DNA of 64,000 bases from an uncultured OM182 clade bacterium (GTDB lineage Bacteria > Pseudomonadota > Gammaproteobacteria > Pseudomonadales > Azotimanducaceae). Below are positions 1 to 64,000 of the stretch, in pieces (the first letter of the stretch is position 1; each line of letters opens with the position of its first letter). The position numbers were made by a program, and so were the translations under genes. The stretch spans positions 41,505-105,504 of the forward strand of contig CAJJAA010000013.1 of assembly GCA_905182025.1 (NCBI GenBank), in the 5' to 3' direction. The notes beneath the pieces are model-generated. The model was given only the letters and a program-made list of their open reading frames with translations, was not told the origin of the DNA and did no database searches.

Positions 1-231
1 GTCTCGGCCATTACGTCGATCACAGCTCTCGATTTTCTTGGTTTTGGGCTGCCTGCACCAACGCCTAGTTTAGGTGAGTTACTGAAGCAAGGCACCGCAA
101 ACCTTAGAACAGCTGAATGGATCGTAACGTCAGCTTTTCTCACCTTGGTTCTATTGTTAACCCTCGTTACCTTTGTCGGGGAAGCGGTCAGGGAATCGTT
201 CGACCCTAAGAAACATACCGTCTACAAATAG
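1..231 (+). CDS. ABC peptide transporter permease, C-terminal part (OppC/YejE-like); truncated by window start
   Basis: Frame 1 is open from base 1 (VSAITSITALDFLGFGLPAPTPSLGELLKQG...FVGEAVRESFDPKKHTVYK*), typical C-terminus of an OppC/YejE permease; followed by a matching SBP and ATPases. Confidence 0.85.
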   Translation, partial: VSAITSITALDFLGFGLPAPTPSLGELLKQGTANLRTAEWIVTSAFLTLVLLLTLVTFVGEAVRESFDPKKHTVYK

Positions 232-242
232 GTATTCGTCCA

Positions 243-2240
243 ATGAACACTATGGAAACGAAAAACAATATTATGACAATATCGAAATCGAAACGCAGCG
301 TTAACCTATTCATGTTATTAGGTTTAATCGTAGCTTTTATTACTGGCTGTGGCGGCTCGAACGAAGCAGACAAAATAACGGCACCGGCGATTGATAACAC
401 ACAGGAAGTGAAAGATTATTACGCATCAAAACCGGAATTTTTCCAATTCAAAACACTCGCTGATGTACCCGTCAATCTTGAGTGGCAGAACGGTATGCAT
501 CTACCCGAAATTGGCTCAAACCAAGCGAAAAAAGGTGGCACACAGTACAGTTCATTGAACGACTTTCCAAGAACCCTAAGAATAGTTGGGCCTGACTCGA
601 ACGGCTCATTCCGTCCTTATATTCTTGACTATACGATGCCGGGACTGGCTGATCGTCACCCTGACAAGTTCGATTTCTACCCAGGTCTTGCAGACAGCTG
701 GGCGGTCGACAAAGAAAATAAAACGGTTTTTGTTAAGCTCGACCCTGACGCGCGCTGGTCCGACGGCGTGAAGATAACTGCAGACGACTACCTGTTTATG
801 TTCTTCTTCTATCAGTCTTCATACATCGTTGCGCCCTGGTACAACAACTATGCTTCGACACAGTTTACCAATGTGACCAAGTATGATGACTATACAATTT
901 CAGTATCTATCCCTGAAGCCAAACCTGACATGGACTATCGTGTTTTGTCCATCAGACCCATTCCCCATCATTTCTATAAAGAGTTGGGTGACGACTTCGT
1001 GGAACGCTATCAGTGGAGATTCCAACCCACAACGGGTCCTTATGTTATTAAGCAGAAAGATATAAACAAAGGCGTCTCTATCGCTTTGACGCACATAGAT
1101 GACTGGTGGGCAAAGGACAAGAAGTTCTGGAAGAACCGCTACAATATGGACAAAATTCATCTATCGGTGATCCGCGACACGCCTAAGGTTTTCGAATCCT
1201 TCAAACGCGGTGACCTCGATCAATTTGGGCTTAACCTTGCAGAATACTGGTACGACAAACTACCTGACACCGACAAGGATGTGGCAAATGGCTACATTCA
1301 TAAGTCAAAATTCTTCAATCAGGCACCCAGACCTACCTACGGCCTTTGGATAAATACTGCGCGAAACCATCTCAACAATGTTGATGTACGCATTGGCATT
1401 CACCACGCGAGTAATTGGGGAACGGTCATCGAGAAGTTTTTCCGAGGCGACTATGACCGCATGCAGACTTCATCGGATGGCTATGGTGAATTCTCGCACC
1501 CGACCTTGAAGAGTCGTCTTTTTAATATTGATAAGGCGCAGAAGAGTTTTGCCAAAGCCGGCTTCAAGAAGCGCGGACCGGATGGCATTTTGGTCAACGA
1601 AAACGGAGAGCGACTGTCGTTTACGCTCTCCACTGGCTACGAGAGTATGAAAGACGTGCTCACTATCTTAAAGGAAGAAGCTGCCAAGGCTGGATTGGAC
1701 TTCCGGATTGAAGTCCTCGACGGCACCGCTGGCTGGAAAAAAGTTCAAGAGAAACAGCATGACATTCACTTCTCGGCTTTCGCGGTTTCACTAGAAATGT
1801 ATCCGCGTTTTTGGGAAACCTACCATTCAGACAACGCCTATGACCAAGCATTCCTTGAGGATGGCACGGTCAATCCAGAACGTAGTCTGAAGACGCAAAC
1901 AAACAACCTTGAGACCCTCGCACTGCTCGACATGGACAAAATGATTGACGCCTATCGTGCTTCAGATGACAAAGATGAAATGAAACAGTTGGCGTATGAT
2001 ATGACGGAGTTACATCATGACTACGCGTCTTTTGTGCCGGCATTTTTTCAACCTTTTTATCGCATTGGTCACTGGCGCTGGGTTCGTTATCCTGATGGGT
2101 TTAATCAGAAGCATTCTCGCTCCGCAGGAGAGTTTTACGTACATTGGATTGACGAAGACATTAGAGAACAGACCCTTAAAGCAAGGAAGTCAGGCGAGCC
2201 ATTCGGCGCCGAAATCAATGTCTACGATCAGTTTCGTTAA
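243..2240 (+). CDS. Extracellular solute-binding protein family 5 (YejA-like), lipoprotein
   Basis: SBP_bac_5 features (LADSWAVDKENKTVFVKLDPDARWSDGVKITADDYLF), lipobox-like ITGCGG near the N-terminus; operonic context. Confidence 0.9.
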   Translation: MNTMETKNNIMTISKSKRSVNLFMLLGLIVAFITGCGGSNEADKITAPAIDNTQEVKDYYASKPEFFQFKTLADVPVNLEWQNGMHLPEIGSNQAKKGGTQYSSLNDFPRTLRIVGPDSNGSFRPYILDYTMPGLADRHPDKFDFYPGLADSWAVDKENKTVFVKLDPDARWSDGVKITADDYLFMFFFYQSSYIVAPWYNNYASTQFTNVTKYDDYTISVSIPEAKPDMDYRVLSIRPIPHHFYKELGDDFVERYQWRFQPTTGPYVIKQKDINKGVSIALTHIDDWWAKDKKFWKNRYNMDKIHLSVIRDTPKVFESFKRGDLDQFGLNLAEYWYDKLPDTDKDVANGYIHKSKFFNQAPRPTYGLWINTARNHLNNVDVRIGIHHASNWGTVIEKFFRGDYDRMQTSSDGYGEFSHPTLKSRLFNIDKAQKSFAKAGFKKRGPDGILVNENGERLSFTLSTGYESMKDVLTILKEEAAKAGLDFRIEVLDGTAGWKKVQEKQHDIHFSAFAVSLEMYPRFWETYHSDNAYDQAFLEDGTVNPERSLKTQTNNLETLALLDMDKMIDAYRASDDKDEMKQLAYDMTELHHDYASFVPAFFQPFYRIGHWRWVRYPDGFNQKHSRSAGEFYVHWIDEDIREQTLKARKSGEPFGAEINVYDQFR

Positions 2241-2261
2241 GGTGGCCTAGAGCATTTAGAT

Positions 2262-3239
2262 ATGAGTGAAACAATACTCGAACTTAATAATTTGGTCACT
2301 GAGTTTGATACTGACGAGGGGCGAGTGCGCGCCTTGGACAACATCAACTTTAGCGCAAGTGCTGGCGAAACCCTGGGTATCGTTGGCGAATCAGGTTGCG
2401 GCAAAAGTGTCACTGCTTTGTCAATCATGCGCCTGCTGCCACAACCCATGGGCCAGATAGTTTCTGGCAGCATTAACTTTCAGGGCAGAGATCTAACGCA
2501 ACTGCCTTTGACTGAAATGCAAAAGATCCGTGGCGCCCAGATTGGCATGGTTTTTCAGGAGCCCATGACGGCACTCAATCCGGTTCATACCATTGGAAAA
2601 CAGCTCACGGAAGTACTCTTGCTGCACAAAGATATTTCAGCTCAAGAGTCGATTAGGCAATCAGTCGATATATTGGACAGAGTGGGTATTCCTTCGCCTG
2701 ACATACGCATGACAGAGTACCCGCATCAACTCTCGGGCGGCATGCGACAGCGCGTTGTTATCGCCATGGCACTCGCCTGCAAACCGGCTCTATTGATTGC
2801 TGACGAACCGACGACCGCACTCGACGTCACCATCCAGGCGCAAATTCTTGAGCTAATCAAGGACCTGCAGGCTGAAATGGGCATGACCGTATTATTGATC
2901 ACCCACGATCTTGGCGTGATCGCAGAAACCTGTGACGATGTCGTTGTTATGTATGCAGGCAAAGTTGCCGAAAAAGGTACTGTATTTGATTTGTTTGATC
3001 GGCCTAAGCATCCGTACACACAGGGACTGCTTGCATCTATTCCAACCCTTGAGACAGTGCCCAAGTCAAAGCTAAGCATTATCGAAGGCATGGTGCCGGG
3101 TTTATTGGATTTGCCAGAGGGTTGTCGCTTCCAAAACCGATGTCCGCACCAAAAAGACGAATGCCTTGCCGCAGCACCTGAGATGCAGATCGCAGAGCCA
3201 GGCCATGAAGTCAGCTGTGTTAGATGGAAAGCGTTGTGA
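2262..3239 (+). CDS. Peptide ABC transporter ATP-binding protein (OppD-like / YejF N-terminal half)
   Basis: Walker A GESGCGKS, signature LSGGMRQR, Walker [14 protein letters not shown]-terminal oligo_HPY Cys cluster. Confidence 0.92.
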
Positions 3240-3330
3240 TGACAATGCACATCATCCTTTTGATCCTCAGCTACAAGCCACAATAGACGCAATGGATAGT
3301 GCGTTGGTGAGTATTATTAATGGACAGTAA

Positions 3331-4305
3331 ATGAACGAGCCAATTCTCGAAGTATCAGGCCTTAAGATGCACTTTCCTGTGAAGGACGGCATCATGTTGC
3401 GTACCAGCAAATTTAATAAGGCTGTCGACGATGTGTCATTTCATATCATGCCAGGTGAAACCCTTGGATTAGTCGGTGAGTCCGGCTGCGGAAAATCAAC
3501 CCTAGGAAGATGCATCGCCCGCCTCTATCAGCCCACTGCCGGCAGCATCAAATTTGAAGGTAACGAGATTACGGGCCTAGGTAGTCGAGCACTGATGCCT
3601 TATCGACAGCATATCCAAATGATTTTCCAAGACCCTATGGAATCATTGAATTCACGTCATACCATCGGTGATATTTTGGAAGAGCCGTTTATTATTCACA
3701 AAATCGGCGACAAGGTGTCACGCAAAAAACGCGTCAAAGAACTTTTAGAAATTGTTGGTCTACCCGCGCGTTCGGTCAGTCGTTACCCTTTTGAGTTCTC
3801 CGGTGGTCAACGTCAACGAATTTGTATTGCGCGATCAATCGCACTCAACCCAAAATTGATTATATGTGACGAACCTGTGTCCGCCCTTGATGTTTCAATT
3901 CAGAGCCAGATCTTAAATCTGATGAATGATCTGCAGCAGGAATTCAATTTATCGTATCTATTCATCGCTCATGATTTGGCGGTGGTTAAACACATCTCGG
4001 ATCGAATCGCGATTATGTATCTCGGCAGGATTGTAGAGAGCGGCGAAGGCCAAGAAATTTACAAGAACCCACTACATCCCTACACAAGATCGTTGATGTC
4101 GGCCATTCCAGTACCTGACCCTCATCGCAAAATTAAACGGCAGATTATTAGCGGCGACGTGCCTTCACCAATAAATCCTCCGTCCGGATGCACTTTTCAT
4201 CCAAGATGCCCGGAGGTGATCGATGAGTGCAAATATAAGGTTCCTAGCCTTGAAACGATTACACAGGGACACAAAGCATCCTGTCACTTGATCGCTAAGG
4301 CTTGA
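3331..4305 (+). CDS. Peptide ABC transporter ATP-binding protein (OppF-like / YejF C-terminal half)
   Basis: Walker [30 protein letters not shown], oligo_HPY C-terminus. Confidence 0.92.
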   Translation: MNEPILEVSGLKMHFPVKDGIMLRTSKFNKAVDDVSFHIMPGETLGLVGESGCGKSTLGRCIARLYQPTAGSIKFEGNEITGLGSRALMPYRQHIQMIFQDPMESLNSRHTIGDILEEPFIIHKIGDKVSRKKRVKELLEIVGLPARSVSRYPFEFSGGQRQRICIARSIALNPKLIICDEPVSALDVSIQSQILNLMNDLQQEFNLSYLFIAHDLAVVKHISDRIAIMYLGRIVESGEGQEIYKNPLHPYTRSLMSAIPVPDPHRKIKRQIISGDVPSPINPPSGCTFHPRCPEVIDECKYKVPSLETITQGHKASCHLIAKA

Positions 4306-4330
4306 CGGCGGAATCGAACTTGAATTGGAT

Positions 4331-5008
4331 TTACTGTGGATTAAAAGAGAAGAATGGGTTGAGGAATCGATGAAATGCGCCCGTAAGCTTCAGTGGCGCT
4401 TCAAGCACACTTAGGCAAATGCATTCCTGGTTTTGCGAGGCCTGCGGACGATGAACTTCACCAGGATGGTGAACGATAAAATCGCCTTCAGCATAAATAC
4501 CGTCTTCATCAGAGAAACTTCCTTTCAGAACAACGATAACTTCACGACCGTTGTGATCGTGTGATGGCGTACTGCCGCCCGCTTTAATTTTATGCAGCGC
4601 AAGTTCACAGCTGTTTTCACCGACAGGGATCGCAGCGGCGCGTAACGATGGAGAAAGGAACTTCCATTTTGGTTCGCTTGTCGGAATCAAATTTTGGATC
4701 ATCGCAGGTAGCGATTTCAACTCGACACCGCGCTGTATTTCATTCGATTTAACCGGCTGCTGTGTAACAGCAACATCGACCTCGGTATCAATTTTCGAGA
4801 AAACCTCATCTAAAGCAGATGTCTGTAAGGCTTCTGGCGCAACTCCGCTTAGTAACGAACCGCCGATTTCCGTTAAACGCAGGTTCTCGTCTCTGCAGGA
4901 ATCGCAAAAGTGCATGTGTGCTGAGATGGACACGCACATCGCTGGGCTCAATGAGCCGGAAGAATACTCGACCAATAGGTCACCATCTGGATGTAACTGG
5001 ACGCTCAT
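4331..5008 (-). CDS. ChrR-type cupin anti-sigma factor
   Basis: N-terminal zinc motif HMHFCDSC (Hx3CxxC) and C-terminal ChrR cupin (GGSTPSHDHNGREVIVVLKGSFSDEDGIYAEGDFIVHHPGEVHRP); abuts the ECF sigma gene. Confidence 0.85.
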   Translation of the reverse strand: MSVQLHPDGDLLVEYSSGSLSPAMCVSISAHMHFCDSCRDENLRLTEIGGSLLSGVAPEALQTSALDEVFSKIDTEVDVAVTQQPVKSNEIQRGVELKSLPAMIQNLIPTSEPKWKFLSPSLRAAAIPVGENSCELALHKIKAGGSTPSHDHNGREVIVVLKGSFSDEDGIYAEGDFIVHHPGEVHRPQASQNQECICLSVLEAPLKLTGAFHRFLNPFFSFNPQ

Positions 5009-5617
5009 CTATACTTCCTCGGCTGCGAGTCGGACATTCATTCGTTTTAAGGCCAATCGGATTCGCGATTTTACGGTCCCCAGTGGTAGCGAAAGTTCTT
5101 CAGCTACCTCCGTATGAGACTTGCCCTCGTAGTATATTTTTGAAACCACCTCATGTTGCTCCCGTGGAAGCGACTTAAGATGTTCTAATATTGTCTGCTT
5201 GTTTCTGACTTGTATCAAAGACACCAGCGATGGGTTCTCGACGGATTGGTCATAAAAGTCATCTGCATCGAGCTGCACTTGTTTACGTGACTCACGGCGG
5301 TACAAGTCGATGCGGCTGTTCCTGGCTATCGTAAATATCCAAGTGCTGGCCGTTGATTTGGCGCGCTGGAAGCTTGTCGCTCTGCGCCAAACTTTTATCA
5401 TCGTCTCCTGCGCCAGCTCTTCAGCTAATTCAGGGCCGATGTTAGACCCCTTCATAAGGAAGCCTTTGAGTAACGGAGCAAAATGTTCGAACAGCGTTGA
5501 GAAGGCTTGGCGATCTTTATCCGCGCCTACTTTCTCGAGCAACGCACTCCACTCGTCCGGACTGGGTTTCACCAGTGGTACCACCTTGTTAACGTGCTTA
5601 ATATTGCTTGTGATCAT
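5009..5617 (-). CDS. ECF RNA polymerase sigma factor (RpoE/ECF11-like)
   Basis: Sigma-70 region 2 (LAEELAQETMIKVWRRATSF...STWIFTIARNSRIDLYRR) and region 4 (YYEGKSHTEVAEELSLPLGTVKSRIRLALKRM); partnered with ChrR-type anti-sigma. Confidence 0.88.
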   Translation of the reverse strand: MITSNIKHVNKVVPLVKPSPDEWSALLEKVGADKDRQAFSTLFEHFAPLLKGFLMKGSNIGPELAEELAQETMIKVWRRATSFQRAKSTASTWIFTIARNSRIDLYRRESRKQVQLDADDFYDQSVENPSLVSLIQVRNKQTILEHLKSLPREQHEVVSKIYYEGKSHTEVAEELSLPLGTVKSRIRLALKRMNVRLAAEEV

Positions 5618-5649
5618 ACCGACTCTTCAATTCTAATAGCAAACACAGA

Positions 5650-5678
5650 GGTATACGGGGCATCTCGTATTTGGATCA
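5650..5678 (-). promoter_or_regulatory. Candidate ECF11-type autoregulatory promoter (TGATCC-N17-TATACC) upstream of the sigma gene
   Basis: Minus strand reads TGATCC AAATACGAGATGCCCCG TATACC just upstream of the sigma ORF; TGATCC is the known -35 of RpoE-ChrR regulons. Confidence 0.55.
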
Positions 5679-5705
5679 CCCCAGTCAACAACAAATTTAG
5701 GTCTT

Positions 5706-6674
5706 TTGTTCATGTCGACATCAGAATTAACGACGAATTTCGAAAACATTCGCACCAACATCGCGCGCCTGCAAGCAAACGTCGCAATGGTCATGCGTGG
5801 CAACCAAAAGCCAATTGAGTGGCTTCTGACGGCATTTTTCACCGGCGGACACGTACTTCTTGAAGATGTGCCCGGCACAGGCAAGACGACATTAGCAAAA
5901 TCACTCGCCGGCTCAATTGCCGCTGACTTCAAACGCGTTCAGTTCACACCGGATCTGTTACCTACCGATATTCTGGGTGTTTCCATTTTCAATCAAAACA
6001 CACAGGACTTTCGCTTTAGAAAGGGGCCTATTTTCACCCAAATATTGTTAGCTGATGAGATTAACCGTGCGTCACCAAGAACGCAATCTGCACTGCTTGA
6101 AGCGATGGGGGAGAATCAGGTTAGTGTTGAAGGTGATCGTTTTGCGCTAGATGACTTGTTCTTCGTGATTGCGACGCAAAACCCGATTGAATTCCATGGT
6201 ACTTATCCATTGCCAGAGGCACAGATGGATCGCTTCGCAATGCGCTTTAGCTTGGGCTATGTCAGCGAAGCAGAGGAGCTGGAAATTTTGTCCAGTCAGG
6301 CGGTGTCACACCCGATTGATGTATTACAACCCTGCCTCAGCCTCGATGAGGTAAGAGCCATCAAGACCGCGGCAATCAACATCCGAATCACCGATGAACT
6401 ACAACGTTATATCGTCCGGTTAGTTAGCGCGACCCGTCATCATCCTGATATTCAAATGGGAGCAAGCCCAAGAGCAACTATTGCGCTTATGAAGAGCGCT
6501 CAGGCGTTGGCGTTAATTAGGGGCATTGAGTTCGTTACACCGGATATTATTCAGGAACTCGCTTTACCCATCATAGCTCACCGATTGGCGCTCAATAGCG
6601 ACAGTACCTTCAGCGGCTCCTCTGCTATGAACCTGCTTCAAACCATCATTGAAAATACGGCTGTGCCCGTGTGA
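5706..6674 (+). CDS. MoxR-family AAA+ ATPase
   Basis: MRGNQKPIEWLLTAFFTGGHVLLEDVPGTGKTTLAKSLA, LLADEINRASPRTQSALLEAMGE; classic MoxR. Confidence 0.93.
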   Translation: MFMSTSELTTNFENIRTNIARLQANVAMVMRGNQKPIEWLLTAFFTGGHVLLEDVPGTGKTTLAKSLAGSIAADFKRVQFTPDLLPTDILGVSIFNQNTQDFRFRKGPIFTQILLADEINRASPRTQSALLEAMGENQVSVEGDRFALDDLFFVIATQNPIEFHGTYPLPEAQMDRFAMRFSLGYVSEAEELEILSSQAVSHPIDVLQPCLSLDEVRAIKTAAINIRITDELQRYIVRLVSATRHHPDIQMGASPRATIALMKSAQALALIRGIEFVTPDIIQELALPIIAHRLALNSDSTFSGSSAMNLLQTIIENTAVPV

Positions 6675-6711
6675 AAAACTCCGCTCACAATTCACAACAA
6701 GCCGCCCGGTA

Positions 6712-8043
6712 ATGTTTCGCGACAAGGTTTATCCCGCCTATGTTCGAGCGATGCGACCCAAATTACGACGCAAGCGACAGGGTACGGATCGAAGTCAGGC
6801 GCTTGTCCCACTTATCGTATTTTGCGCGGTATTGGGTTTAAACACCGACAAGTCGTTAGCTTATCAACTATTTGCCTTGCTGCTCTGCACGATCCTAATA
6901 TCCAGGTTCTCCCTCAGATTCAGCAAACCCAACGTATCTGTACATCGCAAGCTGCCAAATTATGCAACAGCCCGGCAACCGTTCGAATATCAGATTGTTG
7001 TCGACAATACCGGCAATCGTACCGAAGCCGACCTTAGGCTAGTCGATATCCCCTTGGTTCAGCCGCCAACTCGGCAACAGTTTCGAACAGAGTCTGAACC
7101 TGAAGAGGCATCACGCAACGCCTACGACCAATTTATTGGTTTCCATCGGTTTATGTACTTACAACGTCGTAACACTGGCATAACCATCACAGCGGCTCAT
7201 GTGCCCGACGTCGCGAGAAAATCCCATGTAGCAGTTCGAATGCAGGCCACAGCCTCGCGTCGAGGATTGATACAACTATCATCCACGCATGTACTGCATC
7301 CAGACCCACTGAATCTTTACGAAGGCATCACCCGGTTTGAGAATCCTGAGACAATAGTGATCTTACCGAAGCGCTATAGAATCAACGCCGACGTGTTTTT
7401 GTCGGGTGGTAGACATTTTCAACCCGGTGGCATTAGCGCCTCATGGTCAATTGGCGAATCAGATGAGTTCGTCTCTCTGCGGGACTATCGCGATGGAGAT
7501 AGCATGAGAAAAATTCATTGGCCGAGCAGCGCGAAACAGAACAAACCTGTGGTTCGAGAGTTCCAGGACGAATACTTCGTCCGCCAAGCGTTAGTACTGG
7601 ACAACACATGCGTTATCTCAGAACAACTTGAAGAAGCTATTTCTGTCGCCGCGAGCTTCCTGCTCGCTTTAAACAATAGCGACTCAATGTTGGATTTAAT
7701 CTATCTATCGGATCAGGCTGAAATTTTGACGTCAGGCCGGGGCACCAGCGCAATCAATGAACAACTGGAAGCATTGGCAACCTTAAAACGATCGGATGAA
7801 AGCGTTAACAAGCTGTTAAGTGCCAGTTTAAAACATATCAAGAAGCTCAGCGGTTGTATCCTCATCTTGTCGGGATGGTCAGCCGCACAGCAAGCGTTTG
7901 CTGAGACGTTGGACCGCAGTGGCGTGCCGCTAAGAGTATTTGTCATCACCGATAATCAATCGCTAAAAGATATCCCGGCGCACTATGTGCCGCTGCCCGT
8001 CAACGCGATTCAGGAGGCACTTTCGGCGCTATCGTTCCCTTAG
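6712..8043 (+). CDS. DUF58 domain-containing protein
   Basis: ISASWSIGESDEFVSLRDYRDGDSMRKIHWPSSAKQNKPVVREFQDEY is the DUF58 core; two N-terminal TM segments; between MoxR and transglutaminase. ORF opens at 6649, ATG at 6712 preferred. Confidence 0.88.
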   Translation: MFRDKVYPAYVRAMRPKLRRKRQGTDRSQALVPLIVFCAVLGLNTDKSLAYQLFALLLCTILISRFSLRFSKPNVSVHRKLPNYATARQPFEYQIVVDNTGNRTEADLRLVDIPLVQPPTRQQFRTESEPEEASRNAYDQFIGFHRFMYLQRRNTGITITAAHVPDVARKSHVAVRMQATASRRGLIQLSSTHVLHPDPLNLYEGITRFENPETIVILPKRYRINADVFLSGGRHFQPGGISASWSIGESDEFVSLRDYRDGDSMRKIHWPSSAKQNKPVVREFQDEYFVRQALVLDNTCVISEQLEEAISVAASFLLALNNSDSMLDLIYLSDQAEILTSGRGTSAINEQLEALATLKRSDESVNKLLSASLKHIKKLSGCILILSGWSAAQQAFAETLDRSGVPLRVFVITDNQSLKDIPAHYVPLPVNAIQEALSALSFP

Positions 8044-8054
8044 AAGGCTTTTAA

Positions 8055-10079
8055 ATGAGTACTGAGGTCGCGCCAACAGACAAACCGATGAAATTGAGAT
8101 ACGTACAATTTGCGACGATGCTGTTTTGGGGCTTACAAACTGATTTGTTGCTTTGGGCAATCCCCATGGCAATTGTTTGGGAAGCGCGGTTCTTCATCAA
8201 TCGGAGGTGGAGCCTGCAGCAGCGAGATTTTTATCAAATCGCCGACTTAACAACCGTATTTCTTGTTGGTCTATGTATCTTTTTATATGCAAATAGAACC
8301 GAATATCATTTCATCACAGCATTGGTTCAGTGGTTACCGATACTTTTTTATCCGCTGATACTGATACTCGGTTACAGCACAACCGACCGGATGAGTCTCG
8401 ACGTTCTGTTTTATTCGCTGCGCAGACAAAAACAGCCGGTGACCCAAACCTGGGATATGGATTATTTTCTGTTCGGTTTATGTATCGTCGCAGCCGGCAC
8501 AAACATGGATGGTGCTGCGTTCTATTTTCCCATTGCCGCAGGCCTTGTGGCATTGGCGTTGCTCCCGCTTCGATCCTCTCGCTACAAGATCAATGTCTGG
8601 GTACTTGCCGTCGGCTTGATGTTTCTCGCCGGTTTTATGACCCAAACAGCTATCCGGGGCACGCACCTTGAACTTAAAAAACGCGTTCAAATATGGATAG
8701 CAAACTGGGTTCAACAAAGAAGTAATCCACTAAAAACGCAAACGTCGATGGGTGCGGTCGGTAAATTAAAAATTTCTGATGAAATCTTGTTTCGCATTAA
8801 TGTCCCTGATGGTGGCATCGCGCCACGGTTTTTACAGGAAGCCAGTTACGACCTGCCGTCTGGTAATAGCTGGGCCGTGATGAACTTAAAGTTTAATACC
8901 GTAGATCACGAGGATGACTTCAGGTGGCGGTTAATCGACGATAACCAACGTCACCCGCTGGATATCTATTTGGAATTTCGGCGACCGCAGGCCCTAATAC
9001 CAATTCCGGCAGGCACACGTGTGATAAACGATCTGCCTGCGATCGACATCCAACGCAATAACTATGGCGCGGTGAAAGGCTCAGGCATGGTGCCGAGCCC
9101 TCGCTATCAGGTGGAATTTGGCTTCGACAATCAAATCAATGGACCACCTGATAAATCTGACACTTACGTACCCAAAGCCAAACAAGCGCTGCTATCTAAT
9201 TTGATAGCGACAAACAATCTAAACGCCGAGGCTCCATTGAAAAGCCTGCACCAATTTTTCAGCGACTTTAGGTATAGCCTGTATCAGGATTTAACCGAAC
9301 AAAACGACCCAATTGAACACTTCCTGCTTTCCAGTCAAAAAGGCCATTGCGAGTACTTCGCCAGTGCGACGGTACTACTGCTGAGGCAGATGGGCATACC
9401 CGCACGTTATGTCATCGGTTACGCAGTCCAGGAGTATGACCCGCTCGTTGGCATGTACATTGTACGCCAACGACATGCCCATTCATGGGCGATCGCATTT
9501 ATTGATAACCGCTGGCAGGTCGTCGATACCACGCCGGCCATTTGGGCAGATACGGAATCAAGCCAATCATCCCTAATTCAACCGGCGTTGGATTTGTTAG
9601 CTAATCTAAACTTCATGTATTCCGTCTGGTGGAATGATCAGACGCTTACTGATTACGAAAACTACCTAATTCTGATAGGACTCATTCTTGGGCTCATTTT
9701 GGCTTATCGTATATTCACCAGTGAGCAGATTGATATAAAACCACCGCCTGCAGGCCAAACTGTTAACGACCCAGCGCTTTCAGGCAATGAATCACCTCTT
9801 TATCAACTCATTGATCGTTTAACGCAGGCGGGATTCAATCGAACCAAGGGTGAACTACTGAACGATTGGCTGAAGCGAATTGGCTACGAGCGATATATAC
9901 CTATGTTAGCGACTCACCAGAGGTGGCGATTCGACCCTCTGGGTGTTTCAAACGAAGCGAAAGCGTTATTAGTCTCTCAGGTTGACGAGTCAATTGAACG
10001 ACTCAACGTTGAGTTGGATGAAAAGACTGAAGCGGCACCCAAACTCAAGTTAGATAACGATCAGCACAAGCTAAGCTAG
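8055..10079 (+). CDS. Membrane transglutaminase-like protein (TgpA/DUF3488 family)
   Basis: Multiple N-terminal TMs, transglutaminase core KGHCEYFASATVLLLRQMGIPARYVIGY...RQRHAHSWAIAFIDNRWQVVDTTP (Cys-His-Asp); MoxR-DUF58-TGase order. Confidence 0.88.
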   Translation: MSTEVAPTDKPMKLRYVQFATMLFWGLQTDLLLWAIPMAIVWEARFFINRRWSLQQRDFYQIADLTTVFLVGLCIFLYANRTEYHFITALVQWLPILFYPLILILGYSTTDRMSLDVLFYSLRRQKQPVTQTWDMDYFLFGLCIVAAGTNMDGAAFYFPIAAGLVALALLPLRSSRYKINVWVLAVGLMFLAGFMTQTAIRGTHLELKKRVQIWIANWVQQRSNPLKTQTSMGAVGKLKISDEILFRINVPDGGIAPRFLQEASYDLPSGNSWAVMNLKFNTVDHEDDFRWRLIDDNQRHPLDIYLEFRRPQALIPIPAGTRVINDLPAIDIQRNNYGAVKGSGMVPSPRYQVEFGFDNQINGPPDKSDTYVPKAKQALLSNLIATNNLNAEAPLKSLHQFFSDFRYSLYQDLTEQNDPIEHFLLSSQKGHCEYFASATVLLLRQMGIPARYVIGYAVQEYDPLVGMYIVRQRHAHSWAIAFIDNRWQVVDTTPAIWADTESSQSSLIQPALDLLANLNFMYSVWWNDQTLTDYENYLILIGLILGLILAYRIFTSEQIDIKPPPAGQTVNDPALSGNESPLYQLIDRLTQAGFNRTKGELLNDWLKRIGYERYIPMLATHQRWRFDPLGVSNEAKALLVSQVDESIERLNVELDEKTEAAPKLKLDNDQHKLS

Positions 10080-10292
10080 GCACAGGGCGCACCAAATTAC
10101 GCGTCATTGATTCTTTAGGCATCTCGCACTAAAACTGCGCCAGCATCGGCCTCAAAGACATCGACCCCTTTAAAATCGGCTAGATCGAGCTTCCTCGCGC
10201 TAATACACGAGGCGCTGATGGTAAGTTGATCCTGTGTTCCTGCGCTAGTTCTTATGCTAATTCAGGGACTCGATCGCGTATTTCGTTTTTGC

Positions 10293-11252
10293 TTAGATCG
10301 TATCGTCCGGTTGATCGAGAAATTCACTCAGACCATAACCAACCCTTTCGCCGTCAAGCGTATACTGGGTCATACCTTCGCCAATATAGGTCATCTGTTC
10401 CGAGCGTCGATTGCGCAAAGGGATAAACCCCTGAACCTTTCCTTGGACGATATGTTTGTCACCATTTTCCAGTTTGACCTTAGCGGTGAAATCTTTGTGA
10501 AAACGGCTATCGGGCTCGAAGTTAACCGATAGATCAAGATCAGTAACCCGAATGAACTCATCGCCCTTATGGAACATGCCGCCCTTTCGGTCCCCGACGA
10601 TCGATAAGACCATGCCAAGGTCATCACCATAATTACCGGTAATCCAACGATAGGAAGGAATGGACTGCCAGTACCTTGGACCCCATGAATGGTCCCGCAG
10701 ACCATGACCGTTTATTAAAATGGGTGCTTCGCCCTCGATTTGAATGGTGCCGCTGACTTTCATATGTTGTTCATAGTGAGCGCGAGCAAAATCATTACCG
10801 TCATCAGGTTCACCGACATGGCCATATATTGGACCGACGCCGTCGTGCACGAGCTCTATCTTGAGTTTCCTAAAAGGATTCGACTTAAAGGCCTTACTCG
10901 GATCTTTCATATCTGTGGGATTGGCCATATACAAGGCTGAGCCTTCGTAGGTGGTCCGAATTTTCTCACCTGCAACGAGCACTTCAATTTTCGCCCCACC
11001 CGCATCCCAACCATCATTGTGAGAGATTTCAGGTTTTTTATAGTTGAAGAATGCCGAGCCATCGTCGTTATAAACGATCACCGTCATTTCCGCATAACCC
11101 TCATTGGCTCGATTTCCCATGCGAATGAAACCACCGCGATTGTGGGTCGTGTCAAAGAAGTTGAAGTAAACTGACTCGTTGAAATTCTCTTCAGGGCCAA
11201 GCGGATGTGTGTAATCGTCTTCCGGCTTAACATTACCAACGATCTTAACCAT
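10293..11252 (-). CDS. Uncharacterised lipocalin/AttH-like protein (DUF7064/DUF7065-like)
   Basis: Long ORF with FNFFDTTHNRGGFIRMGNRANEGYAEM and GHGLRDHSWGPRYWQSIPSYRWITGNYGDDLG motifs typical of this family. Confidence 0.6.
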   Translation of the reverse strand: MVKIVGNVKPEDDYTHPLGPEENFNESVYFNFFDTTHNRGGFIRMGNRANEGYAEMTVIVYNDDGSAFFNYKKPEISHNDGWDAGGAKIEVLVAGEKIRTTYEGSALYMANPTDMKDPSKAFKSNPFRKLKIELVHDGVGPIYGHVGEPDDGNDFARAHYEQHMKVSGTIQIEGEAPILINGHGLRDHSWGPRYWQSIPSYRWITGNYGDDLGMVLSIVGDRKGGMFHKGDEFIRVTDLDLSVNFEPDSRFHKDFTAKVKLENGDKHIVQGKVQGFIPLRNRRSEQMTYIGEGMTQYTLDGERVGYGLSEFLDQPDDTI

Positions 11253-11447
11253 TTGAATATTCTCCTTGCGCTGACTCAGCGATAAGTAAAACGTTTATCA
11301 AAAACAGTGAACTTTATTAATCAGATTGTCTCCAAGACATGCTACATCATCCATTTCATCGAGTATAATGCCCTGATATTGCACTCGGACCATCATGCTC
11401 AAGCGGGTCATTACCAAAAGGACAGTCAGTTGAATATACAAGACAAT

Positions 11448-12047
11448 ATGTCATCGATTATGAAGATGGAATCCGACGCCATCGCGAGCGTTAAGGTCAA
11501 TGATGAGTTTGAAAAAGCGGTTCTCTTTATTAAGAACCGCAGTGGCAAGGTCATCACGACGGGCATCGGCAAAGCCGGCTTCGTCGCTAACCGGTTTGCT
11601 GCAACCCTTTCTTCGACTGGCACGCCCGCTTTTTACATACATCCAGCAGAAGCCGGACATGGTGATCTTGGCATGTTGGGCGAAGGTGACGTCATTGTAG
11701 CTTTCTCAACCAGTGGTAAATCCATCGAAGTCGTTGAGATGTTACAAATGGCAGCAGAATTCGGCGTAGATCATGTCATCGGGGTCACATCTCACACTGA
11801 TTCTCCGCTTCGAGACCTCAGTACCTTCACCTTGGATATGGGACCGGATATTGAAGAGGCCTGTCCGTTGAACTTAACGCCCAGCACATCGATTGCAGTT
11901 ATGTCAGCAATTTGCGACGCCATCAGCCTGACACTACTTGAGCTGAACGAATTCAGTAAGCAGGAATACGGTAGACGCCACCACAAAGGTTATCTAGGCT
12001 CAGTCGCCAGAGCTTCACACAAATACGACAGTGAGGCGGATGATTGA
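11448..12047 (+). CDS. SIS-domain sugar-phosphate isomerase-like protein (KpsF/GutQ-like, no CBS domains)
   Basis: GKVITTGIGKAGFVANRFAATLSSTGTPAFYIHPAEAGHGDLGMLGEGDVIVAFSTSGKSIEVVEM; ORF ends without CBS domains. ORF opens at 11307; TTG 11430 or ATG 11448 plausible starts. Confidence 0.82.
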   Translation: MSSIMKMESDAIASVKVNDEFEKAVLFIKNRSGKVITTGIGKAGFVANRFAATLSSTGTPAFYIHPAEAGHGDLGMLGEGDVIVAFSTSGKSIEVVEMLQMAAEFGVDHVIGVTSHTDSPLRDLSTFTLDMGPDIEEACPLNLTPSTSIAVMSAICDAISLTLLELNEFSKQEYGRRHHKGYLGSVARASHKYDSEADD

Positions 12048-12943
12048 ATAATCCATCGCTCTTAGACCCTGCTTATGTTGCGCAACAGTATGTTCAGGAA
12101 GTAAAGACTGCAATCGGCAAAGACAATCTTAAGATTAACATTGTCGGCATCATTGCGAGTCAAGACAAACCCTCCCTCGCCTATGCCAATGCTACTAAGC
12201 AAAAATTCAATGACATCGGTATAAGCTACGATCTGAGATCGGTCGAACGTTTAGATCTCGAATCTATCATCACAGACTTGAACGATGATGACAGCGTTCA
12301 TGGAATTTTCATTTACTTCCCAGTCTTCAATAACCGACAAGATGACTACCTTCGCAATTTGGTCGACTATAGAAAAGACATAGAAGCGGGCAGCAACTAT
12401 TGGACTCGTAAGTTGTATAACAATGACCGCTTTGTAAACGTGGCAAAGTCTCACAAGGCATTGTTACCGTGCACGCCTTTAGCCATCGTAAAAATGCTAA
12501 CGCATGTCGGTGTCTACAATCCGAACGAAGCAAGACCCATTCAGAATAAAGTCGTGACCATATTCAATCGTAGTGAAGTCATTGGCCGTCCGCTTGCGGT
12601 GATGATGTCCAATGATGGCGCAACGATTTACAGTTTCGATGAAAACGGACCACTGAAATTTGAAAATGCGCAACCGTCAGAAATCAAAATTACTCGAACG
12701 CAGGCATTGCGGCAGTCTGACATCGTCGTAACGGGCGTACCCAATAGTAAGTTTGAAAAAGTGAGTGCGTCTGAAATACAGCCAGGTACTGTTTGCATTA
12801 ACTTCTCAAGCACGCCTAATTTCAACGACGACGTTAACACCCATACGGACATCTATATCCCTCGAGTTGGCCCGATGACAGTTGCCATGTGCATGAGGAA
12901 TACGCTTCGGCTCTATATGAACTTTCATCAGGACAAAAATTGA
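12044..12943 (+). CDS. NAD-dependent methylenetetrahydrofolate dehydrogenase, yeast MTD1-like (FolD superfamily)
   Basis: DDSVHGIFIYFPVFNNRQDDYLRNLV, LLPCTPLAIVKML, FNRSEVIGRPLAVMMSNDGATIYSFDENG, TVCINFSSTPNFNDDV, MTVAMCMRNTLRL closely resemble recalled MTD1 sequence; TTG start overlaps the preceding TGA. Confidence 0.8.
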   Translation: MNNPSLLDPAYVAQQYVQEVKTAIGKDNLKINIVGIIASQDKPSLAYANATKQKFNDIGISYDLRSVERLDLESIITDLNDDDSVHGIFIYFPVFNNRQDDYLRNLVDYRKDIEAGSNYWTRKLYNNDRFVNVAKSHKALLPCTPLAIVKMLTHVGVYNPNEARPIQNKVVTIFNRSEVIGRPLAVMMSNDGATIYSFDENGPLKFENAQPSEIKITRTQALRQSDIVVTGVPNSKFEKVSASEIQPGTVCINFSSTPNFNDDVNTHTDIYIPRVGPMTVAMCMRNTLRLYMNFHQDKN

Positions 12944-13605
12944 ATCAGCAAAGCCTCCAAAGCTATCTCGACAAACTTTCGAGCAGTGCCGCAACGCCCG
13001 GCGGCGGAGCTGTTGCAGCACTTACAGGCGCACAAGCGGCCGCACTGATCTCAATGGTCTGTAACCTCACAAAGAGCAAGACCAAGCGCGCCGCAAGCAA
13101 CAGTGCAGACGATGATGCAAACGACAAACCAAACGATCAGGCAAAAGAAATACAGGCAATCAACAAGCGGGCAGAGCAAGCACGGGCACAGTTCGACCAG
13201 CTCGCTGACGATGATATCGAAGGCTTTACTGCGGTAATGACCGCATACAAAATGCCAAAGTCAAACCCGCAAGAGCGGTCTGATCAGCACACAACGTTAC
13301 AAGACGCGTTAAAACACGCAGCACAAGCACCACTGCAGACAGCGACTTTAGCGAGCAGTCTTGCTCAAGACATTCAACGTCTCAGTGAAATTGGCAACAA
13401 AAACCTCATTACTGACGTCGGTATTGCCGCATTATTGATACCCGCAACCGTACAAGCAGCAAGAATGAACGTGCTAATCAACCTATCATCAATGCAGGAT
13501 GAGCAGTTTATAAAAAATGCCCTGGCCGCTCTTGAATCGGCAACCAGCCAAGCTTCACCGCTGACTAAATTGGCCGACAGTATTTGTACGTCTCTTCTCA
13601 ATTGA
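12940..13605 (+). CDS. Formimidoyl-THF cyclodeaminase / methenyl-THF cyclohydrolase family (FchA/FTCD C-terminal)
   Basis: YLDKLSSSAATPGGGAVAALTGAQAAALISMVCNLTKSK is the FTCD_C signature; TTG start overlaps MTD1-like stop as TTGA; an upstream in-frame ATG at 12889 also exists. Confidence 0.82.
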   Translation: MNQQSLQSYLDKLSSSAATPGGGAVAALTGAQAAALISMVCNLTKSKTKRAASNSADDDANDKPNDQAKEIQAINKRAEQARAQFDQLADDDIEGFTAVMTAYKMPKSNPQERSDQHTTLQDALKHAAQAPLQTATLASSLAQDIQRLSEIGNKNLITDVGIAALLIPATVQAARMNVLINLSSMQDEQFIKNALAALESATSQASPLTKLADSICTSLLN

Positions 13606-15470
13606 TCGTCTCTACAGTGATCGCTCAAAACAAGTGTCCCGGCACCTCAATAAATTGCCTGAAGCTCATTGCAACAACGAGTACAAAATCCTACAACAAC
13701 ACCTATTTAATATTGCGAGGCATAGCCCTTGTGACACTGGTCAGCTTAATAAGCAGCTGCAGCCTCAAAATTCCCTACTTGAACTCAACCGAAAAAACAG
13801 AAAAGAGCACCAGTGCAGCCAGTCAATCTGAGTCAAACACATCACCGGCAAATCAAAAAAAACAAGCAGCGCCAAACTCAGCCTTAATGAAGAGGCAATT
13901 CGAAAACAAAATCGCCGACAAGGTTATCGATAACTACTTGATGTCTCGTACCGACCAGCGCCATGCAAGGAGTGAATTCCTGACTAGAGATGCTCTGCAA
14001 CAAAATGCTGTTCACCTGACGATCGCAAATGAACAGCTCCAACGCCTCGACCAAAAACTTCTCAGGGAAAAAAATCGGAATAGGACACGCCAGTTAGCGG
14101 CCTTGCAAGCATCACGGCAAAGAGTTGCGAGCCATTGGGCGGAACTGAACCATCTCAATGAATTGGATGCTCTTTGGCCAAAGCTCATCTTTGAACCTCT
14201 ATCAGAACGGGACTTAGCCGCTGAAGAAGACTATCTTTTGTCAACTAAGAGCAAACTGGTTGATCTGCAATTACGCATCACAGCGCAATATGCCGCCGGC
14301 CAGTTATATCCCGAACTACTCCTGACCGATTCAAAGAGTCGATTAAAAGCAGTTGTTAGATCGACAAGTAGAAGTCCGAATAAAGACAATCCCTACCTGT
14401 TGCGCTTTCAACAACAACTCTTATACGCATCCATCACAGATCAACAGAAGCAGCAGCGTTTTGAGGCCTTCACAGGTCGGTTCCATAAACTTATTCAACC
14501 CGCATTTAAAGCATTCCTAAGTTTTCTTGAGTCCTTGGACTCACAATCAAATATAGAAAAGCCTCTTCTGCTTACGGGTACTTTTGGCGCCGTTGATGCC
14601 AGCTTAAATAGAGAGCGCGTTAATCAACTTAAACTCAGCTTGGCCGACATCGATGAATCGATCGTCGAACTCGCGCCTAACATCAATATAAAAACACTTT
14701 ACGCTGACCCAGCTTATTTATTAGCCGATAAACCAAAACCTAAACAAATGGCGCTAAACCTTTTGACCTTGTACGTTGCAGACATCGAGTTTGAACTTAC
14801 CACCTGGTTTTACAGACGGCCAAGTGATGAGGTTTTGTTAGTCGCTGCCGACCAACTCAGTTCGGATATGATTCACTACGAAAATGGACAAGTCGCGTTC
14901 GACCTCGAAACAATGACGGCATTACCCGATTTTGAATATGAAAGCCTGGCCTATCAATTCGTCGTACCCGGTGCACACATGTTAGCCCCATGGACTGACC
15001 TTCATACGGGACAAAGCCCTATGGCTGATGCATTTACGTTGGCCTGGAATCAATACAGCCAAACACTACCGATTGCTAATCCGTCATTTTATGTTGAAGA
15101 CCTTTCACGCATCGGACATCGGGTCAGATATAAACGTTTCCTCACCAAAGCACTAGTCGATTTGCAACTGCATACAGGTCAATGGAGTGTTGAGGAGGCC
15201 GAGCTATTCATGTCGAGTCAACTGCCCTACCGTGAGGCTTTTATAGAAGCGGAAATAATTTCGATACTTAAACACCCGGGGAAAAACTTCGAAGCCTGGC
15301 AGTTGGCAGAATCGATTGAAGCAACGGTGACCGAGGTTATTGTTACGGGGCAATTATCGTTAAAAGAAACCCATCAGACGCTACTCCGAAATAGTCCTAT
15401 GGACCATAAGACACTCATGTTAGTACGACAATCGTTACTCAAAAGAAGTCAAAAAAACAGTACACAATAG
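13584..15470 (+). CDS. Predicted lipoprotein, divergent DUF885-like with degenerate active site
   Basis: Hydrophobic stretch then lipobox-like SLISSC (true start may be TTG near 13713); C-terminal half shows DUF885-like layout (VPGAHM..., RYKRFLTKALVDLQLHTGQWSVEEAELFM, HPGKNFEAWQLAESI). Confidence 0.6.
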   Translation: MYVSSQLIVSTVIAQNKCPGTSINCLKLIATTSTKSYNNTYLILRGIALVTLVSLISSCSLKIPYLNSTEKTEKSTSAASQSESNTSPANQKKQAAPNSALMKRQFENKIADKVIDNYLMSRTDQRHARSEFLTRDALQQNAVHLTIANEQLQRLDQKLLREKNRNRTRQLAALQASRQRVASHWAELNHLNELDALWPKLIFEPLSERDLAAEEDYLLSTKSKLVDLQLRITAQYAAGQLYPELLLTDSKSRLKAVVRSTSRSPNKDNPYLLRFQQQLLYASITDQQKQQRFEAFTGRFHKLIQPAFKAFLSFLESLDSQSNIEKPLLLTGTFGAVDASLNRERVNQLKLSLADIDESIVELAPNINIKTLYADPAYLLADKPKPKQMALNLLTLYVADIEFELTTWFYRRPSDEVLLVAADQLSSDMIHYENGQVAFDLETMTALPDFEYESLAYQFVVPGAHMLAPWTDLHTGQSPMADAFTLAWNQYSQTLPIANPSFYVEDLSRIGHRVRYKRFLTKALVDLQLHTGQWSVEEAELFMSSQLPYREAFIEAEIISILKHPGKNFEAWQLAESIEATVTEVIVTGQLSLKETHQTLLRNSPMDHKTLMLVRQSLLKRSQKNSTQ

Positions 15471-15471
15471 G

Positions 15472-15927
15472 TTACTCACTCGATGAACATGACCATTTGT
15501 TCCTAACCGCTCTGCCGCCTCTATAGGTGGTTGCTATGGCCTCGGACAAGCACATCTCATAAAGGTGATAGTTACTCGAGGGGCGATAGCTGCAAATCTT
15601 TTCAGCCTCAGCTCGCAACTGTTCATCATCGATTCGCCTTAGCCGGCCGACCAATTGAAATTCACCACTGCTACCAGAGCTGTCCGACATGCCACAATGA
15701 AGACTAAACGCATTGTTATTTTCAAGATCTTTGATTTTTGATGAAGCCGGTTCGGCAAAAATAAAACAGCGATCATCGCCAACAATAGCGGTAACTGGAT
15801 GTATACGGGGGTTACCTGACCGTCTTACGGTTGCTAAATAAGAAACCTTGCCGTCAATTCGTGCTTTACCAAACGCAGCAATCTCAGCGGCATCAGCCGC
15901 AAGTGTTCCCCAGGACATCTCTTGCAC
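15472..15927 (-). CDS. Pyridoxamine 5'-phosphate oxidase-like FMN-binding protein
   Basis: GKVSYLATVRRSGNPRIHPVTAIVGDDRCFIFAEPASSKIKDLENNNAFSLHC. Confidence 0.8.
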   Translation of the reverse strand: MQEMSWGTLAADAAEIAAFGKARIDGKVSYLATVRRSGNPRIHPVTAIVGDDRCFIFAEPASSKIKDLENNNAFSLHCGMSDSSGSSGEFQLVGRLRRIDDEQLRAEAEKICSYRPSSNYHLYEMCLSEAIATTYRGGRAVRNKWSCSSSE

Positions 15928-16162
15928 ATCGTTCTCCTCAAGATAAAAGCAGCACTATTAAGGTTATTTCAATCAAGCCTCACGGGTAAAGTCTTTCTTA
16001 CGATTGTTACCAAGTTGGCCGGTGGGTTAGTGGGTTGGCGGACGCTGCCATTATAATTGGCGGTTTCTATGCGCCAGTTCCCTCTATCGCAACTGGCCTG
16101 CGCTTATCTGGGCTTGTTTGGACTGCGCAAGAGCCTTGTATGACATAGAACGCCCTCACACA

Positions 16163-16723
16163 TCACTTAGGATATGACATCTGCCCATATCCACCGACTT
16201 TAACGGGCACCTCATGAACAATCCCCAAACTGTCCGTGACCGTTAACGTAAACACCGTCCCTGCCTGAAGCGATTGCTTCAATCGCATCAACATCACGTG
16301 TTTACCTCCGGGCTGAAGCGACACTGTGCGATTCTTCGGCAACAAGAAAGGTGTAACCTCCCTCATCCGCATGACGCCATTAACTTCGATGCTCTGGTGG
16401 ACTTCGCTGAGTTCCGCCACATCAGTCGAAATATCATCAATGCTGATTTCTTCCAGTGAGTGATTGCGAAAATCCATATATACAGCGCCCATTGGCGACC
16501 CCGGCGGCGTGGCTCTAGACCAAGCACGCGTAATCTCGATCGTTTTAGCGGCTGTTTGATCGGCGACCATCGAACTAACCGGCACTAAACTATCTGGATC
16601 AGGCATCGTTGTATCAGCACTCTCTGCCTCAGAACTACCCAGCGCTATCGGGCTCGTCGTCAAACCACTCAATGTGAAAACCAGTGCCAAAGTGGCTATA
16701 AAGACTCTCTTTCGCTCGAACAT
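16163..16723 (-). CDS. PCu(A)C-type periplasmic copper chaperone
   Basis: AWSRATPPGSPMGAVYMDFRNHS...SEVHQSIEVNGVMRMREV...LQPGGKHVMLMRL (His/Met Cu motif), N-terminal signal peptide from MFERKRVFIATLALVFTLSG; ORF opens at 16864, internal Met preferred. Confidence 0.82.
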   Translation of the reverse strand: MFERKRVFIATLALVFTLSGLTTSPIALGSSEAESADTTMPDPDSLVPVSSMVADQTAAKTIEITRAWSRATPPGSPMGAVYMDFRNHSLEEISIDDISTDVAELSEVHQSIEVNGVMRMREVTPFLLPKNRTVSLQPGGKHVMLMRLKQSLQAGTVFTLTVTDSLGIVHEVPVKVGGYGQMSYPK

Positions 16724-17167
16724 AAAGACTCCGTTTTTTGAGACACGCCTGTGAAACTTTGTCACCGCGTTGTCTTTAATCTTTCTTAAATTTTTCTTAA
16801 ATCTGCCATTACGCCAAAACGCGTCTGCGGACATGAAAGCTATCTCAATACTGGATTGCGGCACGAAGGTTTTCGTTAAAGTGAGCGCTCATCCTGCGTT
16901 CAAAAGTACCCAGGAGATGCCAGCAAGTGATTATATCTGATTCTAACATCGAACCCGCCAGAACGATTGCACTTGCTTGATATTCTTCCTCGATACCCCG
17001 CTTGTGTTAGCGCTATTTCTACGCCGATCAATAAAAATTGGATTAGGATTTTGTTGGACCCAAAACGCAGCTCAGCACCATAAAAAAAATGGCCATTAGC
17101 GAGACTGGAATGCTGAAAACAATTAAGGCAAGGTATTGTCCTCGAACTCATCCGTGCCTGCGCTTAA

Positions 17168-18730
17168 ATGACCGAATCAAATTTCTATAGCCGATGCCAG
17201 CAAAATTTCAGCAATTCTAATCCCTTTCTAAATCTACCCAATGGACGATCTTATAGTTACGCTGACTTGCACCACCAAAGTGGTCGAATCGCAAATTATC
17301 TCACCCAGCTTGGGATTCGCAAAGGCGATAGAGTAATTGTCCAAGTTGAAAAAAGTCCACAGAATCTGTTTTGGTATTTCGCTTGCATGCGCGCGGGGTT
17401 TATTTACATCCCCCTTAATACCGCCTACCTAGAGCATGAGATTGAATATTTTATCGCCAACGCATCACCCTCCTTCGCTCTGTGTGATCCGTCGCGACGC
17501 GCCATTTTTGAAAACCACGCGCGTTGTAAAATTGGCACGTTGGATGGTGAGGGAAATTTTCTAGATGACAATGCATTGGCAGACAGCTTCGGCCATGCAG
17601 ATTTTGAGACAGGTAGTGCCGAAGATACAGACTATGGAGACTTTGAAGACACCTTCTTCGAAAATGAGGCCTGCGATGCATCAGACATCGCGGTAATACT
17701 CTACACGTCAGGTACGACGGGCAACCCTAAAGGCGCAATGATTACCCATGGCAACTTGCTCGCCAATGCGGCGACATTGAGCACAGCTTGGGGCTGGCAA
17801 TCCAACGATGTGCTACTTCACGCCCTGCCTACATTCCACATACATGGATTATTCGTCGCGACGCACCTCGTCGTTTTCAATGGCAGTGAAATGAATTTTA
17901 TGACGAAGTTTGATCCTGAACAGGTGGTTAATTGGTTGCCAAAGTCATCAGTTTATATGGGCGTGCCGACCAACTACGTAAGACTGCTCGCCCATGAAGG
18001 CCTGAACGGCGATATTTGTGCCAATATGCGATTATTCACGTCCGGCTCAGCACCTTTATTAGCCCAAACATTTCAAGATTTCGAGCAACGTACAGGGCAA
18101 ACCATTGTCGAACGATACGGTATGACTGAAACCGGCATGAACACATCCAACCCTCTGTCAGGCAAAAGAAAACCCGGCACTGTCGGACCGGCACTCGCCG
18201 GCGTCGAGACAAAGATTTGTGATGATTCAGGTCAACAGGTCTCAGACGGCCAGGCCGGCACTTTGTATGTAAAAGGCGCCAATGTATTCAAGGGCTACTG
18301 GCAAATGCCAGACAAAACAGCAGAGGAATTCACCGAAGACGGTTTTTTTAAGACCGGCGATATCGCCAGTCTCGATGAAGACGGTTACATTTCAATCATC
18401 GGACGCGACAAAGACATGATTATCTCGGGAGGTCTAAACGTTTACCCAAAAGAGATTGAGTCAATCCTAGACAGGTTAAATGGCGTCACTGAATCGGCGG
18501 TAATCGGTGTTCCACACGCAGATTTTGGTGAAGCGGTTGTCGCCGTGATTGTTCGCGCCCCCTATCTGACCAAACAAGGTCAACTCACAGAAACACAAAT
18601 CATTACCGAGATGAAGGCGACAATCGCCGGTTTCAAAGTCCCGAAGCAGGTTCACTTCGTCGATTCGCTACCAAGGAACACGATGGGCAAGGTGCAAAAA
18701 AATATTCTCAGAGAAACCTATACGTCATAG
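17168..18730 (+). CDS. matB: Malonyl-CoA synthetase (MatB-like acyl-CoA synthetase)
   Basis: VIVQVEKSPQNLFWYFACMRAGFIYIPLNTAYLEHEIEYFI, YTSGTTGNPKGAMITHGNL, RYGMTETGMNTSNPL, PRNTMGKVQKNILR. Confidence 0.82.
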   Translation: MTESNFYSRCQQNFSNSNPFLNLPNGRSYSYADLHHQSGRIANYLTQLGIRKGDRVIVQVEKSPQNLFWYFACMRAGFIYIPLNTAYLEHEIEYFIANASPSFALCDPSRRAIFENHARCKIGTLDGEGNFLDDNALADSFGHADFETGSAEDTDYGDFEDTFFENEACDASDIAVILYTSGTTGNPKGAMITHGNLLANAATLSTAWGWQSNDVLLHALPTFHIHGLFVATHLVVFNGSEMNFMTKFDPEQVVNWLPKSSVYMGVPTNYVRLLAHEGLNGDICANMRLFTSGSAPLLAQTFQDFEQRTGQTIVERYGMTETGMNTSNPLSGKRKPGTVGPALAGVETKICDDSGQQVSDGQAGTLYVKGANVFKGYWQMPDKTAEEFTEDGFFKTGDIASLDEDGYISIIGRDKDMIISGGLNVYPKEIESILDRLNGVTESAVIGVPHADFGEAVVAVIVRAPYLTKQGQLTETQIITEMKATIAGFKVPKQVHFVDSLPRNTMGKVQKNILRETYTS

Positions 18731-18807
18731 AGCTGTCACCAATTTCTTGCTACACTCGCGCCGTCACTTCGACCAAAGCTTTAAGTCATGAACCGCATCA
18801 TCAAGAT

Positions 18808-19401
18808 ATGAAACGACTCGGTATACTCGCTTCCCACCGAGGCACCAATTTTCAAGCCATCATTGATGCATGCCAGTCTGGCAAGGTCAACGCTACGCCG
18901 GTTCTGGCGATATCAAACAATTCAAAATCTGAAGCACTTGCTCGTGCAAACCGATCAGGAATAGCGACATTACACCTTTCGAGCCAAACCCATTGCAGTT
19001 CAACAGCGATAGACAGCGCTATGCTTGATGCCCTGCAAGCACACGAAGTCGATTTGGTCATTACCGCCGGGTATATGAAAAAACTCGGACCAAAAACCCT
19101 AAAAGCCTATGAGCGCAAGATTATCAATGTACATCCGTCGTTGCTGCCTAAACATGGTGGTAAAGGGATGTTCGGCATGAAGGTACACGAGTCTGTGATT
19201 CAATCCGGCGATTTACAAACAGGCATCACGATTCACTGGGTTGACAAAGAATATGACACAGGTCCCATCATCGCCCAGCAAGTTGTCGCCGTTGAACCCA
19301 ATGACACAGCCTTATCGTTGGCAAAAAAAGTACTAACTCATGAACACAACTTGCTAATTGAAACACTAGCTACCCTTATGCCCGATTGGAGTGACATATA
19401 A
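18808..19401 (+). CDS. purN: Phosphoribosylglycinamide formyltransferase
   Basis: ILASHRGTNFQAIIDA, GYMKKLG, INVHPSLLPKHGGKGMFGMKVHESVI, TGITIHWVDKEYDTGPIIAQ. Confidence 0.92.
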   Translation: MKRLGILASHRGTNFQAIIDACQSGKVNATPVLAISNNSKSEALARANRSGIATLHLSSQTHCSSTAIDSAMLDALQAHEVDLVITAGYMKKLGPKTLKAYERKIINVHPSLLPKHGGKGMFGMKVHESVIQSGDLQTGITIHWVDKEYDTGPIIAQQVVAVEPNDTALSLAKKVLTHEHNLLIETLATLMPDWSDI

Positions 19402-19403
19402 TA

Positions 19404-20414
19404 ATGATAACGAATCCAAGAGCACCAATCGCACTCATGACTTGCGAGTCAGGACGCCCCTTCGCAGAAGAAGTGGCCAAACACATGCAAATGGACCTCA
19501 TTCCAACCAATGAAACCTGGTTTGCCTGTGGCGAAGGAAAGATGGAAATTAAGTCCAATGTCAGAGGCCATGACGTTTATATTTTTCAATCCCCCGTCGG
19601 CGGCGTTGACGACCTATCGGTTTACGATAGATTCATCATGCTATTACACGCAATCGAAGCCGCCGCACTGTCCGATGCGCAATATATAACCGCGATCACG
19701 CCTTACTACCCGGGAGCCAGGCAGGACAAACGTAAAGGCAGAACCCGAGAGGGTATCACCGCAGGTCTATTTGCACGCATGCTACAAAGTGCAGGTGCAA
19801 ACCGAGTTGTCTCTGTCGAAATTCACAATGATGCGATCGCTGGAATGTTTAACCCGTCTCTGGCCCACTTGGAGAATGTATTTCTGACGAGACACCTGGT
19901 CGAGTGGCTGCAGAAAGAGAAAATCACCTGTGATGTGGTCGTATCACCGGATGTTGGCTATCTTGAGCGTGCTCGCGCCTATGCGGAAGAGCTATCGGCA
20001 GATCTTGCCGCGCTATCAAAAGAACGTGATTATTCAAAACCCAATCAGGTGTTTCGATCAACGTTAATCGGTGATGTTTCTGGTCAGAACGTTTTATTGG
20101 TTGACGATATCGTTGACTCAGGCGGATCAGTTGTTGCGGCAATCAGTGAGTTAAAAGAACGTGGCGCTAAGGATATCGTCGTTGCCTGCACGCACCCGAT
20201 AATGTCGGGGCCTGCTTGGGCGCGAATGTCGGAACTCAAAGAGCGTTCTATTAAGGAAGGTTGGAAATTTGATTTTGTCGGCACAAGCACCGTGCAACAC
20301 ACGGATACGCCTGATTGGTATCACGTATTCCACATAGAGAAGCTATTAGCGACGATCATTCAAAAAATCAATTCCAGGGGGAGCGTGACCCAAGTTCAGC
20401 AAGACAGAGAGTGA
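19404..20414 (+). CDS. prs: Ribose-phosphate pyrophosphokinase (divergent)
   Basis: TPYYPGARQDKRKGRTREGITAGLFARMLQSAGANRVVSVEIHNDAIAGMF; PRPP loop VLLVDDIVDSGGSV. Confidence 0.85.
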   Translation: MITNPRAPIALMTCESGRPFAEEVAKHMQMDLIPTNETWFACGEGKMEIKSNVRGHDVYIFQSPVGGVDDLSVYDRFIMLLHAIEAAALSDAQYITAITPYYPGARQDKRKGRTREGITAGLFARMLQSAGANRVVSVEIHNDAIAGMFNPSLAHLENVFLTRHLVEWLQKEKITCDVVVSPDVGYLERARAYAEELSADLAALSKERDYSKPNQVFRSTLIGDVSGQNVLLVDDIVDSGGSVVAAISELKERGAKDIVVACTHPIMSGPAWARMSELKERSIKEGWKFDFVGTSTVQHTDTPDWYHVFHIEKLLATIIQKINSRGSVTQVQQDRE

Positions 20415-20594
20415 GGAGCGCCACGCCACAAGTTATGGTCGCAGGCGAGGGTTTCTTGACAATTTCACTGAATTGCTCGATCCTGCACAGATGCGCAGAA
20501 GAATCATTATTCCCATTATTATAATTTGCATCCGACACTTCGCGGTGGGTTGATTCTTGTGACGTATTTTTAACAAAAATAGCTAAAGAATTCG

Positions 20595-20624
20595 AAAAAC
20601 CCGCCAAAAGGCGGGTTTTTTTTT
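20595..20624 (+). terminator. Rho-independent terminator after purN-prs
   Basis: AAAAACCCGCC-AAAA-GGCGGGTTTTTTTTT: 11-bp stem, A loop, T tract. Confidence 0.9.
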
Positions 20625-20727
20625 GCAGTGTTAATCGTAATTGAGTTCAGACCGTCGATCTCAAGCGCATAGATCTTAAGACCCTAGACCGATGTCTAGT
20701 ATGTTCAATCAAGCAGGGTGACAAACA

Positions 20728-23700
20728 GTGAGTACTAAATCGAATCCAACAGCTGAGGATTTTTCATTCGTTGCTGGAGAACACAAGATTCTCTCCTATT
20801 GGCAAGAGAACAAGGTATTTCAGCAATCCCTTGACCAGACCCGTGACGCAGAGCCCTATATTTTCTATGACGGGCCTCCCTTCGCGACAGGTCTACCTCA
20901 CCACGGACACCTCGTTGGCTCAATTCTAAAAGACGCGGTACCTCGGTACTTCACAATGAAAGGATTTCATGTGCAGCGCCGCTTTGGATGGGACTGTCAT
21001 GGTCTTCCCATTGAACATGAGATAGACAAGTCACTCGGCATGTCGTCTCAAGAGGCCGTCGAGAAACTCGGCATTAAGGGCTACAACGATGAATGCCGCA
21101 GTATTGTTCAACGCTACACCTCGCAATGGGAGAAAACCATTTCGCGAATCGGGCGATGGGTCGATTTTGAAAATGATTACAAGACCATGGACCCTTGGTA
21201 CATGGAATCGGTTTGGTGGGTTGTAAAGCAGCTCTGGGAAAAGGGACTTATCTACCGTGGTGTGAAAGTTGTACCTTTCTCGACCGCACTTGGCACAGTG
21301 CTATCAAATTTTGAAGCGACATCTAATTACCAGGATGTCCAAGACCCTGCAGTGACTGTTCTCTTCAAACTTGACGACGAAGATGCTTATGTCGCGGCCT
21401 GGACTACGACACCCTGGACCCTGCCGTCCAATCTCGCGCTTTGCGTTGGCGCCGATATTGATTACGTGAAGGTACGCGATGAAGAACTAGGCCAGACAAT
21501 CTATCTGGCGAAAGCACGACTTGAAGAAGTCGGTAAAGGTCGAACATTTGAAGTACTCGCCGAGGTAAAAGGTTCAGAAATGGTCGGTCGGACCTACGCA
21601 CCCTTGTTTGATTATTTTGAAGACCTGCGGGCCGAGGGCGCTTTTCAGATTCTCGCCGATGACTATGTCACAACAGATAGTGGTACTGGTGTCGTGCATC
21701 AAGCGCCGGCATTTGGAGAGGATGACAACCGGGTCTTGAAGGCCGCCGGCATCACCGCTCTCGTTTGCCCTGTTGATATGAGCGGCAAGTTCACGGCGGA
21801 GGTCAAAGACTTTGTCGGATTAGGCGTCAAAGAAGCAGACAAAGAGATCATCAAACATCTTAAAGATACAGGCGCTCTGTTCAAACATGAGACCTATATG
21901 CACAGCTATCCTTTCTGTCCGCGTTCTGACACGCCGATTATCTATCGCACCATCGATTCTTGGTATGTCAGCGTCGAATCTATGCGAGATAGACTGCAAG
22001 CATCTAACGACAACATCAATTGGGTACCTGAACATATCAAAACGGGACGTATGGGTAAGTGGCTTGAAGGCTCAATCGATTGGGCCATCTCGAGAAATCG
22101 TTATTGGGGTACACCTCTGCCGATCTGGATCAATGATGAAACAGACAATCGCATCTGCATAGGCTCCATAGAGGAACTCAAACAACTCAGCGGTGTTGAA
22201 GTTGATGATCTCCATCGCGAGAACGTTGACCAACTAAGTTTCCAAATCGACGGCGAGCCAGGCACCTATCATCGTATCGAAGAAGTGTTGGACTGCTGGT
22301 TTGAATCCGGTTCAATGCCCTATGCACAGTTACATTACCCCTTTGAAAACCAAGACGTGTTCGACAAAGGTTTCCCCGCTGAGTTTATCGCCGAGGGACT
22401 AGACCAGACCCGCGGCTGGTTCTACACCCTGATCGTACTTGGTACTGCGCTATTCGATACCAACCCATTTAAAAACGTCATTGTGAACGGCATTGTTATG
22501 GCGGAAGACGGCAAAAAAATGTCAAAGCGTCTTAAAAACTATACACCCCCTGACGATCTTATGGAGGTGTACGGCGCTGATGCACTTCGCCTGTATCTCA
22601 TTAACTCTGGGTTGGTTCGAGCTGAAGAACAGAAATTCGCCGATACGGGTGTTAAGGATATGGTGCGTCGCGCACTACTACCTTGGCTGAATGCATTTAA
22701 GTTTCTCAACACCTATGCACAAATCGACAATTGGAAGCCTGCAGCTATACCTGTCGCGTCGAGCAACATCATGGATCAGTGGATGCTTTCGAGGCTGCAG
22801 ACATTGAAATCCAACATTGCCGACGAAATGGAGAGCTACCGGCTTTACAATGTCGTGCCCGCATTGTTCGACTTCATTGAAGATCTAACCAATTGGTATA
22901 TTCGTCTCAATCGGAGCCGCTTCTGGCAGGAAGCAATGAACGCTGATAAAGAGGCTGCTTATCAGACTCTCTATACGGTCATTAATGAGTTGAATTTAAG
23001 CATGGCGCCCTTTACGCCGTTCCTGGCCGAAGCATTACATCAAGAAATGAAAGTCTTCAGCTCAGAGCAACCTGAATCTGTCCATCTCTGCAGCTACCCC
23101 GTTGCAGATGAGAAGCTTATCCAGCCCGAATTGGAACAGGCTGTTACCCGCATGCAAAACATCATTTTGCTGGGCAGACAGAAACGCAACAATGAAAAAA
23201 TCAGAACCAAGTACCCCTTGTCTTCACTTACTGTGATCCACAAGGATACTGAGATGCTTGAGGAGATTGCCCGACTAGAGGACTATATCGAGACGGAGTT
23301 GAACGTTAAAAAGGTAGAATACTCAACGGATGAATCTCAATTCATCAATCTCTTCGCTAAACCTAATTCACCGGTACTGGGTAAAAGGCTTGGCAAACAA
23401 TTTAAAGCTTACAAATCCGCCATTGAGTCACTAACCTCAGAGGCCATTGAAGCGTTGCAAGACTCAGGCAGTATTGCGTTGGATGGCGAAACGTTTAGTG
23501 TCGATGACATTCTCATTTTCCGTGAAGCGATGGAAGGTACCAACGCCGTTTCGAATCGATTTATCTCAATCGATATGGACTGCACTTTGAACGAGCAATT
23601 GCTCTCAGAGGGGCTGGCGCGTGAAGTGGTAAATCGAATTCAGAAATCTCGTCGTGAAGAAGGTTTCAATGTCGTTGATAGAATTGAATTGACTATTCAC

Positions 23701-23856
23701 GCCAGTGAAGCGCTTTTAAAAGCGATCCAGGACAATCGCGAATATGTGATGAGCGAAACGCTAACGACGGATCTCATAGAATCTGACGTAGCCCAGTCTT
23801 TGAGCTTTGAGATTGATGAACACCGTTTATCGCTGAGTATCAGCAAGGCTGTTTAG
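20728..23856 (+). CDS. ileS: Isoleucyl-tRNA synthetase, type-2 (eukaryote-like)
   Basis: FYDGPPFATGLPHHGHLVGSILKD (HxGH), RRFGWDCHGLPIEHEIDK, GKKMSKRLKNY (KMSKR); GTG start. Confidence 0.95.
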   Translation: MSTKSNPTAEDFSFVAGEHKILSYWQENKVFQQSLDQTRDAEPYIFYDGPPFATGLPHHGHLVGSILKDAVPRYFTMKGFHVQRRFGWDCHGLPIEHEIDKSLGMSSQEAVEKLGIKGYNDECRSIVQRYTSQWEKTISRIGRWVDFENDYKTMDPWYMESVWWVVKQLWEKGLIYRGVKVVPFSTALGTVLSNFEATSNYQDVQDPAVTVLFKLDDEDAYVAAWTTTPWTLPSNLALCVGADIDYVKVRDEELGQTIYLAKARLEEVGKGRTFEVLAEVKGSEMVGRTYAPLFDYFEDLRAEGAFQILADDYVTTDSGTGVVHQAPAFGEDDNRVLKAAGITALVCPVDMSGKFTAEVKDFVGLGVKEADKEIIKHLKDTGALFKHETYMHSYPFCPRSDTPIIYRTIDSWYVSVESMRDRLQASNDNINWVPEHIKTGRMGKWLEGSIDWAISRNRYWGTPLPIWINDETDNRICIGSIEELKQLSGVEVDDLHRENVDQLSFQIDGEPGTYHRIEEVLDCWFESGSMPYAQLHYPFENQDVFDKGFPAEFIAEGLDQTRGWFYTLIVLGTALFDTNPFKNVIVNGIVMAEDGKKMSKRLKNYTPPDDLMEVYGADALRLYLINSGLVRAEEQKFADTGVKDMVRRALLPWLNAFKFLNTYAQIDNWKPAAIPVASSNIMDQWMLSRLQTLKSNIADEMESYRLYNVVPALFDFIEDLTNWYIRLNRSRFWQEAMNADKEAAYQTLYTVINELNLSMAPFTPFLAEALHQEMKVFSSEQPESVHLCSYPVADEKLIQPELEQAVTRMQNIILLGRQKRNNEKIRTKYPLSSLTVIHKDTEMLEEIARLEDYIETELNVKKVEYSTDESQFINLFAKPNSPVLGKRLGKQFKAYKSAIESLTSEAIEALQDSGSIALDGETFSVDDILIFREAMEGTNAVSNRFISIDMDCTLNEQLLSEGLAREVVNRIQKSRREEGFNVVDRIELTIHASEALLKAIQDNREYVMSETLTTDLIESDVAQSLSFEIDEHRLSLSISKAV

Positions 23857-23870
23857 TCAGCAGGCCGACG

Positions 23871-23912
23871 ATTGCAATCATCGATATCTGTTTCGACATC
23901 GATGATTGCAAT
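23871..23912. repeat. 15-bp perfect inverted repeat
   Basis: ATTGCAATCATCGAT - ATCTGTTTCGAC - ATCGATGATTGCAAT; arms exactly complementary, 15 bases after ileS stop. Confidence 0.9.
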
Positions 23913-24039
23913 ATCATTATTTTCCGCAACATCCCTCCTATCCTCGTCATGTGCAAGCCCACCCTTCAACGGTTATGATCTACAAAAGCTAAGCTCATTC
24001 TGGCTCTAGTCATACTGTGTATTGCGAAAGGAAAAATTG

Positions 24040-25428
24040 ATGGAGATTTTTGACAAACCCCTTACAGAAATAGCCAATGCTGTGCGGCAAAAGGAGATTA
24101 AGTCTGTTGACCTGGTGCGCGGTTTTCTTGACCGTATCGAAAAAGTAAACGGTCAACTTAATGCGGTGGTCCTCTCCAATGCTGAGCATGCCATTAAGCT
24201 GGCAGAAAAAGCAGACACGGATCTTGACCAAGGTAATCTGCACGGACCGCTTCACGGCATCCCCATGACCATTAAGGACAGCCTTGATACAGGCGAGATG
24301 ATTACCACTTGGGGTACGATGGGACGCAAGGATTACCGCCCGGGTCCCGATGCAACCTGCGTCGCGCGCCTGCGAGGCGCCGGCGGTATCATACTGGGAA
24401 AAACCAACACACCGGAATTCACCCTGTGGTTTCAGACCGACAATCTAGTTTATGGTCAAACAAAAAACCCCTTCGATCTTACGCGTACACCTGGTGGTAG
24501 CAGCGGTGGTGCGGCAGCCATCATCGCCGCCGGCGCCTCGATTTTTGATATCGGCACCGACACAGGCGGCAGTATTCGTCTGCCCAGCCACTTTAGCGGC
24601 ATCGTAGGGATTAAACCGACAACCGGTCGCGTGCCTTGTACCGGCAACGCATTGCCAAGCTCAGGCCTTATTGCACCATTGACTCAACCGGGTCCGATGG
24701 CCAGGTATGTGTCTGATCTTAGCTACCTGCTGAAAATTATTTCAGGACCAGACCAGATTGATCCCTACGCGGTCGACGCACAGTTACACGACCCTGATGA
24801 CGTTGATGTCTCTAAACTACGCATTGGCTACCACACCGATAACGGCATTAAGACGCCTACCCAAGACATTATCGACACAATAGAAAATGCCATTTCGCTG
24901 CTACGGGATTCTGGCCAGACTATCACTGATACACGTCCAGCCGGACTCGAAATGACGAACTTCATTGCAGGCCGGGTCTTCGCCGCTGACGGCGGTGAGA
25001 TGGTTGAAGGTCTATTGCAAGACTGCCACACCACCGAGGCTTCGCCGCGAATCAAGGCCAATCTGGCTGCACCCGGCTTACCACTAGACCAAAGGGAATT
25101 TGCTCAGGTCATCAGTCTTTGGGACAACTATCGCAGCTCCATGCTCGGCTACTTCGAGGATTACGACATATTGATTTGCCCGGTTAACGCCAAAACGGCA
25201 CTGCCTCTGGGTGAGGAAGAAGACAATATGGCCTATACCTATACCATCGCATACAACCTGACGGGCTGGCCCGGCGTCGTCATTCGCGGCGGGTCGGACC
25301 AAAACGGCATGCCGATTGGCATCCAGATCCTCGCCAAACCGTTCCGCGAGGATCATTGTCTGGCGGTCGCATCATGGTTGGAGGCAAAACTTGGCGAATT
25401 CCCTAAGCCCGCCATCTATGCTGGCTAA
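24040..25428 (+). CDS. Amidase (amidase-signature family)
   Basis: MTIKDSLDT, TPGGSSGGAAAIIAAGASIFDIGTDTGGSIRLPSHFSGIVGIKPTTGRVP (Lys-cisSer-Ser); ORF opens at TTG 24022, ATG at 24040 preferred. Confidence 0.92.
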   Translation: MEIFDKPLTEIANAVRQKEIKSVDLVRGFLDRIEKVNGQLNAVVLSNAEHAIKLAEKADTDLDQGNLHGPLHGIPMTIKDSLDTGEMITTWGTMGRKDYRPGPDATCVARLRGAGGIILGKTNTPEFTLWFQTDNLVYGQTKNPFDLTRTPGGSSGGAAAIIAAGASIFDIGTDTGGSIRLPSHFSGIVGIKPTTGRVPCTGNALPSSGLIAPLTQPGPMARYVSDLSYLLKIISGPDQIDPYAVDAQLHDPDDVDVSKLRIGYHTDNGIKTPTQDIIDTIENAISLLRDSGQTITDTRPAGLEMTNFIAGRVFAADGGEMVEGLLQDCHTTEASPRIKANLAAPGLPLDQREFAQVISLWDNYRSSMLGYFEDYDILICPVNAKTALPLGEEEDNMAYTYTIAYNLTGWPGVVIRGGSDQNGMPIGIQILAKPFREDHCLAVASWLEAKLGEFPKPAIYAG

Positions 25429-25654
25429 ACCTTTCAATTCGCTACAACGTCAAAGTAGCAGGTGAAGGTGGTTTAAAGGTCGAAGCTGCCACAGGCACCT
25501 TATCCATGCTATTGGGCATATCTGTGTTAACCCATAGGCACAATTAGTTTAAAATAAAGATATGCCACTGTTATCAACCGTATAAACATCACGAATCGTC
25601 GCAGGAAACTGGTATGTAGCCCGCTCTATCAGTATCCTTGCTGACGATTACGTA

Positions 25655-27025
25655 ATGTTAGGATCTTTTATGAATTCGAAAGTCGCGAAAATATTAGGGC
25701 TTAGTTGCTTATCCTTCTTTGGGATGCATGCTACGGCATCAGATCTAACCGAAGTATATGAGCTTTCCGTCAATAATGACCCACAGCTCGGTGCTGCAAA
25801 GGCGCTGTACATGTCTAGGCGTGAGGTTATACCCCAGGCACGCTCTGGCTTACTGCCTGCCATTAGCGTTTCGGGTAATACCACCGATGTTAGACGAACA
25901 CTGGCCGCGGCCACTCCTGAGATTATTCAAAACTTCAACGAAAACAGCTGGCAAGCAGCGTTGCAACAGCCACTGTTCCGCTTAGAGAATTGGTATATCT
26001 TTCAGCAATCCAAAAATTTAGAAGCACAAGCCATGGCGCAGTTCGCTGCTGACCAGCAGGAATTGATTTTTCGTGTTTCCAACAGTTACTTCTCAATATT
26101 AGAAGCGAATGATGCACTCAGCGCATCGAATGCCGAGCGAGATGCTGTTGGTCGTCAGCTCGAGCAGGTACAACAACGTTTTGATGTAGGCCTCGTTGCG
26201 ATCACCGATGTATTGGAAGCAACTGCTCAGTATGACTCATCCACAGTAAACGTGATTGAATCTGAAGGCTCCCAAGTCACCAGTTTTGAATCACTGCTGC
26301 GACTGACGGGTCAGCGTTATAATCAAGTCGATGGACTTGCGGATAATTTCCCCGTTAGCTATCCGGAACCCAACAACGAAGAAGCTTGGGTACAAAGAGC
26401 ATTAGAGGGTAACTACAGTTTGATATCAGCGGCAGAGGCGGTCAAAGCCGCTCAGCAGAACCTTTCTTCTAAGAAAAGTCGCCATCTACCCACGTTGGAT
26501 GCGCAACTTGCCTACGCAGAAAGCAACTCCGGCGGCCCAAATTTCCTCGGTTCTTCAGTCGAACAAGGCAGTGCCCGACTGGTGTTGAATGTCCCAATTT
26601 ATACCGGTGGTGCCGTTAGATCACAAGCTAAGCAAGCTGGCTATGAATTAGAACAAGCCCAACAAACCTTTGACCTAACCCAGAGACAGGTAGTCGAAAC
26701 TACTCGAAACCTATTCACTGCAATCAATACCGACGTTGCAAGGGTCAAGGCACGTTTGAAAGGTATCGAGTCCAGCCAAAGCGCGTTGGAAGCAACTCAA
26801 ACCGGTTACGAAGTTGGTACACGAAACATCGTTGATGTCTTGGTTGCTCAGCAAAGGCTTTATCTGGCTCAATTCCAATATGCCAGTGCGCGCTACCAGT
26901 ACATTCGTGACACGCTGAATTTGAAACAAACTGTCGGATCATTGAGCCCCGATGACATTTATGGCCTCAATAACTATATAGTTGAAAACAAGCCCATTTC
27001 TCGGATCACACCGACGGTTCGCTAA
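25655..27025 (+). CDS. tolC: TolC-family outer membrane efflux protein
   Basis: DLTEVYELSVNNDPQLGAAKALYMSRREVIPQARSGLLP, NYSLISAAEAVKAAQQNLSSKKSRHLPTL, GYEVGTRNIVDVLVAQQRLYLAQFQYASARYQYI. Confidence 0.92.
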   Translation: MLGSFMNSKVAKILGLSCLSFFGMHATASDLTEVYELSVNNDPQLGAAKALYMSRREVIPQARSGLLPAISVSGNTTDVRRTLAAATPEIIQNFNENSWQAALQQPLFRLENWYIFQQSKNLEAQAMAQFAADQQELIFRVSNSYFSILEANDALSASNAERDAVGRQLEQVQQRFDVGLVAITDVLEATAQYDSSTVNVIESEGSQVTSFESLLRLTGQRYNQVDGLADNFPVSYPEPNNEEAWVQRALEGNYSLISAAEAVKAAQQNLSSKKSRHLPTLDAQLAYAESNSGGPNFLGSSVEQGSARLVLNVPIYTGGAVRSQAKQAGYELEQAQQTFDLTQRQVVETTRNLFTAINTDVARVKARLKGIESSQSALEATQTGYEVGTRNIVDVLVAQQRLYLAQFQYASARYQYIRDTLNLKQTVGSLSPDDIYGLNNYIVENKPISRITPTVR

Positions 27026-27151
27026 AATAGGCGGATCGTCTCCGACACAACTTTCCTGTGTCGACCGGATGAGTTTATTAACAGCATTTAGCAACGGCTT
27101 TAGTCACCAAACGAACAGCGGCTGCGCAGATTAGGATGACAACCTTAGACG

Positions 27152-28276
27152 ATGAACAAACTTTATGCCGCTGTGATCGCTGTTTTGTGCATTTCAACTA
27201 TTGTTGTACTCGCGACGAATGATTCACGTGAACCTAGTAGTGATGTAATACCTACTGTCGCGGCATTAACCCAGCCAAATTCTGGCACCAGCCCTAATCT
27301 GCCCTTCCTCACAAACGATGAAAGCAATAACATTGCCGTCTTTAAGAACGTTGGTCCATCTGTTGTATTTGTTACAAACACAAAACTGATGCGACAACGC
27401 TTCTCCCTCAATGTGATGGAACTACCCCGCGGCAGTGGCACAGGCTTCGTCTGGCATGAAAGCGGCTTAATTTTAACGAATTACCATGTCATTCATGGCT
27501 CGGACAAAATCACTATCACCTTAGGTTCAGGCAAAACCTATGAAGCTGAAATCGTTGGTATTGCTCCTGAGAAAGACGTCGCGCTACTGAAAATCGATGC
27601 GCCAAATGAAACGCTCATACCGATTCCACTAGGCAACTCAGCTAAATTATCAGTCGGTCGAAAAGTGCTCGCGATCGGCAATCCATTTTCACTCGACACC
27701 AGCCTTTCGGTAGGTGTGGTCAGTGCATTGGGTCGAGAAATAAAATCAGTGGCCAATCGCACCATTAAAAATGTCATTCAAACAGATGCAGCCATTAACC
27801 CGGGTAATTCAGGCGGCCCGTTACTCAACTCAATGGGTGAACTGGTTGGCGTCAATACGGCCATTTACAGCCCATCAGGTGCAAGCGCGGGAATAGGCTT
27901 TGCTATTCCTGTCAACACCCTTAAGCGCATCATTCCCCAACTGATCGAACATGGAAAACTCAACCGTCCAATTATGGGCGTTGAAACTCTAACGGATTAC
28001 TGGGCCGCAAGACTCAGGGTAAAAGGCATTGCAATCTTGTCAGTTCGAAAGGGGCTGGCAGCAGACGAAGCAGGCATGATAGGTGTTAGAGAAGACAATC
28101 GCGGCAAGATTCATCTTGGCGATGTTATTATAGCCATCAACGACGAACCTGTTACGAATGAAGACAGCCTGCTATCATTGCTCGAACGTTTTGAACCCGG
28201 CAACACAGTCAAGGTAACAACCTTGCGAAATGAAGAAATTCGCAACTATGATGTAACACTTACCGCACCAGAATAA
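27152..28276 (+). CDS. S1C serine protease with PDZ domain (Deg/DegS-like)
   Basis: N-terminal membrane anchor; LTNYHVIHG, DVALLKID, NPGNSGGPLLNSMGELVGVNTAI catalytic triad; C-terminal PDZ. Confidence 0.92.
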   Translation: MNKLYAAVIAVLCISTIVVLATNDSREPSSDVIPTVAALTQPNSGTSPNLPFLTNDESNNIAVFKNVGPSVVFVTNTKLMRQRFSLNVMELPRGSGTGFVWHESGLILTNYHVIHGSDKITITLGSGKTYEAEIVGIAPEKDVALLKIDAPNETLIPIPLGNSAKLSVGRKVLAIGNPFSLDTSLSVGVVSALGREIKSVANRTIKNVIQTDAAINPGNSGGPLLNSMGELVGVNTAIYSPSGASAGIGFAIPVNTLKRIIPQLIEHGKLNRPIMGVETLTDYWAARLRVKGIAILSVRKGLAADEAGMIGVREDNRGKIHLGDVIIAINDEPVTNEDSLLSLLERFEPGNTVKVTTLRNEEIRNYDVTLTAPE

Positions 28277-28322
28277 GATCGTAGAATAAGTTTATTACAA
28301 AATAAAAAAAATTGAGCCCTAC

Positions 28323-28712
28323 ATGTTTCTAGCGACACTTACACAGGAACAAAAAGAAGCCTTTATCTGTCTCGCGCACAATGTTGTCGTTTCGGATGGA
28401 GACTTGACCGTCGGTGAAAAACTTATGATGGAAGATATGCGTCGTGAGATGAACCTTGATGAAAGCTTCGAACCCCATTATCTTCATCTTGACGGCATCG
28501 AAGATCTCTTCGCAACGAAGCGAAGTCGTTCCATCGCAATGATTTCGCTTATTCGTATTGCCTATGCCGATGGAGCCTTTGAAATCGAAGAGCAGTGTTT
28601 ACTTCGCGACCTGTGCCTGCCCTTTTCGATTGCCGAAAGCGACTTTCAACTTATTGGCAATTGGGTACGTCGCCTTATCTCCTTAGAAGCAGAAGCTGGT
28701 GCTTTTCTCTAG
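28323..28712 (+). CDS. TerB-like domain protein
   Basis: AFICLAHNVVVSDGDLTVGEKLMMEDMRREMNLDE...IAYADGAFEIEEQCLLRDLC, TerB-type DGx8E repeats. Confidence 0.6.
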   Translation: MFLATLTQEQKEAFICLAHNVVVSDGDLTVGEKLMMEDMRREMNLDESFEPHYLHLDGIEDLFATKRSRSIAMISLIRIAYADGAFEIEEQCLLRDLCLPFSIAESDFQLIGNWVRRLISLEAEAGAFL

Positions 28713-29400
28713 CCGAACTCGGCAATACCTAATGCTTAGCATGGCATTAATGTCCTGTTGGCAATGCTTTGGACAAAATGACGAGGAGCATTTGCAAGCA
28801 CCCGCAATCTTTAGTGAAGCAGCCTTAAGTAAATTAAACCCATCCTTACCGTCCACATCCGGCAGCAGCCTATCTAAACCTGCTACTGCTGAGATCCTTC
28901 GTGCCAAGCCCCCTGAAGGTTGGAAACTGTCCTATCAATTTAACAACGACGACATGCGTCTCGCAGATTTCATCCCCGCTGAAGAAGACGTTAAAGCATG
29001 GCGCACCAAACTCAGTATCGAAGCGCACCAAGGTTTAGATGATATCGACCCAATCTCAGCTCTCTTCGGTGAGATTCAAAACGCAAGTGATGTTTGCACC
29101 AACTTCAGTCATTCCAACCTCTTTTCTGGTATCGAAAATGGCTACCCGACTTCTGTGCGACTGATGGAGTGCGGTGAAAACGCACATAGCAGCAAAGGTG
29201 AAATTAGCATTATCAAGGCCATACAAGGCAACGCGTATTTCTACTTCGTTCGTCTTTTACGCCGAACAGAACCTTTTACTGACAGCACTGAGGCGATACA
29301 GAAATCTGAAATTGCCGCCTGGTCAACTTATCTAAAAGGCATCACAGTGTGCGACAAGGACATTTCAGATCACACTTGCCTGCCCGCGAAAAAGAACTAA
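28699..29400 (+). CDS. Hypothetical secreted protein
   Basis: ORF overlapping the TerB-like gene by 14 bp; hydrophobic N-terminal signal-like segment (YLMLSMALMSCWQCFG); no family recognised. Confidence 0.6.
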   Translation: MLFSSRTRQYLMLSMALMSCWQCFGQNDEEHLQAPAIFSEAALSKLNPSLPSTSGSSLSKPATAEILRAKPPEGWKLSYQFNNDDMRLADFIPAEEDVKAWRTKLSIEAHQGLDDIDPISALFGEIQNASDVCTNFSHSNLFSGIENGYPTSVRLMECGENAHSSKGEISIIKAIQGNAYFYFVRLLRRTEPFTDSTEAIQKSEIAAWSTYLKGITVCDKDISDHTCLPAKKN

Positions 29401-29401
29401 C

Positions 29402-29560
29402 TTACGTTTTCAGCATCCTTACACTGGCACTTTCCCACGCCAAACGCTCACGAAACTTCAACACGGTAACGACATCTAAAAAATTTGGTCTACGGCTAAG
29501 CTGCTTTTTATAGTCTGTCAGAAAACAGTCAACTCGATAGGGTTTGGTTAGGACGGACAT
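29402..29560 (-). CDS. Possible small protein (52 aa)
   Basis: Fills the gap between two genes on the opposite strand; MSVLTKPYRVDCFLTDYKKQLSRRPNFLDVVTVLKFRERLAWESASVRMLKT has protein-like composition; longer ORF to 29662 overlaps comF. Confidence 0.35.
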   Translation of the reverse strand: MSVLTKPYRVDCFLTDYKKQLSRRPNFLDVVTVLKFRERLAWESASVRMLKT

Positions 29561-29582
29561 CATCACACAGCGGAACCTATTT

Positions 29583-30284
29583 ATGACAAACTGGCTCGAC
29601 AGGATTCTGTACAACATATTGCCTGGCCGCTGCGTTCTTTGCTTATCACCGACCAAACGCAACCTCGACCTATGTATAGGCTGTGAACTTGACTTACCTT
29701 TTAGCCGTTACACTTGCTGGCAATGTGGACTAACCCTACCGGAGTCGCAGGAACTCTGCGGACGTTGTTTAACATCCCCGCCACCCTTTTTGCATTGTTT
29801 TGCTGCTTTCGAATATCGGCCTCCGATAGATAAAATGATCGCCCAGTTCAAGAATAATCAGCAGCTAGCATTCGGTAGAGTCTTGTCGAAAATTTTGGCT
29901 AGACAGTACCTCAAGCAGCATCTGCGCTACCCCGATGTCTGGGTGCCTGTGCCTTTGCACAAGGACCGGCTAAAGTTCAGAGGCTTTAACCAAGCACTGG
30001 AAATCGCAAAGGTCATCGCATACGAAACAACGACACCTGTCATCGGCAATGCTTGCAGCAGAGTTAAGGCAACCGATGAACAAAAACAACTCTCAAGTCA
30101 GCAAAGGAAGCGGAATATTTCCGGTGCATTTGTCTGTGATACAGATTTCCAGAATGTCCATGTTGGCATCATAGATGACGTTATTACAACCACGGCAACC
30201 GTTGCAGAACTGAGTCGGGTTTTGCTCAAACAAGGCGCAGCAGATGTGCAGGTGGCTTGTCTTGCCAGAACACCTTTTCAATAG
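29583..30284 (+). CDS. comF: ComF-family amidophosphoribosyltransferase-like protein
   Basis: Zinc cysteines CVLCLSPTKRNLDLCIGC/CWQCGLTLPESQELCGRC; VPVPLHKDRLKFRGFNQALEIAK; PRPP loop VGIIDDVITTTATV. Confidence 0.88.
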   Translation: MTNWLDRILYNILPGRCVLCLSPTKRNLDLCIGCELDLPFSRYTCWQCGLTLPESQELCGRCLTSPPPFLHCFAAFEYRPPIDKMIAQFKNNQQLAFGRVLSKILARQYLKQHLRYPDVWVPVPLHKDRLKFRGFNQALEIAKVIAYETTTPVIGNACSRVKATDEQKQLSSQQRKRNISGAFVCDTDFQNVHVGIIDDVITTTATVAELSRVLLKQGAADVQVACLARTPFQ

Positions 30285-30394
30285 CCAAGCTATTGGCGGG
30301 CTCGCTTAGACAGTTATCGAGAACCTCGCTATCGCCCCCACCATCACCCCTATGATAAAGTCCACGCATTCAATTTTTCAAAAGGTTACAGGTC

Positions 30395-31246
30395 ATGGAG
30401 TGGGAACATATTAAACTCGTTGAGGACTTCGTCTCGAGCGCGGACAATCAGACGGATTCCGATAAAAGCTTCCATATCGTCATTTCTGATGGAGAAGTGC
30501 TTTCAATCGACGACGCGAGTCCTTGGCGACCTCTCATAGGCGACGAATTCCAATGGCTCGATATTACAAAGATTGCCAGTCACTACCTCGGTAGCGTCCA
30601 TGGTATCCCCATATATTGCGACGAGGTTGACCCCGATGCAGATGAACCACAAGGGTACACCTTCGGGACCCTATGGACGTTTCTTGGCTCTGTGGATGAA
30701 CAGACCTTCAACCTGATTGGCAAAGCCAAACAAATTGCCGATTGGTACCAAAATCACCGGTTCTGCGGCCAATGCGGCAAACCAACGGGCGATGCAGAAG
30801 CAGACCGCTCAAGAAAATGTGTCGATTGCGGTCAGATGTTCTATCCCAGACTTTCGCCCTCAATTATCGTACTTATCACTCGTGGTGAAGAGGTCCTGCT
30901 TGCCAAAAGCGTGCATGCTAAAGGTAACTTTTATTCTACCCTCGCCGGTTTTGTAGAACCTGGCGAATCTATCGAAGAGACTGTACATAGGGAAGTTATG
31001 GAAGAAGTGGGACTTAAAGTAAAGAATTTGAGGTATTTTAAGAGTCAAGCATGGCCATTCCCCAATTCACTCATGCTGGGTTTTATCGCTGACTACGACA
31101 GTGGCGAAATTAATATCCAGGAAGAAGAAATCGCTGACGCACAATGGTTTAACTATAAAAATATGCCCAACAAACCCGCGATGGTGTCAATCTCTGGCTG
31201 GCTAGTCGACGCATATATCAAAGAGCTGGAATCTGGAACTGACTAA
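30395..31246 (+). CDS. nudC: NADH/NAD-capped RNA pyrophosphatase NudC
   Basis: Zinc ribbon CGQCGKP...CVDCG, YPRLSPSIIVLI, Nudix box GFVEPGESIEETVHREVMEEVGL, SQAWPFPNSLMLGF. Confidence 0.93.
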   Translation: MEWEHIKLVEDFVSSADNQTDSDKSFHIVISDGEVLSIDDASPWRPLIGDEFQWLDITKIASHYLGSVHGIPIYCDEVDPDADEPQGYTFGTLWTFLGSVDEQTFNLIGKAKQIADWYQNHRFCGQCGKPTGDAEADRSRKCVDCGQMFYPRLSPSIIVLITRGEEVLLAKSVHAKGNFYSTLAGFVEPGESIEETVHREVMEEVGLKVKNLRYFKSQAWPFPNSLMLGFIADYDSGEINIQEEEIADAQWFNYKNMPNKPAMVSISGWLVDAYIKELESGTD

Positions 31247-32091
31247 TGCGCCGCGATCCAGCAAAGCGTCATGGCGTTAGCCTCGCTTGCTCAACAAGTT
31301 GTGCTTCTGCAATCTGTGCTTCAATAAAGATTGCAGGGCGCTTCGGCCTTTTCACATGCTGTCTTTTACTGCCTTTACTGTTTTCAAATTCGGCGCAGTC
31401 GGCGAACACACCCCGATTAACCATTGCGACAGCGTCGAACTTCAAAACAACCCTTGATGAAATCGTCTATGCGTTCCGTTCAGATAAAAACCTCTCTGAT
31501 ACAGACCTTGAAATTAATGTCATCAGCGCCTCTTCAGGGGTCATCTATAACCAACTTCAACATGGTGCCCCGTTCGATCTATTTCTGTCAGCGGACGCGG
31601 CGCGCGCCGAGCGATTCGCTAACGAAAATGAAATCCAATCGTTTGCTTATGCAATCGGCAAGCTGGTCTTTTGGCAACCGGCTAATCGAAACCCAACAAG
31701 GCAAGATCTCATCACTTTCAGCAGCCGACTTGCCATTGCCAATCCACTGCTGGCACCCTACGGTCAGGCGGCCATCGAAACGTTGATGGTCCTCAAGCCG
31801 AACCACAGCAATGAGATCAAGTTGATTCGTGGACAAAATATTAGCCAGGCTTACCATTTTGTTGATTCGGGTAATGTCGACGCCGGCTTAGTCGCGCTGT
31901 CGCAAATGGTCGCCAATAACATCGATCGCTATTGGTTAGTGCCACAGGACAGCCACGCTTTGATAGAACAACGTGGCGTGATCGTTAATACCCAGAATCT
32001 GCATGTGCAGGCCTTCGTCGAATACCTACTCTCAGCAGAAGGTCAGAGTATCGTCTTGGCGGCGGGCTATCGATCCCCGGAATCATCATAA
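31246..32091 (+). CDS. modA: Molybdate ABC transporter substrate-binding protein
   Basis: LTIATASNFKTTLDEIV...VISASSGVIYNQLQHGAPFDLFLSADAARAERF; followed by modB and modC. Confidence 0.92.
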   Translation: MRRDPAKRHGVSLACSTSCASAICASIKIAGRFGLFTCCLLLPLLFSNSAQSANTPRLTIATASNFKTTLDEIVYAFRSDKNLSDTDLEINVISASSGVIYNQLQHGAPFDLFLSADAARAERFANENEIQSFAYAIGKLVFWQPANRNPTRQDLITFSSRLAIANPLLAPYGQAAIETLMVLKPNHSNEIKLIRGQNISQAYHFVDSGNVDAGLVALSQMVANNIDRYWLVPQDSHALIEQRGVIVNTQNLHVQAFVEYLLSAEGQSIVLAAGYRSPESS

Positions 32092-32762
32092 TGAACGGAA
32101 CAGATATCGCAGCATTGGTCCTAACACTGAAGCTCGCCAGCGTGACGACATTATTACTCATCATTTTTTTTACACCTCTGGCATGGTGGCTTGCAAGAAC
32201 GACGCGACCGATAAAAGCGCTGATCGAACCCTTGGTCGCGTTACCTATCGTACTACCGCCCACGGTGCTGGGCTTCTATTTACTGATTGCCTTTTCACCT
32301 AACAACATCATTGGTCAAATGTGGTTTTCACTCACGGGTGAACCACTCGCGTTCACGTTTAGCGCGCTCGTCATCGGTTCCGTTATCTATTCTCTACCTT
32401 TTTACGTTCAACCTCTGCAGGTTGCGTTTCAGAACATCTCGCAGGACCTTCTCAACAGCGCTGCCACCCTCGGTGCAAGCCCCTTGGATCGGTTTTTCTC
32501 GGTGGTTGTTCCCGTTGCTCGGCGAGGGTTTATCGTGGCGATTACTTTAGCATTCGCGCACACCGTCGGAGAGTTCGGGATTGTCCTGATGATCGGCGGC
32601 AACATACCCGATGAAACACGCGTATTATCCATCGCCCTGTTCGACCACGTTGAAACGCTCAATTATGCGAACGCTCACATAATTGCAGCCGGCCTACTTG
32701 TCTTCTCCTTTCTGCTGCTATTTGTCGTCTATCGCCTTAACGGTAAGTCGGTACCCGCATGA
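32091..32762 (+). CDS. modB: Molybdate ABC transporter permease
   Basis: EPLVALPIVLPPTVLGFYLLIAF, AHTVGEFGIVLMIGGNIPDETRVLSIALFDHVE. Confidence 0.94.
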   Translation: MNGTDIAALVLTLKLASVTTLLLIIFFTPLAWWLARTTRPIKALIEPLVALPIVLPPTVLGFYLLIAFSPNNIIGQMWFSLTGEPLAFTFSALVIGSVIYSLPFYVQPLQVAFQNISQDLLNSAATLGASPLDRFFSVVVPVARRGFIVAITLAFAHTVGEFGIVLMIGGNIPDETRVLSIALFDHVETLNYANAHIIAAGLLVFSFLLLFVVYRLNGKSVPA

Positions 32763-33850
32763 GACAACTCAATGTCGGCATCGATATTCAACGTGACTCA
32801 GGCTTCGCGCTCAAACTGGAAATGCAAATAAAGGCGGGCGAAATAACCGCTCTGTATGGACCCTCTGGTTCAGGAAAATCAACAGTACTGAATTTGATTG
32901 CCGGCTTAGAACAACCGCAGGGCAACATTCAAATTAGGGCGCAAGACCAAATCTGGGTTGACGAATCAACCTTTCTCGACACCCACAAAAGAGCCGTAGG
33001 CTATGTGACCCAAAGGCCAGCCTTGCTTCCTCACCTCAACGTCTTGGGGAACCTTCAATATGCCAAACAACGCCGTCATAAAAATGCTGACATCGATATT
33101 GAACAGGTGTCTAGTTGGCTTGATATAAAAACGCTGCTCAACAAACCCGTTTCAAACCTATCTGGGGGAGAACAACAACGGGTATCAATCGCAAGGGCTC
33201 TGTTAAGCAGCCCGTCTGTGATGTTGATGGATGAACCACTTGGCTCCCTCGATAAAAATGCGCGTAATCGTATATTGCCGTTTATCAACCAGCTTCACGA
33301 AAGACTCGATTCGCCGTTTCTCTATGTTACCCACGCAATCGAAGAAGTTGCTTACCTCACTGACACGATCTACCTGATTGATGCTGGCCACATCCTCCAC
33401 TACGGCTCAACGTTCGAACTTGCGTCTTCATTAGAAATGAATAAACACGAGGGTAATGCAGCGGCTTCAGTGCTACTGTGTCAGCCTCTCGAATTCGATC
33501 AACAGGACAACCTGACTGCTCTTGCGTTAGCTGATCAGCAACTTTTGGTGCGGGGAAATCGCTCCGCACAAAAAAATCTAAGGCTACGTATTCCTGCCAG
33601 TGAGGTCAGCTTAACGCTGTCACATTCGCGAGACACCAGCATCCTGAACATACTTGCCGGCGAAGTAAGTGAGATTGCTATCGATGAAGAGGCGAATAGT
33701 GCGCTTGTAAAGGTTAAGATCGGCGATCAATACCTGTTATCTCGAATTACCCAACGGTCCTTAAAGAATTTGGCCCTGGAAATAGGTCAACCTGTGTACG
33801 CACAGATCAAAAGTGTGGGGCTACTCTCCGATTATGTCGACGCAAAATAG
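32759..33850 (+). CDS. modC: Molybdate ABC transporter ATP-binding protein
   Basis: Walker A YGPSGSGKST, LSGGEQQRVSIARALL, C-terminal TOBE-like domain; overlaps modB by 4 bp. Confidence 0.93.
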   Translation: MRQLNVGIDIQRDSGFALKLEMQIKAGEITALYGPSGSGKSTVLNLIAGLEQPQGNIQIRAQDQIWVDESTFLDTHKRAVGYVTQRPALLPHLNVLGNLQYAKQRRHKNADIDIEQVSSWLDIKTLLNKPVSNLSGGEQQRVSIARALLSSPSVMLMDEPLGSLDKNARNRILPFINQLHERLDSPFLYVTHAIEEVAYLTDTIYLIDAGHILHYGSTFELASSLEMNKHEGNAAASVLLCQPLEFDQQDNLTALALADQQLLVRGNRSAQKNLRLRIPASEVSLTLSHSRDTSILNILAGEVSEIAIDEEANSALVKVKIGDQYLLSRITQRSLKNLALEIGQPVYAQIKSVGLLSDYVDAK

Positions 33851-34832
33851 CGAACATCCGTTCAGCAAACTGACTCCGGACCATGTCATGGATGCAGTTG
33901 AAAGTGTCGGCTATCTTTGTGATGCGCGCATACTTGAACTGAACAGCTATGAAAACCGGGTCTATCAAATAGGCATTGAGGATGAAGAACCGGTTATTGG
34001 CAAGTTCTACAGACCGAATCGCTGGAGTCGAGAACAAATTTTGGAAGAACATGAATTCACTATCGAGCTAGCCGAGAATGACGTCTCAGTTGTACCGCCC
34101 TTGTTGTTGACCGGTGATACAACGCTGGCAACGTTTGGTGAGTTTGAATTCTGCCTTTATCCAAGGCGAGGTGGTCGAGCACCCAGCCTAGACGATCTCG
34201 ATAGTTTGCAGGTGTTGGGCCGGCATATCGGCCGCATTCATGCGTTTGGATCACAGAAGCGTTTCAAGTATCGACCACAAATATCCGTGCAGACTTACGG
34301 TATTGATTCCCGAACATTTTTGTTAGAAAACAATTTTATTCCAGATGACCTCATTCCCGCCTACGCCTCTGTCACTGAACAAATGTTAGTAGAGTTAGAG
34401 GCGATCTTCGACAATGCATCCGACATTAACCAAATTCGCTTACACGGTGATTGCCATATGGGAAATGTTTTGTGGCGAAACGAGATACCGCATTTTGTCG
34501 ACTTTGACGACGCGAGAACCGGACACCCAATACAAGATCTATGGATGATGCTGTCGGGTGAAGCGGATGAGCAGGCTCAACAGCTCACAGCAATCCTTAA
34601 GGGTTATAAAGATTTTTGCATGTTCGATCATCGACAGATTCGGCTTATTGAACCCTTACGCACGTTGAGAATGATGCATCACGCCTGTTGGATCGCTAGA
34701 CGTTGGGAAGATCCAGCGTTTCCACGCGCGTTCCCGTTCTTCAATACACCCCGGTTTTGGTCAGAACATATTCTCGAGTTAAGAGAACAATGGTCCAAAC
34801 TCTCTGAACCTTCACTACAGATATTGGATTAA
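33834..34832 (+). CDS. srkA: Stress-response kinase SrkA/RdoA (YihE family)
   Basis: LNSYENRVYQIGIEDEEPVIGKFYRPNRWSREQILEEHEF, LHGDCHMGNVLWR, HFVDFDDARTGHPIQDLWMMLSG; ATG at 33834 inside ORF opening at 33813. Confidence 0.92.
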   Translation: MSTQNSEHPFSKLTPDHVMDAVESVGYLCDARILELNSYENRVYQIGIEDEEPVIGKFYRPNRWSREQILEEHEFTIELAENDVSVVPPLLLTGDTTLATFGEFEFCLYPRRGGRAPSLDDLDSLQVLGRHIGRIHAFGSQKRFKYRPQISVQTYGIDSRTFLLENNFIPDDLIPAYASVTEQMLVELEAIFDNASDINQIRLHGDCHMGNVLWRNEIPHFVDFDDARTGHPIQDLWMMLSGEADEQAQQLTAILKGYKDFCMFDHRQIRLIEPLRTLRMMHHACWIARRWEDPAFPRAFPFFNTPRFWSEHILELREQWSKLSEPSLQILD

Positions 34833-34841
34833 AAGAACTAA

Positions 34842-36008
34842 TTAGATCGGTGTTAAATGACTGGATCGACTCATGTGTTTATTAACGACAGGATTCGCAT
34901 ACATCTCTAGCCACTTTCTTCGCCACGCCTCTTCACAGGTTTCCATGCGCTTTTCGTACTCACTGGTATCAGAAAATTTCACGCTCCCGCCTAATGCCTG
35001 CCAGGTGTCATAGAACGGTCCGCTAGAATCCTGCTGGGCTAATAGCTTCAATGCCCAGTAATTGATTTGATAGAGTTGGTAATTTTCGAGAATTTGACGA
35101 TCAAGCGCATTAGCCACCTCTTCCGCCGATTCAAAATCACCTTGTATTTTTTCACCGAAATTTAAATGCACCCGACCCTTAAACTCACCTAAACCTTTCA
35201 CTAAACTTAATAGGTCTTCGCCTGAGGGTTTGTCGTATGAGCCGTCAGTTTCAATCGCATAACGCTCCTTTGCCTTAAGACAATCGCAAGGATCAAACTC
35301 ATAAGAGATAGAAACAGGGATAATATTAAGACAAGCGACTGTATTTGCCAGAGGCTCTTTGCGTTTCGCCAAAGCAAACATTTTAACAATAGCGGGATCG
35401 GTATTATCAAGACCATCTTTAGCTCTACCTTCGCTTTGTGCAATCCATATTGATTGCTTCTCATCAATAGATTGATGAATATACTCGGAGGATTGTAGCA
35501 GCGCAGCATAGACTTTCTTCGCGCCCTCCTCAGATCGCCTTATAAAGAAACTCTTATTTAGCCGCATGATATCTGTCGCAAACTTACGCTGTATCAAATT
35601 ATCGCCCACAGCAATGCGAACCGTATCGTGCTCAGACAGCCATAAAGCATAATCAACTAACATCGAGTCACCTGCGATATCCCTATGATTGCCCACGTAG
35701 AGATAACCTTCATCTGATTGCAAAGAGCCTACTCCTTTGAAGACGAACTCCGTCATTGTGGTTTCGACAATACGCTTGGCATAGCTCGAAATCATTTGCT
35801 GAAATTCGCGCACACTAGCGACACTACCTAACTGCCCTTTCAAAAATCTTCTGACAAAAAACCGCACAAGATCGGGTACATAACGACTCAAACGCGGCGA
35901 ATGGTAACGTCCCAGAAAATCGAGAAAATCGATATCCGCTAGAAGTTCTTGTACTACTTTTTTTACCTCATCATCATGATAAGGTCTTATGTCATCAAAT
36001 TTTGTCAT
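34842..36008 (-). CDS. PlsC-type acyltransferase-domain protein
   Basis: LYVGNHRDIAGDSMLVDYAL and IWIAQSEGRAKDGLD (acyltransferase motifs). Confidence 0.78.
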   Translation of the reverse strand: MTKFDDIRPYHDDEVKKVVQELLADIDFLDFLGRYHSPRLSRYVPDLVRFFVRRFLKGQLGSVASVREFQQMISSYAKRIVETTMTEFVFKGVGSLQSDEGYLYVGNHRDIAGDSMLVDYALWLSEHDTVRIAVGDNLIQRKFATDIMRLNKSFFIRRSEEGAKKVYAALLQSSEYIHQSIDEKQSIWIAQSEGRAKDGLDNTDPAIVKMFALAKRKEPLANTVACLNIIPVSISYEFDPCDCLKAKERYAIETDGSYDKPSGEDLLSLVKGLGEFKGRVHLNFGEKIQGDFESAEEVANALDRQILENYQLYQINYWALKLLAQQDSSGPFYDTWQALGGSVKFSDTSEYEKRMETCEEAWRRKWLEMYANPVVNKHMSRSSHLTPI

Positions 36009-36185
36009 TGGCTACCTGAGTTACATCGCGGTATACCCTGCATCATCTTCAACTCAATATTTGAGCCGATTGAAGCGAATTTCCTACTGCAGCCAAACCT
36101 ATTGAACGGCAGTCGAGGGCACGATTAGATGTTTACTGACTAATTAGTATTTAATTTGTGCTGATTCGAGGATACAAATTCTAAC

Positions 36186-36704
36186 ATGACCGAACAGCTA
36201 GACATACGACCAGCAAGCCTAGCGGATATCCATCAGTTAACCGATATTTATAACCATTATGTTGAGCATACTGCGATCACCTTCGACCTAGCGCCCTGGT
36301 CAGTAAAAGATCGTACGTTGTGGTTTCAGCAATTCGCTGATTCGAAAGACAAGAACGCACCACACCGCTGCTATGTTGCCGTCGACGCACAAGATAAGGT
36401 TTTGGGCTATGCCGGCAGCGGCACGTTTCGCGATAAGGCAGCGTACAACGCATCTATCGAGACAACGATTTACCTAGCGCCGTCGTCAATCGGGCGCGGC
36501 ATTGGCAAACGTTTGTACCAGCATCTCATTAAGGCGCTGCAAGCAACGACTGCCCACAGAGCTTATGCCGTCATTTCGTTACCGAATGAGGCCAGCCTAG
36601 CGTTACATCGGTCGCTCGGGTTCGAGCAGGTCGGTAAACTGACAGAAGTTGGCTACAAATTTGATCAGTATTGGGACACAGCCTACCTTGAACTTCGCTT
36701 CTAG
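36186..36704 (+). CDS. GNAT-family N-acetyltransferase (phosphinothricin acetyltransferase-like)
   Basis: IRPASLADIHQLTDIYNHYVEHTAITFDLAPW, IYLAPSSIGRGIGKRLYQHLI, NEASLALHRSLGFEQVGKLTEVGYKFDQYWDTAYLE. Confidence 0.9.
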   Translation: MTEQLDIRPASLADIHQLTDIYNHYVEHTAITFDLAPWSVKDRTLWFQQFADSKDKNAPHRCYVAVDAQDKVLGYAGSGTFRDKAAYNASIETTIYLAPSSIGRGIGKRLYQHLIKALQATTAHRAYAVISLPNEASLALHRSLGFEQVGKLTEVGYKFDQYWDTAYLELRF

Positions 36705-36767
36705 GCGCAACTCGCCCGTTCACTCATTTTTTATCAACCATTTGATCGAGGCTTAACATCTGCGCGG

Positions 36768-37514
36768 CTAAGAAAAAATGAGAAATAACCCGATAGATAT
36801 CAAGATGACGAACACCAGACGTCGCAGAAAAATGTCTGGAATCACGTGAGAAAACTTAGTTGTCAGCAATGTTACAAACACAACAATCGGTACTGACAGT
36901 GCCGCAAGTACTAAAATCTCCTGATCAACTTGTCCCGCCACCGTTATCGAAACAGTTCGAAAGGACGTCGAGATCGCAAAGATCGCGAGTAAGCTGGCGC
37001 GAATCACATTCAGCTCAATAGGCTGTCGATACATAAAATAGGCCATGGGCGCGCCACCAGCGCCATACATGCCACCAATCAAACCGCCTGCGCCGCCAGT
37101 CAAGATGGTCATAAGCCGACTCGATTGGAACTCATAGGGCGTTGGTTTCAGCATCAAGAAAAAACCCGCTGAGACTATCACAAGCCCCAACATAAGACGC
37201 AACAGCCCCGCCGCCGAAACGGATAACAAATTGAGTAAAACAATCCCGACAATGATCATCGGCACCATACCCAGAGCAATGTCGATGATGACCTTTCTAT
37301 CCATAAACCGATGGGTTGTGCGAAGTGCCACCAGCGCGTTTACCAAACTAATGAAACCGACAACGGCAGCAGTTTTACCAATATCCGCAAGCCCTAATGC
37401 AGTGACGCCACCCATGATTATAAGACCCATGGCAAACCCGGTCGCCGTTTGGACCATGGCGCCAACACCTACAAGGAGCAAAAAGTAAATCGCATTGATG
37501 TCAAGATCTGGCAA
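36768..37514 (-). CDS. TauE/SafE-family membrane transporter
   Basis: ATGFAMGLIIMGGVTALG, GGAGGLIGGMYGAGGAPMAYFMYRQ; 7-8 TM segments. Confidence 0.88.
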   Translation of the reverse strand: MPDLDINAIYFLLLVGVGAMVQTATGFAMGLIIMGGVTALGLADIGKTAAVVGFISLVNALVALRTTHRFMDRKVIIDIALGMVPMIIVGIVLLNLLSVSAAGLLRLMLGLVIVSAGFFLMLKPTPYEFQSSRLMTILTGGAGGLIGGMYGAGGAPMAYFMYRQPIELNVIRASLLAIFAISTSFRTVSITVAGQVDQEILVLAALSVPIVVFVTLLTTKFSHVIPDIFLRRLVFVILISIGLFLIFS

Positions 37515-37585
37515 GGAGTAGATGATGTCCGTTAAAAAGTAGCATATTATCGTCGTCTTTCAGCAACCATGCACGGTAAATTACG

Positions 37586-38374
37586 ATGGACTATGGAATT
37601 GCGGGTAAAATTGCACTGGTTACAGGCAGTAACAGAGGCACCGGCCTAATCATTGCTCAAAGCCTTGCAGCTGAGGGCGCAAAGGTGCTTATCCATAGTT
37701 TAGCCGCAGGTGATTCAAACGAACCCGCCGCTCAAATTGCTAACGCGATACCTGTGTATGGTGATATCACGACAGACGCCGGTGCGGCTGATCTCATTAG
37801 CCAAATCAGAAGCCTCGATTTAAAAGTAGATCTACTCATTAATAACTACGGCACTGCACTGGCTGGCACCTGGGATTCCTTGAGTACAACTGACTGGATT
37901 GATGCCTATCAGAAGAACACGCTGTCGATTGTCAGGCTCGTTCAAGGTCTAAAATCAGATCTGATTAACTCGACACAAGGTCGTATCGTAAACTTGGGCA
38001 CAGTCGGCTCGGATCGCCCTAACAACAAAATGCCACACTACTATGCTGCAAAAGGGGCGCTGGCAAACCTCAATGTTGGTTTGGCAAAAGAGTTTTCAGG
38101 CACAGGCGTCACCGTTAATCTTGTTTCGCCCGGACTCATTCGGACACCGGAGGTTGAATCAGCCTATTTGAAGCGTGCCCAAGCCAAAGGCTGGGGCAAT
38201 ACATTCGATGAAGCAGAGGCAGAAATCGCCAAGCAGTTTGCACCCAGTCCGCTAGGTCGTATTGCCACCCGCGAAGAAGTCGCCAACGTCGTCACTTTTT
38301 TGAGCAGCATCGCTGCCAGCTTTGTGAATGGACAAAACCTTCGCGTCGATGGTGGCGCGCTTGATATTACTTAG
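37586..38374 (+). CDS. SDR-family oxidoreductase
   Basis: ALVTGSNRGTGLIIAQSLAAEGA, LLINNYG, YYAAKGALANLNVGLAKEF, FVNGQNLRVDGGALD. Confidence 0.92.
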   Translation: MDYGIAGKIALVTGSNRGTGLIIAQSLAAEGAKVLIHSLAAGDSNEPAAQIANAIPVYGDITTDAGAADLISQIRSLDLKVDLLINNYGTALAGTWDSLSTTDWIDAYQKNTLSIVRLVQGLKSDLINSTQGRIVNLGTVGSDRPNNKMPHYYAAKGALANLNVGLAKEFSGTGVTVNLVSPGLIRTPEVESAYLKRAQAKGWGNTFDEAEAEIAKQFAPSPLGRIATREEVANVVTFLSSIAASFVNGQNLRVDGGALDIT

Positions 38375-38407
38375 TCGCACACCCTCGGCACTCAAACGGA
38401 AAATTCA

Positions 38408-38821
38408 ATGCTCTGGATAAAAACGTTTCATATACTCTTTGTAATGGCTTGGATGGCGGGCTTGTTCTACATGCCAAGAATTTTTGTCCATTACGTCGAG
38501 GGTAAAAATGCAGGCGAGGATGTGCGTCGGTTAGTGACGATGGGTACCAAGTTGTTCAAGTTCTCGAGCCTCATGGCTTCAATCGCACTAGGGCTCGGCG
38601 TATGGTTATGGCTAGGTTATGGCTTCCAAGGCACATGGCTTTGGGTGAAACTCGCGCTGGTCGGTGTTTTGTTAGCCTATCATTGGCAATGTCTGCGATA
38701 TCTTCGCAAGTTACAAAGCGATTCGACTATTCCAAGCTCACTATTCTTTCGCGTCTTCAACGAAGGTGCGCTGATCATTGTCGTACCTATATTGATCATG
38801 GTCGTTATTAAGCCCTTTTAA
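38408..38821 (+). CDS. hemJ: Protoporphyrinogen IX oxidase HemJ
   Basis: WIKTFHILFVMAWMAGLFYMPRIFVHYVEG, WLWVKLALVGVLLAYHWQC, FRVFNEGALIIVVPILIMVVIKPF. Confidence 0.9.
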   Translation: MLWIKTFHILFVMAWMAGLFYMPRIFVHYVEGKNAGEDVRRLVTMGTKLFKFSSLMASIALGLGVWLWLGYGFQGTWLWVKLALVGVLLAYHWQCLRYLRKLQSDSTIPSSLFFRVFNEGALIIVVPILIMVVIKPF

Positions 38822-38844
38822 TAACCCCATACCTGTGACCATTA

Positions 38845-39039
38845 TTAATCATCGTTTTTACCAACTATTTCATATTGACCAACGGGTTTACACAAGTTCA
38901 GCGCTGCGAGCCAATCATCGCGAGTCAGAGATCGGTAATCTCCTCGCGGTGGCCCACCTGAATTGTTGACTGGGATATCGATATTTGAGTAATGGCTAAT
39001 GAGCAACTCGCGGCTATCTTGATTGGCTAGATCCATCAC
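38845..39039 (-). pseudogene. SDR gene remnant
   Basis: NIDIPVNNSGGPPRGDYRSLTRDDWLAALNLCKPVG matches the central NNSGGPPPGD part of an SDR, without Rossmann start or YxxxK. Confidence 0.6.
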
Positions 39040-39069
39040 CTGCTCACATTTATTATTTTTTTTGTTGGC

Positions 39070-39894
39070 TTAAAGCTTACTAAGAAGGTCGTCACCGCCT
39101 CGAGGCACAGGCCCTAGACCGCGGATACCGAAACCACCATCGTGATTGAGAATAGCACCCGTCGACGGTACGTTGTCGTCCCTTGACGCAAAAAACACAT
39201 AAGCGCCACTGTACTCCGCTGGTGTTGGCAGTTCGCCCACCGGCACAAAGTTTTTTGCACTCGAGGCCATTTTCTCACCGGGGAACTTCGCATTATCCAT
39301 ACCGAGGCTTTCCGGCCCCTTGAGTTCGGTAGAAATACCACCGGGCGCAACGCCATTGACTCTGACGTGAGGTGCAAGTTCAAAAGCCAACTGTTTTATC
39401 ATACCTACCACTGCGTGCTTCGTTGCGGTGTACAACATGCCACCACCATTCGGTAAAAAACCAGCGTTAGACACGGTGAAGAGCATGGAGCCGTTGGATG
39501 CAACTAAGGGCTTTAGCGCTGCCTTCGACAGCATCATGTAACCTAGCACGTTGATATCAAACAACTCATGAAAAGACGCGGTGAGTTTTTCCGCCGGCAT
39601 ATCAACAAGCGTCATGTTGTAGTCCCAGATGCCCGCATTACCAATCACACAATCGAGCTTGCCAAAGGTCTCGACACATTCATTGACGATTTTTTCGTTG
39701 TCGCTGAATTGCCTAACATCCCCCGAAACGCAAACGACTCGCTCGCCATACTGTTCGCGAAGTTGATCACAGCCTGATTCAGATCTATCTAGAACACCGA
39801 TATTGGCGCCCTCGTTGATGAAGCGTTTTACAATCGCAGCGCCCAGCCCAGACGCGCCCCCGGTAATAATGACGGTTTGATTATCGAGTCTCAT
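39070..39894 (-). CDS. cis-dihydrodiol dehydrogenase (BphB-like SDR)
   Basis: MRLDNQTVIITGGASGLGAAIVKRFINEGANIGVLDRS, VIGNAGIWDYNMTLVDMPAEKL, YTATKHAVVGMIKQLAFELAPHVRVNGVAPGGISTELKGPESLG. Confidence 0.85.
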   Translation of the reverse strand: MRLDNQTVIITGGASGLGAAIVKRFINEGANIGVLDRSESGCDQLREQYGERVVCVSGDVRQFSDNEKIVNECVETFGKLDCVIGNAGIWDYNMTLVDMPAEKLTASFHELFDINVLGYMMLSKAALKPLVASNGSMLFTVSNAGFLPNGGGMLYTATKHAVVGMIKQLAFELAPHVRVNGVAPGGISTELKGPESLGMDNAKFPGEKMASSAKNFVPVGELPTPAEYSGAYVFFASRDDNVPSTGAILNHDGGFGIRGLGPVPRGGDDLLSKL

Positions 39895-39896
39895 AG

Positions 39897-40481
39897 TTAA
39901 AAAATGCTGCTCAGGTTTTGTGAAAGAATGACGGTCTGTTCGAGAAAAATATGTCGCTTTGCCAGCTTAAGCTCACCATCGACGCGACGCAGCACATCCT
40001 CGCGCCTACCAATCCAGCTATCCTCTTCGCTATTGAGTCGCGTGCGATAAAGCTGGAAGTTACACATCACAGTGATTTCATCAACATCAACGTCAGAAAC
40101 TCGTACATTCGAAATCAGATGACGAGTCCGAGACGGCGGATCCTCAGCCCAGGCTCGGCCGACCGACAACCGCTTGACTCTGAGAGTGAGGGTACTCAGG
40201 TCATCATCGAAATAAGCCATGCCACCTAGCTTGGTGAACTCCAAATGCACCTCTTTAGCCTGTGTCGTTCGACGAATAGGCATCCAGTAATGAATATCCT
40301 CGGTAAGTAGACCTAACCAGTCATCTAGGCGGCGGTCATCGAGCAGCTCTGCCTCACGATAAAGGAATTCTTGAGCTTCAAAAGTGAGGTGCAATCGTTC
40401 TTGAACCGTTAGCTGTGGGAAACGACTCATCAGACGCTTCCCTGCGGTGGCTTTGAGTGATTTTCTTTCAGCGTTTGCCAT
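39897..40481 (-). CDS. Aromatic-ring-hydroxylating dioxygenase beta subunit
   Basis: FLYREAELLDDRRLDDWLGLLTEDIHYWMPIRRTTQ, RTRHLISNVRV, WIGRREDVLRRVDGELKLAKRHIFLEQTVI. Confidence 0.92.
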   Translation of the reverse strand: MANAERKSLKATAGKRLMSRFPQLTVQERLHLTFEAQEFLYREAELLDDRRLDDWLGLLTEDIHYWMPIRRTTQAKEVHLEFTKLGGMAYFDDDLSTLTLRVKRLSVGRAWAEDPPSRTRHLISNVRVSDVDVDEITVMCNFQLYRTRLNSEEDSWIGRREDVLRRVDGELKLAKRHIFLEQTVILSQNLSSIF

Positions 40482-41785
40482 GAGTCAGCTTGCATCCACT
40501 CCTTCCAGCATTGGTAGGTCCAACGTTGACCATGCTCATTCACAACGGTTTCGATGCCACTTTGACCGGAAGGATCCGTGCTTACGGTGTCATGTCCCAG
40601 CCCCATAGAAAAATTCAAAGGTCTATTTTTGGATCGAGTACCTTTTGCACCTCGCGTTGAATGGCTCCAGTTTTCACCATCGTCTTGTTCAAGAAACCCA
40701 GCGGGACCAAAGACGTGGTTATGCGAGTAGATACTCTGTTTGCTCTGAGCGTCAGGCAGACCTACCGGCAAATAATTAAACCACCAAATTTCAGTTTCAA
40801 AGGGGCCCCTGGGTATGCGTAAACACATCTGCCGTGTGTGTGTGACCCATAAGTTGGGGAAGATATTCGGGTGGCCAAAGGAACGGTGCCCTACCGGGCC
40901 GAGCATTTCTCGCGTTGCCGCGTCGGTTCGGTGACCCGCTTGTATGTCATACCACTGCGACTCACCTTCTCCGGAAGCCTGTCGCCGGTCAAACTCTGCC
41001 TGCTGCTCAAGGGTTAAACCGGGACCACCGATGCCGTGACCATATTCACCCAGAATCACCATTTGATCATTGGGCGCCATCGCCTCTTCAGTCACTAGCC
41101 CTACTTTGAAGGCGGTTCCATGGGTTACTTTGACGTGGTACCAATCGTATAAATTGTCGACTGCAAACTTCCAGTTACACTTAAGTCGATTCTTGTGAAT
41201 ACCATCTAAAAACTGGATAGGCCCATCCACCAACATCATGTCGATACTTAACTTACCAACCCAACCCAAGTATTCGATTAATGGGGGTGCATCTGGGTCT
41301 AATGTAGCAAAGTAAAAGCCTTTGTAACTTTCCACGTTAGCGGCTGACTCAAGCCCCCAGTCTTTTTTATCCAGCCCACCTTTGTAGAACGCTTCCTCAT
41401 TAGGAACAGCAAGCAGAGATCCGTCTAGATCAAAGTTCCAACCATGGTATGAACACATAAAACTTTTTGTTGTACCGAGTTCTGCCCTGCAAACGGTATT
41501 GCCGCGATGCGGGCAGGAATTGAGCAGTACATTTACCTTGCCTGCTCTATCTCGAACCGCGATGACTTCATCTTCACCAATAAAGCTGACGAAGAAATTG
41601 CCGGTGTCAGGAATTTGAGACTCGTGACAAATGAAATTCCAGCCTCGCCCAAAAATGCGTTCGAGCTCTTCTTCGTACACTAGTCTATCCGTAAAAATGC
41701 GTCTATCTAACACTCCAGTCGAGGGGTTGTAACAAGCATCTAGATCCACAGAGGCTCGGTCACTGGTAATAATGGTTTCCGGCAA
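40430..41785 (-). CDS. Aromatic-ring-hydroxylating dioxygenase alpha subunit (Rieske)
   Basis: Rieske CPHRGNTVCRAELGTTKSFMCSYHGW, mononuclear iron motif DNLYDWYHVKVTHGTAF. Confidence 0.94.
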   Translation of the reverse strand: MPETIITSDRASVDLDACYNPSTGVLDRRIFTDRLVYEEELERIFGRGWNFICHESQIPDTGNFFVSFIGEDEVIAVRDRAGKVNVLLNSCPHRGNTVCRAELGTTKSFMCSYHGWNFDLDGSLLAVPNEEAFYKGGLDKKDWGLESAANVESYKGFYFATLDPDAPPLIEYLGWVGKLSIDMMLVDGPIQFLDGIHKNRLKCNWKFAVDNLYDWYHVKVTHGTAFKVGLVTEEAMAPNDQMVILGEYGHGIGGPGLTLEQQAEFDRRQASGEGESQWYDIQAGHRTDAATREMLGPVGHRSFGHPNIFPNLWVTHTRQMCLRIPRGPFETEIWWFNYLPVGLPDAQSKQSIYSHNHVFGPAGFLEQDDGENWSHSTRGAKGTRSKNRPLNFSMGLGHDTVSTDPSGQSGIETVVNEHGQRWTYQCWKEWMQADSWQTLKENHSKPPQGSV

Positions 41786-41829
41786 TTTATTCTCCTATTC
41801 CATTGTTGTAGCAAGTTTAGACGATCGCT

Positions 41830-42708
41830 TTAGTTGAGATTACCTTTGTGCCCCCAAATACTTGGCTTGTCGTAGCTCGTGGTTTGCCATGTCTCATCAT
41901 CAATCTGTAGACCACCGAAGCCATATTCAATATCAAACCCTGAAGGCGTTTTCATATAAAAACTGACCATCTGATCGTTCGTATGACAGCCGATGGAAGA
42001 TGAAATTGGGGTCGATTGAGCTGTGGCACGATCGAGCCCAAAACCAACGTCATCGAGGCTCGTAACCTCCAACATAATATGATTGAGTTTCTTCGGCAGA
42101 GGCACTGGCGCTAAAGCAATGCTATGGTGACGAGGATTGCAATGTAGAAACGTCAAATTAATTTGGCGCCCTTTCGGTCCCATAGTAATGTGGTCAGACA
42201 AACGAAAGCCGAGACCGTTTTGATAAAATTCGATCGCCGCCTGTTCATCGGCAACGAACAAAACAATATGCCCTAAACCCTGATCACCAGTAATAAAGCC
42301 ATTGACGCCTTGCGGCGAAACAAAAGGCAAGTCACTGGTTCGATCACCCACAAACAATTCGATCCGCAATCCAAAGGGGTCCTGGCAGCTAACCAAAAAT
42401 TCAACCTGCCTTGCCGTCGCCTCATCATTGCTGGCCGGCGTAACGGTGAACCCGGCGTTATTGAGTTGTTCAATCATGCTATGCATAGACGCTTCGTCAA
42501 CCATTTTGAAGCCTGCACAGCGGATATCATCCTCTCCGGTTTCTACAATTTTGATTCGCCAGATTGACGTGTCCATTTTTAACAAAAGTGACTCATTGTC
42601 GACCTTAACTGAAAGCCCCAGCACTTCTGTAGAATAGCGCTGCCAGTCAGACAGGCTTGATACCCCTAGCTCGATATAGGCCAATTCGGCAACCGATGTT
42701 GGAATCAT
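41830..42708 (-). CDS. Extradiol ring-cleavage dioxygenase (BphC-like, VOC)
   Basis: VAELAYIELGVSSLSDWQRYSTEVLGL; iron ligands in GLGHIVLFV, LNHIMLEV, GFDIEYG. Confidence 0.9.
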   Translation of the reverse strand: MIPTSVAELAYIELGVSSLSDWQRYSTEVLGLSVKVDNESLLLKMDTSIWRIKIVETGEDDIRCAGFKMVDEASMHSMIEQLNNAGFTVTPASNDEATARQVEFLVSCQDPFGLRIELFVGDRTSDLPFVSPQGVNGFITGDQGLGHIVLFVADEQAAIEFYQNGLGFRLSDHITMGPKGRQINLTFLHCNPRHHSIALAPVPLPKKLNHIMLEVTSLDDVGFGLDRATAQSTPISSSIGCHTNDQMVSFYMKTPSGFDIEYGFGGLQIDDETWQTTSYDKPSIWGHKGNLN

Positions 42709-42823
42709 CTAATGCACCTCGTATCCATTGAAACTTTGTTAACAACAAGAAGATCTTAACTAGTCGTAACCCATATCCCTACGAGCGGACATACTAAAAA
42801 TTGATCAATCGTCCAGAAACCAT

Positions 42824-43039
42824 TTAACCTATACTCCGCATCCAACGACTGCGTGGGATATTGAATTGACGCTTGGAAGCACGATTAAAGGCTTCTTCAG
42901 AGCCCTACCCAGATTGGTTGGCGGCAACATCGTCCTGATACTCTGACATTGCAGTAATCGGCCCCAAAAGGACATGGTAAAAATACCCCGCCACGAACGC
43001 CTTGCGACTAATTTTTTCATCCGCAGCAAGCGTGATTGC
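42824..43039 (-). pseudogene. Decayed AraC-family transcriptional regulator, C-terminal HTH remnant
   Basis: Manual translation of minus strand: ADEKISRKAFVAGYFYHVLLGPITAMSEYQDDVAANQSG*GSEEAFNRASKRQFNIPRSRWMRSIG*; GSEEAFNRAxKRQF..P.SRW is an AraC signature with TAG (42905-42907) where Tyr is expected. Confidence 0.65.
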
Positions 43040-43313
43040 TCATACCGCACTCTTTCCATGCGAAAATCGTATAGCGAAAGCGGTCTTGATGCCTTTGTCA
43101 TCCTTGTAATCTAACCTTTCGCCAACGGCAATACCAATTTGTTCCAGCTGTCGTAATCAAGCATTAACCTGGCGTTGGCCCGAATAGTCAAGATGCTCAT
43201 AATCACCACTTACCGTCTAATCAGAGATTTGAAGAAGCCCCGATGATTGAAAAGGAAGCGCATAAAAAACATGTATAATGACCCATCTTTATACCTGCAC
43301 TAACCAGACACTC

Positions 43314-43862
43314 ATGAGCACGATTACAGAAACTCTGAATGACATTTTTGCCAAGGCTCTGCCTGATACGGGCTACTTTACGACGCAATATGATGAGCAC
43401 TGGCGCTCTCCCTGTGAAATCGATCAGCAAGGTGAGTTGTCGCATTGGCGCCCCACGCCACAAACGGAATCAATCGATTTTCGAGGCCTCGCTAACGCCG
43501 TCGAAGCACCCATTCATCCCGATGTCATCGAGTACTACAGCGGCTATTGGTCCGGTAGCTTAGAGGCTTCAGCAAAAGAAGGACCGGTGAGCCTCATCCT
43601 GCTATGGAACCCTGAAGATGCTGAACGTCTCATTGAAAACTTGGTTGGACATCTGTTTGGCAAGAGACAGTCGAAATTACCCTTCACAACATTCTTTGCA
43701 ACAACCGATCCAGAATCCGAGTATTTTCTCAGCATCGACAATGCGTCTGGTAAGGTGCTGTTGGAGGAACCAGGGCGTCCCCCGATAAAGGAAGTTGCGA
43801 GTGACCTGAATAGCTTCCTGCAACGTTTACAACCCGATGCGAGAGCCCCCGGAATATTTTGA
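43314..43862 (+). CDS. syd: SecY-interacting protein Syd
   Basis: DEHWRSPCEIDQQGELSHWRPTPQ, FRGLANAVEAPIHPDVIEYYSGYWSGSLEA; start at internal ATG. Confidence 0.82.
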   Translation: MSTITETLNDIFAKALPDTGYFTTQYDEHWRSPCEIDQQGELSHWRPTPQTESIDFRGLANAVEAPIHPDVIEYYSGYWSGSLEASAKEGPVSLILLWNPEDAERLIENLVGHLFGKRQSKLPFTTFFATTDPESEYFLSIDNASGKVLLEEPGRPPIKEVASDLNSFLQRLQPDARAPGIF

Positions 43863-45142
43863 TGACGCAAAAACTACTGCCCAAAGTGAACAGTGTCGAA
43901 GGCGAGATCAACCTGCCGGGTTCGAAGAGTCTATCTAATCGAGCCTTATTACTTGCTGCCCTCGCGCCGGGCCAAACAACCTTGTTGAACCTGTTACGAA
44001 GCGAAGACACACAGCGCATGGTCGAAGCTCTTACGCAGCTAGGTGTTTCATTGACGATGAATGACGACTGGAGCCGCTGTGTTGTTAGCGGTCACGATGG
44101 TTTATTTCAGGCGCCCAATGAGCATAAATTCTTCCTAGGCAACGCGGGCACTGCCATTAGACCTTTGACAAGCATTCTTGCAATGATGCAGGGAAATTTC
44201 ATTGTTGATGGCGATCAATATATGCGTGAACGACCCATCAACCATCTAGTCGAAGCGTTGAAACAACTTGGCGCATCGATTGAATACCTCGGAGAAGAGA
44301 ATTGCCCACCACTGCGTGTCATTGGCGGTAGCATTCGCGGCGGTAAGGTCGAAATAAAGGGGGACATCTCAAGCCAATATCTAACATCCCTATTACTCGC
44401 ATTACCCTTAGCACCAAAGGACAGTGAAGTATCCGTCATAGGTGAACAGGTATCCAAGCCCTACCTTGATTTGACTCTGGATATCATGTCTAAATTTGGC
44501 GTCAACGCGCGTCACGAGAACCACCAATATTTCACGATTCCAGGTGGTCAAAGCTATCAATCACCTGGTACTTACCTGATTGAGGGAGATGCTTCTTCCG
44601 CTTCGTATTTCTTTGCCGCAGCTGCTATTGCTGGAGGTACAGTGCGCGTTAACGGTATTGGCTCAAATAGTGTGCAAGGTGACATTGAGTTTCTGGATGC
44701 TATCGAAGCCATGGGCGCCGTCGTATCTCGTCAATCGGATTCGGTCGAGGTTTCCGGCGGCGCATTGAAAGGGATTGATATGGATCTAAACCATATTCCA
44801 GACGCCGCTATGACCATTGCAGCCATGGCACTGTTCGCCGAGGGCACAACGATAATTCGAAATATTTACAATTGGCGCGTCAAAGAAACAGACCGCATGT
44901 TCGCAATGGCGACAGAACTTCGAAAGCTGGGTGCAACAGTCGAGGCTGGGCATGATTACATTGTTATTGAGCCACCTGAAAAAATTCAATCGGCATCAAT
45001 CGACACCTACGGCGATCACCGAATCGCCATGTGCTTCTCGTTAGCATCCCTATCGGATGCAGAGATCACCATTAACAATCCTGAAGTAACCGCTAAGACG
45101 TTCCCAGATTACTTCGACGCTTTCGCATCGATCTGTCATTGA
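43859..45142 (+). CDS. aroA: 3-phosphoshikimate 1-carboxyvinyltransferase
   Basis: INLPGSKSLSNRALLLAALA, FLGNAGTAIRPLT, RVKETDRMFAMATELRKLGA, DHRIAMCFSLASL. Confidence 0.97.
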   Translation: MMTQKLLPKVNSVEGEINLPGSKSLSNRALLLAALAPGQTTLLNLLRSEDTQRMVEALTQLGVSLTMNDDWSRCVVSGHDGLFQAPNEHKFFLGNAGTAIRPLTSILAMMQGNFIVDGDQYMRERPINHLVEALKQLGASIEYLGEENCPPLRVIGGSIRGGKVEIKGDISSQYLTSLLLALPLAPKDSEVSVIGEQVSKPYLDLTLDIMSKFGVNARHENHQYFTIPGGQSYQSPGTYLIEGDASSASYFFAAAAIAGGTVRVNGIGSNSVQGDIEFLDAIEAMGAVVSRQSDSVEVSGGALKGIDMDLNHIPDAAMTIAAMALFAEGTTIIRNIYNWRVKETDRMFAMATELRKLGATVEAGHDYIVIEPPEKIQSASIDTYGDHRIAMCFSLASLSDAEITINNPEVTAKTFPDYFDAFASICH

Positions 45143-45220
45143 GGCCACTCGGCGAATCATATTCATCTATAGATAACGTCCGACACCCCTGTAGATATTG
45201 AAAACCGGCTTGAGCATTGA

Positions 45221-45715
45221 TCAGTCAAACAATGTGGATTGACATCCTTGTACGCCCTCAAGGTTGAGCAAATAGGCCTTTGCATCAAGTCCCCCACCAA
45301 AGCCCGTTAGACTACCATCGGCACCGATAACACGATGACATGGGATAACAATTGGTAAAGGATTGCGTCCATTTGCTGTCCCGACTGCACGGACAGCTTT
45401 TGGTCTACCAATCATTGAAGCGATATCGGCATAGCTACGCGTTTCCCCAAAAGGTATCTCTAATAGTGCATTCAAAACTTTCAACTGAAACGTCGTTCCC
45501 GTTGGCGCAAGCGTCAGCTCAAAAACGGTTCTTTCACCCGCGAAATATTCTTGCAGTTGAATAACCGCCTGCTCGCAGCAATCATTTTCTTCGATCCAAT
45601 CTGGCTCAGGCACAACCCGCCCCTTTCCCGACGGGAAACCGATAATGCACAAGGCGCCCCGCTCCTCTGCTAACAAAAGCGAACCGATCGGTGAATCAAG
45701 ATAGCGATAGTTCAT
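45221..45715 (-). CDS. ogt: Methylated-DNA--protein-cysteine methyltransferase
   Basis: PFGETRSYADIASMIGRPKAVRAVGTANGRNPLPIVIPCHRVIGADGSLTGFGGGLDAKAYLLNLE. Confidence 0.94.
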   Translation of the reverse strand: MNYRYLDSPIGSLLLAEERGALCIIGFPSGKGRVVPEPDWIEENDCCEQAVIQLQEYFAGERTVFELTLAPTGTTFQLKVLNALLEIPFGETRSYADIASMIGRPKAVRAVGTANGRNPLPIVIPCHRVIGADGSLTGFGGGLDAKAYLLNLEGVQGCQSTLFD

Positions 45716-45733
45716 GAGCTTTCCCCTAATAGT

Positions 45734-47257
45734 TTATTTTTTTACAGCCCGACGCCAGAGATGCATGCCCGCGTAAGCCCGCCAAGGTTGCCAGGCCTTT
45801 GATAAATCCAGCAACTGATCAGGCTTGTTTATCGAAAATTCTGTTAAGGCAACTTTTAAAAGTACGAGGTCACTATGTAAAAATGCGTTTGGATCGTTTA
45901 CCGCGCGCATCGCAATGTACTCTGCGGTCCAAGGCCCGATACCTTTGATATTGAGCAAGCTAAGCTTGAGTTCATCTAGGGATACGGATGTATCGAAACT
46001 AACATCGCCATTGACTACAGCTCGACTCATATCCTTTATCGCTTGTGCTCGTCGGGTCGGCATCGACAAGGTCTTGGTGTCCAATTCCGACAAACGTTCG
46101 GGTGAAGGAAAACCAAGACATAGCACTTCTCTGTCGAGTTCGTCTGCAGCCCTATTAGCACCTTGTAAATCAACATCTTTCACGTCAACGTTGTCACGAT
46201 TCTTGATCCCATACATCGCAGCGATTCGACCCATGACGGTTGTTGCTCCTTTGACCGAAACCTGTTGACCAACAATGGCGCGCACCGCAATCTCAAAAGG
46301 ATCCCAGCAACCAGGCACACGTTGACCAGGATTTTCAGCGATAATTTTTCGCATTCGGCGATCCCTACTGATCGCCTGATTAATCTCGATCGGGTCTGCA
46401 TCCAGATCAAAAATCCGTTTAACCCTTTCAAGCACCGGTACTAACTCGTCTGGCAAAATTCCTGTCACTTGAACCAATAGCTGTCGCGCCTCTTCATCCA
46501 AGCCAACGGCCAATATACCTGTGCCCTGATGAGTCTTGATTACCCGACGATAATGGTCTGCATCGACATATTCGACGCCAGGTACCGCTCGAACTTTCAG
46601 AAAGTTAAGAATGCCGCTGAAATCAAACGGCGGACGATAACTCAGTCTCAAGTTAAAGCCCTGCTCAACACCACTGCTGTTTCGACAAACTGTTTTTTGA
46701 CGGCCCGCCTTTTTACGAAGAGAACTCGGGGTTCGCGCATAAACATGCTTAAAATGATCGTTAAATCGCCGCACGCTTTTGTAACCTGAAAGCAATGCAA
46801 TATCGGTTATTGAGAACGGCGTTTCATCAATTAGTTTTTTTGCGATTTGAAGTCGACGGGTTTGCGCAACGGCTTTCGGCGCGACCCCGATATGCTGTGA
46901 GAATAATCGCGACAAATGGCGTGGTGTGATCCCAAGCCGGTCACTTAGAGCGTCAATGGAACCGGAATCCAGAGCGCCTTCTGAGATGAGTCTCAGGGCG
47001 CGATTAACCGTTGTCGACGTACCCTTCCAAGCAGGTGTTCCGGGCGCCGACTCCGGTCGGCAACGCAAGCAGGGTCGAAAACCCGCTTCTTGCGCTGCTG
47101 CCGCGGACCCGTAGAAGTCCACATTTTTGGCGAGTGGTATTCGTACCTTGCACACGGGCCGACAATAGATGCCTGTCGTTTTCACAGCAACGAAAAAACG
47201 CCCGTCAAATCTCGGGTCTCTCGCCTGTCGCGCGTTTTCGAATAATTGATCGTTCAA
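45734..47257 (-). CDS. Ada-type methylphosphotriester/AraC domain fused to AlkA DNA-3-methyladenine glycosylase
   Basis: GRFFVAVKTTGIYCRPVCKVR...FRPCLRCRPE (Ada Zn site), AraC HTH, AlkA HhH LLNIKGIGPWTAEYIAMRAVNDPNAF. Confidence 0.93.
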   Translation of the reverse strand: MNDQLFENARQARDPRFDGRFFVAVKTTGIYCRPVCKVRIPLAKNVDFYGSAAAAQEAGFRPCLRCRPESAPGTPAWKGTSTTVNRALRLISEGALDSGSIDALSDRLGITPRHLSRLFSQHIGVAPKAVAQTRRLQIAKKLIDETPFSITDIALLSGYKSVRRFNDHFKHVYARTPSSLRKKAGRQKTVCRNSSGVEQGFNLRLSYRPPFDFSGILNFLKVRAVPGVEYVDADHYRRVIKTHQGTGILAVGLDEEARQLLVQVTGILPDELVPVLERVKRIFDLDADPIEINQAISRDRRMRKIIAENPGQRVPGCWDPFEIAVRAIVGQQVSVKGATTVMGRIAAMYGIKNRDNVDVKDVDLQGANRAADELDREVLCLGFPSPERLSELDTKTLSMPTRRAQAIKDMSRAVVNGDVSFDTSVSLDELKLSLLNIKGIGPWTAEYIAMRAVNDPNAFLHSDLVLLKVALTEFSINKPDQLLDLSKAWQPWRAYAGMHLWRRAVKK

Positions 47258-47492
47258 CCTTGATTACCGTCGGATTTGATCGATGACAATCAGCTTAATT
47301 CAACCAAGCCCACTTAAGCTAGCCAGAATCGGACCTGGTCAGCTATAACAAGACTGCCTGTTGTTCACGGTATTTAACCGTGCTTGCCAACACGGTTGAC
47401 GAGATGCGTATTTCGCAAGCAATGGGTTCGATTATGAGACGAACATGGCCTAAACATGGTTCAATCGGACATCGTTTAAAAAGGGTAGGTAA

Positions 47493-47621
47493 ATGACGAC
47501 CAAGCTGAATGCGGCCCAATCCACCCAATTATTTTTTCGCGTTATCGGTCACGACATAATTGACACTTTTATCGCCGCCCTCATTCTCGCCAATGCAGCG
47601 TTTAGGCGCGCTAAGAGCTGA
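47493..47621 (+). CDS. Possible small protein (42 aa)
   Basis: ATG preceded by AAGGGTAGGTAA; MTTKLNAAQSTQLFFRVIGHDIIDTFIAALILANAAFRRAKS*; too short for the supplied ORF track. Confidence 0.25.
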   Translation: MTTKLNAAQSTQLFFRVIGHDIIDTFIAALILANAAFRRAKS

Positions 47622-47695
47622 AGTCTGATCGACCTGATTTTTTCTAACATGTCACCGAACCGACAAGCTAACTGGATTCGTAATATAATACGCTT

Positions 47696-49063
47696 ATGAT
47701 TTCTTCATTAGGTTTAATCGCAGACCCCCAAGCAGCATTTGGCATTAACGCCGATGTCGTGCCTCGATGCGTTCTCTTCAAGTTCAAACACCGCCAATTT
47801 TACAAAGCCGAACCAAATCAAGCAGAGACCATTGAGTTATCCGTCATATTGCTCATTGAGCAGGACCGAAGACAAGTCGGCATAACTGATAGCCAAGATG
47901 CATTTTTGGCGTTCGAGGAGCATGTGAATCCGGCCGATCACTTCAAGACTCAGTTAAATCGTTGGGACACACAGGCAATCGATTTACTCGCGCCATGGAA
48001 ACTTCAAACACAACATATAAAGAAACCATGGGGACAAGAAATATGGTACACGGGCATCGAAGCCAGAGGTGTTTGCCGCGTCAATGGCACGCCCCTACCG
48101 TGGCTGTTGGACTTAGATAGGGATATTTTGTCCGGTCAGAAGAGCGCTGACATTTTGCTGCTAAAAATCCTCGACCCACTACCTGACAGCCAATATGGCG
48201 AGCTTTACTTCGAAGTACACGAACAGAAAATTGAAGTGTATGTCGTCACACACGTTGACCCTGACGCCTGGCCTTCTGGCGTCGGGCAGATACGCTATGG
48301 CTTTAGCCCTAAAAAACGCGCACTTCACGATACAGATACGGCATTCAAAGCAGCGTATCTGGCGTCCGTAGAGCAGTACCAATCCCAGCGAAACAAGATT
48401 GATGCCTTGTTAGAAATGAAGAAACAATCCCACGGCTATGCAGCGAGCGATATCATCTCACCCTTGCAGCAGAGGCAGTGGCTCGCTGAACTGCCGAGCG
48501 ACCTTTGCGAGGACGAAATCAAGTTTCGCGAGGCAATGTATGAATTTACGAACATGAAGCCGATTAGCGCAGGCGACGTGATTCGGGTAAAGCCTTATGT
48601 GCCTCACTCACTTCAAAACGGCGTCAGAGTGATTGAGTTTCAAACCGCCCACTATGAACGGCATATTTTATCCTTCGCGCAGAAGGTAATGACTCAAGAC
48701 CACTGGGACACTGGCACGATCCTGGATAAAATTGAAATAGATGCAGAAGCTGAGACTGACCATACAATCATTAAATCCAGTGACGGCGTGCTAGTTGAAG
48801 CTATCGCAGAATTTCCAGCGTTTACGGCAGTGCGTGTAACCTTAAGTCCTAGTTATCAATACGAGATGGAAATTAAGCATTACGGTGTGGTGATTGGCGT
48901 CACGGGTCGTTCTGTTATCTCCCACCACAGCAAAAATCTCGCGGCGAGCATTGATATAGATGTGGAACAGGCTTTCTTGATACCCGGCACATCAAACACG
49001 CTAACATTGGCTAACCACTCTAAAAAGAATGCTGTTGTCTTAGTCGCGCTGCCGAACATCTAA
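47696..49063 (+). CDS. Mannose-6-phosphate isomerase-like / cupin protein
   Basis: KKPWGQEIWYTG, MKPISAGDVIRVKPYVPHSLQNGVRVIEFQT. Confidence 0.6.
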   Translation: MISSLGLIADPQAAFGINADVVPRCVLFKFKHRQFYKAEPNQAETIELSVILLIEQDRRQVGITDSQDAFLAFEEHVNPADHFKTQLNRWDTQAIDLLAPWKLQTQHIKKPWGQEIWYTGIEARGVCRVNGTPLPWLLDLDRDILSGQKSADILLLKILDPLPDSQYGELYFEVHEQKIEVYVVTHVDPDAWPSGVGQIRYGFSPKKRALHDTDTAFKAAYLASVEQYQSQRNKIDALLEMKKQSHGYAASDIISPLQQRQWLAELPSDLCEDEIKFREAMYEFTNMKPISAGDVIRVKPYVPHSLQNGVRVIEFQTAHYERHILSFAQKVMTQDHWDTGTILDKIEIDAEAETDHTIIKSSDGVLVEAIAEFPAFTAVRVTLSPSYQYEMEIKHYGVVIGVTGRSVISHHSKNLAASIDIDVEQAFLIPGTSNTLTLANHSKKNAVVLVALPNI

Positions 49064-49147
49064 TCATCACCCGCTTGAATCTCTAACCGGTAATTTATTC
49101 AGCCGGCTGTATTATCTCAAATAAACACCGTAAAAATTGGGCAAAAA

Positions 49148-49169
49148 AAAGGTGCCAACAGGCACCTTT
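49148..49169. terminator. Bidirectional hairpin terminator between PMI-like gene and mdh
   Basis: AAAGGTGCC-AACA-GGCACCTTT with upstream A run (T tract on the minus strand). Confidence 0.75.
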
Positions 49170-49189
49170 ATCTTCGTTTACGTTTTGCC

Positions 49190-50170
49190 TTAAGAAGGTA
49201 GCAAATCGCTCACTGCATCACGCTCTTCTGCGAGCTCAGTCTCAGTCTCAGTCATCTTGACTCGACTAAAATCACTAATTTCCTGACCCTCAACAATCAT
49301 CCAGTCGCCGCCTTCACAGATGCAAGGGAATGAGTAAATGAGACCTTCAGCAATATCGTAACTGCCATCAGAATAGATGCCCATGCTGACGATTTCGCCA
49401 TTTGAACCCAACGCCCAATCTCGCATGTGCTCCGTTGCCGCATTTGCTGCAGAGGCAGCACTACTTAAACCACGCGCTTTAATAATTGCTGCGCCACGTT
49501 GCTGTACAGTCGGAATAAAATCTGACTCGATCCATGCTTGATCAACAAGCTCAGTCGCCGCTTTTCCGTCAACCGATGCGTAGCTAATATCCGGATATTG
49601 CGTCGCTGAGTGATTACCCCAGATCGCTAAACCTTTGACGTCCGTGACGTGCTTACCCGTTTTCTGAGCAAGCTGAGTCATGGCGCGATTATGATCCAAG
49701 CGCGTCATCGCAGTGAACTGTCTTGGATCTAAGTCGGGCGCGTTTCTCTGCGCGATCAAACAGTTTGTGTTTGCAGGGTTGCCAACAACCAATACCTTCA
49801 CGCTCTTCGATGCATTGTCATTGAGTGCTTTACCCTGAACGGAAAAAATAGCGGCATTAGCTTCCAGCAAATCCTTTCGCTCCATACCTGGGCCTCTGGG
49901 ACGAGAACCAACCAACATGGCAAAGTCGACATCTTTGAACGCCACTTCGGGATTATCTGTTTGAATAATCTGCTGAACCAAAGGGAATGCACAATCGTCG
50001 ATTTCCATCACGACACCACTAAGTGCTTCCATTGCGGGAGGTATCTCAAGCAATTGCAAAATCACCGGTTGGTCAAGACCCAACATCTGGCCCGAGGCGA
50101 TCTTGAACAATAATGAATAGCTTATTTGACCTGCAGCACCTGTCACTGCGACTCGTACGGGTTGTTTCAT
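49190..50170 (-). CDS. mdh: Malate dehydrogenase
   Basis: [76 protein letters not shown] opens at 50308 but ATG at 50170 matches family N-terminus. Confidence 0.95.
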
Positions 50171-50329
50171 GTTAAGTCCTTGGAACGTTGATTTGGAAAA
50201 GAGCGCGATTATAGCAAGTGAGATGGCAAAATGGACTACAAAATCGAAACTAGCCGTTTCATACTGGATATTTTCTTCCGGTGGCGCTTTGCACCGCCCA
50301 ATGATCATTTACTGAGGTAGCACTGAGAG

Positions 50330-51118
50330 ATGGTATTTCTGAATCAAATTTCGATGAAAAGCGCGCCCCTTCCCGAGGGCTACCCGTTTAACCTGCCGAT
50401 TATCGAGAGCTTTGAGCAGCTCGAGTTTAGATCTCCTGTAACCTTTCTTGTTGGCGAAAATGGCAGTGGTAAATCGACACTTTTAGAAGCAGTGGCTGTC
50501 GGGCTTAAATGCCCCACCGTGGGCGCGCTGGATGTTGAGCGAGACCCGATGCTTAATGAGGCCCGCAAACTTGCTCAACACCTGACCTTTTCTCGTCGCA
50601 AGCACCCTCGAAACAAAATGTTCTTCAGAGCAGAAGATGCAATCGGCTTTACCCGAAGAGTAAACGCTGAAATGTCCGAGCTCGATAAGATGTCAGAGGA
50701 TTTCGACAACAACCTCAGTGGATACGGCAGAACACTCGCGATGGGCACCGTCGCTGGACAACGACAAGCCTTCACTGCCCGCTATGGGGAAAACCCCGAT
50801 GGAAAATCACATGGCGAGTGGTTTTTGGAAGTGATGCAGAACCGCTTGCACCGCAACGGTCTATATCTGTTAGATGAACCTGAAACACCTCTATCACCGA
50901 TCAGACAACTTTCCTTACTGTCTATTATTCAAGCAATGGTGGCCCAAAACTGTCAATTTATCATCGCCACTCACTCGCCCATTTTGATGGCATTACCTGA
51001 CGCAGAGATAATGCAATTCGATAATCGAATAACTTCGGTGCCCTGGGATCAGGTTGAGCACGTAGAAATCACCAAGGCATTTTTGAATGATCCCGAAAGC
51101 TTTCTTCGTCATCTATAG
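50330..51118 (+). CDS. Orphan ABC-type AAA ATPase
   Basis: TFLVGENGSGKSTLLEAVAVGL, GLYLLDEPETPLSPIRQLSLL, CQFIIATHSPILMALPDA. Confidence 0.85.
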   Translation: MVFLNQISMKSAPLPEGYPFNLPIIESFEQLEFRSPVTFLVGENGSGKSTLLEAVAVGLKCPTVGALDVERDPMLNEARKLAQHLTFSRRKHPRNKMFFRAEDAIGFTRRVNAEMSELDKMSEDFDNNLSGYGRTLAMGTVAGQRQAFTARYGENPDGKSHGEWFLEVMQNRLHRNGLYLLDEPETPLSPIRQLSLLSIIQAMVAQNCQFIIATHSPILMALPDAEIMQFDNRITSVPWDQVEHVEITKAFLNDPESFLRHL

Positions 51119-51268
51119 TTGTCCGAATCGTTGCCCAAAACCGATCCACCCGACATCTATCTCCGTATCTCTTCTTGTTACCTTTGGAATATTGCACGAT
51201 TATCAAAAATTACTTTAATAAACAACATGTTATAACTAGTATTCCAATGTTTCATGGGTGCCAAAAAC

Positions 51269-51296
51269 TTGACTTTACGCATCTTGATGGTATTGT
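51269..51296 (+). promoter_or_regulatory. Candidate sigma70 promoter of the gltB leader / ncRNA
   Basis: TTGACT-N16-TATTGT; predicted start near 51303 coincides with the first base of the outermost predicted RNA helix. Confidence 0.5.
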
Positions 51297-51302
51297 TTCC
51301 GG

Positions 51303-51516
51303 CTCGCCAGAGAAGGCTTTATATGGCGGAGCGACGAAATAGCTGTAAGCACCACTCAGCTAAGGCTCCGTCCAGCTAATGACTTCATCAAGTGAAGGGC
51401 TTACAGGCCCCTTCTTGACTAAGGCGAGGGCTCAACACGAGTCCGGTACCAGTGAGTATCCTTACCGGAAAACGAAAAGTTCGTTGGTAAGTCAGCAAAA
51501 AAACTGGACCTTTTTT
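51303..51516 (+). ncRNA. Candidate structured RNA (sRNA or riboswitch-like leader) upstream of gltB
   Basis: CTCGCC(51303-08)/GGCGAG(51423-28); AGAAGG(51311-16)/CCTTCT(51410-15); CGGAGC(51327-32)/GCTCCG(51365-70); TAGCTG(51340-45)/CAGCTA(51357-62); CTTCA/TGAAG(51383-97); possible pseudoknot TAAGC(51346-50)/GCTTA(51399-403); CCGGTA/TACCGG(51443-68); AACGAA/TTCGTT(51471-85); terminator-like GTCAG...CTGGACCTTTTTT. Confidence 0.45.
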
Positions 51517-51642
51517 GCACCTCCTAAAGAAAGAAATGCCAGTGTAAAGATTGTAGACCTGGGTTTTAGCTCAGGGTGGATTACTGTCCCCTAAATAAAT
51601 GGGGTGCAGATAACTGTATTCAAATAGGTTATTAGCGATAGC

Positions 51643-54600
51643 ATGATGAAAATAGGCGGATTTCCAGACAAGGTTGGTCTGTACGACCCGGCTAACGAAA
51701 AAGACTCCTGTGGAGTCGGTTTTGTCGCCAATATTAAGGGTGTACCCAGCCACCAGATAATGCTCGATGCCTACCATATCAATTCCCGTATGGATCATCG
51801 CGGCGGATGTGGTTTCGAGGAGAACACTGGCGATGGTGCGGGTATTCTGACCGCACTACCGCATGCTTTTTTCCAAATGATAGCGAAAGACGCAGGGTAT
51901 GAACTGCCAGAGGCGGGGAAATTCGCCGTCGGCAACATTTTCTTACCGCAGGACGAGACTGAACGACAGTTTTGCAAAGACACTATTGAAGCCATCATCG
52001 CAGAGGAAAATCAGACCTTTGTGGGCTGGCGAACTGTGCCCATCGACCCGCAGGGCGCCGATGTCGGACCTGCAGCACATGCTGCACAACCCTTTATTGA
52101 GCAGCTGTTCATAAATTCGACCTTACAAGACACGAAGGCCTTCGAACGCGCGCTCTATGTTATCCGTCGAAGATTTACAGAGAAGCTGCGCCGTGGATCA
52201 AATCTAACCCAAGGACATCTGCTTTACGCCTGCTCCCTGTCACCCAATGTGATTTGCTATAAAGGCATGTTGACGCCTGCACAGCTCTTTCCGTTCTACG
52301 GCGACCTGACCGACAAACGCTTCGAAACCCATCTGGCGATGGTCCACTCGAGATTCAGCACAAACACCTTCCCGAGCTGGGACCGTGCACAACCGAAGCG
52401 ATACATGAGCCACAACGGTGAGATCAATACATTACGCGGCAATAAAAATCAGATGACTTCTCGCGAGGGCGTCGTTGCCTCGGAGTTGTTTGGCGATGAT
52501 ATTAAAAAATTATTTCCTATCGTAGAGCCCGACTTCTCAGATTCGGGCTCCTTCGACAACGTGCTTGAGTTCATGTTGATGTCCGGCAGATCTCTACAGG
52601 AAGCCATGATGATGATGGTACCTGAAGCTTGGCAATCCGATACCAACATGAGCCAGGAAAAGCGTGATTTCTATGAATATCATTCTGCATTGATGGAACC
52701 TTGGGACGGCCCGGCTTCAATTGTTTTCACAGACGGCAACTATATCGGTGCAACCCTTGATCGCAATGGTCTTCGTCCCAGCCGCTACTACATTACCAAT
52801 GACGACAAAGTCATTATGGCGTCTGAAGTTGGCGTTTTGCCCGTTGATCCAGCTAACGTAAAAGAGAAAGGTCGCCTGCAACCCGGCAAAATGTTTCTTG
52901 TTGATTTCGAAAAGGGGCGTTTGATTCCTGATGAAGAGTTGAAACAGGACTTCTCAAGGCGCCGACCTTACGGTGAGTGGCTAAAAAATCAGAAACTCAC
53001 GCTTGCTGATATCCCTGCGGCCAAAGATGCGCATGGCTTTGAACCCTCAACACTGTTGAATCGCATGCAAGCATTCGGTTATACCGTTGAGACCATGCAG
53101 TTCATGCTTCTGCCAATGGTCACTGAAGCGAGAGACCCGCTCGGCTCTATGGGCAATGACTCAGCATTAGCTTGTTTGTCGGACAAGTCGCGAATGATCT
53201 ATGACTATTTCAAACAGCTATTTGCACAGATTACAAACCCACCCATCGACTCTATTCGGGAAGAAGTGGTCATGTCTCTCGAGTGCTTTATTGGCCCAGA
53301 GGGGAATCTACTCGAGACCACTGAGCAGCACGTACATCGACTAAAGATACCGCACCCCATCCTCAGCAATGAAGAGTTGACAGCGCTGAAGGTTATGGAC
53401 CATCGCGGTTGGAAGTCTCAAACAATCGATATCACCTTTGATAAAGCCCACGGCAAAAAAGGCCTTCAGGCAGCGCTCGATCGTATTTGCGCCGAAGCAT
53501 CTACAGCGATAGCAGATGGTTATTCCCTTATTGTCTTATCTGATCGTAATATTTCAAAAGATCAAATGGCGATTAGCGCCCTAGTCGCTTGCGGTGCTGT
53601 ACACCATCACCTCGTGGCAAACCATGAGCGCACGCGCATTGGTATCGTACTTGAAACAGGCGAAGCCCGTGAAGTCCATCATCATTGTTTACTGACAGGG
53701 TACGGGGCTGACGCGATCAACCCGTATGTCGCTTTCGAGGCGCTATGGCAAGCTAAAGCCGATAACCTACTAGACGCCACTGTCTACCCGTCCGACAACA
53801 GTATCGTTGACGCGTACAAAAAAGCAGTCGCTAAAGGCATGTTGAAAGTCATGGCTAAGATGGGCATTTCTACCCTACAGTCTTACAAGGGTGCACAAAT
53901 CTTTGAAGCCGTTGGTTTAGCAGAAGATATCATTGACCGCAGTTTTGTTGGCACAGCCAGCCGCGTACAGGGCATTAACTTTGATGTTCTGTTCCAAGAA
54001 ATGGAAGTTCGGCATGAGATTGGTTATCCAAAACGTCAGGAAAACCTTATTCCTGTATTGCCAAATCCCGGTGACATCCACTATCGCAAAGACGGTGATG
54101 CGCACATGTGGGATCCAACTGCGATTGCCCACTTACAAATCGCCAGTCGCACCAATAGTGCCGATTCTTATGCTGAATTCGCTCGACACACCAATGAAGA
54201 AACGACTCGCCGCTGCACGTTTAGGGGCCTGCTGACCTTCAAAGACGGTGTTAATGGTGGTCCAATTGACATTGAAGAAGTTGAGCCTGCAAAAGAGATC
54301 GTCAAACGATTTTGCACAGGTGCGATGAGCTTTGGCTCTATTTCTGCGGAAAGCCATGAATCCTTAGCCATCGCCATGAACAGAATTGGCGGAAAATCAA
54401 ATACAGGCGAAGGTGGTGAGGATCCAGAGCGATTTACACCGATGGAAAACGGTGATTCAAAACGCTCCGCGATCAAGCAAGTTGCGTCGGGTCGATTCGG
54501 CGTAACCATTTGGTACCTCGCAAACGCCGATGAACTTCAAATTAAAATTGTTCAGGGTGCTAAACCTGGCGAAGGTGGCGAACTTCCCGGAGACAAGGTC

Positions 54601-56205
54601 GACAACACGATTGCGAGACTTCGTCACTCTACGCCCGGCGTGGGACTTATTAGTCCACCCCCACATCACGACATTTATTCTATTGAGGATATAGCTCAGC
54701 TTATTCACGATTTGAAGAACGCTAATCCTTCGGCACGCATCAGTGTCAAGCTAGGCTCAGAAATAGGCGTCGGTACGATCGCCGCAGGCGTGACTAAGGC
54801 CAAGACAGACCATTTGGTTATTGCTGGTCACGATGGTGGCACAGGTGCTTCACCTATCACTTCCATCAAACATGCAGGGCTACCATGGGAGCTCGGCATC
54901 GCAGAGACTCACCAGACGCTAGTTATGAATAATCTGCGCTCGCGGGTCTACTTACAAACTGACGGTCAAATCAAGACCGGCAGAGACGTTGCAATGGCAG
55001 CACTGCTCGGCGCTGAAGAATTTGGTTTTGCTACTGCACCACTGATTACGCAAGGCTGTATCATGATGCGCAAGTGTCACCTGAACACCTGCCCTGTTGG
55101 TATTGCAACGCAGGATAAAGAACTGCGTAAGAAGTTCTCGGGCAAGCCTGAGTACGTTGTTAATTACTTCTTTATGGTTGCTGAAGAACTGCGTCAAATT
55201 ATGGCGAAATTAGGTTTCAGAACACTCAATGAAATGGTCGGTCGTGCGGATGTACTCGAAACCAATAAGGCACTGAGTCATTGGAAAACAAACGGACTCG
55301 ATTTCACCGCAATTCTACACCCGGCTGAAAAAGTGTTTGAAAACACAGAAACCTACCGTACTCAGTCCCAGAATCACGGTCTCGAGAAAGCGCTGGATAA
55401 CGAAATTATACGGTTGGCTAAACCAGCCCTAGAAAAAGGTGAGAAGGTTGATATCGAACTACCGATCATCAACATCAATCGAGTTGTTGGCACGATGCTA
55501 TCCCATGAGTTAGCAAAGGCTACCAATGGCAAGCTACTGCCTGATGACACCATCAACATTAAATTAAACGGTTCAGCAGGTCAGAGCCTTGGCGCTTGGC
55601 TTGCATCCGGTATCACCATCAAAGTCGAAGGTGATGCAAACGATTATGTTGGCAAGGGACTGTCAGGCGGAAAAATCGCTGTCTACCCCCCCGCGGTGAG
55701 TCAATTCAAAGCTGAAGAAAACATTCTTGTCGGCAATGTCTGTCTCTACGGTGCGACAAGTGGAGAGGCTTATTTCAGAGGTATCGCAGCAGAACGTTTC
55801 TGCGTCAGAAATAGTGGTGCAACCGCGGTCGTTGAAGGTATTGGTGATCACGGGTGCGAATACATGACCGGCGGTCGAGTTGTCATACTTGGCACAACGG
55901 GCAGAAATTTCGGCGCAGGCATGAGTGGTGGTGTTGCCTATGTTTGGGACAAAGCAGGAAACTTTGACAAACAATGTAATACAGGCACCTTCGAATTAGA
56001 GGCTGTATCAGCCGAGGCCGATGCAGCCGAGCTGCGTACGATGATTCAAAGTCACCTGACTTACACAGGTTCTACAGTGGCGAGCAACATACTTGAGAAC
56101 TGGGAAACTGAACTGACACATTTCGTTAAGGTCATGCCATCCGATTACAAACGTGTATTGATGGAAATGGCTTCTGAAAACGATATTAGCGCAGCCACAG
56201 GCTAA
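51643..56205 (+). CDS. gltB: Glutamate synthase (NADPH) large subunit
   Basis: DSCGVGFVANIKG (N-terminal nucleophile Cys), GGKSNTGEGGEDPERF, KPGEGGELPGDKV, GHDGGTGASPITSIKHAGLPWELG, CHLNTCPVGIATQD. Confidence 0.98.
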   Translation: MMKIGGFPDKVGLYDPANEKDSCGVGFVANIKGVPSHQIMLDAYHINSRMDHRGGCGFEENTGDGAGILTALPHAFFQMIAKDAGYELPEAGKFAVGNIFLPQDETERQFCKDTIEAIIAEENQTFVGWRTVPIDPQGADVGPAAHAAQPFIEQLFINSTLQDTKAFERALYVIRRRFTEKLRRGSNLTQGHLLYACSLSPNVICYKGMLTPAQLFPFYGDLTDKRFETHLAMVHSRFSTNTFPSWDRAQPKRYMSHNGEINTLRGNKNQMTSREGVVASELFGDDIKKLFPIVEPDFSDSGSFDNVLEFMLMSGRSLQEAMMMMVPEAWQSDTNMSQEKRDFYEYHSALMEPWDGPASIVFTDGNYIGATLDRNGLRPSRYYITNDDKVIMASEVGVLPVDPANVKEKGRLQPGKMFLVDFEKGRLIPDEELKQDFSRRRPYGEWLKNQKLTLADIPAAKDAHGFEPSTLLNRMQAFGYTVETMQFMLLPMVTEARDPLGSMGNDSALACLSDKSRMIYDYFKQLFAQITNPPIDSIREEVVMSLECFIGPEGNLLETTEQHVHRLKIPHPILSNEELTALKVMDHRGWKSQTIDITFDKAHGKKGLQAALDRICAEASTAIADGYSLIVLSDRNISKDQMAISALVACGAVHHHLVANHERTRIGIVLETGEAREVHHHCLLTGYGADAINPYVAFEALWQAKADNLLDATVYPSDNSIVDAYKKAVAKGMLKVMAKMGISTLQSYKGAQIFEAVGLAEDIIDRSFVGTASRVQGINFDVLFQEMEVRHEIGYPKRQENLIPVLPNPGDIHYRKDGDAHMWDPTAIAHLQIASRTNSADSYAEFARHTNEETTRRCTFRGLLTFKDGVNGGPIDIEEVEPAKEIVKRFCTGAMSFGSISAESHESLAIAMNRIGGKSNTGEGGEDPERFTPMENGDSKRSAIKQVASGRFGVTIWYLANADELQIKIVQGAKPGEGGELPGDKVDNTIARLRHSTPGVGLISPPPHHDIYSIEDIAQLIHDLKNANPSARISVKLGSEIGVGTIAAGVTKAKTDHLVIAGHDGGTGASPITSIKHAGLPWELGIAETHQTLVMNNLRSRVYLQTDGQIKTGRDVAMAALLGAEEFGFATAPLITQGCIMMRKCHLNTCPVGIATQDKELRKKFSGKPEYVVNYFFMVAEELRQIMAKLGFRTLNEMVGRADVLETNKALSHWKTNGLDFTAILHPAEKVFENTETYRTQSQNHGLEKALDNEIIRLAKPALEKGEKVDIELPIININRVVGTMLSHELAKATNGKLLPDDTINIKLNGSAGQSLGAWLASGITIKVEGDANDYVGKGLSGGKIAVYPPAVSQFKAEENILVGNVCLYGATSGEAYFRGIAAERFCVRNSGATAVVEGIGDHGCEYMTGGRVVILGTTGRNFGAGMSGGVAYVWDKAGNFDKQCNTGTFELEAVSAEADAAELRTMIQSHLTYTGSTVASNILENWETELTHFVKVMPSDYKRVLMEMASENDISAATG

Positions 56206-56233
56206 TCAACGAATATTAGGTAGTAACAGAGTT

Positions 56234-57706
56234 ATGGGTAAACCCACAGGTTTTAAAGAATTCGACAGAGAAGTCGAACCCTATAGAGATCCGACGGAAC
56301 GCTTGGCGGACTATGGGGAAATTTATACGCCACACGACGATGCGCATCTGCAACAGCAGGGTGCTCGCTGCATGGATTGTGGTGTTCCTTTCTGCCAGTC
56401 TCAGAATACTGTTAATGCGGCACCACCGGTTTCTTATGGCTGCCCGATCCACAATTTGATTCCAGAATGGAATGACCTTGTCTATCACGGACGGTGGGAA
56501 GACGCCCTAGATCGGCTACACAAGACAAATAACTTCCCCGAATTTACTGGACGCGTTTGTCCTGCGCCTTGCGAAGGCTCCTGCGTGCTTGGTATCAATA
56601 GCCCTGCGGTGACAATTAAGAATATCGAATGTGCAATTATCGACAAAGGCTACGACGAAGGCTGGGTAAAACCCAATACACCGAGTTCAAGAACAGGCAA
56701 GTCTGTCGCCGTTATCGGATCAGGTCCTGCCGGACTATCGGCTGCCGACCAACTTAATAAAGCCGGTCATTTGGTGACAGTCTATGAACGTGCTGACCGT
56801 ATTGGTGGATTGCTGATGTACGGTATTCCAAACATGAAGCTTGAAAAGACGGTCGTCGATCGCCGCATTGATGTTTTAAAAGCAGCCGGTATAGCGTTCG
56901 TCGTCAACGCTGACGTTGGTAACAATATCGATGTAAAAGACCTCGTCGCGAATAATGAGGCTGTTCTATTTACCACCGGCGCAACGTTACCTCGCGATTT
57001 ACCTATACCAGGCCGCGAAGGTGATGGTGTTCACTACGCCATGGACTTCTTGCTACCCAATACTAAGAGCCTGTTAGACAGCGATCTGACCGATGGTAAC
57101 TTTATATCCGCCAAGGATAAGCACGTGATTGTGATTGGTGGCGGTGACACAGGTACAGATTGTATCGGAACCTCTTTACGCCATGGTTGCAAGTCTCTAG
57201 TCAACTTCGAACTACTCACAAAGCCACCAACCGAACGTCCAGAAGACGCACCTTGGCCAATTGGCTTGCCTCGCATCTATCGCGTTGACTATGGTCATGC
57301 GGAAGCGACAGAGAAGTACGGTGATGATCCACGTGTATATTCCATCATGAGCAAGGAATTCATCCGAGACGAGCACAATGTTCTCAAAGGTGTCGTGACC
57401 GTCAACGTTGACGCTTCTTTTAAAGAAATTCCCGGCACGGAGAAAACATGGGAAGCAGACTTAATTTTGCTTTCGATGGGCTTCTTAGGTCCAGAACACT
57501 ATGCATCCGACCCTACCGACATAGCCTACGACGAACGCAGTAACTATAAGGCGATCAAAGGCCTCTACAAAGCATCTCGAGACAAGGTTTGGGCTGCCGG
57601 TGACTGTCGTAGTGGCCAATCACTGGTTGTGCGTGCTATCAATGAAGGCCGTGAAGCCGCTAGAGAAATTGATCGTGAACTCATGGGCGATACCCAGCTG
57701 CCATAA
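56234..57706 (+). CDS. gltD: Glutamate synthase (NADPH) small subunit
   Basis: [79 protein letters not shown]. Confidence 0.98.
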
Positions 57707-57777
57707 GCAACACCGGCGTAACGCAACCCGAAGTAAGTACATTCAGACAACGACAAGAACGGGTTAGAAGCACGGTC

Positions 57778-57818
57778 AAAAAGGCCGAGTCATGTTGATC
57801 ACATGGCTCGGCCTTTTA
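57778..57818 (+). terminator. Rho-independent terminator after gltBD
   Basis: AAGGCCGAGTCATGT-TGATC-ACATGGCTCGGCCTTTT: 15-bp stem with one wobble. Confidence 0.85.
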
Positions 57819-57953
57819 CATTGTGAATGTTCAATCTAAAAGGATCTCGAGCATCAATGGCGTTATACCTCGCGTTACTCACTTATCGATGAAGGCAGAT
57901 TAGGTGAGGACTATATTCGCATCATAGCGAATCAGTTAGCACGCAGAATTGTA

Positions 57954-59039
57954 TCAGCTCAGTAAACGATCAGATCCGGAGATTGTTTGTTGCAGCATTA
58001 CATCGTCAACATTATCTACTAGCTTAGCCTTACCTAGTGCCTCGAGTAGCACAAGTCGCAAGCCGGAATCGGACACCTTTTTGTCTCGGCCCATCAGTTC
58101 TGTAAACTGATTGACGAGACCAGGTGGTGGCGCGATGGGCAAACCCGCTTTTGCGATGAGATCTCTCAGCTTTAGTGCACCCTCTCGGTCGCACATACCC
58201 AATCGCACCGACAGATCCGCTGCCATAACCATGCCTGCACCAACAGCCTCGCCATGTAGCCACTCACCGTAACCGAGGCCGTTTTCTATGGCGTGACCAA
58301 AGGTATGGCCAAAATTTAACAAGGCGCGAATGCCCTGCTCTTTCTCATCCTGACCGACAATTTCAGCCTTAATCTCGCAGCTACGCTTCACGGTCTGAGC
58401 AATACACTGCGCGTCCATTGCCAGTAGCCCCTCAATATTCAACTCTAACCAATCAAAATATTCTCGATCACCCAGTGCACCGTGCTTAATGACTTCTGCC
58501 AAACCTGCAGAAAGTTCACGCGCAGGCAGTGTGGCTAAGGTATTTGTATCAATCAAAACACATTGCGGTTGGTAGAAGGCGCCAATCATATTTTTACCCA
58601 AGGGATGATTGACCGCAGTCTTACCGCCAACAGACGAATCCACCTGTGAGAGTAAAGTGGTGGGCACCTGAATAAAATCAACGCCACGCTGATAACTCGC
58701 CGCTGCAAAGCCAGCCATATCACCAACAACGCCGCCGCCAAGGGCAATAATCGTTGTCTGGCGGTTATGATTATTCTGCAACAGCGCATCGAAAATCAGC
58801 GTCAGCGTTTCCAAAGTTTTGAATCGTTCACCATCAGGCAATACAACGACATCAACATTGATACCGCAAAGTGAGTTTTCAAGCTGCTCTTGATAGAGTG
58901 GCGCCACCGTTTCATTTGTGACGATTAGCGCTCGATTACCTTTGATATGTGAGGTGACAAGATCGGCAGTTTGAATCAGGCCAGAGCCTATGTAGATAGG
59001 ATAACTATCTTGCCCGAGCTCTAAGTTAACAATTTCCAT
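57954..59039 (-). CDS. aroB: 3-dehydroquinate synthase
   Basis: [91 protein letters not shown]. Confidence 0.97.
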
Positions 59040-59089
59040 TACTACTTTCCTGGACCGTGAGCGGCGCAATGGCTCACATCAATATTCGA

Positions 59090-59638
59090 CTACTCTTTTA
59101 AAAGAGCTTCATCTTTCAATTTTTTGACAATGGCATTAACAATCTTTCTGCTACCATCCTCACCAACAAATACCTTCAGGTCGGATACTTCCTGATAAAT
59201 AGGATCGCGAACCTCTTTCAAGTTTTTCAACACAATGGTGTGATCGACATTCTGCAACAGAGGGCGCTTCTTATCCTTCTCGGTCCGTTTCAGTTGCAGC
59301 TCCAGCGAGGTATCCAGAAAAACAACTACGCCACGAGAAACCAAGCATTGTCTATTCTGCGGGCTCAGTACAGAGCCGCCACCGGTCGCAATTAAAACGC
59401 CTTTACGCTGAGTAAGATCATCAATCACAATCGATTCACGTTCTCTAAACCCTGCTTCGCCTTCAACATCGAAAATCCAGGAGATATTCGCCCCCGCACG
59501 CTTTTCGATTTCATGATCAGAATCAATAAATCTCAACCCCAATTCCTGCGCAAGCAAACGTCCAATGGTTGTTTTACCAACACCCATCGGGCCGACTAGA
59601 AAGAGATTTTGATCGAAATGATTTGAAGCAGCTACCAT
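59090..59638 (-). CDS. aroK: Shikimate kinase
   Basis: NLFLVGPMGVGKTTIGRLLAQELGLRFIDSDHEIEKRAGANISWIFDVEGEAGFRERE, LIATGGGSVL. Confidence 0.97.
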   Translation of the reverse strand: MVAASNHFDQNLFLVGPMGVGKTTIGRLLAQELGLRFIDSDHEIEKRAGANISWIFDVEGEAGFRERESIVIDDLTQRKGVLIATGGGSVLSPQNRQCLVSRGVVVFLDTSLELQLKRTEKDKKRPLLQNVDHTIVLKNLKEVRDPIYQEVSDLKVFVGEDGSRKIVNAIVKKLKDEALLKE

Positions 59639-59688
59639 GTAACCAACTGTAGCTAAGACGACGCTAGAAAACTAGCGCCGGGTTAAAA

Positions 59689-61851
59689 CTATCGACTAGT
59701 TAAAGAATCTCGAATAAGTCGAGGTGTAATGAAGATCAGTAATTCTTGCTTCTGATCTGAACGAGTATTACGTCTGAACAACCCGCCGACATAAGGCAGA
59801 TCACCAAGGAACGGCGTTTTAGTGACTGACTCCGACGTGTTAACCGTAAAAATACCACCGAGAACAATTGTCTCACCATTGTTCACTAACACTTGAGTCT
59901 TAACGTTGTTCGTATTGATGCTGGGGACGCCATTAAATACAGCACCAACCGTATCCTGCTTGACCTCTAATTCCATAATGATCCGATCATCAGGTGTGAT
60001 CTGAGGCTTGACCGCTAACTGCAAAGTTGCGGACTTAAACGAGACCGACGTGGCACCACTTGATGATGCTTCCTGATACGGAATTTCAACACCGGAAGAA
60101 ATTGTCGCTTCTTGCTTGTCTGCCGTTATGACTTTCGGCCGCGCGATAACTTCCGCACTACCTTGAGACTCAAGCGCTGAAATCTCTAGGTCGAGCAAAT
60201 ACTTATCATTAACAAGCCCAATCGCAAAAGACGTTGCATCTGCACTACCAACACCAAGGTCAACAACGAGATGGTCTGGACTTGTGAAAGTAATACCGTC
60301 CGGATCGCCTATCCCATCCCTAACTTCCTGAACGGTGGTCAAAGAGCCGCCGGCAGTTCCTACGTTGTCACCGTTTATCTTGTAGCCGAGTCCACCCCAG
60401 CGAACACCCAAGGCCTCACTGAAATTCGATGCTGCGGTAACAATGCGCGCTTCGATCAATACCTGCCGAACAGGGACGTCAAGCTTCTCTAGTACCGCTC
60501 TAAACTCGTTAATCTTGACTGTTGTTTCAGTCAGAATGATGGAATTTGTTCTTTCATCTACGATCACACTGCCACGTCCTGAAAGAACGCCTTCTCCTTC
60601 GCCACTACTCTCGAACAGCGCAAAGATTTCTCCGGCACTGGCATAGCGAACTTCAATAAACTCAGTACGCAGTGGTGCAAGTTCAGATATCTGTTGACGA
60701 CTCTCTAATTCCAGCTTTTCTCTCGCGGCCAATTCTTCAGCAGGCGCCACCATTAGTACATTACCCACTTCGCGCTTATCAAGACCTTTGGTCTTCATAA
60801 TAATATCCAACGCTTGATCCCAAGGTACGTTCTTCAGTCTCAACGTTATGCGGCCATTGACCGTGTCACTTGCGACCAGGTTCAAATCAGTAAAGTCAGC
60901 AATCAACTGCAGTACCGAGCGAATTTGAATATCCTGAAAGTTTAAAGACAGCTTCTCGCCACGATAGCGAAATACAGCATCAAGATTAGACTCAAGCTCA
61001 CTGGAGCTTAAGGGTTTTACTTCCAGGGTAAATAATTCATCAGCCTGATAAGCCAAGTACTCATACTCACCTGTCGGCTCAATCATCAACACGGTATTGT
61101 CAGCTTCCGGTAACGCATCGATCGAAAGCACCGGTGTCGCAAAATCTGTCACATCAAGTCGACGCTGAAGTGACTCAGGAATATGTGCGCCGGTGAATTC
61201 GACTCGAATATTTCCACCTTCACTAAATACGTCTACACCAACACCTGGGTCGTTTAGCTTAACGATGACCCGGCCTTCGCCATTTTCACCGCGTCGAAAA
61301 TCGATATCTTCAATGAGAGCCTGCTCTCTGGAGACATAGTTTGTTGATGAACTGTTTAGGCTTTCTGACAATCCTTCCGGTTCGGTCGTAGCCATTGTTG
61401 CGCCATCTTGCGCACCCACCAACACAAACAATTCATTGCCTTCAACTCGCGTCGAGTAGGCAACGAGCTCAGTCATCGACACAATGACACGCGTTCGGTC
61501 GCCAGCTTCTACGACGGTTACACTGCGCGCATTTCCACTGCCCAAGGTATGATATTTAGATTCCAGACCACTGGTAACTGCACTCAAATCAAGCGCGAGC
61601 CTGGCGGGTTGTTCGATTGTGTAACCTGTCGGAACAGGTGGCGCACCGTCGAAGGTCATGCGGATCTCTATTTTATCTCCGGGTAGCGTGGAGAACTCAA
61701 TATCTTGCATTAGCACCGCTGCAGACGAGATAGTCGACGCCAGCAATAGAAATGTAGAAACCGCCAACCGTAAAGTCAGTTGGAACCACCTCAAATTTGC
61801 AGTCACATTTGTTTTTGTCGTGAATGCCATCGTATGCCCCCGATTATGCAT
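59689..61851 (-). CDS. pilQ: Type IV pilus secretin PilQ
   Basis: AMIN-type N-terminus, KLSLNFQDIQIRSVLQLIADFTDLNLVASDTVNGRITLRLKNVPWDQALDIIM, secretin C-terminus PFLGDLPYVGGLFRR. Confidence 0.96.
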   Translation of the reverse strand: MHNRGHTMAFTTKTNVTANLRWFQLTLRLAVSTFLLLASTISSAAVLMQDIEFSTLPGDKIEIRMTFDGAPPVPTGYTIEQPARLALDLSAVTSGLESKYHTLGSGNARSVTVVEAGDRTRVIVSMTELVAYSTRVEGNELFVLVGAQDGATMATTEPEGLSESLNSSSTNYVSREQALIEDIDFRRGENGEGRVIVKLNDPGVGVDVFSEGGNIRVEFTGAHIPESLQRRLDVTDFATPVLSIDALPEADNTVLMIEPTGEYEYLAYQADELFTLEVKPLSSSELESNLDAVFRYRGEKLSLNFQDIQIRSVLQLIADFTDLNLVASDTVNGRITLRLKNVPWDQALDIIMKTKGLDKREVGNVLMVAPAEELAAREKLELESRQQISELAPLRTEFIEVRYASAGEIFALFESSGEGEGVLSGRGSVIVDERTNSIILTETTVKINEFRAVLEKLDVPVRQVLIEARIVTAASNFSEALGVRWGGLGYKINGDNVGTAGGSLTTVQEVRDGIGDPDGITFTSPDHLVVDLGVGSADATSFAIGLVNDKYLLDLEISALESQGSAEVIARPKVITADKQEATISSGVEIPYQEASSSGATSVSFKSATLQLAVKPQITPDDRIIMELEVKQDTVGAVFNGVPSINTNNVKTQVLVNNGETIVLGGIFTVNTSESVTKTPFLGDLPYVGGLFRRNTRSDQKQELLIFITPRLIRDSLTSR

Positions 61852-61853
61852 AT

Positions 61854-62441
61854 CTATTGTTGGTTACCATTTAATTCAATTGTTCTTGGTCTTCGAAGCC
61901 AGCCACCCACTCCATCAGTGACAATCTCGGTAATATCTATCCGAGCATCGTTAATGCTTTCAATCTTGCCCCAAGAAGCGCCCATGTAATCACCTACCTG
62001 AACACGATGAACACCACCTTGATCATCTTGAACAAGCGCCCAAGTTGAATCATCCTGCTGTAATGTCCCTACCATTTGGATACCCGCTAGATTAAACCTT
62101 TCTAGATACTGTTTGACGTGATCTTGCGGTGGTTTTATACCGACGTTTCGACGTTGTTCTTCTGACTTTACTGGAATAATAATAGGACGTTCGAACGGAC
62201 TACGTCGGTTTGCTGCACCATAAGTAAACGGTTGGTAGGGCTCAAACTCCGGTAGAGGTGCAATGCTCCCTTTCGGCTTTCTTTCAATCTCCGCCATAAA
62301 GCTCTTAATGTCAGTAAACTCGTCTCCACCCGTACAGCCGGTCAACACCAAAACCAGCACACACGTTAATATGTACTTAAATCGCATGGGATGACCCTGG
62401 TGGGGAACTACGCCACTATTCATGCTAGCTCCTGTCATCAT
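61854..62441 (-). CDS. pilP: Type IV pilus assembly lipoprotein PilP
   Basis: Lipobox VLTGCTGG; EPYQPFTYGAANRRSPFERP; position in pilMNOPQ; likely start at Met 62387. Confidence 0.93.
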   Translation of the reverse strand: MMTGASMNSGVVPHQGHPMRFKYILTCVLVLVLTGCTGGDEFTDIKSFMAEIERKPKGSIAPLPEFEPYQPFTYGAANRRSPFERPIIIPVKSEEQRRNVGIKPPQDHVKQYLERFNLAGIQMVGTLQQDDSTWALVQDDQGGVHRVQVGDYMGASWGKIESINDARIDITEIVTDGVGGWLRRPRTIELNGNQQ

Positions 62442-63063
62442 TATATCGATAGGTTCGCGCGAGTATCTCCATCTTTAGCATACCCCCTTGATCCTTTGGT
62501 CCGGTCGATCGCGTCGGCGAAATAGAAAAATCATGAAGCGTCACAATTCGAGAAAGGTCGGCGACGTCGCTGACAAAGGCACCTAGATCGTGGTAACGGC
62601 CATTAACAACAATTTTGATCGGTTTCTCGACGTAGAACTCGTGGCTCTTTTCTGTTTGGAGATCAATGCTCGTAAAAGACAAACCATTTTTCAGGCCTAC
62701 AAGGGTTATATCTTCGATCAAACCGGGTATTTCTGTATCGCCAGGTAACTGCCGTAGAATTGCTTGAAATGATTCTTCCATCTGCAATTGCTGCTTCCTG
62801 TAAGCGTCTAAATGCGCAGCAGCAAAGAATTTCTTCTCATAAGACTTTCGCAATTTAACTTCTTTCTGTTGCACTTGTTGCAGATCACTCTGAAGGTTTG
62901 TGACATGCAAGACATATCCCGCTGTCATGGCCCCTGCAAACACCAATGTCCATATTATAACTTTGACCGCTGTCGGCCAGGAGCCTACCTGATTAAGATC
63001 ATTGAGCTGATCTGTATCAAAGTTTTTTAGACTATCGATGATGTCATCAATTACCATTGCCAT
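62425..63063 (-). CDS. pilO: Type IV pilus inner membrane protein PilO
   Basis: LQQVQQKEVKLRKSYEKKFFAAAHLDAYRKQQLQMEESFQAILRQLPGDTEIPGLIEDI; operon position. Confidence 0.94.
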   Translation of the reverse strand: MAMVIDDIIDSLKNFDTDQLNDLNQVGSWPTAVKVIIWTLVFAGAMTAGYVLHVTNLQSDLQQVQQKEVKLRKSYEKKFFAAAHLDAYRKQQLQMEESFQAILRQLPGDTEIPGLIEDITLVGLKNGLSFTSIDLQTEKSHEFYVEKPIKIVVNGRYHDLGAFVSDVADLSRIVTLHDFSISPTRSTGPKDQGGMLKMEILARTYRYNDDRS

Positions 63064-63068
63064 CGTGA

Positions 63069-63632
63069 CTATTCCTCTTCCTTCGCAGGTGTGCTCTGAG
63101 TCACACTCAATGAAAAGACACTAGCTTGCGGACCGAAGTTTTTATCAGCATTAATTGCTGTCACATTCGGATTTGTGAACCATAACGACTCATCGAAGTT
63201 TCTAAGCTGGCTAGAAATTCGGTTATTGCTCTCTGCGACACCCTTGACTGCCATCACACTGCCTTTCAGTGTTAAGGATTGAAAGAAAACGCGATCAGAA
63301 AGCTTGCGCGCCAATTCATCAAAAATCCTAACAATGATTGGCCGGTTACCCTGTAACTCCTGAATAACCTGCATTCGAGACAAAAGCTCATTACGGTTTT
63401 GCTGCAATGAATTGATTTCTTGTATTCGACTTTCAAGCACTTTGACTTCTTTGCTTATAAAGGCATTTCGACTTTTCTGGGAATCAATCTCGGCGTTATA
63501 GAATCGATCCACGCCGAACACGATGACACCCGCAAACACCACAACACCCACGAGCACCCGAAGGAACTCGTCTTTTTTCTCCTGACGGACTTCTTCACGC
63601 CAAGGTAATAAATTAATTTTGATATCAGCCAT
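63069..63632 (-). CDS. pilN: Type IV pilus inner membrane protein PilN
   Basis: MADIKINLLPWREEVRQEKKDEFLRVL; ORF opens at 63656. Confidence 0.95.
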   Translation of the reverse strand: MADIKINLLPWREEVRQEKKDEFLRVLVGVVVFAGVIVFGVDRFYNAEIDSQKSRNAFISKEVKVLESRIQEINSLQQNRNELLSRMQVIQELQGNRPIIVRIFDELARKLSDRVFFQSLTLKGSVMAVKGVAESNNRISSQLRNFDESLWFTNPNVTAINADKNFGPQASVFSLSVTQSTPAKEEE

Positions 63633-63740
63633 GAGCGGGCCTCCGATATCCAACAACTTGCCGAATGCAGAACAATACTGACGCCTCGAGAAGTCGATTA
63701 GATCTGTCTAATTGAGCGATCTTTAGCCGTTGCAGATTCA

Positions 63741-64000
<260 letters not shown>

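Follow-up and report, generated by a model that had tools for sequence, protein, structure and literature searches.

An MTD1-type dehydrogenase gene overlapping an FchA-like gene: a probable split replacement for bifunctional FolD in an uncultured OM182 clade bacterium

Two overlapping genes on the plus strand (12044-13605) of the window, the 64,000-nucleotide stretch of DNA from an uncultured OM182 clade bacterium (Azotimanducaceae) analysed here, encode an MTD1-type dehydrogenase and an FchA-like protein, and they very probably constitute a split replacement for the bifunctional FolD. According to the proposed mechanism, the MTD1-type protein would oxidise 5,10-methylene-THF, with NAD+ as the most likely acceptor, and yield 5,10-methenyl-THF; it would be unable to hydrolyse methenyl-THF, since the active site Lys and Gln of FolD are Thr and Tyr in this protein. 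The FchA-like partner would then turn methenyl-THF into 10-formyl-THF, which could supply PurN and other formyl transfers. We infer both enzyme activities, the use of NAD and the oxidative direction from the findings described in the following.

The positions of the genes are collected in Table 1. The short overlap between the members of the pair likely means that their translation is coupled. The start of the FchA-like gene was set at TTG 12940, because the homology begins there; the GTG at 12889, given by the mechanical open reading frame list, is the less likely start. The SIS-domain gene stands directly 5' of the pair in nearly all Azotimanducaceae loci; it was not found upstream of the pair in the family loci L027 and L083, nor in the MTD1-type loci of Chlorobiia or Desulfuromonadales. 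On the minus strand a gene for a DUF7064/DUF7065 protein (10293-11252) is divergent from the SIS-MTD1-FchA operon. Downstream of the pair, an open reading frame (13584-15470) has a TTG start that overlaps the FchA-like gene; it matches DUF885 weakly and has a lipoprotein-like Cys in its interior (SLISSCSL). Further along, a ribose-phosphate diphosphokinase-like gene follows purN immediately (18808-20414 together), both being relevant to purine synthesis.

Table 1. Location of the gene pair and of related features in the window
Feature	Position	Strand	Remarks
KdsD/GutQ-like SIS-domain sugar-phosphate isomerase	11307..12047	+	CBS domains absent; upstream of the pair
Overlap of SIS-domain gene stop and dehydrogenase start	12044..12047	+	TTGA, 4 bases
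MTD1-type methylene-THF dehydrogenase	12044..12943	+	299 aa, TTG start; predicted monofunctional, probably NAD-dependent
Overlap of dehydrogenase stop and FchA-like start	12940..12943	+	TTGA, 4 nt
FchA-like methenyl-THF cyclohydrolase (predicted)	12940..13605	+	FTCD_C domain, 221 aa, TTG start 12940
PurN, 10-formyl-THF-dependent GAR transformylase	18808..19401	+	TIGR00639 175 bits, cut-off 150

The 299-aa protein is of MTD1 type, with yeast MTD1 a nearer relative than FolD both in sequence and in fold. It carries the Pfam domains PF00763 and PF02882 (59 and 60 bits), and stays below the cut-off of every NCBIfam FolD equivalog (best score 74 bits versus 411). Against PDB sequences yeast MTD1 (1edz) was matched with 211 bits and the best FolD with 54 bits. 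An AlphaFold2 model of the dehydrogenase (25 native sequences as input, mean pLDDT 89.7) had 1edz as its top fold match (E 2e-29, TM 0.89, 37% identity), and the FolD/MTHFD folds ranked below it (E 1e-19 or weaker, TM about 0.78, about 20% identity). A phylogeny that included 30 FolD sequences split bacterial MTD1-type proteins and yeast MTD1 from FolD with a support of 100/100; the placement of yeast MTD1 as the sister lineage of the entire bacterial MTD1 type is weak (82/64), and its exact attachment is unsure because of its long branch. The MtdA N-terminal domain PF09176 had no match in a Pfam search of the window protein alone.

In human MTHFD1 the critical residues are Tyr52, Lys56, Gln100 and Asp125 (PMC6443876). 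According to the alignment the window protein retains the Tyr (Y47), and Thr51, Tyr91 and Glu114 stand in place of the Lys, Gln and Asp of FolD, respectively. Identical replacements are found in yeast MTD1, where the equivalent segments of 1edz read YATWT, VYFPVF and KDVEG. Among 56 aligned bacterial MTD1-type proteins Tyr91 and Glu114 are invariant and Thr51 is kept in 54 (Ala in two), while Lys, Gln and Asp occur in all 30 aligned FolD sequences; thus the three replacements occur together in 54/56 bacterial MTD1-type proteins versus 0/30 FolD. Additionally, directly after the second Rossmann strand (194-198) stands an Asp (Asp199) that the bacterial MTD1-type proteins and yeast MTD1 share without exception, and 30/30 FolD have a gap there. 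Acidic residues at the end of strand 2 of a Rossmann fold favour NAD over NADP, and the MTD1-type protein is accordingly predicted to use NAD.

The preliminary description had already placed both genes at 12044-13605, and the open reading frames and the Pfam domains confirmed them. Its view that the dehydrogenase is nearer to yeast MTD1 than to bacterial FolD is borne out by the scores and TM values above, and the phylogeny it had proposed puts the protein with yeast MTD1, outside FolD. The Thr that it had read at the FolD Lys position in the YANAT motif was upheld as Thr51 in proper alignments; the yeast motif that it gave, YADWT, was incorrect, the 1edz chain having YATWT. The changes of Gln to Tyr (Y91) and of Asp to Glu (E114) are further diagnostic features that it had not listed; in view of the conservation described above, the replacements are not accidental.

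The distribution of the pair was followed in 151 Azotimanducaceae genomes, the counts of which are not phylogenetically independent; the MTD1-type genes scored more than 340 bits to the window protein, as compared with less than 45 bits for FolD. The MTD1-type gene occurs in 45 of the 151 genomes and an adjacent FchA in every one of these 45, in 44 cases by protein search and in one (G117, L119) by profile; in G023 the FchA is split over two contig ends. FolD is absent from 43 of the 45, the genomes G064 and G128 having both the pair and FolD. As for the remaining genomes, FolD alone is present in 96/151 and neither type in 10/151. The pair and FolD are therefore almost always mutually exclusive in the family. 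In an additional family genome (G090) an FchA-like gene is truncated by the contig end, and G125 has a second, partial dehydrogenase-cyclohydrolase pair at a contig edge (L078, L079).

The window's genome (87% complete) has no PF00763 gene besides the MTD1-type gene, and neither formate-THF ligase (Fhs) nor the formiminotransferase domain PF02971 was found by family searches of the genome. The closest relative (G038), with a protein 92% identical to that of the window, has a matching gene set, the pair being present and FolD and Fhs absent; since this genome is 99% complete, it is unlikely that the absence of FolD and Fhs results from an assembly gap. The search for a canonical folD and the survey of co-occurrence, both suggested in the preliminary description, thus ended without any folD in this genome and with FchA beside the dehydrogenase in all MTD1-type genomes of the family. 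Its proposal that the pair replaces FolD also agrees with the other lineages described below, where FchA is present if FolD is missing and vice versa, and such a replacement appears probable from these gene distributions.

PurN, a consumer of 10-formyl-THF, is encoded in the same genome (TIGR00639 above cut-off). Since there is no other FolD-domain gene and no Fhs but PurN is present, the pair is the only route found from methylene-THF to 10-formyl-THF in the window's genome. Without Fhs, 10-formyl-THF must derive from methylene-THF, therefore the pair most likely works in the oxidative direction here. The oxidative, NAD-linked direction, which the preliminary description had also put forward, is supported indirectly by the lack of Fhs in this genome and its nearest relatives, by PurN and by the Asp at the NAD position. 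That the pair is mainly reductive, assimilating formate together with Fhs along the reductive glycine route, seems improbable to us: Fhs is absent from the window's genome and from its two MTD1-type genus mates, and NAD-linked enzymes usually operate in oxidation. In favour of this alternative, Fhs was found in 10 of the 45 MTD1-type family genomes, so the reductive direction would be possible there, and a reductive glycine route has been proposed for Halieaceae isolates with fhs and folD (PMC10100682). The frequency of Fhs did not differ significantly between MTD1-type (10/45) and FolD-only genomes (about 36/96; p = 0.06, computed with 37/96). Among the genomes of the window's own genus, three carry the pair without Fhs and two (G061 and G079) have FolD with Fhs, which suggests that the C1 module was exchanged inside one genus. 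The canonical folD and fhs of G061 lie about 5 kb apart (L126), and G079 likewise carries both genes (L127).

MTD1-type genes also occur in Chlorobiia and Desulfuromonadales, where the pattern could be tested independently. In 98 Chlorobiia genomes, where the types were told apart by the PF00763 score (about 60-73 bits versus more than 100), 15 had an MTD1-type gene and FchA without FolD, 13 had an MTD1-type gene and FolD without FchA, and none of the MTD1-type genomes had both FchA and FolD. In the cultured Chlorobaculum thiosulfatiphilum DSM 249 the MTD1-type gene adjoins FchA (L065) and FolD is lacking. Neither partner was seen in the MAG G632, which has an MTD1-type gene, and in genome G617, which has just a short fragment of uncertain type. 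Chlorobiia without an MTD1-type gene lacked FchA, except for one sub-threshold match. Seven Desulfuromonadales genomes have MTD1-type genes together with FolD; FchA is absent from them, and an FchA adjoining the MTD1-type gene was looked for in this order and not found. Taken together, the MTD1-type genomes of the two groups comprise 15 with FchA without FolD, 20 with FolD without FchA, none with both and one with neither. Fisher's exact test of this exclusion gave p = 2e-7 for Chlorobiia and 1e-14 for the pooled set, values which are optimistic because the genomes share ancestry. A cyclohydrolase source, either FchA or FolD, accompanies the MTD1-type gene almost everywhere, as is expected if MTD1-type proteins have no cyclohydrolase activity. 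The possibility that the dehydrogenase is a divergent, still bifunctional FolD and that the FchA-like gene is auxiliary or redundant is consequently very unlikely in our judgement: the superfamily and the fold are common, and G064 and G128 carry FolD besides the pair, but the catalytic Lys, Gln and Asp are all replaced as in yeast MTD1, and FchA or canonical FolD goes with the MTD1-type gene everywhere tested except G632 and G617. Beyond the window's genome, no MTD1-type gene was detected among 399 Pseudomonadota genomes at E <= 1e-20, and a wide spread of the type in Pseudomonadota is rejected at this sampling.

The 221-aa protein is a member of the FTCD_C family (PF04961, 175 bits, cut-off 24.5). 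Its nearest solved relatives are the methenyl-THF cyclohydrolase 7vg4, which is the best match, and cyclodeaminases (1o5h and 1tt9 among the matches). The NCBIfam FchA equivalog NF045657 was not reached (152.7 bits versus 275), therefore the protein is named FchA-like. A search for the formiminotransferase PF02971 remained negative in all 151 family genomes, the Thermotoga maritima control being positive, which makes a cyclodeaminase role unlikely. It is hardly credible that the protein merely stands beside the dehydrogenase and serves histidine or purine degradation as a formimino-THF cyclodeaminase: the family does contain such enzymes and the score is under the FchA cut-off, but no source of formimino-THF was found in the family, the top structural relative is annotated as a cyclohydrolase, and the distribution of the FTCD_C gene tracks the loss of FolD.

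FolD is widespread in bacteria. The lineage studied here, in which a split and probably NAD-linked pair appears to have replaced it, suggests that the two activities are separable, and the redox coupling changeable, in ordinary heterotrophs. The pattern of either FchA or FolD predicts, from genomes alone, MTD1-type proteins without cyclohydrolase activity, and it should serve as a warning for annotation pipelines that such proteins are not to be named bifunctional FolD. FolD is also under study as an antibacterial drug target, e.g. in Pseudomonas aeruginosa (PMC3338484). More tentatively, and with less than even confidence, we can imagine that bacteria have, within the FolD superfamily, an overlooked branch of MTD1 type which shifts one-carbon oxidation from NADP to NAD and which, where it displaces FolD, must recruit an FchA-type cyclohydrolase; fungal MTD1 would then descend from this branch or share an ancient origin with it.

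The split pair MtdA/Fch is known in methylotrophs and MTD1 is known from fungi, and certain bacteria are mentioned in the CDD record on the NAD-binding domain of MTD1. Separate dehydrogenase and cyclohydrolase are also known in acetogens as FolD/FchA (PMC9618320). A gene-family survey from 2024 covers MTD1 in fungi, and no description of a bacterial MTD1-type protein was found in it (PMC11064299). In the openly accessible part of the literature no description was found of an MTD1-type and FchA pair as a replacement of FolD.

Among the known systems, yeast MTD1 (1edz/1ee9), a monofunctional NAD-dependent enzyme, resembles the window's dehydrogenase in sequence, in fold, in the Thr/Tyr/Glu replacements and in the Asp at the NAD position; unlike the yeast protein the window's dehydrogenase is bacterial and is encoded beside a cyclohydrolase gene, whereas yeast obtains its cyclohydrolase from trifunctional C1-THF synthases (ADE3, MIS1). 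The pair is like MtdA and Fch of Methylobacterium/Methylorubrum extorquens in that a separate dehydrogenase and an FTCD_C-family cyclohydrolase replace FolD; however, MtdA, which is NADP-linked in methylotrophy, belongs to another family, and the window protein had no MtdA Pfam match. FolD and FchA of acetogens such as Clostridium autoethanogenum likewise combine a FolD-superfamily dehydrogenase with an FchA cyclohydrolase, but that dehydrogenase goes by the name FolD and acts in the Wood-Ljungdahl pathway (PMC9618320). With the canonical bifunctional FolD the pair shares the superfamily and the overall reaction sequence; FolD differs in that it keeps the Lys, Gln and Asp and both activities in one protein, and in the family it is nearly exclusive with the pair.
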